IMG/VR virus record: IMGVR_UViG_3300048930_000441
Location: 1 to 31,961 of that record
DNA length: 31,961 nucleotides
Strand: one strand, 5' to 3'
Source of the DNA: a virus
The number at the start of each line of letters is the position of its first letter. The first letter of the stretch is position 1. A program made the translations under genes and the position numbers. Below are positions 1 through 31,961 of this stretch, piece after piece. The notes below the pieces were generated by a model. The model ran no database searches and had not been told where the DNA came from. It saw only the letters and a program-made list of their open reading frames with translations.

Positions 1-37
1 CGCGCCTCGCCCGGGTGGGTGAGACAACGCGCCGCAG

Positions 38-235
38 TTACTGGTCGAGGGTCGGAGGCCGGCGGAAGAAGGCGGCCACGAGCAGCGGGATCAGGACGAG
101 CAGGCCCAGGAGGGCGCCGAGGGTGGCCCAGAGGATCGGGCCGCCGCGCAGGCGGGACTCACTCGCCACGCCGGCCGCGAGGCCCGCAGCGATCCCGCGG
201 ATGATGAGCTGATAGACGAATTCTTCCGTGGTCAC
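38..235 (-). CDS. Small two-helix membrane protein coupled to the repressor
   Basis: This 65-residue protein begins with GTG at 235, whose last two bases are part of the repressor's TGA stop (GTGA overlap), so it is very probably translated from the repressor message. It has a short N-terminal stretch (EEFVYQ), a first apolar segment at about residues 9-23, a charged turn with Arg residues, and a strong membrane helix at about residues 32-57, followed by a basic tail. It would sit in the inner membrane. The longer reading frame in which it lies, extending to 466, is only the shadow of the repressor. I do not recognise the family. Co-expression with a repressor in the lysogen suggests a role in the lysogen, for example superinfection exclusion, but that is inference. 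Confidence 0.6.
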   Translation of the reverse strand: MTTEEFVYQLIIRGIAAGLAAGVASESRLRGGPILWATLGALLGLLVLIPLLVAAFFRRPPTLDQ

Positions 236-642
236 GGCCGGGCGCGGAAGCTGGCAAAGACCGTCAGCTCGCGCAGGAGGGCCGACCTGGCGGCGGGATC
301 GTCCATGGCGGCCACGATGCCGCCAATCTCTGCCAGCGCGCTGGAGAGGCCATAGGGAGCCTTCGGGCCCACGCCGGACACGACCCACTCCGGGTTGTAG
401 TCGGCGATCCGGCAGAGCGCGAAGAAGTGGTCGAGCTTCAGGTCGCGGACGGCGCCGGACTTCCACTGCGCCAGGGCCGAGTCCTTGATGCCGATGGCGG
501 TGGCGACGGCGGTGTAGGTGCCGAGGATGTCGCGGGCGGCGTCGATTACTTCCACCAATCGGGCGGTGCGGGCGTCGGGCGGGACCGACCTACGGCGGGC
601 AGCTGTCATGTCCACGACGCTACCCATCACGCCCCGCAGCAT
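232..642 (-). CDS. CI-like phage repressor, helix-turn-helix
   Basis: This gene is divergent from the Cro-like gene at 705, the standard immunity-region arrangement. The protein (136 residues from ATG at 642) has a helix-turn-helix at about residues 41-62: the segment YTAVATAIGIKDSALAQW has the usual small residue and Gly at the turn and a recognition helix ending in QW. The region after it (WVVSGVGPKAPYG) is typical of short phage repressors. There is no LexA-like peptidase domain (no Ser-Lys dyad seen), so RecA-stimulated self-cleavage is not expected. A second start at 609 (Met12, MTAARRR) is plausible: it would leave room for a leader, because the operator ends only some 15 bases from the first ATG. 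It would repress the early promoter through the inverted repeat at 657-685. Confidence 0.72.
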   Translation of the reverse strand: MLRGVMGSVVDMTAARRRSVPPDARTARLVEVIDAARDILGTYTAVATAIGIKDSALAQWKSGAVRDLKLDHFFALCRIADYNPEWVVSGVGPKAPYGLSSALAEIGGIVAAMDDPAARSALLRELTVFASFRARP

Positions 643-656
643 CCTGAAGGTTGATC

Positions 657-685
657 CTTAGCATGGTGTTGACTGCCATCCTAAG
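657..685. promoter_or_regulatory. Operator-like inverted repeat between repressor and cro
   Basis: The arms CTTAGCATGG (657-666) and CCATCCTAAG (676-685) are reverse complements at 9 of 10 positions, separated by 9 bases. The spacer contains TTGACT (669-674), a good -35 box for rightward transcription toward the Cro-like gene. A weak -10 (TGTACG, 691-696, spacing 16) follows. ATCCT(T/A)AGCATG also recurs as a direct repeat at 654 and 678, and a shorter ATCCTGA lies at 641. A repressor on this dyad would block the rightward promoter. Which protein binds is inferred from position only. Confidence 0.6.
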
Positions 686-704
686 CATGCTGTACGGTGC
701 GCGC

Positions 705-902
705 ATGCAGATCGAGGACGTAATCCGGCACTTCGGCGGGCGGGCGCAGGTCGCCAAGGCCCTCGGGTTGACCGATTCCGCGGTGTACCAGTGGCGCAAG
801 CGGGTGCCTCTGCTTCGGCAGATGCAGCTCGAGGCGATCACGGATGGCGCGCTGCGGGTCGAGGAAATTCCGATCCCGAAGCGTGCCGACGAAGCGGCGT
901 AA
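705..902 (+). CDS. Cro-like / YdaS-like DNA-binding regulator
   Basis: I take ATG at 705 as the start, giving 65 residues. The upstream extension of this frame to 651 would be read from the operator DNA itself. Residues 8-32 form a helix-turn-helix of the Cro/YdaS type: FGGRAQVAKALGLTDSAVYQW, followed by a basic stretch RKRVP and then the TDGAL segment common in Cro-type regulators. It is the first gene of the rightward early arm and faces the repressor. Its recognition region resembles that of the repressor (TDSAVYQW versus KDSALAQW), so the two may share operators. A terminator at 906-935 follows within a few bases, so early genes beyond it may depend on read-through or another promoter. 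Confidence 0.75.
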   Translation: MQIEDVIRHFGGRAQVAKALGLTDSAVYQWRKRVPLLRQMQLEAITDGALRVEEIPIPKRADEAA

Positions 903-905
903 CAC

Positions 906-935
906 GGGCTGATCCCTCCCGGGTCGGCCCTTTTT
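906..935 (+). terminator. Rho-independent terminator after the Cro-like gene
   Basis: GGGCTGA (906-912) pairs with TCGGCCC (924-930), with one G-U pair and an 11-base loop, and is followed directly by TTTTT (931-935). It lies 3 bases after the stop codon of the Cro-like gene. Position and T-run fit an intrinsic terminator that could separate the regulator from the rest of the early arm. Confidence 0.65.
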
Positions 936-958
936 CGTTGTGGTTGGACGGGCCGGCG

Positions 959-981
959 GCCCATTCCTACCACGAATGGGC
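959..981 (+). promoter_or_regulatory. Perfect 8-bp stem-loop abutting a ribosome binding site
   Basis: GCCCATTC (959-966) and GAATGGGC (974-981) are exact reverse complements around a 7-base loop. The next base begins AGGGAGAAGG (982-991), the ribosome binding site of the gene at 995. It can be an RNA hairpin affecting translation or a DNA operator. No function is shown by the sequence. Confidence 0.4.
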
Positions 982-994
982 AGGGAGAAGGGCT

Positions 995-1210
995 GTGGAT
1001 GACGTAATCCGGCGGGCCGTGCGGATCGACAGCGAGGGCGTGTGTTCGCTCCGGCCATTCGTGGACTTCCGCGAGCCGGGCCGGCAGCTGCCGCCGCTGC
1101 CCAGCGTGGTGCGGGCCGTGCAGAAACCGGCGCCGCCCGAGCGGATGCCGGAGTTCCTGCGGAAGCGACTGCCGTCGCTGGTCTGGATTGAGCCGGCGGG
1201 AGAGGCGTGA
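995..1210 (+). CDS. Small early protein of unknown function
   Basis: The start is GTG at 995, chosen because AGGGAGAAGG lies 3-12 bases upstream; the frame stays open further back to 791, but that part only overlaps the Cro-like gene and its terminator. The product is 71 residues, proline- and arginine-rich (RQLPPLP, QKPAPPERMP), with no membrane segment or recognised motif. Codons end mostly in G or C, like the neighbouring real genes. It is the first gene after the early terminator. Confidence 0.5.
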   Translation: MDDVIRRAVRIDSEGVCSLRPFVDFREPGRQLPPLPSVVRAVQKPAPPERMPEFLRKRLPSLVWIEPAGEA

Positions 1211-1471
1211 CGAGTGACGTGACGTGACGAGGGTGGCCGGGCCTATGGCCTGGGGAATACGGCGAGCGGGTAACGCGGGCGCCCCACCGACACAGCCACT
1301 ACCCGGGGACATCCCAGAGTGGCAGCGCCAGAGCGAAAGAGGTGGGCGCGGGGAGTGCTGGAACTACCCAGTACAAGCACCTCAAGCCGGGAGCGTAGTT
1401 GCACCCCGGTGTCCGGCCTCTGCAGGGCTCTGTCGGGTTCTGAGGCGGGCTAGCTCGAGCACTCCGACCGT
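1211..1471. other. Early intergenic region without a convincing gene
   Basis: Between the stop at 1210 and the small ORF at 1472 no reading frame shows the strong G/C bias at third codon positions seen in the real genes. A frame open from 1224 to 1535 exists but has mixed third positions and no motif. The left edge has TGACG repeated four times (1208-1230), and GCTCGAGC, an 8-bp palindrome, lies at 1453-1460. The region could hold a promoter, an untranslated leader or an origin feeding the helicase gene. Confidence 0.4.
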
Positions 1472-1606
1472 GTGGCCGGGGAGTTTGAGCTATGCCCGAC
1501 ATGCGGGGTATCGGGTTCTGGGGCTTGGGTCTTAACCACTAGGTGGATACTGGTAACCACTAGATGGATAGGGGGAACCACTAGGTGGACGGGTGCGACC
1601 GCGTGA
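1472..1606 (+). CDS. Possible small CPTC protein with TTRW repeats, coupled to the helicase
   Basis: A 44-residue frame opens with GTG at 1472 and ends with TGA at 1604-1606, sharing its A with the ATG of the helicase (TGATG). It reads ELCPTCG, a zinc-knuckle half site, and then three copies of TTRW spaced 7 residues apart (TTRWILV, TTRWIGG, TTRWTGA), encoded by the 21-bp repeats. The stop/start overlap matches the coupling used throughout this phage, which argues that it is real. Against it: no clear Shine-Dalgarno before the GTG, and the repeats may exist for DNA binding. Unknown function. Confidence 0.4.
   Translation: MAGEFELCPTCGVSGSGAWVLTTRWILVTTRWIGGTTRWTGATA
1534..1591. repeat. Three 21-bp-spaced dyad repeats (iteron- or operator-like)
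   Basis: AACCACTAGGTGGATA occurs at 1534-1549, AACCACTAGATGGATA at 1555-1570 and AACCACTAGGTGGACG at 1576-1591: 13-16 of 16 bases shared, with a constant 21-base period, i.e. two helical turns. Each contains CCAC-TAG-GTGG (CCAC-TAG-ATGG in the middle copy), a small dyad. Three equally phased sites ahead of the helicase look like binding sites for a regulator or a replication initiator. They also encode the TTRW repeat of the small ORF at 1472. Confidence 0.65.
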
Positions 1607-3129
1607 TGGACGACCACGGTGTGGACGCGACCGCAGGGCGGACGGGGCTGACCCTCCGGCCGTACCAGTCGGCGGCGATTGCGGCGGTGACCGCGTCGCT
1701 GGCGGCTGGGCGGCGGCCGATCCTGCTGGCGCCGACGGGTGCCGGCAAGACGGTGCTCGCGGTGGCGCTGATGGTGGCGGCGCGGAACGCCGGGCGGCGG
1801 TCGCTGTTCATCGCGCCGCGGCGGGAGCTGGTGCTCCAGACGGTGGAGAAGCTGAAGGCGGCCGGCCTGCAGGCGGGGATCGTGATGGCCGGCGAGGCGC
1901 CGAGCCTGTACGCGCCGGTGCAGGTGGCGTCGATCCAGACGCTGCACGCCCGGCTGAAGCGGTCGCCGGCCGCGGCGCCGCGTGCCGACCTGGTGATCGT
2001 CGACGAGGCGCACCTGTCGATTGCGCCGTCGAGCCTGCAGGTGCTCGAGCAGTACCGGGACGCGTGGGTGGTGGGGCTGACGGCGACGCCGGCCCGCGGC
2101 GACGGACGGGCGCTGGGGCTGATCTACGACGAGATCGCGCCGGTGGCCTCGGTGGCGGAACTGACGGAGCAGGGCTACCTGTGCCCGGCGATCTACTACG
2201 CGCCGAGCAAGCCGGACCTGTCCGAAGTGCGGGTGCGGGCCGGTGACTACGCGCCCGACCAGCTGGAGCGGGTGATGAGCGCGCCGCAGCTGGTGGGCGA
2301 CATCGTGCAGCACTGGCACAAGCTGGCATCGGGCCGGCGCACGGTGGTGTTCGCGTCGGGCATCGAGCACTCCCAGTTCCTCTGCAACGCCTTCAACGAG
2401 AGCGGTGTGCGGGCCGAGCACGTTGACGCGGCGACGCCGGCCGCGGCCCGGGATGCTGTCTTCGACCGGTTTCGGTCGGGCGCGACGCAGGTACTGACCA
2501 ACTGTTTCCTGGCCTCCTACGGCTTCGACCTGCCCGACCTGTCGTGCGTGGTGCTGGCCCGGCCGACGAAGTCGCTGGTGCTCTACCTGCAGATGGTGGG
2601 GCGGGCGCTGCGGGCGGCGCCGGGCAAGACGGACGCCTTGATCCTCGATCACTCCGGGGCGGTGGACCTGCACGGGTTCGCGGATGAACTGCGGCCGTGG
2701 TCCCTGGACGGCGACGAGACGGTGCAGGAGCGGCACGAGCGGCTGAAGAAGGCCGACCCGCAGGCGAGCCGGGAGCAGAAGGCGCGGACGTGCGGTGACT
2801 GCCGGCACGTCTTCCGGGGTTCGCTGGCCTGCCCGAAGTGTGGCTGGCAGGTGCCGCGGCCGGCGAAGGCGGTGGAAGTCCTCGACGGCGAACTCGAGCG
2901 CCGCAACGGTGCGGCGCGGCTCGAGCAGCGCGCCCTGTTCGCGGAACTGCGGATGTACGGCTTCAGTCGGGGCTACAAGCCCGGCTGGGCGGCGCACCAG
3001 TTCAGCAAGCTGTTCGGCCGCTTCCCGCCGTGGGACTGGAACAACGACCAGATGCGGGTGCCGACGGCGACGACGGCCGGGAAGGTGAAGTACCTGCAGA
3101 TCCGTGCGGCGAAGGAGCGGGCGGCATGA
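1606..3129 (+). CDS. Superfamily 2 DEAD/DEAH-box helicase with zinc cluster
   Basis: This is an ATP-dependent DNA or RNA helicase of the phage early region, acting in the cytoplasm, probably in replication or recombination. From ATG 1606 (507 residues): LTLRPYQ near the N-terminus (Q motif-like), Walker A APTGAGKT at about 41-48, DEAH at about 131-134, TATPAR (motif III) near 158, and QMVGRALR (motif VI, arginine fingers) near 328. A four-cysteine cluster CGDC...CPKC at about 395-412 suggests zinc binding, and a basic C-terminal tail follows. I chose ATG 1606 because it overlaps the preceding TGA; GTG 1585, 7 codons upstream, is possible. It overlaps the next gene by ATGA. It is the only replication-type enzyme in the window, so the phage probably uses host polymerase. 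Confidence 0.88.
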   Translation: MDDHGVDATAGRTGLTLRPYQSAAIAAVTASLAAGRRPILLAPTGAGKTVLAVALMVAARNAGRRSLFIAPRRELVLQTVEKLKAAGLQAGIVMAGEAPSLYAPVQVASIQTLHARLKRSPAAAPRADLVIVDEAHLSIAPSSLQVLEQYRDAWVVGLTATPARGDGRALGLIYDEIAPVASVAELTEQGYLCPAIYYAPSKPDLSEVRVRAGDYAPDQLERVMSAPQLVGDIVQHWHKLASGRRTVVFASGIEHSQFLCNAFNESGVRAEHVDAATPAAARDAVFDRFRSGATQVLTNCFLASYGFDLPDLSCVVLARPTKSLVLYLQMVGRALRAAPGKTDALILDHSGAVDLHGFADELRPWSLDGDETVQERHERLKKADPQASREQKARTCGDCRHVFRGSLACPKCGWQVPRPAKAVEVLDGELERRNGAARLEQRALFAELRMYGFSRGYKPGWAAHQFSKLFGRFPPWDWNNDQMRVPTATTAGKVKYLQIRAAKERAA

Positions 3130-3320
3130 GGGACCAGGTGACCCAGCTGCACGCGGCGGCCGAGGGCGTGCAGGAGTGCATCGAGGCGCTGATGCGGGTG
3201 CGGTCGAGCACCAGGCAGCGGCGGGCGGCGGAAAAGCTGTGGTGGGAGCTGATGAATCGGGCGGGCGCGGAACTGGTGAAGCGGGCGGACTCGGTGCTGG
3301 GCGATGACTGCCGTCAGTGA
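3126..3320 (+). CDS. Small helical early protein, unknown
   Basis: A 64-residue protein starting at ATG 3126, overlapping the helicase stop by 4 bases. It is predicted mostly helical, with alternating charged and apolar residues, and has the basic stretch RSSTRQRRAAEKLWW in the middle. No known motif is seen. Its coupling to the helicase suggests an accessory or nucleic-acid-binding role, which is inference. It overlaps the next gene by 17 bases. Confidence 0.55.
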   Translation: MRDQVTQLHAAAEGVQECIEALMRVRSSTRQRRAAEKLWWELMNRAGAELVKRADSVLGDDCRQ

Positions 3321-3513
3321 CACAACCTGGAAGCGCGCCTCGCCGTACCACGTCGAGAGCGAATGCGGGCGCTGGTCGATCAGCAAGTCGTTTCCGTTCG
3401 GTCCCGAGGGCGGCCCGCGCTACACGCTCTGGGAGCGGAAGACGAGCGAGCGGCCGGCGAAGCTGATCCGCGTGTTCCTGACGTTCGACGAGGCGAAGGA
3501 GGCGGCGCGGTGA
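3304..3513 (+). CDS. Small early protein, unknown
   Basis: The 69-residue product starts at ATG 3304 inside the end of the previous gene. The sequence reads like a compact beta-rich domain: GRWSISKSF, then PRYTLWERKT, and a helical end TFDEAKEAAR. Short proteins of this look are common in phage early regions and are mostly unassigned. Its stop overlaps the next GTG start (GTGA). No cysteine pairs or membrane segments. Confidence 0.55.
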   Translation: MTAVSDTTWKRASPYHVESECGRWSISKSFPFGPEGGPRYTLWERKTSERPAKLIRVFLTFDEAKEAAR

Positions 3514-3647
3514 AATGCGCGAAGCCGGGCTGCAAGGCCGTGCCGAATCCCGGCAAGCAGTACTGCGGGAAGCATCGCGGGCATGGGTGGAACAGCAACT
3601 TCCGGCTGTTCAGCGCGAAGGACAAGCCGACACGGAGGCCGAAATGA
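3510..3647 (+). CDS. Very small zinc-finger protein
   Basis: This gene is 45 codons, with GTG 3510 overlapping the previous stop and its own TGA overlapping the next ATG at 3644. Four metal ligands are evident: Cys3, Cys8, Cys19 and His22 (KCAKPGCK ... YCGKH), the spacing of a small treble-clef or ribbon finger. The rest is basic and ends KPTRRPK, which suits nucleic-acid binding. It is too short and basic to be an enzyme. Overlap at both ends strongly supports its being translated. Confidence 0.6.
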   Translation: MKCAKPGCKAVPNPGKQYCGKHRGHGWNSNFRLFSAKDKPTRRPK

Positions 3648-4000
3648 CGTACGCAAGGAACGTGCTGTTGTGGCTGCGCGGCTGGGCGCGGTTCGACGAG
3701 ATCAGCTTCAAGCCCGGCTGGTCGGCCAAGTCGATCCGGTGGTGGCTGCTCTACGGGCTCGACATCGGCGCGAACGTCGTGCTGCTCGCGGGCCAGGTGG
3801 AGACGATCAGCCGCCACGCGCAGGACCATCGCAGCGGGAAGGTGTGGGACTTCCTGCTCGACATCCTCGAGAAGTTCGACGCGGACCACGGCCCGCGCTC
3901 CGGTGGCCCGCTGTGGGATTCGGAACTGCCGCCGAAGTGGCAGCGGATCGCGGTGCCGCTGCTCTGGCTGGGAGGTGCGCTATGGCTCGCCGCAAGCTGA
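3644..4000 (+). CDS. Early protein with a C-terminal hydrophobic segment, unknown
   Basis: 118 residues from ATG 3644, overlapping the previous stop (ATGA). Apolar stretches lie at about residues 30-50 (IRWWLLYGLDIGANVVLL) and at the C-terminus (VPLLWLGGALWLAAS), so membrane association is possible, although the middle is charged. The frame extends upstream to 3515 but that part overlaps the zinc-finger gene and is not used. Related small phage proteins with WWLLYGLDIGANVLL-type motifs exist, but I know of no function. Confidence 0.6.
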   Translation: MTYARNVLLWLRGWARFDEISFKPGWSAKSIRWWLLYGLDIGANVVLLAGQVETISRHAQDHRSGKVWDFLLDILEKFDADHGPRSGGPLWDSELPPKWQRIAVPLLWLGGALWLAAS

Positions 4001-4176
4001 CCGACGACGACGTGCGGAAGATGGGGGAGGACCGGCAATGCGGTATCAGCTACCGGGCACTGGCAAGGCGTTACGGGGTGTCCGTGTTCGGCGCTCACTA
4101 CGCCGTCCACGTCCGGCTGCCGCGGCTGGCGGGCCTGACGGTGCAGCAGATCGCGCAGCAGTGGCTGGCGCGGTAA
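3982..4176 (+). CDS. Small helix-turn-helix protein
   Basis: 64 residues from ATG 3982, overlapping the preceding gene by 19 bases. The N-terminus MARRKLTDDDVRKM and the following ISYRALARRYGVSVFGAHYAV form a resolvase/sigma-type helix-turn-helix (LTDDDVR...GISYRALARRYGVS). Such one-domain proteins in phage early operons bind DNA, either as regulators or as recruitment factors. No other domain is present. It overlaps the nuclease gene by 16 bases. Confidence 0.6.
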   Translation: MARRKLTDDDVRKMGEDRQCGISYRALARRYGVSVFGAHYAVHVRLPRLAGLTVQQIAQQWLAR

Positions 4177-4556
4177 CCAAGAAACGGGGGAGCAGATGGA
4201 CGGAGGAACTGTGTCGGCAGATCGAGTTGGCGGGGCTGCCGGAGCCGGTGCTGGAGCATCGCTTCACCAAGGCCCGGCGCTGGAGGATCGACGTGTCCTA
4301 CCCTGGCCAGCTGGTCGGGATCGAAGTCGACGGAGGGCTGTGGGTGCGCGGTCGACACCTGCGCCCGCTCGGCTACCGGAAGGACTGCGAGAAGTTCGCG
4401 GAGGCGGCAGTGCTGGGCTGGCGGCTGATCCGCGTGGTGCCGGAGCAGATCAGGGACGGTTCCGCCCTGCGCTGGCTGACTGGGCTCCTACGTGGCGCAC
4501 CTGGGTCGCCTGTGCCGCCATCCTCGCCGTCGTCCTCGCGCCGTGGGCGGCTCTGA
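4161..4556 (+). CDS. VSR/DUF559-type endonuclease-like protein
   Basis: From GTG 4161 the product is 131 residues. The core RRWRIDVSYP...LVGIEVDGG matches the PD-(D/E)xK nuclease arrangement of the DUF559/VSR group, with D in RIDVSYP and E in IEVDGG as metal ligands, followed by GYRKDCEKFAEAAVLGWRLIRV, the family's usual end. A role in recombination or DNA processing during replication is likely. The last about 20 residues (from GAPGSP, Ser/Pro/Arg-rich) look unlike a folded domain and lie over the better-looking membrane ORF in another frame, so the functional part probably ends near residue 111. The upstream frame to 3903 is a shadow. Confidence 0.7.
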   Translation: MAGAVTKKRGSRWTEELCRQIELAGLPEPVLEHRFTKARRWRIDVSYPGQLVGIEVDGGLWVRGRHLRPLGYRKDCEKFAEAAVLGWRLIRVVPEQIRDGSALRWLTGLLRGAPGSPVPPSSPSSSRRGRL

Positions 4557-4579
4557 TCGGCATCGTGAGGTGGCTGTGA
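4472..4579 (+). CDS. Possible membrane microprotein with a non-standard start
   Basis: Overlapping the 3' end of the nuclease gene, this frame encodes a strongly apolar helix (WVACAAILAVVLAPWAALIGI) flanked by Trp and Arg, and its TGA (4577-4579) overlaps the GTG start at 4576 of the next gene. No ATG, GTG or TTG lies close before the helix; CTG at 4472 (35 residues) is the nearest candidate. The overlap and the clean membrane profile suggest a real gene, while the lack of a normal start counts against it. Confidence 0.3.
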   Translation: MADWAPTWRTWVACAAILAVVLAPWAALIGIVRWL

Positions 4580-4812
4580 ACGTCCGCGCAGCAGCACGCA
4601 AGGCCGGCCTCAGCCCGCGGACGATCTACGCCCGGATGGAGGGCGGCATGACCCTCGAGCAGGCCCTCGAGGCCGTGGACCGGCGGACCCGCGAGCATCG
4701 CGGCCGGAAGCCCGTCTCCCGCGGCTACGTCTCGAGCCCGGAGGAATGGCGCGACGAGAAGAACGTGCCGCTGCGTAACCAGCTGCTGCGCTCGTGGGTG
4801 ACGCTGCTGTGA
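4576..4812 (+). CDS. Small helix-turn-helix early protein
   Basis: 78 residues from GTG 4576 (GTGA overlap with the microprotein frame). GTG 4570, two codons upstream, is an alternative. The N-terminal RAAARKAGLSPRTIYARMEGGMTLEQALE is the HTH pattern of short phage and homing-enzyme-associated DNA-binding proteins that specify recognition of a site. A basic, extended C-terminus follows (RGRKPVSRGY). It overlaps the HNH gene through GTGA at 4809. Confidence 0.6.
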   Translation: MNVRAAARKAGLSPRTIYARMEGGMTLEQALEAVDRRTREHRGRKPVSRGYVSSPEEWRDEKNVPLRNQLLRSWVTLL

Positions 4813-5519
4813 GCGAGCCCGTCGTCTACGAATGCACGCTGCTGAAGTGGAAGACCATGGCCGACGGGTCATGGCGTGCGGAAATCGACTTCGGCGATCT
4901 CGGCGGTGCGCCGAAGATCATGCCGCGGGAGCGGGTGGCCGTTGCGCTGCTCGGCCCGATCATCAACGGCGAGGCCGGGGACCCGCCTGCGGGCAACCCC
5001 CCCAGCCCACCCCCGGAGCAGGACATCGGTTCACGTCGTCCCGATGTTTCCCGGCCTCGCCACCCTTATGGCGCCTCCGCCCGGGAACTGAAGCTCTCCG
5101 GCTTCTGCCGCTCGCCCGACGTGTGGCGGGCGGTGGGCACGGACGAGGAGTTTTTGCGGTGGGTGCGGACCCAGCCGTGCGCTGCGCGGAGGTTCGGCCC
5201 ATGCGAGGGAGATGTGGTTGCGGCCCATGTTCGCAGGATCGCGAATGGCGCGGGAATGGGCGTGAAGCCGAAGGATTTTTCGGCTATCCCGTTATGTCAC
5301 AGGCACCACATGTTGCAGCATCAGCACGGCGAGGAGCGGCTGGCGCCGAAGGCCCAGTGGGACGAGTGGCGCATCCAGTACGTCGAGCAGTGGGCGTGGG
5401 AATCGCTGCGGAGCCTGCTGGGCTACGAGTCCATGGGCGACGTGCCGCCGGCCGTCCTGCACGCATGGGCCGAGACGCACGGCCTCGACCGCTACCTGCC
5501 GCTGGCGTATCGGCAGTGA
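4809..5519 (+). CDS. Ref/DUF968-like HNH nuclease with an N-terminal extra domain
   Basis: 236 residues from GTG 4809. Residues 1-55 form a separate small domain (ECTLLKWKTMADGSWRAEIDF) joined by a Pro/Gly-rich linker (GDPPAGNPPSPPPEQ) to the nuclease part. The latter has CAARRFGPCEGD, AHVRR, GMGVKPKDFSAIPLCHRHH and QHQHGEE, the cysteine/histidine order of the DUF968/Ref group of HNH-type proteins. P1 Ref is a RecA-dependent endonuclease used in phage recombination. A similar role here is inferred. Last gene of the early operon; the spacer after it carries the promoter-like element. Confidence 0.68.
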   Translation: MSEPVVYECTLLKWKTMADGSWRAEIDFGDLGGAPKIMPRERVAVALLGPIINGEAGDPPAGNPPSPPPEQDIGSRRPDVSRPRHPYGASARELKLSGFCRSPDVWRAVGTDEEFLRWVRTQPCAARRFGPCEGDVVAAHVRRIANGAGMGVKPKDFSAIPLCHRHHMLQHQHGEERLAPKAQWDEWRIQYVEQWAWESLRSLLGYESMGDVPPAVLHAWAETHGLDRYLPLAYRQ

Positions 5520-5529
5520 GTCATAACGC

Positions 5530-5559
5530 TTGTCATAACGGCCGGTCGTGTGTTCGCAT
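5530..5559 (+). promoter_or_regulatory. Promoter-like element, copy A, before the packaging genes
   Basis: TTGTCA (5530-5535), 18 bases, then TCGCAT (5554-5559). The 14 bases TTGTCATAACGGCC and the final TCGCAT are shared, at identical spacing, with positions 11299-11328 (one mismatch). TCATAACG also occurs immediately upstream at 5521. A -35 box with an 18-base spacer and a weak -10 is one reading. Transcription would then start close to the ATG at 5566, giving an almost leaderless message. The alternative is a binding site for a phage late activator. Confidence 0.55.
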
Positions 5560-5565
5560 CGGCGC

Positions 5566-5928
5566 ATGAGGTACGAAGGCGAAACTTTCCTCCGCTCCGC
5601 GCAGCGCTGCTGGGTCATCGTCGACCCGGACGGCACCGTGCGCTGCCCGCAGAGCACGCGCTGGACGAGCGGCATCATCGCGCTGATCCTGCCCGAGGGC
5701 GTGCAGGTGGAAGCCCTGCATCTCGAGCCCGAGCTGCTGGCCGGCGGCCTCGACCTCGCGGGCAACGGCCACCAGTATGGCGACACGATCTACCTGCGCT
5801 CGCACAGCGGCTACGTCCTGCAGCCCGAGGTGCTGGGCACTGCCGTGCTGAAGTTGGCGCAGGGAGGCGCAGACGCAGCCTCAAAGGCTCCGCGCCGTCG
5901 TCGTCAGGCGACTCCCGAGGCGGCGTGA
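5566..5928 (+). CDS. Unknown protein at the head of the late operon
   Basis: 120 residues from ATG 5566. It looks beta-rich and soluble in the first 90 residues (FLRSAQRCWVIVDPDG, GDTIYLRSHSGYV) with a basic disordered tail (APRRRRQATPEAA). No membrane segment or known motif. It is separated from the early genes by the promoter-like element and lies just before the terminase genes, so it is probably a late or packaging-associated protein. No clear Shine-Dalgarno precedes the ATG. Confidence 0.5.
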   Translation: MRYEGETFLRSAQRCWVIVDPDGTVRCPQSTRWTSGIIALILPEGVQVEALHLEPELLAGGLDLAGNGHQYGDTIYLRSHSGYVLQPEVLGTAVLKLAQGGADAASKAPRRRRQATPEAA

Positions 5929-5994
5929 GAATCCCGCACCGCCAAATACTTGCGGATTGAACCGGCAATGCCGCGCGGTGGCGTAGCAGGTCGG

Positions 5995-6264
5995 ATGAAA
6001 CACACGTCCTACGACCTGCGGAGTATGGGCGTGGCGGCTCTCCGCAAGGCGGGTGGCGTCGAGTATCTCGTGGCCGTGGCGAAGGAGCATCCGCCCGCAT
6101 TCATGGGCTTCCTCGCCAAGTGCATGCCGCGGGAGCTGAACATCGAGGCCGGGCCCACGCTGCTGGACGCGCTCAAGGTTGCTGCCGAGCGCCGCACCAC
6201 CATCGACGTGACGCCGCGGGCGGTGGACGCCATCGAGGTCATCGACCATGACCGACCTGCATGA
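5995..6264 (+). CDS. Small terminase subunit candidate
   Basis: 89 residues from ATG 5995, with AGGTCGG upstream as a weak ribosome binding site. The short helical protein (VAALRKAGGVEYLVAVAKEHPPAFMGFLAKCMPRE) lies directly before the large terminase and overlaps it by 17 bases, the usual place for the DNA-recognition subunit. T7 DNA maturase A (gp18) is of similar length. The assignment rests on position, size and the PPAFMGFLAK(C/V)xPRE-like motif found in many small terminase-like proteins, not on a detailed match. Met1-15 of the longer frame from 5950 is rejected as lacking a ribosome binding site. Confidence 0.6.
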   Translation: MKHTSYDLRSMGVAALRKAGGVEYLVAVAKEHPPAFMGFLAKCMPRELNIEAGPTLLDALKVAAERRTTIDVTPRAVDAIEVIDHDRPA

Positions 6265-8710
6265 CACGCTCGCCAGATGGACTGTTGATCCGCTGGCCTT
6301 CGTGGAGCAGGTTTTTCCGTGGGGCGAGGGCTCGCTGGCTGGCCGGCCAGGCCCGCACCCATGGCAGCGGGCTGAACTGCACGCCATCGCCCGGGCGATT
6401 CATGCCGGGCTGCAGTCGCGGCCCGAGGTGATCCGCCGGGCCATCACGTCGGGCCATGGCGTGGGCAAAGCTCTGGCCCATGGCGAGCCCGTCCTGACGC
6501 CGACTGGCTGGCGGCCCATCGAGTCCCTGCGGGTGGGCGACCAGGTGGTGGCGGTGGACGGCCGCCCGACGCGGGTCATCGGTGTGTTCCCGCAGGGTGA
6601 ACGTGACCTGTTCCGCGTGACCACGGACGACGGCGGCTCGGTGGTGGTGGACGGCGATCACCAGTGGCTCACCAGCAGCCGGAGCGAGCGGAAGCATGGC
6701 AAGCCCGCATCGGTTCGCACTACCCGCGAGATTGCCGAGTCCCTGACCTTCGCCAACGGCCCGACTCGCGGGCTCAACCACCAGCTACCGGCGCTGCGGC
6801 CTGTCGAGCACTCGCGGGCCATCCTGCCGGTCGAGCCATACTTGCTGGGTTGCTGGCTGGGCGACGGCGACAAGGTCGGCCGGCTCACTGGCATGCCGGA
6901 TGCTTTCGAGGCGCTGGCTGCTGCTGGCGCTGACCTTGGCCAGCCCTACGCGAAGCCGGGCAACCAAGCCGCTGCGAGGACCGCCATCGGCATCCGCCCG
7001 GGGCTGCGGGCCCTTGGCCTGCTCGGGCTGGGCTCGCATGAGCGGTTCATCCCGACCGTTTACCTGCATGCCGCCATCGACCAGCGGGAATCGCTGCTGC
7101 AGGGCCTGCTCGACACCGACGGGACCGCCCAGAAGAACGGCGCGGTGGCTTTCGAGGTCACATCCCAGCAGCTGGCCGATGGCGTCTGCGAGCTTGTTCG
7201 TTCGCTGGGCGGCGTCGTGCGCCGGTCAGAGAAGGTCGGGTCCTACAACGGCAAGCAGTGCCGCCGGGTATACCGGTGCTACATCAGCCTGCCGGCCGGC
7301 GTGCGGCCGTTCCGTCTGCCCCGGAAGGCGCAGCGGTATGCGCCGCAGTGGGGGGCGAAGAACTGCGACCGCACTCGCCGCCGTCACATCGCGTCGGTGG
7401 AGCCTGTCGGCCGCGGGCTGGCGACCTGTATCGCCGTCGATCATCCCTCCCGCCTGTTCGTGACCCGCGACCACATCGTCACGCACAACAGCGCAATAGT
7501 CGCCTGGATCATCCTCTGGGCGATGCTGCTGCCAGAGACTCGCGGCATTGTCACGGCCAACACCGAGACGCAGCTGCGGACCAAGACGTGGGCCGAGCTT
7601 GCGAAGTGGCACGCCATGCTGCCGCAGGGCTGGGACCTGACGGAACTCACCGCCACGGCCCTGCTGGGTCGCTCGAGCCCGCAGACCTGGCGCATTGACG
7701 CGGTGCCGTGGTCGCTGTCCAACACCGAGGCTTTCGCCGGCCTGCACAACGCCGGCAAGCGGATCCTCGTGGTGTACGACGAGGCCTCGGCCATCGACGA
7801 CCGCACCTGGGAGGTGACGGAAGGCGCCCTCACGGACGAGGACACGGAAATCCTCTGGGTGGCGTGCGGCAATCCCACGCGCTCGACGGGCCGGTTCTAC
7901 GACTGCGGCGGGCGGTTCCGGCATCGCTGGGCCGTCCGCACCGTCGATTCCCGGGAAGTCCCGGGCACCAACCGGGCGCAGATCGACCAGTGGGTGGCGG
8001 ACTACGGCGAGGACTCGGACTTCGTGCGGGTCCGGGTCCGTGGCCTGCCGCCGCGGGCGTCGGCGTCGGGCATGTTCGGCGCGGACCTCGTGGGCGAGGC
8101 GATGCGCCGCGAGCCGCACTGCTTTGCCGATGACCCGCTGGTCATGACGGTGGACGTGAGCCGCGGTGGGCAGGATGACAGCGTCATCGGCTTCCGCTGC
8201 GGCATGGATGCGCGGTCGGTGCCGTGGATCACCATTCCCGGGTCGGAGGTGCGCGACTCCATGCGGCTGGTGACGGCGGTCACTGACGCTGCCGTCCGCC
8301 TGAGTCCGGCGGCCATCATCGTGGACGAGACCGGCGTCGGCGGGCCCATCGTCGACCGCCTCACGCAGCTGGTGCCCATGCCGGTCTACGGCATCAACTT
8401 CGGCGCCAAGAGCGACGACCCGAAGCACGCCAACATGCGCATGACCATGTACTGGCGGCTGCGGGAAGCGATGCAGCGCGGCCTCGCCATCCCGAACGAC
8501 CCGCTGCTGGAGCGGGAACTGCTGGCCATCGAGTACCAGCACGACGCCCAGGACCGCATGCTGCTGATCCCGAAGGATCGCATGCGCAAGGACCTCGGCT
8601 TCAGCCCTGACCGCGCCGACGCACTGGCGCTGTCGTTCGCCGTACAGATTGCACCCGCGGCTGCCAGACCCGTGCGGGTGGTGGGCCGGGCGGGACGGAG
8701 CTACGCATGA
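6248..8710 (+). CDS. terL: Large terminase subunit, interrupted by an intein
   Basis: The precursor is 820 residues; removing the 340-residue intein (precursor residues 75-414) leaves 480, normal for a phage packaging ATPase/nuclease. Extein features: Walker A SGHGVGK at 68-74, completed by Ser415 after splicing; Walker B LVVYDEAS near 507-514; RuvC/RNase H-like nuclease with TVDVSRGGQDDSV near 633, IIVDETGVGG near 690 and RADALALSFAV near 788, giving the usual three acidic positions. It powers DNA translocation into the prohead at the portal and cuts concatemers. Because the intein splits the P-loop, the unspliced protein cannot bind ATP properly. It overlaps the small subunit upstream and the portal downstream (ATGA). 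Confidence 0.93.
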   Translation: MTDLHDTLARWTVDPLAFVEQVFPWGEGSLAGRPGPHPWQRAELHAIARAIHAGLQSRPEVIRRAITSGHGVGKALAHGEPVLTPTGWRPIESLRVGDQVVAVDGRPTRVIGVFPQGERDLFRVTTDDGGSVVVDGDHQWLTSSRSERKHGKPASVRTTREIAESLTFANGPTRGLNHQLPALRPVEHSRAILPVEPYLLGCWLGDGDKVGRLTGMPDAFEALAAAGADLGQPYAKPGNQAAARTAIGIRPGLRALGLLGLGSHERFIPTVYLHAAIDQRESLLQGLLDTDGTAQKNGAVAFEVTSQQLADGVCELVRSLGGVVRRSEKVGSYNGKQCRRVYRCYISLPAGVRPFRLPRKAQRYAPQWGAKNCDRTRRRHIASVEPVGRGLATCIAVDHPSRLFVTRDHIVTHNSAIVAWIILWAMLLPETRGIVTANTETQLRTKTWAELAKWHAMLPQGWDLTELTATALLGRSSPQTWRIDAVPWSLSNTEAFAGLHNAGKRILVVYDEASAIDDRTWEVTEGALTDEDTEILWVACGNPTRSTGRFYDCGGRFRHRWAVRTVDSREVPGTNRAQIDQWVADYGEDSDFVRVRVRGLPPRASASGMFGADLVGEAMRREPHCFADDPLVMTVDVSRGGQDDSVIGFRCGMDARSVPWITIPGSEVRDSMRLVTAVTDAAVRLSPAAIIVDETGVGGPIVDRLTQLVPMPVYGINFGAKSDDPKHANMRMTMYWRLREAMQRGLAIPNDPLLERELLAIEYQHDAQDRMLLIPKDRMRKDLGFSPDRADALALSFAVQIAPAAARPVRVVGRAGRSYA
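6470..7489 (+). other. Intein, class 3 type with LAGLIDADG endonuclease
   Basis: Boundaries: Lys-AAA at 6467 | Ala-GCT at 6470 ... Asn-AAC at 7487 | Ser-AGC at 7490; 340 residues. The first residue is Ala, not Cys or Ser. Block A is ALAHGEPVLTPTGW with VGDQVVAVDG after it. Block B is GGSVVVDGDHQWLT with His64 and Trp66 (B:12). Block F is CIAVDHPSRLFV with Cys320 (F:4). Block G is DHIVTHN with Thr338 (G:5) and terminal His-Asn, then Ser+1. Trp-Cys-Thr with a non-nucleophilic residue 1 is the signature of class 3 inteins, in which the internal Cys starts splicing. Two dodecapeptides, YLLGCWLGDGD (124-134) and LLQGLLDTDGT (209-219), indicate a homing endonuclease, apparently intact with both catalytic Asp. 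Confidence 0.92.
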
Positions 8711-10377
8711 AACGCATGGACGCCGCCGGGCTGATCGCCCTCTACAACCGCGCCTCGCAGAACCAGCAGGAGATGCACCAGGCCTGGGACGAGCTGGCCC
8801 GCTACATCCGCCCGAGCATGAGCGGCATGGTGTCGCCGCGGGTGGATGGCGAGAAGCGCACGACCGACATCTGGGACTCGACCGCCCCGCAGGCCGTGGC
8901 CGACCTCGGCAACTACCTGTCCGCCGGGATGACGCCCAGCGCGAGCCCGTGGCTCAACATGGTCTACCGGCAGGCGGAACTGAACGAGCAGAACCAGTAC
9001 GTCGAGTGGCTGCAGACCGCCACCGAGGTGACGCGGTCGGAGCTGCTGCGGTCGAACTTCTATTCGACGATGGGCGAGCTGTACCAGGACCTGCCCACGT
9101 TCGGGAATGCCGCACTCTCCATTGAGAGCCGCTATGACCAGCTGGGCCGGTGGGAGGCGCCGCACTACGAGGCCATCTGGCTGAAGGAGCTGCTGGCGCT
9201 GGCTGACGAGTACGGCGACCTGTCCACCACGTTTCGGTGCTACGAGCAGACCGCCCTGCAGTGGGTCGGCAAGTTCGGCGACGACGTGGGCGAGGACGTG
9301 CGGAAGCTCGCCGCGGAGAAGCCCGAGACGCCGGTCAAGTTCCTGCACGTCGTCTACCCGCGGGACATCGGGGACATCGACCAGAAGGGCACCGAGATGG
9401 GCACGGCCGAGGGCAAGAAGATGCCCTACGCGTCCGTGTGGGTGAACCTGAAGGACAAGAACATCGTCCGGGAGTCCGGCTACCTCGAGTTGCCGCGGGC
9501 CATCGTGCGCTGGGCGAAGGCGTCGAGCAGCATCTGGGGCTACGGGCCCGGGCACCTCGCGCTCCCCGACATCCGCACGCTGAACGAGGCCGTGCGGTTG
9601 GAGCTTGCGGCGTGGGAGCGGACCATCGACCGGCCGATGGTGACCGAGCAGAACAACATCATCGGCGACCTGAACCTTGGTCCGGGAGGCCTCACGACCG
9701 TCCGCAAGATCGACGCGCTCCGGCCGCTGATCGACGGCACGGACTTCTCCCTGACCGCCGTCAAGACGGACGAACTGCGCACGGCGATCCTGCGCACCTT
9801 CTTCGCCGACCTGATCCGGGAGCCTGCCGACGTGAAGTCCGGGACCACGGCCTACGAGGTGGCCAAGCGGATCGAGCGGGCGCAGCGCATCCTCGGCGAG
9901 AGCGTCGGGCACCTGCAGACCATGCTCAAGTGGGTGGTTGAGCGGACGTTCAAGATCCTGCTGCGCGAAGGGCGCTTCCCGCCGATGCCCGAGGGGTTGC
10001 TGGAGGCGGGCGCCAGCATCGACATCCAGTACACCAGCCCGCTCCGGCAAGCGCAGGAGGCGCAGGGCGTGGAGCAGCTGACGCTGTTCCTGGGCGACAT
10101 GGCGCAGATGGCCGCCATCCAGAGGGAGGCGGGCCAGACGGACACCGCCCTCGACTGGGTGGACTTCGACGGCGCCGCGCAGGAGATCGCCAAGCGGCGG
10201 AACACATGGGCTGCCGCCGTCCGGTCGGATGACGACGTGGAGGCGCTGCGGGAGGCCCGTGCGCAGGCCATGGCCCAGCAGCAGATGCTGGAGCAGCAGC
10301 AGCAGGGCGCGGGCGTCCTGAAGGACCTGTCGTCGGCCGTCGGGCCTGAGCGGGCGCTGCAGGTGGTGAATGGATAA
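8707..10377 (+). CDS. Portal protein (T7 gp8-like head-tail connector)
   Basis: 556 residues from ATG 8707, overlapping terL by ATGA. It forms the dodecameric ring at the capsid vertex through which DNA enters and to which the tail attaches. The N-terminal segment DLGNYLSAGMTPSASPWLNM at about residues 67-86 is characteristic of podovirus head-tail connecting proteins, as is the length (T7 gp8 is about 536). The C-terminal part is Gln-rich and coiled (MAQQQMLEQQQQ), as in other members. It is read as one operon with terminase and scaffold. Confidence 0.9.
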   Translation: MKRMDAAGLIALYNRASQNQQEMHQAWDELARYIRPSMSGMVSPRVDGEKRTTDIWDSTAPQAVADLGNYLSAGMTPSASPWLNMVYRQAELNEQNQYVEWLQTATEVTRSELLRSNFYSTMGELYQDLPTFGNAALSIESRYDQLGRWEAPHYEAIWLKELLALADEYGDLSTTFRCYEQTALQWVGKFGDDVGEDVRKLAAEKPETPVKFLHVVYPRDIGDIDQKGTEMGTAEGKKMPYASVWVNLKDKNIVRESGYLELPRAIVRWAKASSSIWGYGPGHLALPDIRTLNEAVRLELAAWERTIDRPMVTEQNNIIGDLNLGPGGLTTVRKIDALRPLIDGTDFSLTAVKTDELRTAILRTFFADLIREPADVKSGTTAYEVAKRIERAQRILGESVGHLQTMLKWVVERTFKILLREGRFPPMPEGLLEAGASIDIQYTSPLRQAQEAQGVEQLTLFLGDMAQMAAIQREAGQTDTALDWVDFDGAAQEIAKRRNTWAAAVRSDDDVEALREARAQAMAQQQMLEQQQQGAGVLKDLSSAVGPERALQVVNG

Positions 10378-10573
10378 GTACGCGCTGCACCGGCTGCTGA
10401 CCGAGCAGCCCGCGGTCCGCCGCTACATCGAACTGGAGGCCATCGGCAGTCTCAGCGTCCCGAAGGATGCCGTGGAACTGGCGTGGCGCGAGGGCCGGCG
10501 ATCCATCGCGGCCGAGTGGTTGAGCATCTATCGAGAGGTGGAGGATGAGTACGAGCGTACCCGAGTGGGCTAA
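10370..10573 (+). CDS. Small protein between portal and scaffold (Bbp19-like)
   Basis: 67 residues from ATG 10370, overlapping the portal by 8 bases and the scaffold by 29. It is highly helical and charged (YIELEAIGSL, ELAWREGRRSIAAEWL). Podoviruses with this virion type usually carry a small helical protein of this size between portal and scaffold, for example Bbp19 of the Bordetella phage group. The similarity is by position and character only. Function unknown. Confidence 0.6.
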   Translation: MDKYALHRLLTEQPAVRRYIELEAIGSLSVPKDAVELAWREGRRSIAAEWLSIYREVEDEYERTRVG

Positions 10574-11291
10574 CAGCCTCCCGGACGACCTGAAGGCGCT
10601 GCCGTTCGTCGCCCAGACGCCGGACGTGCCGACGCTGGTCAAGCGGTTCGCCGACCTCGACAGCTACCGGGGCCGGTCCCTGGCGCTGCCGAAGGAGGGC
10701 GACTCCGAGAGCGAGAAGGCCTTCGAGGCGGCCGTGTCCAAGCGCGGGTTCATCCGGGGCGAGGTCCCGGCGGACCCGTCGGGCTATGACGTGGAGGTAG
10801 ACACGGCGAGCCTCGGGCTCACGGACGACTGGAAGGCCGGGCGGCTGAAGGAGTTCCACGGCCTCGGGCTGACCAAGGCGCAGGCCAAGGCCGCCCTGAC
10901 CCGGGAAGTGGAGGCCATGAGCGGCGCGCTGGCCAAGATCAAGGCCGAGCACGGCGACGGCGGCCTCGAGGCGATCCGCAAGGCGACGGAGCGTTACAAC
11001 ATCGGCAGCGACCCGACGGCGGTGCTGTCCCTGCTGAGAGAGATCGGAGCGAGCATGACCGAGGACACGACGAAGGTGGGCGGCGGCGCGCCGTCCGGCA
11101 AGAGCATCACCGACATCGACGCGGAGATCGCGGGGGTCGACGAGGAGATCATGAAGCTCCCGCCCTACGACCCGCGCGGCGACCAGCTGCTGCAGAAGAA
11201 GTTCGGCCTCATGACGCAGCGCGTGGCCCTGCAGACGGGCGACCGCAGCGTTATGAACCTGACGCTGGACAAGGTTGCGCTGGGGCGCTGA
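10545..11291 (+). CDS. Scaffolding (capsid assembly) protein candidate
   Basis: 248 residues from ATG 10545, preceded by GAGGTGGAGG. It lies directly between portal and major capsid, the place of the scaffold in T7-like genomes. The sequence is acidic and largely helical: a VPEWANSLPDDLKALP start, FADLDSYRGRSLALPKEGD (a motif common in phage scaffold-like proteins), a central alpha-helical LTKAQAKAAL segment and a helical C-terminus. It would fill and shape the prohead and then leave. The stop codon lies within a small hairpin at 11284-11297. Confidence 0.7.
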   Translation: MSTSVPEWANSLPDDLKALPFVAQTPDVPTLVKRFADLDSYRGRSLALPKEGDSESEKAFEAAVSKRGFIRGEVPADPSGYDVEVDTASLGLTDDWKAGRLKEFHGLGLTKAQAKAALTREVEAMSGALAKIKAEHGDGGLEAIRKATERYNIGSDPTAVLSLLREIGASMTEDTTKVGGGAPSGKSITDIDAEIAGVDEEIMKLPPYDPRGDQLLQKKFGLMTQRVALQTGDRSVMNLTLDKVALGR

Positions 11292-11297
11292 AGCGCC
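11284..11297 (+). other. Short hairpin at the end of the scaffold gene
   Basis: GGCGCT (11284-11289), GA, AGCGCC (11292-11297) form a perfect 6-bp stem that includes the scaffold stop codon. There is no T-run, so it is not a standard terminator. It ends one base before the promoter-like element and may act as a boundary or processing site. Confidence 0.35.
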
Positions 11298-11298
11298 G

Positions 11299-11328
11299 TT
11301 GACATAACGGCCAGCCTTCTGGTCGCAT
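11299..11328 (+). promoter_or_regulatory. Promoter-like element, copy B, before the capsid gene
   Basis: TTGACA (11299-11304), a perfect -35 consensus, is followed after 18 bases by TCGCAT (11323-11328). It matches copy A at 5530-5559 in TTGnCATAACGGCC and TCGCAT at the same spacing. It lies in the 184-base gap before the major capsid gene, a place where extra transcription of the most abundant virion protein would be useful. The remainder of the gap (11329-11475) shows no gene, only the untranslated leader. Confidence 0.6.
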
Positions 11329-11475
11329 AGGCCTCGACGAGCGGACCCTCCCATTGCGGACCCGCTGTCTGACTTCCCGGAAGGGACGCAGACGGCGGCG
11401 ACACGCCGAGCAGGACCCGGAAACGGATCACTCCTGCGATCACGGCAACCGCAATGACCCAGGGAGGGTCCCATC

Positions 11476-12357
11476 ATGTCCAGTTCAATCGACCAGGCAT
11501 TCGTCCTCGCGTTCAGTCGCAACGTCCATCACCTCGGCCAGCAGCAGGAGTCGCGCCTCTTCAAGACGGCCCGGGTCAAGTACGACACGGCCGACAAGTG
11601 GCACTGGGAGCGGCTGGCTTCGGCCAACATGGCGGCCAAGGCCTCGCGCCTCGCCGCGACGCCGGTCCTCAACATCGCCCACAGCAAGCGCGTCGCCACC
11701 GGCTCCACGTTCTCGTGGGGTGAGGCGCTCGACCACAACGACGCCAGCAAGATCCTCATCGACCCGCGGTCGGAGTACGTCAAGGCCGGTGCCTCGGCGT
11801 ACGGCCGGCAGATCGACAGCATCCTGACGGCGGCTGCCGTGGCTTCGGCCGCGACGGGCGTCAACGGCGGCGGTGCCGGTGCGGCGCTTCCGGCGGGCCA
11901 GCAGATCGGCGGCACGGGTGGTGCCACGGGCGCTGGCCAGAAGCTGACCGTTGCCGGTCTGCGGAAGGCCAAGCTGCTGATGGACCAGGCCGAGGTCAGC
12001 GACAAGCGGTGGTTCATCACCAACGCCAAGGGTCTGCAGGACCTGCTGGCCGTCACCGAGGTGGTGTCGAGCGACTACAACACCGTCCGGGCGCTGGTGA
12101 TGGGCGAGCTGAACACGTTCCTCGGGTTCGAGTTCATCCGCACGGAGCTGATCCAGACCAACACCGGCAACCGGAAGTGGCACCTCGCCATCGCGGACGG
12201 TGCGCTCGGTCTCGGCATCTCGCAGGACCGCATGGCCCGGGTGGCTGAGGATCCGGCTGCCTCGTTCGCCCTGCGCGTCTACATGGAGACGACCATGGGC
12301 GCGGTGCGGATCGAGGACGCGGGCATCGTCGCGCTGGATGTCGACGAGACGGCCTGA
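11476..12357 (+). CDS. Major capsid protein
   Basis: 293 residues from ATG 11476, with a strong ribosome binding site (AGGGAGGG) 8-15 bases upstream. It follows the scaffold and has the usual features of the HK97-fold capsid proteins of this phage group (Phage_capsid_2-like): extended N-terminal region FKTARVKYDTADKWHWERL, an Ala/Gly-rich loop in the middle (GVNGGGAGAALPAGQQIGG), FITNAKGLQDLL, and the C-terminal VYMETTMGAVRIEDAGIV. About 400 copies build the head. It has its own promoter-like element and leader, in line with high expression. Directly followed by the tail tube gene. Confidence 0.88.
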   Translation: MSSSIDQAFVLAFSRNVHHLGQQQESRLFKTARVKYDTADKWHWERLASANMAAKASRLAATPVLNIAHSKRVATGSTFSWGEALDHNDASKILIDPRSEYVKAGASAYGRQIDSILTAAAVASAATGVNGGGAGAALPAGQQIGGTGGATGAGQKLTVAGLRKAKLLMDQAEVSDKRWFITNAKGLQDLLAVTEVVSSDYNTVRALVMGELNTFLGFEFIRTELIQTNTGNRKWHLAIADGALGLGISQDRMARVAEDPAASFALRVYMETTMGAVRIEDAGIVALDVDETA

Positions 12358-12975
12358 GTGGCCGCAACGCTCGACCTCGTGAACAAGGCCCTCTCCCTGC
12401 TGGGAGAGGGCCTTCTCACGCCCGGGCAACTGAGCGCCCCCGACGATGACACCAGTCGGACGGTGGTGGCGATCCTCGAGACGGCCCGCAAGGGCCTGCT
12501 CCGCGACTGCAAGCCCAACTGTGCGCGGAAGTATGCGGTGCTGGTGGAGGCGAACCCGGCGCCGGTGAACCCGGACTTCCTTTACGCCTTCGATCTACCG
12601 TCGGACTGCCTGCGGGCGGTGCGGGTGCTGAGTACGGAGATCGGATCGAACGTCATCGAGGGCATCGGCGCGCCGCTGGTGACCCGCTGGCGGATCCTGA
12701 CGGGCCGGTATCTGCTCACGGACGTGGGCGAGGCGGCCCTCGAGTACGTTTCAGACATCGCCACCACGGCCTTCGACCCGCTCACGGACGAGGCCTTCGC
12801 GTACTACCTCGCGTGGCAGCTGGCCCTGCCGCTGACCGAGAGCCGGGTGACGGCGGCCGACATGCAGGAGCAGTACCTCATTGCCCAGCAGCGGCTCATG
12901 GGCACGGACGAGAACGAGGGCCAGGTGGACCGCGTAGACCAGGCCACCCGGCTGACGAGCGTCCGGCACCGCTGA
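12358..12975 (+). CDS. Tail tubular protein A (T7 gp11-like adaptor)
   Basis: 205 residues from GTG 12358, immediately after the capsid stop. The start AATLDLVNKALSLLGE is typical of T7 gp11-like adaptors, as is the later DLPSDCLRAVRVL and the length (T7 gp11 is 196). The protein forms a ring below the portal and joins it to the tail nozzle. Its TGA overlaps the ATG of the tail tubular B-like gene (TGATG). Confidence 0.85.
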   Translation: MAATLDLVNKALSLLGEGLLTPGQLSAPDDDTSRTVVAILETARKGLLRDCKPNCARKYAVLVEANPAPVNPDFLYAFDLPSDCLRAVRVLSTEIGSNVIEGIGAPLVTRWRILTGRYLLTDVGEAALEYVSDIATTAFDPLTDEAFAYYLAWQLALPLTESRVTAADMQEQYLIAQQRLMGTDENEGQVDRVDQATRLTSVRHR

Positions 12976-15752
12976 TGGTCGCCATCCGCCAGCTGCTGAC
13001 CGACTTCACGGGTGGTGAGGTCAGTCCCCGTGTCAGCACCCGGGCGGACCTTGCCCGTTACGAGAAGTCCTGTGCGTCGGTGCGGAACTTCATCCCGCTG
13101 CAGCAGGGCGGCGTCCTCCTGCGGCGAGGGACGCAGCGCATGGGCGAGGCGCTGGCTTCGGCCGTCTCTCCGGCTCCCGTCACGCTGATCATCCCGTGGA
13201 GAGCGGGCTCCGCTTCCGACCCGGACATCCTCCTCGAGATCGTCGGCAACACGGTCCGGGGCTGGACGAACGACGGCCGCATCGAGACGACGGGCGTTCC
13301 CTACTCGCTGATCCTGCCCATCACCATCACCGCCCGGACCCAGTGGGCGCAGCGGGCGAACATCATCGCCCTGACGGATCCCAGTTACCCGCCGGTCATT
13401 CTCCGCATCGACGGGCTCCGCAACTGGTCGGCCTCCGTTGTTCCGCGTGGAACCTTCCCGCTGCGCGTGTTCGACGACGCCTCGAGCCCGCCGAAGCAGG
13501 ATGCCGAGTACGAAGTGACCTTCACGGGCTTCGTCACCGGCTACACCTATCGGGTCTTCGTCGGCGGGAAGGGCGTGAACTTCGACCCCGACAAGAACAT
13601 CGACGCCTCGCGGAAGGTGACGTACCTGGCCTCCAACACCGCCGAGAACGTCAAGCGGATGAAGGCGGCCATCGTCCAGAGCCCGCTGATCCCGAATCCC
13701 GACGAGGTGACCGTCTCCTACGTCTCGGGCACGACGTACCGGGTGGAGTTCTCGGGCTCGGTGGGCGGCATCGACTTCTCGGTGGAGACGGCCGAGGACG
13801 GCACCCGGCAGGTTGGCATCGTCACGAACTCGGACGGCCGGACCGGCGCGGAACCGGCGTGGAGCTATCCCACGGTGGTGCTGTACTCGGGCACCTACTA
13901 CCAGTGCATCAAGGCGCACATCTCGACCGCCTCGCCCAACCCGTCGGCCGACACCACGAACTGGCTGCCACTGACGGCGGCGCCGGCGTGGGAGAGCCTG
14001 CAGCCCTCGGCAACGTGGAGCGGCGCCGGGGTGTCCTACGGGCTCGGGAACCGGGGCTTCCCGCGGGCCTGTGCCTTCCACCAGCAGCGGCTCTTCCTCG
14101 GTGGCACGCCCACGCTCCCGCAGACCTTCTGGGGCTCGGCCATTGGGTCTCCCACCAACTTCAAGCTGGGCGCCGAATCGGACGAGGCCCTGAGCGTCGA
14201 CATCGACGCCCAGGATGCCCCCGCCATCCGGTGGATGACGAGCCAGCAGGGCCTGCTCATCGGCACCTCGGCTGGCGTCTGGCGGGCGGATGCCGAAATC
14301 ACGCTGTCGCCGACGGACGTGCAGCTGACCATGTTCTCGGCCGACCGGACGGCGGAGCGGCTGCCGCAGGTGGTCGGGAACGAGGTGGTCTTCATCAGTC
14401 AGGACCGCACGCAGCTGCTCGCCTTCCGGCGCAATGAGCAGGTGGGACCGTACGAGACGACCGACCTGTCGGCGTTGGCGGAACACCTCGGCCGCTACCG
14501 GCTCGAGCGGGTCGTCTACTGCCGGCAGCCGCAGCCCATCGTCTACGTCCAGACCGACGAGCCCGGGCTCTTGCTGGCCATCAGCTACAACCGCCAGTAC
14601 GACATGACGGCCTTCGCCCGCATCGTCATCGACGGGCACATCGACGCCATCGCTTCGGCCTTCGACGAGGACGACGGCGACGTGCTGTGGCTGTGCGTGC
14701 GGCGGGGCGACCGGGCGAGCATCGAGCGCATGGCCTATCCGGCGACGGACCCACCGACTGCCGTGCCCTCGACCACGGCCACGGTGCACCTCGACGGCTG
14801 GGTGACCGGGACGGCGGCGGCTGGGCATGTGGGCGGGCTCCGGCATCTGCTCGGCAAGACCGTCACCGTCCTGAACTCGGACGGCTCCGTGCAGGGCTCC
14901 GGCGTGGTGGCCTTGGGAGGGCCGGAGACGGAGAGCAGCCTGACCGTCACGAACCCGGGCTGGGAAACGGGCGACCTCACCGGCTGGACCGTCACCGGCT
15001 CGACGGCCGTGGCCTCCACGGACTTCGCCCGCACCGGGACGTACTCGCTCAGGATCACGGGAGGGATCGGGCAGATCGTCAACGTCAGGTCTGCGAACAT
15101 CGCCGTGACGGCCGGCCGGACGGTCCGGGCCCGCTGCTACTGGCGGGGCGACACGGGCGACGCCGGCTTCGTGCCCATCGTCATCGAGTTCTACGACGGC
15201 TCCGCGAACCTGCTGGCCTTCTACTCGTCGGCCACGCCCTCCGGCAACACCTCCACCTGGACCGTCGTGGAACTGACCGCCACCGTCCCGGCGGGGGCGG
15301 TGAACATGAAGATCGGCCCGACGGTGCAGAACTACAGCGCCACCATCCCGGTGCTGTACGTCGACGACGTGCAAGCGTTCGACGTGATCCCGACGGATGG
15401 GCGGGTCGCAGCCACTGGCTCCAACCTGACCATCGGCGTGCCGTTCCTCGGCTACCTCGAGACGCTGGAGCCCGTGGGCGGGAATCCCGCCGGGCCGTCG
15501 TTCGGGAACAAGAAGCGCTGGCCGGACGCCATCGTGAAGCTCTACCAGTCCGCGCTCCCGAAGATCAACGGCAACCGCCCGTCCGACTACTCGCAGGCGG
15601 GTGGCGCCTACCGGGCGAATCCCGGGACTCTCAGGACGGGCGAGTACGAAGTGACGGCCGCGGGCTGGAACTCCGGGCGGATCGTCATCGAGCAGGACCT
15701 CCCACACCGGACGGAAGTGATCGCCGTGTATGGCGAGATGAAGGTGAACTGA
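12975..15752 (+). CDS. Tail tubular protein B-like nozzle with inserted carbohydrate-binding-like modules
   Basis: 925 residues from ATG 12975; the frame further upstream (to 12813) is a shadow of the previous gene. The N-terminus QLLTDFTGGEVSPRV and SCASVRNFIPLQQGGVLLRRGTQ, then FHQQRLFLGG and IGTSAGVWRA, are the marks of the T7 gp12-like nozzle. T7 gp12 is about 794 residues, so this one is longer. Two insertions explain it: about 291-337, WSYPTVVLYSGTYYQC ... NWLPL, like a type 3 chitin-binding module; and about 655-803, NPGWETGDLTGWTVTGS ... VLYVDDVQAF, like a CBM4/9 jelly roll. They may bind surface sugars. The stop overlaps the next ATG. Confidence 0.85.
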   Translation: MVAIRQLLTDFTGGEVSPRVSTRADLARYEKSCASVRNFIPLQQGGVLLRRGTQRMGEALASAVSPAPVTLIIPWRAGSASDPDILLEIVGNTVRGWTNDGRIETTGVPYSLILPITITARTQWAQRANIIALTDPSYPPVILRIDGLRNWSASVVPRGTFPLRVFDDASSPPKQDAEYEVTFTGFVTGYTYRVFVGGKGVNFDPDKNIDASRKVTYLASNTAENVKRMKAAIVQSPLIPNPDEVTVSYVSGTTYRVEFSGSVGGIDFSVETAEDGTRQVGIVTNSDGRTGAEPAWSYPTVVLYSGTYYQCIKAHISTASPNPSADTTNWLPLTAAPAWESLQPSATWSGAGVSYGLGNRGFPRACAFHQQRLFLGGTPTLPQTFWGSAIGSPTNFKLGAESDEALSVDIDAQDAPAIRWMTSQQGLLIGTSAGVWRADAEITLSPTDVQLTMFSADRTAERLPQVVGNEVVFISQDRTQLLAFRRNEQVGPYETTDLSALAEHLGRYRLERVVYCRQPQPIVYVQTDEPGLLLAISYNRQYDMTAFARIVIDGHIDAIASAFDEDDGDVLWLCVRRGDRASIERMAYPATDPPTAVPSTTATVHLDGWVTGTAAAGHVGGLRHLLGKTVTVLNSDGSVQGSGVVALGGPETESSLTVTNPGWETGDLTGWTVTGSTAVASTDFARTGTYSLRITGGIGQIVNVRSANIAVTAGRTVRARCYWRGDTGDAGFVPIVIEFYDGSANLLAFYSSATPSGNTSTWTVVELTATVPAGAVNMKIGPTVQNYSATIPVLYVDDVQAFDVIPTDGRVAATGSNLTIGVPFLGYLETLEPVGGNPAGPSFGNKKRWPDAIVKLYQSALPKINGNRPSDYSQAGGAYRANPGTLRTGEYEVTAAGWNSGRIVIEQDLPHRTEVIAVYGEMKVN

Positions 15753-16198
15753 TGGTTGATCCGTTCTCAGCAGCAGCAGCCGGCGCGTCCCTCGTCAGCG
15801 GCATCGCGTCGGCCTTCGGCGGGAAGTCCGGCAGCAAGGCGGCGAAGAAGGCCGCCGAGGAAGCCGCCCGGCAGGAGAAGGTCGTCACGGCCGAGCGCAT
15901 CCGGCAGCTGCAGCAGGAGGAGCGTTCCCTTGCCGGCCAGACCCGGGCGCGCTCTGCGGGAGCGGGTGCCGTGATCGGCTCTGGCTCGGTCCTGCAGGTA
16001 CTCGCCGAGCAGGCCAGCGAGTTCGCCCGCGAGCGGCGGATCGTCAAGCAGGCCGGCGCCTCCCGGGCGCGGGCCGCGCTGGATCAGGGCAACGCCGTCG
16101 CCAATCAGGCCTTCTACGGCGGCCTCGGCAACCTGTTCGCCGGGCTGGGTCAGGCGGCGGGCACGGCCTACAACGCCGGCTGGTTCACGAAGAAGTAG
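15752..16198 (+). CDS. Internal virion protein (T7 gp14-like)
   Basis: 148 residues from ATG 15752 (TGATG overlap). It opens with an Ala/Gly-rich apolar segment (FSAAAAGASLVSGIASAFGG), then a long charged helix (KKAAEEAARQEKVVTAERIRQLQQEE) and a Gly-rich apolar end (YGGLGNLFAGLGQAAG). This is the profile and position of the smallest ejection protein of T7-like phages, which enters the host envelope ahead of the DNA. Sequence identity across this family is low, so the call leans on order: tube B, then gp14-, gp15- and gp16-like proteins. Confidence 0.75.
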   Translation: MVDPFSAAAAGASLVSGIASAFGGKSGSKAAKKAAEEAARQEKVVTAERIRQLQQEERSLAGQTRARSAGAGAVIGSGSVLQVLAEQASEFARERRIVKQAGASRARAALDQGNAVANQAFYGGLGNLFAGLGQAAGTAYNAGWFTKK

Positions 16199-16201
16199 CT
16201 G

Positions 16202-18220
16202 ATGGATCTCCCGCGCTACCAGAACCGCACGCTCCCGCAGGTCGCGGCCCTCTCGCCGGGGCAGGCGGCTGCCGGGGCCATGGCGGCGTCCGAAGCTCTC
16301 GCCAAGGGCCTCGACGTGACGGCGCAGGTGGGCGGGCTGATTGCGCGGGCGGAGTCGGAGATGGCGGCGGATGCCGACATTGCCGAAGCCCGGGTCCGGG
16401 TGCGGGAGTTCCTGGCGGACCCGAAGTGGGAGCAGCCGGAGATCGACGGCAAGCCCACGGACGAGGTGCTGACGACCGAGTGGCAGAAGCGCGAGCAGGA
16501 ACTGGAAAAGCTCGGCCAGCGCATCCGCTGGCGGGACACGCGCAGCCGGTTCGATGCGGTCAAGCGGCAGATCATCGAGGCGGGCCGCACGGAAGTGGCG
16601 GGCGCCGCCAACCGCGTGAAGGTGGAGCGCGGGCGCGCCATGACCTTCGAGGCCGCCGACAAGGAGGCCCAGCTGGGCAACTGGTCCGGCGTGGCCGGCA
16701 CGCTCGACCGCGCCCACGAGTCCGGGCTGGTCACTGCGGCGGAACGGCTGCAGGGCCGCGAGCGGTACGCGTCGATCATGACCGACGCCCTCATCGACCA
16801 GGACCCGCGGGCGGTCATCGAGGGCCTGCAGAAAGAGCCCGGCGCGTCCGGTAACCCGGTCATCGACTCCCTGTCGGCCTCTGGCCGCAATGTGGCGCTG
16901 AATCGTGCACAGGCCGAGGTGCGGCGGATCGAGGCGGAAGCGCGCGCCAGAGAGGCCGAGCGGCGGGCTGCCGAGGCGGCGCGGGCGGTGTCGCTGCGGG
17001 AGGCGATGGCCGACGCGACCATGCAGTACTCCATGGGCTTCGGCCTGCCGGAGAACTACGGCGACCTGCGGGCGGCCATTGCCACGCTGCCGGACGATCC
17101 GGTGAAGGCGCGGCTGCTGCGGCAGGACGCAGTGCTCTCCACGCTCGACCAGTCGGGCTTCCTGCAGATGAACCCGACGCAGCAGCAGGCGGCCATCGTC
17201 GGCCTCGAGGCGCAGCTGCAGCAGGGTGCGAACCCGGCGGCCATCGAGATGCTGAAGATGGCGCGGGGGATCCAGACCGAAGCGGAGCGCATGGTGAAGG
17301 ACGATCCCTTCGCCTTTGCGGCCCGACGCGGCGTGGTGAAGCTGCCGCCGCCGTCTGGCGACCCGGCCGCAGACCTGAAGGCCCGGGCGGAAGCCGGCCG
17401 GCAGGCCTCGGCCTACTTGGGCAAGGACGTGCCGGGCTTCACGGCGCCGGAGCTTGCGACCATCGCCGAGAATTACCAGCAGGCGCCGGTCGATGGCCGG
17501 CTCGCGCTGCTGGCGTCGGTGGTGGACAGCCACGGGCAGGAGCGGGCCTCGGTCGTCTTCGAGGCGCTGGACAAGCAGGGCCACGCCGGGATGGCGTTTG
17601 CCGGCGCTCTGGCGATGGACTCGCCCGAGGCGGCGCGGCTCGTCATCAAGGGCCAGAAGGCACTGCAGGAGGGCGGCAAGCCCGTCGAGGCGCTGAAGGC
17701 CAAGGCCATCGACTACAAGGAGGCGCTGCTGCCGATCCTCGGCGATGCCTACGGCCTCGGGACGGCGGCCCGCAACACCGTCGAGCAGTCCATCCTCGCC
17801 GCCTACGTCGCGCAGTCCATGGAGGCGGGCGACACGTCGGGCGAGATCGACGAGGACCGGCTGAAGCGCGCCGCGGAGGCCGTCACGGGCGGCGTGGTCG
17901 AGTTCCAGGGCCACCGCATGCCCGCCCCCCGGCGCGGTGTCACGCAGGGCCAGTTCAACGACTGGGCGCGGGCCTTGGGCCCGGCCGACTTCCAGGGTGT
18001 CGCGGGCATCACGCCGGAGCAGGCCTACGCACTGTGGAAGCGCAGCGGCCGGCTGGATGCCGTCGGACCGAATCAGTTGGTGCCGGTGGTGCCGGCGGCG
18101 GGCGGCGGCGAACTGTTCCTGCGCCGGGAGGATGGCAACCCGCTCACGCTGTCCTATGACGGCCGGCAGCCAGTGTTCGGCAGCGACCTCGCGGACGTGC
18201 CGGCGAGGGCGTGGCGATGA
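16202..18220 (+). CDS. Internal virion protein (T7 gp15-like)
   Basis: 672 residues from ATG 16202, three bases after the previous stop. Mostly helical with many Ala, Glu and Arg residues and long repeats of helical hairpins (EARAREAERRAAEAARA); no membrane segment. T7 gp15 is about 747 residues and similarly helical. It would belong to the internal core stacked on the portal and form the channel through the periplasm during ejection. The C-terminal region has a VPVVPAAGGGELFLRRED stretch of beta character. It overlaps the next gene through ATGA. Confidence 0.75.
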   Translation: MDLPRYQNRTLPQVAALSPGQAAAGAMAASEALAKGLDVTAQVGGLIARAESEMAADADIAEARVRVREFLADPKWEQPEIDGKPTDEVLTTEWQKREQELEKLGQRIRWRDTRSRFDAVKRQIIEAGRTEVAGAANRVKVERGRAMTFEAADKEAQLGNWSGVAGTLDRAHESGLVTAAERLQGRERYASIMTDALIDQDPRAVIEGLQKEPGASGNPVIDSLSASGRNVALNRAQAEVRRIEAEARAREAERRAAEAARAVSLREAMADATMQYSMGFGLPENYGDLRAAIATLPDDPVKARLLRQDAVLSTLDQSGFLQMNPTQQQAAIVGLEAQLQQGANPAAIEMLKMARGIQTEAERMVKDDPFAFAARRGVVKLPPPSGDPAADLKARAEAGRQASAYLGKDVPGFTAPELATIAENYQQAPVDGRLALLASVVDSHGQERASVVFEALDKQGHAGMAFAGALAMDSPEAARLVIKGQKALQEGGKPVEALKAKAIDYKEALLPILGDAYGLGTAARNTVEQSILAAYVAQSMEAGDTSGEIDEDRLKRAAEAVTGGVVEFQGHRMPAPRRGVTQGQFNDWARALGPADFQGVAGITPEQAYALWKRSGRLDAVGPNQLVPVVPAAGGGELFLRREDGNPLTLSYDGRQPVFGSDLADVPARAWR

Positions 18221-20073
18221 CCAGCCTCTACAGCGCCCAGTACAAGAACCGCCTGCAGGACTCTGGCGTGCAGCCGCTGGAGTCCGTCGACCAGACGCCG
18301 GCCACGTTCGGCGAGGGCGTGGCGGCGGCGTTCCGCTATGCCCGGGACGAGGGCCTGACCATCTCCCAGTGGCGGGCGTGGGATCCGTACTACGACGCCC
18401 GGGACCAGGCCTACAAGGAACTGACTGGCGAGGACTCGGCGGCAACCTACTGGACCCAGCAGGAGCCGTGGTATCCCGAGGCGCGGGACATGGCGCGGAC
18501 GGGCGAGATCAGCCTCGACGGCGAGGAACTGGCCCTGAAGTCGCCGCGGGCGCAGGCCTTGGCCGCCAACGTCTCCCCGGTCTACCTGCGCTCCATCGCC
18601 AAGCGCGAGGCCCTGCACCGGCTCTACCCGGACCGGATCCTCTCGGACGAGCAGATCGCCGAGAAGGTGAAGGCGGACCTGAAGGTGCGGCGCGAGGCCA
18701 ATCAGCGCGTCATGGCCCGCGCCGACAGCACTGCGGCGGAACTGGTGGGCACGGCCGCGGGCCTCGTTACGGACCCGCTGGTACTCGCCACGCTCCCGCT
18801 GGGCCCTGAGTGGCAGGGCGGGAAGATGCTCATGAACGTCCTCCGTGGGGCCGGTGGCGAGTTCGTCATCGGCGCCGGCACGGAAGCGGTCATCCAGGCA
18901 TCGGTGTACGACTTCAAGCGGGCCATCGAAAGCCCGTACACGAAGGCGGAAGCGGTCCTGAACGTGCTGGCGGCCGGCCTCGGCGGGGCCGTCCTGCGCG
19001 GCACCGGGAGCGTCGCCATCGACGCCGCCACGGCGCTGCGGCGGGCGCTGGACACGTCCGGGGCCGCCCGGCTGCTGGCCGAGGCCGGTGTAGACCCATC
19101 CCTCGCCGCCCGGATCGCGGACGAACTGGTGACCCGGGAAGCCACCCGGCCCATGGGCATGGATCCCATCGCCCACAGCGACGCCATCGACCGGGCCGTT
19201 ACGCAGGTGGGCGAGGGCCGGATTGCCGACCCGCCGGCCGATCCTGCGGCAGTGGCCCGGGTGGCCGAGGATGCAGCGACGCGGGCCGAGGCCAGTCAGT
19301 TCCTCGACGCCCGGGTGGCCGAACTCCTGCCCATCGCCGGCAACCGCCTCGAGCGCGGCGCCCGGCTGGAACTGGTGGGCGCCATCAAGCGCGCCGAGTT
19401 CGACGCGGAGCGGGCGGCCTCCGAGGCCCGGCTGCGGGAGATCACGGACGAGATCAAGGCGAGCGGCGTCACCGGCCGGAAGGCCAAGGCGGCCGCCACC
19501 AAGCAGCAGGCCGCCGAGGTGCAGAAGCTGCGGGATGACGTGGAGCAGCTGCAGCGCCGGCTGGCCAAGGACGACGAGGCCCGGGCCGCAGAGGCGGAAG
19601 TCTCGCGCATCGAGCAGGGCCGGGCGGATCCCGTGAAGACGGCGACCCGCTACGGCTTCGAGGATCCGCGGCCACTGCGCAACGCCATCCGGGAAGCGGT
19701 GGACGCCGTGCGCCAGAGCGAGCCGGACATGGAGCGGTCGGCCGCCGTGAACCTGGCGGAACGCGTGGCCGCTGAGCCGCCGCCCAAGCCGAAGGTGGAC
19801 AAGGGCGCCGTCCCGGAGACGCTGCGGGCAGAGCCGGCCAGAGCGGAGGCAGAGCCTGCCCGGCCGGAGCCCGCCAAGGCGGAAGCCGCGCCAGAGCCCG
19901 TCCGGCCTGTCCTGCGCGCCGTTGAGCAGCTGCCCGACGTGCCGGTAGCCATCGCGGAACGGGCCGACGGAAGCCTCGAGGCGAAGCCTGTGCGCGAGCT
20001 GATCGCGGAACTCGACGACGAACTGCGGGCCATCGACCAGCTCGAGGCCTGCGTGCTGAAGGAGGCCGCGTAA
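18217..20073 (+). CDS. Internal virion core protein, first large gp16-like ORF
   Basis: 618 residues from ATG 18217; GTG 18211, two codons earlier, is less likely because the ATG overlaps the previous TGA. A soluble N-terminal part (to about 165) is followed by an apolar Gly/Ala-rich zone at about 168-275 (ELVGTAAGLVTDPLVLATLPL, VLNVLAAGLGGAVL) that could insert into membrane, then charged coiled coil at about 395-470, and a low-complexity Pro/Ala/Glu linker at about 540-575. No lytic transglycosylase motif is seen. Together with the next ORF it may do the work of T7 gp16, split in two. That division is inference. Confidence 0.68.
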   Translation: MTSLYSAQYKNRLQDSGVQPLESVDQTPATFGEGVAAAFRYARDEGLTISQWRAWDPYYDARDQAYKELTGEDSAATYWTQQEPWYPEARDMARTGEISLDGEELALKSPRAQALAANVSPVYLRSIAKREALHRLYPDRILSDEQIAEKVKADLKVRREANQRVMARADSTAAELVGTAAGLVTDPLVLATLPLGPEWQGGKMLMNVLRGAGGEFVIGAGTEAVIQASVYDFKRAIESPYTKAEAVLNVLAAGLGGAVLRGTGSVAIDAATALRRALDTSGAARLLAEAGVDPSLAARIADELVTREATRPMGMDPIAHSDAIDRAVTQVGEGRIADPPADPAAVARVAEDAATRAEASQFLDARVAELLPIAGNRLERGARLELVGAIKRAEFDAERAASEARLREITDEIKASGVTGRKAKAAATKQQAAEVQKLRDDVEQLQRRLAKDDEARAAEAEVSRIEQGRADPVKTATRYGFEDPRPLRNAIREAVDAVRQSEPDMERSAAVNLAERVAAEPPPKPKVDKGAVPETLRAEPARAEAEPARPEPAKAEAAPEPVRPVLRAVEQLPDVPVAIAERADGSLEAKPVRELIAELDDELRAIDQLEACVLKEAA

Positions 20074-22466
20074 TGGCCGCCTCCGTCGCCGCCTGCGTGA
20101 ATCGGCTGCTACAGGCCGGCGTCATCAACCCGGCGCAGGCGCAGAACCTGCTGAACCAGCAGCAGGCCGCCGTGCAGGCGGGCGTCCCGAATCCCGCGCA
20201 GACGGTCATCACGAACGCCCGGCAGGCGCTGGCCCGGCAGAAGTATCTGGCCGCCCTGCAGGCGCAGGTGATCGGCGGGCTGTTGCAGCGGGCCGACGCC
20301 CACCCGACGAGCTATGCCCGCGGCGTCATGGCGATCCTCGCCCGGGATGTGACCGGCAAGGCCAAGGGCACGAACGTCGACCAGCGGCGCGTGGCGGTGC
20401 TGCGGCAGTTCACCGGGCCCATCGCGGAAGCCCTCTCGAGGATGCGGCTGACCCGTCTCGGGCTCCATCAGGACCGGGCGCTGGTCGATGACGTGGTACG
20501 GGAACTGTTCGGGCGTTCCACGGGGAACGCTGACGCGGCGCGGTTCGCCAAGAGCATGGCCGACGTGTTCGAGGCCGCCCGGGTGCGGTTCAACAACGCC
20601 GGCGGCGACATCCCGAAGCGGGCCGACTGGGGCATGCCGCAGGCCCACGATGCCCGGCGCGTGGCCAAGGCGGGGCTCGCGGAGTGGAAGGCCTTCATCC
20701 TCCCGCGGCTCGACCCGCAGAAGATGGTCAACGCGCAGGGCCTGCCGATGACGCCGGCCGAACTGAACCAGGCCGTCGACGAGGCCTTCCAGACCATCAG
20801 CACGAACGGGCTCAACAAGATCACGCCGGGGCAGGTGGGCGGGACGAAGCTCGCCAACCGCCACCAGGATCACCGCTTCTTCGTCTTCAAGGACGCGGAT
20901 GCGTGGCTGGAGTACGACCAGCGCTTCGGCGGCGGCAATCCATTCTTCACGATGATGAACCATCTGGAGAACATGGCCGGCGACATTGCGCTCCTTGAGG
21001 TGATGGGGCCCAACCCGACGCAGGCCTACCGGGTGCTCCGTGACACGGCCCGGCAGAAGGGCGTGGAGGGTAACGACCTCATGGGCATCGACGCCCGGTG
21101 GGCGGTGGTGTCGGGCGTGAACGATCAGGCCACGCTGCCGCTGGCGTGGGTCGAGGGATTGCAGGGCCTGCGCAACGTCCTGACCGCCGCCCGGCTGGGC
21201 AGCGCGGTGCTGTCGGCGGCCTCCGACCTTGCCTTCATGCGGCAGGCGACGGCGTGGAACGGGCTCAACAGCACCCGGGCCATGAAGACGTTCCTCTCGC
21301 TGCTGAATCCCGCCAACGAGGCCGACCGGCTGGCTGCCACCCGGGCGATGCTGACGGCAGAGGCGTGGATGACCCTCGGCGTCCACGGCAACCGCTACGG
21401 CGACGTGAGCGGGACGGGCGTGGCGGCGCGGATGGCGGAAGTGACCATGCGGGCCTCGGGCCTCAACGCGTGGACGGACGCCGCCCAGAAGGCCATCGGC
21501 ATGGAGTGGCTGATGGGCATGGCGGACTCCCGGCTCCTGCAGTGGGCGGACCTCCCGGCCGAGAAGCGCGCCATGCTCGAGGCCGTCGGGATGGAAGAAG
21601 CCGGCTGGGACGTGCTGCGTCACGCGCCGCTGCAGCAGGGTTCCTCTGGCGTGGTGATGTTCGACCTGCCGGGCCTGCTGAACCGCGGGACGCCGGAAGC
21701 GCAGCAGGCGGTGAACCAGGCGCTCGAGGCCATCGAGACGCTGACCCACATGGCGATCCCGTCGCCCGATGCGAATGCCCGGGCGATCAGTGCGCGCTTC
21801 GGCCAGCGCGGGACGTTGACCCGGGAAGTGGCCAACTCGGTCCTGCAGTTCAAGAGCTTTCCCATCGCGGTGGTGCTGTCCCACGTCTACAAGGGCATGC
21901 ACATGGGTTCGGCCGGTGGCGGCGGGACGTACCTCGCCAGCCTCGCCATCGCCAGCACGGTGATGGGCGCGCTCTCGCTGCAGCTGAAGGAGATTGCCAA
22001 GGGCCGGCAGCCGCAGGACATGGACAGCCCGAAGTTCTGGGCGCAGGCCTTCGCGCAGGGCGGCGGCGCCGGCATCTTCGGCGACTTCATCCAGTCGGGT
22101 GTGTTCGGCTCCAACCGCTTCGGGCAGGGCATCGTTTCAACGGCCCTCGGCCCGACGGCCGGGCTGGTCGAGGACGTGGCCAAGCTCACCGCCGGCCAGT
22201 TCGGCGAAGTGCTGGAGGGCAAGGACACGAAGGTGGGCGCGGACTTCGTGCAGGCCGCCAGCCAGTACACGCCGGTCCTCGGGAGCCTCTGGTACACGCG
22301 GCTCGCCTTTGAGCGGTGGGTGCTGAATCAGCTGCAGATGGAAGTAGACCCTGATGCCCGCAGCCGGTGGCGTCAGGAAGCGCGCCGCAAGGAGAAGGAA
22401 ACCGGCGCCCGTTACTGGTGGAAGAAGGGAGAAGCCCTCCCGGAAGCCGCTCCGATTGAGTTCTAG
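20073..22466 (+). CDS. Internal virion core protein, second large ORF
   Basis: 797 residues from ATG 20073 (TAATG overlap). Helical and largely soluble, with a central WVEGLQGLRNVLTAARLGSAVLSAASDLAFM and an apolar C-terminal third (TYLASLAIASTVMGALSLQLKE; GAGIFGDFIQSGVFG). The end of the protein is like the C-terminal part of large podovirus internal core proteins: YTPVLGSLWYTRLAFERWVLNQLQ followed by DPDARSRWRQEARRKEKETGARYWWKKG. It would be ejected with the DNA. No enzymatic motif was seen. The tail of the protein with its WWKKGE ending is shared by many such proteins. Confidence 0.75.
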   Translation: MAASVAACVNRLLQAGVINPAQAQNLLNQQQAAVQAGVPNPAQTVITNARQALARQKYLAALQAQVIGGLLQRADAHPTSYARGVMAILARDVTGKAKGTNVDQRRVAVLRQFTGPIAEALSRMRLTRLGLHQDRALVDDVVRELFGRSTGNADAARFAKSMADVFEAARVRFNNAGGDIPKRADWGMPQAHDARRVAKAGLAEWKAFILPRLDPQKMVNAQGLPMTPAELNQAVDEAFQTISTNGLNKITPGQVGGTKLANRHQDHRFFVFKDADAWLEYDQRFGGGNPFFTMMNHLENMAGDIALLEVMGPNPTQAYRVLRDTARQKGVEGNDLMGIDARWAVVSGVNDQATLPLAWVEGLQGLRNVLTAARLGSAVLSAASDLAFMRQATAWNGLNSTRAMKTFLSLLNPANEADRLAATRAMLTAEAWMTLGVHGNRYGDVSGTGVAARMAEVTMRASGLNAWTDAAQKAIGMEWLMGMADSRLLQWADLPAEKRAMLEAVGMEEAGWDVLRHAPLQQGSSGVVMFDLPGLLNRGTPEAQQAVNQALEAIETLTHMAIPSPDANARAISARFGQRGTLTREVANSVLQFKSFPIAVVLSHVYKGMHMGSAGGGGTYLASLAIASTVMGALSLQLKEIAKGRQPQDMDSPKFWAQAFAQGGGAGIFGDFIQSGVFGSNRFGQGIVSTALGPTAGLVEDVAKLTAGQFGEVLEGKDTKVGADFVQAASQYTPVLGSLWYTRLAFERWVLNQLQMEVDPDARSRWRQEARRKEKETGARYWWKKGEALPEAAPIEF

Positions 22467-22478
22467 AGGAGACCTACC

Positions 22479-23459
22479 ATGCCTTATCCGAATCAGTACA
22501 TCCGCGGCGTGACGACCAGCGACACGAAGCTGGAGCCGCGTCAGGGCGAAGCGCCGGGCGGCAACTCGCTCGGCGGCTCCTACATCGGCAACGCCCACAC
22601 GTTCCGGGTGACCAGCCACGACGCCGGGCAGACGGGAGCCATCCAGCCGCCCTACGACTACGACTGGACGGCGGTCACGTTCGACGGGGCGAACGACTAC
22701 CTGTCGAACCCGACGAACCTCGGGCTTTCTGGATCGGCCCACGTCATCGCCGCGGTGCGCATCTTCATCGACGCCCTGCCGGTGGCGAACCAGACCCTCA
22801 TCGGCCACACGACGAGCGCGATCCCGCAGTCGCTGCTGGCGATCACGTCCACGGGCGCACTCCGGGTGGAGGCGTTCACCAACTTCAGCAACTCGGGCTT
22901 CGTCGACGAGACGGCGGCGGGCGTTGTGCCGATCAAGCAGTGGGTCACGATCCACCTGTGGGCGCTGCAGGGCGGGGTGGTGACCCCGTCCGGGGATGTG
23001 GCGAGCATTGCGTCGGGCTCGCGCCGCGTCTGGTTGAGCGTCAACGGGATGGATCAGCAGCTCCCGTATGGCTTCAATGGCGCCACCACGGTCGCCAAGT
23101 ACAAGGGCAACGTCCCCGTAGACCAGAACGCGGTGACGCCGGGCGGATGGTTCTCGGCGGGCGCCGGCAACTTCACCGTTCCGACCGCGTGGACGATTGG
23201 CGCCCTGCCGGGCGGCACGCAGAAGTTCGCCGGGCGGATGAGCCTCGCGTGGGTGTACTTCGGATCCGTTATCGGCGCCGAAACCATCGTCGATCCCGGC
23301 CAGTTCACGCCGATCCGCTCCCTTGGTGCGCAGCTGGCCGTGCCGGGCATTCGTCCGCACATCGGCTTCGGCGTCGCGCAGACCGCCGTCAACTGGAACG
23401 CCGGGACCAACCTCGGCTCCGGCACCGGGACGTGGACGATGAACGGCGCTGTGACGTAA
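22479..23459 (+). CDS. Tail-associated protein with a concanavalin/LamG-like fold
   Basis: 326 residues from ATG 22479 with a strong AGAGGAG ribosome binding site 8-14 bases upstream, the first gene after a non-overlapping junction. Residues about 65-290 have the pattern of a LamG/ConA-like lectin: VTFDGANDYLSNPT, VIAAVRIFIDALP, LIGHTTS, QWVTIHLW, RRVWLSVNGM, WTIGALPGGTQKFAGRMSLAWVYFG. Such modules in phage bind surface glycans. It is probably a receptor-binding or adhesin component attached to the tail. The C-terminus ends with a Gly/Thr-rich beta strand. It overlaps the next gene by TAATG. Confidence 0.68.
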   Translation: MPYPNQYIRGVTTSDTKLEPRQGEAPGGNSLGGSYIGNAHTFRVTSHDAGQTGAIQPPYDYDWTAVTFDGANDYLSNPTNLGLSGSAHVIAAVRIFIDALPVANQTLIGHTTSAIPQSLLAITSTGALRVEAFTNFSNSGFVDETAAGVVPIKQWVTIHLWALQGGVVTPSGDVASIASGSRRVWLSVNGMDQQLPYGFNGATTVAKYKGNVPVDQNAVTPGGWFSAGAGNFTVPTAWTIGALPGGTQKFAGRMSLAWVYFGSVIGAETIVDPGQFTPIRSLGAQLAVPGIRPHIGFGVAQTAVNWNAGTNLGSGTGTWTMNGAVT

Positions 23460-24952
23460 TGACCTACGTCGTCCCGGATCCACGCACGGAGGCATTCGCT
23501 CGCATTCCCGCGAGCCGGTGCCTCATCCTGTCCAACTCGGACGTGGCGTGGTCGGGGACTGCGGCCTCGACCTACGCCGCGGCCCGAGGGATCCCGGGCG
23601 GCAACATCATCACGGCGGCGCTCGGCACGTCCTCTGACTGGGACCCGGGCAGCAATGCCGCCATTGCCGCCCTCGCCGCCACACTGGATGCCGCCCGCAT
23701 CGCCAAGGATGCCCGCGCCATCCTCATCGCCCCCGGCTGCCCGACGCGGGTGCGAGTGCGTGGGGTGGTGCTCTCGTGGTCGAGCTACGACTCAACGGCC
23801 AGCGGCTACCCCTCGCTGGGGCATCTCGTGCAGGGCTGCCCCTCGTATGCGGCCATCTTCTCCGGGGGGCGGGTCGTGTCCTGCCGGGAGTTGGGGTCGG
23901 GGAACTGGCGGTGGTGGATTTGGGGCGCCCCCTCCGGCGAGAACGTCGAAGCGTGGAGCGGGCGCATCGCGTGGCAGCTGGGCGTGTCGACGGACCGGCA
24001 GGAACTGTCGACGACGTACCAGATCGTGTCCGTCCGCACGGACGCCAGCGGCCCGGGCGGACTCTCCGGCGGCGCGACGATGCCCACTCAGCTGGGGACC
24101 CAGCTGGCCGGGTGGCGCGGGGCACGGGTGATCCCCGCCGGCAGGATCGGCTGGGGCGCGTGGCGCAATCCAGCCTCTGACTGGCGGGAGACTGCTGGCA
24201 CCTGGAACGGCCCGCTGAACTCATCTATCGCTGCTGGCGCCCTGACCGCCCAGCCCGGGCGGCTGCTGTTCTCGCTGTTCGACGCCACCAGTTCGATGCG
24301 GCAGTGGGCGGGACTCGCCAAGCGGTGCAGCGACTGGGGCTATGCCACCGGCTACTTCTACCGCGGCACCCCGACGGCAGCCGCCGAGGCGCTGTGTCCC
24401 GCGGCGGGAGCGGAGTGGACCGAAGCCGCCTTCGAGGGCGGCAGCATCGTGGGCGAAGACTACTACCTGCTCGGCGGTGACGCGGTGAACGCCGACGAGC
24501 CCGTGACGGACGAGCCCTTCCGGTCAGCACTCGATCCGCTGGACGGCGCAGCCGTCACCACGATGGGCGCCTCCTACGGCTACGACTGGGCCATCCGGGG
24601 GCTGCAGACCGGCGCTGCTGCTGGCGTGGTGGACGTGTGCCACCGGGTCGCAGGCGAGACGCAGACCGCATGGCTCAATGCCTGGCTCACGCTCCGCGGA
24701 ATGACCGGCCTCGAGGCTCTCTGGTTCTACGGCGGCGCCTCGTTCCCGCAGGGCGACCCGCTGCACCGGCCCTTTCACTTCGATCCCGCCGGCTCGCTGT
24801 CGCTGCTGGAGTCGCCCAATGACAGCGGCTGGGTCCCACCCGACCCACCCCCGCCCATCACCGGACCCGGCGAGATGATCTATTACGGAGGCAGCGGCGG
24901 CACTTTCCGCTCGCCTCGTTTCACTGGCCACAGACGCAACTTCAGGAGATGA
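23459..24952 (+). CDS. TIGR03790-like protein in the tail module
   Basis: 497 residues from ATG 23459. The N-terminus (RCLILSNSDV ... STYAAARGIPGGNIITAALGTS) and the end of the domain (LRGMTGLEALWFYGGASFPQGDPLHRPF, to about 439) resemble the bacterial TIGR03790 family, where a nucleotide- or protease-like alpha/beta fold is suspected but no function is known. It lies between two receptor-type genes, so it is probably a virion surface protein. A Pro-rich tail (WVPPDPPPPITGPGE) and a Gly/Arg-rich end follow, perhaps for attachment. No signal peptide. An enzyme acting on surface polymers is one possibility, unproven. Confidence 0.6.
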   Translation: MTYVVPDPRTEAFARIPASRCLILSNSDVAWSGTAASTYAAARGIPGGNIITAALGTSSDWDPGSNAAIAALAATLDAARIAKDARAILIAPGCPTRVRVRGVVLSWSSYDSTASGYPSLGHLVQGCPSYAAIFSGGRVVSCRELGSGNWRWWIWGAPSGENVEAWSGRIAWQLGVSTDRQELSTTYQIVSVRTDASGPGGLSGGATMPTQLGTQLAGWRGARVIPAGRIGWGAWRNPASDWRETAGTWNGPLNSSIAAGALTAQPGRLLFSLFDATSSMRQWAGLAKRCSDWGYATGYFYRGTPTAAAEALCPAAGAEWTEAAFEGGSIVGEDYYLLGGDAVNADEPVTDEPFRSALDPLDGAAVTTMGASYGYDWAIRGLQTGAAAGVVDVCHRVAGETQTAWLNAWLTLRGMTGLEALWFYGGASFPQGDPLHRPFHFDPAGSLSLLESPNDSGWVPPDPPPPITGPGEMIYYGGSGGTFRSPRFTGHRRNFRR

Positions 24953-25134
24953 GCATGAAATTCACCCAGATCACCAACGTCAAGTTCTTCCAGGTGATGG
25001 CCGACGCTGAACTGAAGGGCACGTTCTTCAGTGAGGCTGAAGCCTACACGCGAGCGGCCGAGATCCTCGAGTCCACGGGCAACGCCGCCATCGTCTACAC
25101 CATGACGCACGAGAGCGTGCGGGTGGAGCGGTAA
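24949..25134 (+). CDS. Small late protein, unknown
   Basis: 61 residues from ATG 24949, overlapping the previous stop (ATGA), with AGGAG just before. A second Met at residue 3 could also start. The sequence is mixed alpha/beta (FTQITNVKFFQV, SEAEAYTRAAEIL, NAAIVYTMTHE) with no motif I recognise. Because it is in the receptor-binding block, it may be a chaperone or a small decoration protein. Confidence 0.5.
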   Translation: MSMKFTQITNVKFFQVMADAELKGTFFSEAEAYTRAAEILESTGNAAIVYTMTHESVRVER

Positions 25135-25137
25135 GCC

Positions 25138-25515
25138 ATGGCCCTCGTACTCACTACCGCAGGCAAGAACACCGTCCTCGACTCGGGGATGCCCTCCCCG
25201 GTCTACCTCCAGCTGCACACGGGCGATCCCACGTCCGCCGGAACCTCTGCCGTCTCAACCATCACGGGCCGGCAGTCGGTGGCGCTCGCCGCCGCTTCCT
25301 CGGGCAACCGGACGAACGGCTCGGGCGTGACGTGGAGCGCGCCCAACGGGATCAGCGGTACGGAAACGCTCTCCCACGCGACCCTGTGGACGGCGTCCTC
25401 GGGCGGCACCTGCCTCGCCTACGGAACCCTCACCAACTCGCGCATCGGCGTCACGAGTGCCGACATCGTGAACGTGCCGGCGGGTGAGGTCGATGTGACG
25501 CTGACGGACCCGTAA
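25138..25515 (+). CDS. Phage tail fiber-like virion protein
   Basis: 125 residues from ATG 25138, three bases after the preceding stop. LQLHTGDPTSAGTSAVSTITGRQSV, SSGNRTNGSGVTWSAP, ETLSHATLWTASSGGTCLAYG and a final PAGEVDVTL match a widespread small virion protein often labelled tail fiber protein in phages of several groups. It is beta-rich and probably decorates the head or tail. No enzymatic residue set is evident. Confidence 0.65.
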   Translation: MALVLTTAGKNTVLDSGMPSPVYLQLHTGDPTSAGTSAVSTITGRQSVALAAASSGNRTNGSGVTWSAPNGISGTETLSHATLWTASSGGTCLAYGTLTNSRIGVTSADIVNVPAGEVDVTLTDP

Positions 25516-25525
25516 GGAGGGCATC

Positions 25526-25819
25526 ATGGCAACCCTGACCGAACTCCATACCCTCGCCGGCTCGCCCGGCATCCTGCTGCCACGCATCCAGGCGGCGCTC
25601 ACGATCAAGGCCTACAGCCTCATCACGGCGCAGGCCACCGCGCCGCAGATCGCGTGGGCGAAGTCCTGCCTTGCGGAGCCCGCCGCCTATGCCGGCATCG
25701 TCCTGCGCTCGGCGCTGGCAGCCAATGCGGCAGCAACGACTGCGCAGATCACGGCGGCCACCGACGAGGCCATTCAGGGCGTGGTCGGCAACGTCGTCGA
25801 CAACCTGCTCGCCAAGTGA
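25526..25819 (+). CDS. Small helical late protein, unknown
   Basis: 97 residues from ATG 25526 with an AAGGAGG ribosome binding site 5-11 bases upstream, among the best in the window, suggesting strong translation. It is alanine-rich and helical (IQAALTIKAYSLITAQAT; LAANAAATTAQITAATDEAIQ), with no membrane helix of full length and no Cys cluster apart from a single Cys. Similar small proteins are found beside tail fiber genes. Function unknown. Confidence 0.55.
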   Translation: MATLTELHTLAGSPGILLPRIQAALTIKAYSLITAQATAPQIAWAKSCLAEPAAYAGIVLRSALAANAAATTAQITAATDEAIQGVVGNVVDNLLAK

Positions 25820-25827
25820 GGTGACCC

Positions 25828-26340
25828 ATGGCGACCTCCAGCGTCAACTACTCCAGCCCGACGACGATCACGATGGACCTGGCGAACCTCGCCAGCGATG
25901 CCAACCTGCTGGCCGGTCGCGAGTCCACACAGATCGACAACACGACGAACAAGTATGAGCAGGTCCATGTGCAGGGCAGCGTCACCGTGGGCACAACGCC
26001 GACGGTGGGCGGCACCATCCAGATCTACCTCTGGGGCTCCGACACTTCCCTCGGCACCACCGCCCGGGACGTGCTGGATGGCACCGACTCCGCGGAGACG
26101 ATCACGAACGCGGGCGTGCGGAACAGCCTGCTGAAGCTCGTCGACACTGTCACCCTGACGGCCAACACATCAGACATCGCCTACCCGGTCGGGCCGTTCG
26201 AGGTGTCGCAGTGGTTCGGCGCCGCGGTCCCGCGGTACTGGGGGCTGTTCGTCGTGCATAACACGGGCGTCAACCTGCGGAACAACGCCGTGAACACGAA
26301 CGCCTTCAGCTACGTCGGCATCAAGCGCGACATCGCGTAA
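25828..26340 (+). CDS. Beta-rich virion protein, unknown
   Basis: 170 residues from ATG 25828, with GAGGTG upstream. The protein is Thr-, Asn- and Val-rich and looks like a beta-sandwich: YEQVHVQGSVTVG, GGTIQIYLWGSDTSLG, NSLLKLVDTVTLTA, YPVGPFEVSQWFG, YWGLFVVHNTG. The last segment (a strand with Trp, then ...VHNTGVNLRNN) resembles the conserved end of small phage decoration proteins. It overlaps the next gene through TAATG. Confidence 0.6.
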   Translation: MATSSVNYSSPTTITMDLANLASDANLLAGRESTQIDNTTNKYEQVHVQGSVTVGTTPTVGGTIQIYLWGSDTSLGTTARDVLDGTDSAETITNAGVRNSLLKLVDTVTLTANTSDIAYPVGPFEVSQWFGAAVPRYWGLFVVHNTGVNLRNNAVNTNAFSYVGIKRDIA

Positions 26341-27611
26341 TGACGGTCGCCCAGCGATGGGTCCGGCAGCCGCCATACCGGGCGGAGCTTGACCCTGCCA
26401 GCCAGATCGCCCGCGGGATCATCGGCGCGGGGTATGCGGGCTACGAGTCGTTCGGCACGGGCCTGAAGCTAGTCAACGGCGCGACGTATCAGCCGGGCGA
26501 CGCGGGGCTGTGCCTGAATGCGCTGAACAGCGGTTCACAGTACGCCACCGCCAGCCGGAACCTAGACCCTACTGCCGTTCCGTTCACTATTCTCGTCGTC
26601 TGGCGCACGACCACGCTGGCGTTCAATACCGGGCTGTTCCAGACCAACGGCGCAAACAACTTTGCCGGTGCGGCCATCATCTGTGACACGGCAGGCTCAA
26701 TCTCCTGCTACTACGGTGACAACGGCGGCACTAACACGACGACCAACCGGCGGCTGTTCTCGACAGCGAGCGGAACCGCCGTCGTTAACCAGACCTCTGC
26801 GGTGGCGTTCTCGATAACTGGCGCGACCGCGGGGACGTGCTTCGTCAATGGGGCACCGCGGACCCTGACGACGGCGGGTAGTGGGGGTGCTTATGCCGGA
26901 TCTAGTGCGACGCCCGCAACGGTTGGCGCGCGCCTGTCCGGCACGGACATTTACGGCACCAAGCAGATATTCGGATACTCCGTCTGGGATCGGGGGCTGA
27001 CTGACTACGAACTCCGCGACATCACCCTGAACCCGTGGCAGTTGTGGCGCGCCCCGCAGCGCCGCCGCCTGTACTCGGTGCCGAGTGGGGGGGCGAGCTA
27101 CGACATCGCCGCTGCCACCTCTGCCGAAGCCTCAGCCGCCGTTGAAACCGCCCTGCTGCGCGTCCTGGGCGGCGCCAGTGCCGAGGCGGATGCGAGTGCG
27201 TCCGTGGCTCTGGTTCGCACCGTGGAAGCGGCTGCTTCGGTCGAGGCGGATGCAGCGGCTGCCATCGCGCTGGCCCGCACGGTGGCGCTGGGCGTCGTCG
27301 CGGAAGCGGACTCCGCGGCAGCCGTGTTCATCGAGATCATGGCGCCCGGCGTCAACGTGGCGGCGGCGGTGGAGGCGGACGCTGCGGCTGCGGTCAGCAT
27401 CGTGCGGCTCATCACGCTGGCTGCTTCGGTCGAGGCGGATGCCGCTGCGGCCACCAGCGTGGTCAGGACGGTGGCGGCTGGTGTCACGGTGGTGACGGCA
27501 GGGCAGGCAACGGTGGGCGTGCAGGTGGGGGCGAGCGAGGTGCCGTACCGCCTCGTCCCGAATCTGTCGATCACCCGCCGGGCAGCGCGGAACCCGACGC
27601 TGCGGCGGTGA
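26340..27611 (+). CDS. LamG-like adhesin with Ala-rich tandem repeats
   Basis: 423 residues from ATG 26340. Residues about 55-240 form a second LamG/ConA-like domain (LNALNSGSQYATASRNLDP; FTILVVWRTT; WDRGLTDYELRDI; PWQLWRAPQRRRL is the usual closing motif). From about 254 to 395 an alanine-rich region consists of six repeats of 19-21 residues built around (A/S)VEADAAAA-x-x-x-(V/A)RT; it predicts a long helix or fibrous rod. A short basic end follows (ITRRAARNPTLRR). It is probably a tail or head fiber. The overlap with the next gene is TGATG. Confidence 0.68.
   Translation: MTVAQRWVRQPPYRAELDPASQIARGIIGAGYAGYESFGTGLKLVNGATYQPGDAGLCLNALNSGSQYATASRNLDPTAVPFTILVVWRTTTLAFNTGLFQTNGANNFAGAAIICDTAGSISCYYGDNGGTNTTTNRRLFSTASGTAVVNQTSAVAFSITGATAGTCFVNGAPRTLTTAGSGGAYAGSSATPATVGARLSGTDIYGTKQIFGYSVWDRGLTDYELRDITLNPWQLWRAPQRRRLYSVPSGGASYDIAAATSAEASAAVETALLRVLGGASAEADASASVALVRTVEAAASVEADAAAAIALARTVALGVVAEADSAAAVFIEIMAPGVNVAAAVEADAAAAVSIVRLITLAASVEADAAAATSVVRTVAAGVTVVTAGQATVGVQVGASEVPYRLVPNLSITRRAARNPTLRR
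27100..27530 (+). repeat. Tandem coding repeats (57-63 bp) in the adhesin gene
   Basis: The SVEAD unit recurs with near-identical DNA: GCTGCTTCGGTCGAGGCGGATGC-type segments start at about 27231 and 27419, and more divergent copies at about 27174, 27297 and 27360. The near-identity of the two copies, set against divergent ones between, suggests recombination or copying within the gene. Copy number could vary among related phages. Confidence 0.6.
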
Positions 27612-27745
27612 TGTGGTGGCGGCTGGCAGTCCTGTGGCTGGCGGTGGCGATGGTCTGGACGGTTGCGACCGGCATCAAGGCGGTCGCGGAGAAGGTGGCG
27701 CGGCCGGTGACCGGCGTCTATGGGATCCGGGGAGTTGAGCAATGA
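27611..27745 (+). CDS. Small single-helix membrane protein at the start of the lysis cassette
   Basis: 44 residues from ATG 27611, sharing its A with the preceding TGA, and its own TGA overlapping the next ATG (27742). Residues 3-20 (WRLAVLWLAVAMVWTVA) form one membrane helix; the rest is basic and short. It is missing from any annotation that requires 60 codons. The position suggests a lysis accessory or holin-like role; the sequence alone does not decide. Confidence 0.55.
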   Translation: MWWRLAVLWLAVAMVWTVATGIKAVAEKVARPVTGVYGIRGVEQ

Positions 27746-28095
27746 ACAAGAAGCAAGAGGGAGAGCCGATGGCCGGAGAGTCGCAGATCCGCGAACTGGA
27801 TCGGGACGTGGTGAGCCTGAAGGTGGGCGTCGCTCAACTCGGCGTCACCGCGAACAACCTCTCGTCTCAGCTGTCCACCATGCAGGTGACCGTCACGGAC
27901 CTGGCCATAAAGATGGCCCAGCTGAACAACTTCGCTTCAAACGTGGAGGAACTGCAGGCCACCGTGAACCGGCTGAACAGCGCACTCGAGCGTGCCAGGG
28001 GCGCGGTGTGGGCCTTCACCGCAGCGGCCACCTTGGTTGGCGCAGTCATTGGGATGGCAGTCAATGCGTTCTTCAGGCTCATCGGAAAGGACTGA
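27742..28095 (+). CDS. Coiled-coil protein with C-terminal membrane helix (XhlA-like)
   Basis: 117 residues from ATG 27742. A charged N-terminus leads into a coiled coil at about 17-88 (IRELDRDVVSLKVGVAQLG ... LQATVNRLNSALERA), ending with one membrane helix (VWAFTAAATLVGAVIGMAV). This is the plan of XhlA-like cell-surface lysis proteins, which act with a holin in some phages. A second Met at residue 10 is preceded by GGGAGAG and could be the real start. It overlaps the next gene by 32 bases. Confidence 0.6.
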   Translation: MNKKQEGEPMAGESQIRELDRDVVSLKVGVAQLGVTANNLSSQLSTMQVTVTDLAIKMAQLNNFASNVEELQATVNRLNSALERARGAVWAFTAAATLVGAVIGMAVNAFFRLIGKD

Positions 28096-28309
28096 CCAGA
28101 CGACGTGGAAGTCCACGGAGTTCTGGCAGAGCGTGTTCGTGCAGGTGACGGCCTTCTACGGGCTCATGACGGATCGCGTCTCGGACGACGCCTACGGCTT
28201 CCTGAGCGCGACGGCCCTCGGTATCTACCTCGGCGCTCGTTCGTACCAGAAGCGCGAGGCTTGGCGATCACGCAGGGATGACGACTATGCGCCGAGACTG
28301 GAGGACTGA
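28064..28309 (+). CDS. Holin-like membrane protein
   Basis: 81 residues from ATG 28064, inside the end of the previous gene. After a short polar start TTWKSTEFW, two apolar stretches follow (about 19-36 VFVQVTAFYGLMTD and about 44-60 GFLSATALGIYLGARSY), with a strongly charged tail (KREAWRSRRDDDYAPRLED). A start resembling KSTEFW with two apolar helices and a basic tail is frequent in proteins next to phage endolysins. It is a good holin candidate, forming the membrane lesion. Its TGA overlaps the spanin ATG at 28309. Confidence 0.6.
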   Translation: MRSSGSSERTDQTTWKSTEFWQSVFVQVTAFYGLMTDRVSDDAYGFLSATALGIYLGARSYQKREAWRSRRDDDYAPRLED

Positions 28310-28830
28310 TGGTTACCATTGCCTACGGCCGTCTGCTCGCTGCAGCCGGGATCTTTGGTGCTGGGCTCATTGCCGGCTGGCTGATTCAGCAGCCGAGGGT
28401 GGACGCGGCGAAGGCAGTCACCGAGTTGGCGAAAGCCGAGTGCGGGCGGGACAAGGCGGCGATAACGGTCCAGCACCTCGAGCAGCTGGTCGCTGGCGAA
28501 CGCGCCGCCCGGGAAGCGCTCACGAAGGCCCAGGAGCGGGCGAAGGAGGCGACCGATGAGTACCACAGGGAAGTGGACCGGATCAGTGCTGCTGTCGATG
28601 GCCTGCCTCGCCGGGTCAGCCGGCTGTGTCAGCCGCCCGGAGAAGCCAGTGCCAGCGCCGCCGGTGGTGGTGCCGGAGCAGAAGCCGGCGATCCCTCGCC
28701 CGCCCGAGGCCGGATTCTTCGTCCGGGAGATGGAGCGGCTGTTGGACCTGATTTCGACGCCCGTCCGTGGCGAGAGTACGCCCGGCAGTGCGAGGCCGTA
28801 GCCGCAGGGCTCCGGGCGTGTCTCCGATGA
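28309..28830 (+). CDS. i-Spanin (Rz-like) inner-membrane subunit
   Basis: 173 residues from ATG 28309. An N-terminal membrane anchor (YGRLLAAAGIFGAGLIAGWLI) is followed by a periplasmic coiled coil (about 30-95, LAKAECGRDKAAITVQHLEQL ... AQERAKEATDEYHREVDRI), the Rz design, and a Gly/Ala/Pro-rich region caused by the overlapping gene. The final WREYARQCEAVAAGLRACL is a second short helix. It would fuse inner and outer membranes with the o-spanin at lysis. The embedded lipoprotein gene in the +1 frame makes the call strong. Confidence 0.75.
   Translation: MVTIAYGRLLAAAGIFGAGLIAGWLIQQPRVDAAKAVTELAKAECGRDKAAITVQHLEQLVAGERAAREALTKAQERAKEATDEYHREVDRISAAVDGLPRRVSRLCQPPGEASASAAGGGAGAEAGDPSPARGRILRPGDGAAVGPDFDARPWREYARQCEAVAAGLRACLR
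28556..28801 (+). CDS. o-Spanin (Rz1-like) lipoprotein embedded in the i-spanin gene
   Basis: 81 residues from ATG 28556, read in another frame inside the i-spanin gene, as with lambda Rz/Rz1. A lipoprotein signal is visible: basic start (GKW), apolar stretch VLLSMACLAGSAGC, with Cys24 (SAGC) or Cys17 (SMAC) as lipid site; neither lipobox is ideal, since -3 is Ser. The mature part is proline-rich (PEKPVPAPPVVVPEQKPAIPRPP), as in Rz1. The protein would sit in the outer membrane and contact the i-spanin. Confidence 0.72.
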   Translation: MSTTGKWTGSVLLSMACLAGSAGCVSRPEKPVPAPPVVVPEQKPAIPRPPEAGFFVREMERLLDLISTPVRGESTPGSARP

Positions 28831-29369
28831 GCCTCTACGACGAAGCCTTCCGCGACCTGATCCTCGTCGAAGGAGGGTACGCGAACGACCCCGTCGACCG
28901 CGGCGGCCGGACCATGTACGGCATCACCGAAGCCGTGGCCCGGGCGGCCGGGTACTCAGGGCCCATGGACAAGCTCACCCTCCCCACTGCCAAGGCCATC
29001 TACCGGCGCTACTACTGGGACGCCATGCGGCTGGATCAGGTGGCCGAGATCGCTTCAGGCGTCGCCGTGGAGTTGTTCGACACCGGGGTGAACATGGGCA
29101 CCCGGACGGCCGTCCGGTTCCTGCAGACCGCCCTGAACGCCCTCAACCGGGAGGAGCGGGACTATCCCGATGTGGACGTGGACGGGAGCCTCGGGCCGGG
29201 CACCCTCGAGGCGCTACGGGCCTTCGTCCGGGCCAGAGGCCAGGAGGGCCGGGTGGTGCTGCTCAGGGCCCTGAACGGCCTGCAGGCGGCCCGGTACATC
29301 CAGATCGCCAGCACCGACCGGACACAAGAGCGGTACGTTTACGGGTGGCTCAAGCATCGGGTCGCCTGA
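28827..29369 (+). CDS. Endolysin, GH108-type lysozyme with PG-binding end
   Basis: 180 residues from ATG 28827, overlapping the i-spanin stop (ATGA); the longer frame to 28767 lies inside the spanin gene and is not used. The N-terminus FRDLILVEGGYANDPVDRGGRTMYGIT is the GH108 (ZliS-like) signature with the catalytic Glu15 in EGGY. YRRYYWDAMRLDQV and ELFDTGVNMG follow, then a peptidoglycan-binding end (VDGSLGPGTLEALRAFV). It cuts the glycan chain of peptidoglycan. There is no signal peptide, so release requires a holin. Last gene of the late transcript. Confidence 0.9.
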   Translation: MSLYDEAFRDLILVEGGYANDPVDRGGRTMYGITEAVARAAGYSGPMDKLTLPTAKAIYRRYYWDAMRLDQVAEIASGVAVELFDTGVNMGTRTAVRFLQTALNALNREERDYPDVDVDGSLGPGTLEALRAFVRARGQEGRVVLLRALNGLQAARYIQIASTDRTQERYVYGWLKHRVA

Positions 29370-29580
29370 CTGTCTGATATTCGGCAGCCCGACTCGCTCC
29401 CGCCCGGGGAAAACCGCTGCCCGCAGCGCGGATTATCAGACACCTGAGAGGGTCGATTCGCCCGGCCGGCCAACGGCTTGGGCCTGATTGAGCGCCTGCC
29501 TTTTAACCAGATTTCGGCACCCGTAAGCCGCTGATTTCGTGGCGAAACAGCCCCGGGCTGGGGGAGCCTGTCTGATATTC
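29370..29580. other. Attachment-site spacer with TGTCTGATATTCGG repeats
   Basis: No gene. TGTCTGATATTCGG occurs at 29371-29384 and again at 29569-29582, running into the tRNA's first two bases, and TATCAGACA (29434-29442) is the exact reverse complement of its first nine bases. Related CAGATTTCGG and CTGATTTCG lie at about 29508 and 29532. A 6-bp hairpin CGCTGC-CC-GCAGCG (29415-29428) is nested within the 29371/29442 inverted repeat. Position between lysis genes and tRNA/int suggests integrase arm-type sites or a terminator. There is no T-run. Confidence 0.5.
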
Positions 29581-29656
29581 GGGTCGGTAGCTCAGTCGGT
29601 AGAGCAGCGGGCTTTTAACTCGTTGGTCGTGGGTTCAAGTCCCACCCGACCCACCA
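29581..29656 (+). tRNA. tRNA-Lys (UUU), complete, CCA encoded; likely attachment site
   Basis: Acceptor stem GGGTCGG (29581-29587) pairs with CCGACCC (29646-29652), then A and CCA (29654-29656). D-arm AGCTCAGTCGGTAGAGC, anticodon loop CTTTTAA (anticodon TTT), T-loop GGTTCAAGTCC. All parts are intact. The integrase stop codon begins at the next base (29657). Phages with tyrosine integrases often insert at tRNA 3' ends, so the tRNA or its 3' half is probably the att core. Confidence 0.93.
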
Positions 29657-30637
29657 TCACCGCAGCGGCTTCACCTTCGCCGGGGCCCGCCGGTAATGCC
29701 TGTTGGTGACGGCCGGGCTGGAATGCCCCAGGCGCTCCACGGCGGCCTGTAGCGTGTCATCGCTGGCCGACTTGGCCCTGAGGTCGTGGAAGCGGAAAGG
29801 ATCGCTCAGGCCGGCTTTGCGGGCCTTCTGGATGGTGCGGTCCCACACCGTCGAGAACCCGTCCGGGGTGAACGGCGTGCCGGCCCGGGTGCAGAGCACC
29901 GTCCGGCGCACCTGGGGCGGGATGGCCTTGGCGGCCGCCACGACGGCGCGGAGTTCGTCCGACCACTCGACGAGCACCGCCTTGCCGGTCTTGGCCTGGC
30001 GGAACAGGATGCCGTCCTCGAGTAGCTGGTCCCGGGTCAGGGTCAGGAGGTCGCCCCGGCGCTGGCCGGTCAGCACGGCGAGGTCGATGGCGCAGCGGAC
30101 CATGGGGGAGGCGACGCCGCGCACGACGGCGAGCTCGTCGTCCGTCACGTAGCGGCTGCGCTGCTCGATCTCGAGGCGCTTGATGCCGGCCCCCGGGTTG
30201 TGGGGCATGGCGCCCCACTGGCGGCCCATGGCGCACAGGTGCTTGAAGACCTCGAGGGCCCGGTTGGCCTTCGTGAGCTTGCCCTTGGCGGCGATGGCGT
30301 CGCGGAACTCGTAGAGGTGGACGGGCAGGATGTCGGCCGGCTTCATGGTCCCGCAGTAGGCCTCGATGAGGGCGAGGTAGCGCAGGTGGTCGGCCTGCGT
30401 CCTGGGGGCCTTCTGGGGCACGACCTCCGCCCGGTAGCGGTGGATGAGGTCGGCCATCGTGCGGGCGTGCTCCGGGACTTCGAGCAGCCGGCCCAGGGCC
30501 CGGTACATGTCGCCCAGCGTGCGCCCCAGCGGCACCCACTTCCGGGTGCGGGGATCCTCCCAGTAGTAGGCGCCGTGCTTGAAGTAGACCCGGCGCGGCA
30601 GGTGCTTGTTGGTCTGGCGCGTGCGTCCCACAGCCAT
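29657..30637 (-). CDS. int: Tyrosine integrase
   Basis: 326 residues, read leftward toward the tRNA. An N-terminal SAM-like core-binding domain (about 58-150) is followed by the catalytic domain with Arg193 (TGQRRGDLL), a likely Lys216 or Lys219 (QAKTGK), His284 and Arg287 (FHDLRAKSA), His305 (LGHSSPAV) and the nucleophile Tyr315 (NRHYRR). It recombines attP with the host attB, probably the tRNA-Lys gene next to it, and also excises with the Xis-like partner. The Xis-like gene ends 4 bases upstream, so both are on one message. The end touching the tRNA shows little DNA is lost at the site. Confidence 0.93.
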   Translation of the reverse strand: MAVGRTRQTNKHLPRRVYFKHGAYYWEDPRTRKWVPLGRTLGDMYRALGRLLEVPEHARTMADLIHRYRAEVVPQKAPRTQADHLRYLALIEAYCGTMKPADILPVHLYEFRDAIAAKGKLTKANRALEVFKHLCAMGRQWGAMPHNPGAGIKRLEIEQRSRYVTDDELAVVRGVASPMVRCAIDLAVLTGQRRGDLLTLTRDQLLEDGILFRQAKTGKAVLVEWSDELRAVVAAAKAIPPQVRRTVLCTRAGTPFTPDGFSTVWDRTIQKARKAGLSDPFRFHDLRAKSASDDTLQAAVERLGHSSPAVTNRHYRRAPAKVKPLR

Positions 30638-30641
30638 GACG

Positions 30642-30857
30642 CTACGCCATCCGGTGGAGGGCGGCGAGGTTCGGCCCAGATGGCCTCGGCGGCCGGTCGC
30701 CTTCGAGATCGGCCTCCCGGACAGCCGGGCGCCCGTCGGCGCGCACGAAGTAGCGGACGCCGTTGCGGTCGAGCCAGCGCCGCTGCGCGGCCGGCTGCTT
30801 GCGGCCGGTCAACTCGGCCACCTGTTCCGCCGTCAGGAACACACCGCCTCCGCGCAC
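30642..30857 (-). CDS. DUF4224 / excisionase-like small DNA-binding protein
   Basis: 71 residues, with FLTAEQVAELTGRKQPAAQRRWLDRNGVRYFVRADG at residues 7-42, the DUF4224 pattern; a winged-helix fold like that of Xis proteins. It lies directly before int. Such proteins usually act as directionality factors or int regulators. It overlaps the upstream gene by 25 bases. Confidence 0.75.
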   Translation of the reverse strand: MRGGGVFLTAEQVAELTGRKQPAAQRRWLDRNGVRYFVRADGRPAVREADLEGDRPPRPSGPNLAALHRMA

Positions 30858-31171
30858 GCCAGGATGGCCTCGGCGGGGGTGTCATGTAGAAGCGTCCAGA
30901 CCGCGTGCGACACGGGGTCGCGCTCCACCATGCAGACCGCCTGCCACTGCTTCGTGTCGCGGTGGTACAGCACGCTGATCTCGCCCTTGACCTGCATCCT
31001 CATCGGCCTGTCGCCGGTCAGGAGGTAGGTGCGGAGTTCGTCCTCCCAGCCCGGCTCATCGAGGCAGCAGACGGCTGTCTCGCCATCGACCCACCAATTC
31101 ACTTTCGGAAGGTCGGGCGGCCAGACCTCCATCCCAATCCCCCGCGCCACGGCTGCGAGTGAGTCACTCAT
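30833..31171 (-). CDS. Small protein of unknown function in the lysogeny operon
   Basis: 112 residues from ATG 31171. It has a mixed alpha/beta look with several Trp and Cys (VNWWVDGETAVCCLDEPGWEDELRTYLL; ISVLYHRDTKQWQAVCMVE). No recognisable motif and no membrane segment. Overlaps both neighbours in the operon, so its translation is likely. Function unknown. Confidence 0.55.
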   Translation of the reverse strand: MSDSLAAVARGIGMEVWPPDLPKVNWWVDGETAVCCLDEPGWEDELRTYLLTGDRPMRMQVKGEISVLYHRDTKQWQAVCMVERDPVSHAVWTLLHDTPAEAILACAEAVCS

Positions 31172-31376
31172 GGCGAGGGTCCTTCTTGCCGGCCTTGCGG
31201 AACAGTTCGGCGCGCCATTCGTCGGCCATCTCCGCGAGCGTTTCCGCCGGGATGTTGCTGACGTGGATGCCCTGATGTGACAGGTCGATGCCTTCCTCCC
31301 TCGGTCGCGCAGGAGCCTCCGGTACGGCGAAGTTCGGCGCGATCCACGGGCGCAGCTTTACCTTCATGTCAGCCAT
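31164..31376 (-). CDS. Small protein of unknown function
   Basis: 70 residues from ATG 31376. The start MADMKVKLRPWIAPNFAVPE and the later GIHVSNIPAETLAEMADEWRAELFRKAGK are recognisable as a small phage protein type often found in such gene clusters, predicted as extended then helical. No function known. Overlaps the upstream gene by 8 bases and the downstream one by 8 bases. Confidence 0.5.
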   Translation of the reverse strand: MADMKVKLRPWIAPNFAVPEAPARPREEGIDLSHQGIHVSNIPAETLAEMADEWRAELFRKAGKKDPRHE

Positions 31377-31605
31377 CGTGTCCCTCCGCCCGGCGTCGGG
31401 CTGCTGTTGCTGCCTGCACTTGGTCCTGCTGCCGGTATATTTTGGCGTTGTCGTTGCCGGTGAGGTCGTACACCAGTTCCGCTAGCGCCTCCCTCTCCGC
31501 CACCATGGCACGCAGGAGAGCGGCGAGGTCGTTCCAGTCGGACGGCGTCAGCAAGTCACCGTTACTCTCGACCGTCAGTGCCCACTGTTCTGCCGTGCGC
31601 TTCAT
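31369..31605 (-). CDS. Small helical protein of unknown function
   Basis: 78 residues from ATG 31605 (Met10 of a longer frame reaching 31632), chosen because the ATG overlaps the upstream TGA at 31602 (ATGA). Helical: LTPSDWNDLAALLRAMVAEREALAELV with a polar end NAKIYRQQDQVQAATAARRR. No motif. It may act as a small partner protein. Confidence 0.5.
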   Translation of the reverse strand: MKRTAEQWALTVESNGDLLTPSDWNDLAALLRAMVAEREALAELVYDLTGNDNAKIYRQQDQVQAATAARRRAEGHDG

Positions 31606-31829
31606 GGCTTCTCCCCTGCGCGGCTGTTCCACGCCGCGAGAACAGCGGCTTCAGCTTGGCCGCTGTCGTTGCACCAGCCCCGAGGTCCTTCGCGCGATCC
31701 CCGAGTAATGCTGGCCCCACACTGACGGCACGAGATGGTCATCGTGAAGTTGTACCCGTTGCGCTCATCGCTGCCGCCAGATTTACTCGGCCCGGACGGC
31801 TGGCCACCGCAAAATGGACAGGGCTTCAT
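31602..31829 (-). CDS. Lar-like restriction alleviation zinc protein
   Basis: 75 residues. The start MKPCPFCGGQPSG and the later ISCRQCGASI form a four-cysteine zinc ribbon; the end AVLAAWNSRAGEKP is the usual Lar-family close. Lar (Rac prophage) and Ral reduce host type I restriction of phage DNA. The assignment is to the family by pattern; anti-restriction activity is not shown. It lies in the lysogeny operon, overlapping both neighbours (ATGA at 31826-31829). Confidence 0.65.
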   Translation of the reverse strand: MKPCPFCGGQPSGPSKSGGSDERNGYNFTMTISCRQCGASITRGSREGPRGWCNDSGQAEAAVLAAWNSRAGEKP

Positions 31830-31961
31830 GTCCTCTCCCTCGTCGCCAGCGCCGCAGCGTCACGGACGCCAGCACGAACGCTCTTGCAATCCGTCAGGCT
31901 GACGTGCCGGCGCGTTCCGCTCATGGACAGCGGCACGAAGTCCACCTCGATGACTCCCTCG
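31826..31961 (-). CDS. Partial gene cut by the window end
   Basis: Only the C-terminal 44 residues are present, reading EGVIEVDFVPLSMSG ... DAAALATRERT, with the TGA (31828-31826) overlapping the Lar-like ATG. The start lies beyond position 31961. It is beta then helical, and no family is recognised. If the genome is circular, the missing part lies between position 31961 and position 1; a direct join of the two ends does not give a clear start. Confidence 0.5.
   Translation of the reverse strand, partial: EGVIEVDFVPLSMSGTRRHVSLTDCKSVRAGVRDAAALATRERT

Follow-up and report, generated by a model that had tools for sequence, protein, structure and literature searches.

Class 3 inteins, a group that Tori and Perler reportedly extended in 2011, are the described systems closest to the element analysed here. 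The class 3 signature consists of Trp at B:12, Cys at F:4, Thr at G:5, His at B:10, His at G:6, Asn at G:7, and Ser, Cys, or Thr at +1; Cys F:4 was required in every class 3 intein tested, three of them (PMC5222942). The Msm DnaBi1 and MchDnaB1 inteins (6bs8, 6rix) have the Trp, Cys, and Thr (WCT) and the block B His, and are inserted in a P-loop with a +1 Ser (PMC6195587, PMC7664689). DnaBi1 also starts with Ala and has the block B DxxH motif (PMC6195587). In mycobacteriophages, the terminase large subunit (TerL) is the commonest intein host, class 3 inteins occur in it, and independent invasions are described (Kelley et al. 2016, PMC5050341, in part). One site described there, TerL1-a, lies between the P-loop Lys and Thr; that part of the paper does not state its class outright.

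Two groups of phage TerL inteins are close comparisons. Like our locus, the TerL of phage Toto (JN006061) contains a class 3 WCT intein with Ala1 and LAGLIDADG motifs after the Lys of a GK pair, at RKNGK↓T (the arrow marks the insertion). However, Toto TerL belongs to a different TerL family and host, and the two inteins share about 36% identity. Salmonella phages 66FD, 65FD, and PAT1 (epsilon15-like, Uetakevirus) have a TerL homologous to ours. The 66FD intein interrupts its TerL between the same two codons (GHGIGK↓S) and shows the class 3 set A1, W, C, T, H, and N, but it is of another class 3 lineage (35% identity to ours). Its DNA is identical to that of the intein in one of the viral contigs we surveyed (L177). 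The 66FD record annotates the gene only as terminase large subunit.

We found a similar arrangement in the window, whose 31,961 bases are the whole of an IMG/VR virus record. Based on sequence and predicted structure, the Walker A Lys and Ser of a phage TerL are very probably (probability roughly 0.92) separated by a class 3 intein of full length that contains a LAGLIDADG homing endonuclease. The open reading frame at 6248-8710 (+ strand, as are all parts of it described here) encodes 820 amino acids and is open throughout. The N-extein (6248..6469, 74 amino acids) ends in the Walker A sequence ITSGHGVGK. The intein (6470..7489) is 340 amino acids long, from Ala1 to Asn340, and ends in RDHIVTHN. 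The C-extein (7490..8710, 406 amino acids) starts with Ser+1, which is the Walker A Ser, and continues as SAIVAWIILW. The original prediction had the insertion between Lys and Ser of GHGVGK↓S and an intein starting with Ala. Both points were confirmed: the joined junction aligns without gaps to natural empty sites, and codon 6470-6472 encodes Ala. Lack of Cys, Ser, or Thr at position 1 is a usual but not absolute class 3 trait. The gapless match between the joined junction and empty alleles rules out a chance or mis-called reading frame. A group I or group II intron is ruled out as well, as the frame is open throughout and the element ends in THN↓S. In tblastn, matches to relatives reached 5e-60, and the triplet is kept in about 120 homologues, well beyond chance.

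By sequence, the host gene is a phage TerL. Its C-terminal part matches PHROG families phrog_5902 (2e-54) and phrog_2, terminase large subunit (8e-28). This part is also about 42-52% identical to TerLs of epsilon15-like and Pseudomonas phages (phage epsilon15 TerL, ~42%). Besides this homology, the protein has Walker A, a Walker B-like VVYDEAS, and the motifs of a nuclease domain, the latter two in the C-extein. The TerL motifs are intact, as is the structural gene module elsewhere in the window.

Some other genes of the window were also noted. A tRNA-Lys gene (anticodon ttt, +) at 29581-29656 lies directly next to the 3' end of a gene for a tyrosine integrase (29657-30637, -). This junction is likely the attachment site, and so the phage is probably temperate. 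Upstream of terL, at 4794-5519, is a gene for an HNH/DUF968-type protein, which may be a free-standing endonuclease alongside the one in the intein. The PHROG match of a DNA helicase reading frame at 1585-3129 starts no earlier than position 269 of a 986-position profile; the N-terminal part of the helicase seems to be missing or outside the reading frame.

Assignment of the intein to class 3 is well supported by its sequence and predicted structure. The best sequence matches of its splicing domain are solved class 3 inteins, MchDnaB1 (6rix, 8e-11; also 6riy) and Msm DnaBi1 (6bs8, 2e-8). W66 is in register with Trp67 of Msm DnaBi1, C320 with Cys118, and T338-H339-N340 with Thr137-His138-Asn139 (numbering from PMC6195587). 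H64-Q-W66 aligns with H65-x-W67 of 6bs8, and C320 also aligns with Cys124 of 6rix. The N-terminal splicing subdomain, with blocks A and B (6470..6697, boundary approximate, from the 6bs8 and 6rix alignment), contains A1, W66 (B:12), and the DxxH of block B as D61-G-D-H64. The C-terminal subdomain, with blocks F and G (7382..7489), contains C320 (F:4; 7427-7429), T338 (G:5), H339, and N340. Thus every signature residue listed in PMC5222942 was found.

The signature residues are nearly invariant among relatives. In an alignment of 124 related inteins, C320, H64, H339, and N340 were each present in all 124; T338 was kept in 122 and W66 in 120. Trp66, Cys320, and Thr338 had been predicted to be the class 3 triplet, and this reading is borne out by the register with solved class 3 inteins together with the conservation. 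The alignment to class 3 members that had been proposed as a check puts Cys320 and Trp66 at F:4 and B:12. Cys or Ser was found at position 1 in 11/124 sequences, so its absence is typical of the family but not universal. Five inteins (L099, L118, L135, L146, and L167) combine the class 3 triplet with Cys at position 1, a mixture of class 1 and class 3 signatures, and in two others (L160 and L168) Ser replaces Thr at G:5. For the window intein, class 1 is ruled out, as there is no nucleophile at position 1.

The predicted fold agrees with the assignment. An AlphaFold2 model of the intein (pLDDT 94.5, pTM 0.92; input alignment of 65 sequences, with three phage-collection rows left out) has a HINT domain and a LAGLIDADG endonuclease. 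Using VIA-align, the whole model superposed on PI-SceI with Z 27.0 (3.3 Å over 318 residues). The best match of the splicing domain was the Msm class 3 intein 6bs8 (Z 20.7, 1.3 Å over 123 residues), as a superposition of folds only. Class 1 inteins scored lower (gp41-1, Z 18.3; RecA, Z about 16). The comparison with a structural model that had been suggested thus places the splicing domain nearest to a class 3 structure.

Unlike the Msm and Mch DnaB inteins, which are mini-inteins of ~140 amino acids without an endonuclease, the window intein has a LAGLIDADG region at 6836..7294 (outer limits approximate). In Pfam, Hom_end (3.4e-8) and LAGLIDADG_3 were over their cut-offs and Hint_2 (1.3e-4) was under its own. 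The endonuclease region is also covered by the PI-SceI match. As had been predicted, both catalytic Asp residues are kept, in the GDG of LLGCWLGDGDK (D132) and the TDG of LLQGLLDTDGT (D217).

Intein-free alleles, which the original prediction suggested looking for at this P-loop site, are common. Among the 80 best TerL relatives, all from viral contigs, 78 have an unbroken GHGxGK-S/T loop; the other two (L041 and L075) have an intein there. L015, the nearest empty allele in this set, shares 77% protein and 75% DNA identity with the window. Its alignment to the window has no gap across the joined junction, as a precise, removable insertion predicts.

We also searched for inteins at the same site with a DNA pattern that encodes THN↓S and, a fixed distance downstream, QLxTKTW. 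An intein ending in THN↓S was found at this TerL site in 48 further loci, 44 on viral contigs and 4 on bacterial genome contigs (Pseudescherichia, Citrobacter, Samsonia, and a MAG labelled Patescibacteria); some of these records duplicate others. Both junctions were visible in 41 of the 48. W, C, and T were in place in all 36 distinct same-site inteins entered in the alignment.

The inteins at this site do not form a single group. In a quick maximum-likelihood tree of the 124 inteins, they fell into three: one of 29 sequences (100% support), one of 5 (100%), and the window intein with those of L192 and L206. The last two are the closest inteins found (each 56%, or about 55-56%, identical to the window intein), followed by L095 (50%). 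The window, L192, and L206 inteins join that of L095 with 98% SH-aLRT support. The host of the L095 intein is a TerL of a different family, interrupted at GRQVGK↓T, which indicates that this lineage moved between genes at an equivalent P-loop site. Parsimony on the site label gave three changes, at least two of which are required by branches with good support. With the set reduced to 51 sequences, forcing all same-site inteins together cost 51 log-likelihood units (p-AU 0.025). Two independent arrivals of class 3 lineages at this one TerL site are likely, and three are possible.

The pair L192 and L206 fits a recent transfer. Their inteins (L192:11552-12589 and L206:1567-2604) differ at 34 of 1038 bases (3.3%) and 6 amino acids, with dN 0.008, dS 0.106, and dN/dS about 0.075. 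In contrast, the C-exteins differ at 151 of 1200 bases (12.6%, dS 0.52) and the N-exteins at 36 of 240. Along the intein and over the 75 bases that precede it, identity stays at about 0.93-1.0; just downstream it falls to 0.75. This pattern fits an intein that recently moved between terL genes that had already diverged, together with some co-conversion, and it concerns the sister pair rather than the window copy.

Based on these results and on the behaviour of the family, we suggest how the window intein would act. Once the protein is made, Cys320 would attack the bond between Lys(-1) and Ala1, with assistance from His64, Thr338, and Trp66, and form the block F branched thioester specific to the class. 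The N-extein would then pass to Ser+1, Asn340 would cyclise, and the exteins would be joined to restore GHGVGKS. The intein interrupts the Walker A loop, so a precursor with its ATP-binding loop split should not package DNA until it has spliced. In terL alleles that lack an intein, the endonuclease would be expected to cut the DNA at this codon pair, and the intein would then be copied in.

Several other readings were considered. The intein might use the class 2 route, with direct attack on the N-terminal junction by Ser+1 and no nucleophilic role for Cys320; class 2 inteins likewise lack Cys or Ser at position 1, and inteins with a class 3 signature could in principle take either route (PMC5222942). 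However, the near-invariance of Cys F:4, Trp B:12, and Thr G:5, the class 3 identity of the best matches in both sequence and fold, and the need for Cys F:4 in all class 3 inteins tested in that study make this route extremely improbable. It is very unlikely, too, that the intein is decaying and no longer splices, leaving a dead TerL in a defective prophage. The record is a fragment that comes without completeness data, but the reading frame is intact, the catalytic residues of both intein domains are all kept, and the predicted fold is complete and of high confidence. The TerL motifs and the structural gene module are likewise undamaged, and selection would act against a splice-dead copy that interrupts Walker A in an essential gene.

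Besides being a parasite, the intein could act as a regulator: if splicing through Cys320 were slow or redox-sensitive, packaging would be held back until a late stage is reached or stress is signalled. With the insertion in the P-loop, packaging should hinge on splicing, and oxidation of the catalytic Cys pauses Msm DnaBi1, a class 3 intein that likewise sits in a P-loop (PMC6195587). Cys48, the redox partner in DnaBi1, is Leu47 in the window intein, although Cys320 itself could be oxidisable even without this partner. Most related TerLs have no intein, and so the gene does not need such regulation; selfish spread accounts for both the patchy occurrence and the tract shared by L192 and L206. 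We therefore consider a regulatory role unlikely. We give still less credence to the broader notion that splicing is conditional and sets the timing of packaging, or couples it to stress, in a temperate phage, and that repeated colonisation of the site reflects a tolerated or useful delay as well as homing. A class 3 intein that splices and spreads by homing remains our preferred reading.

The window intein is not of a new kind, since class 3 inteins in P-loops, including those of terminases, have already been published. Although well formed, it is an ordinary representative of a family widespread in phages and would not surprise an intein specialist. Our analysis adds an undescribed class 3 allele to a family in which an intein occupies the same TerL codon pair at 48 loci or more. 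Together, the apparent repeated occupation of that site, the jump into a second terminase family (L095), and the L192/L206 tract make a compact natural data set on the movement of class 3 inteins among phage P-loop ATPases.

We found that the hosts of this intein family are more varied than first thought. The original prediction named mainly DnaB and terminase proteins, which is too narrow. In our survey of viral contigs, the usual site is GK↓T/S in phage P-loop NTPases of diverse kinds, many of them helicase-like by sequence (assigned by eye), and hosts are sometimes portal-like or other non-ATPase proteins. Three class 3 inteins outside apparent P-loop ATPases, with hosts again judged by eye, are at L001:3001-4002, L003:3001-4017, and L011:2483-3520. 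The L001 host is probably a structural protein, with the insertion after QPGK; the L003 and L011 hosts are portal-like, and that of L011 is annotated as PhoH. In phage SPLA5c (OR413585; L009), the intein-containing gene is annotated as terminase large subunit; its exteins resemble a DNA helicase, and a related phage record calls the gene an ATP-dependent DNA helicase. Three PHROG terminase profiles that contain intein sequence (phrog_36964, 19299, and 15) match the intein part of the window reading frame, and profiles of this kind may have led to the SPLA5c annotation.
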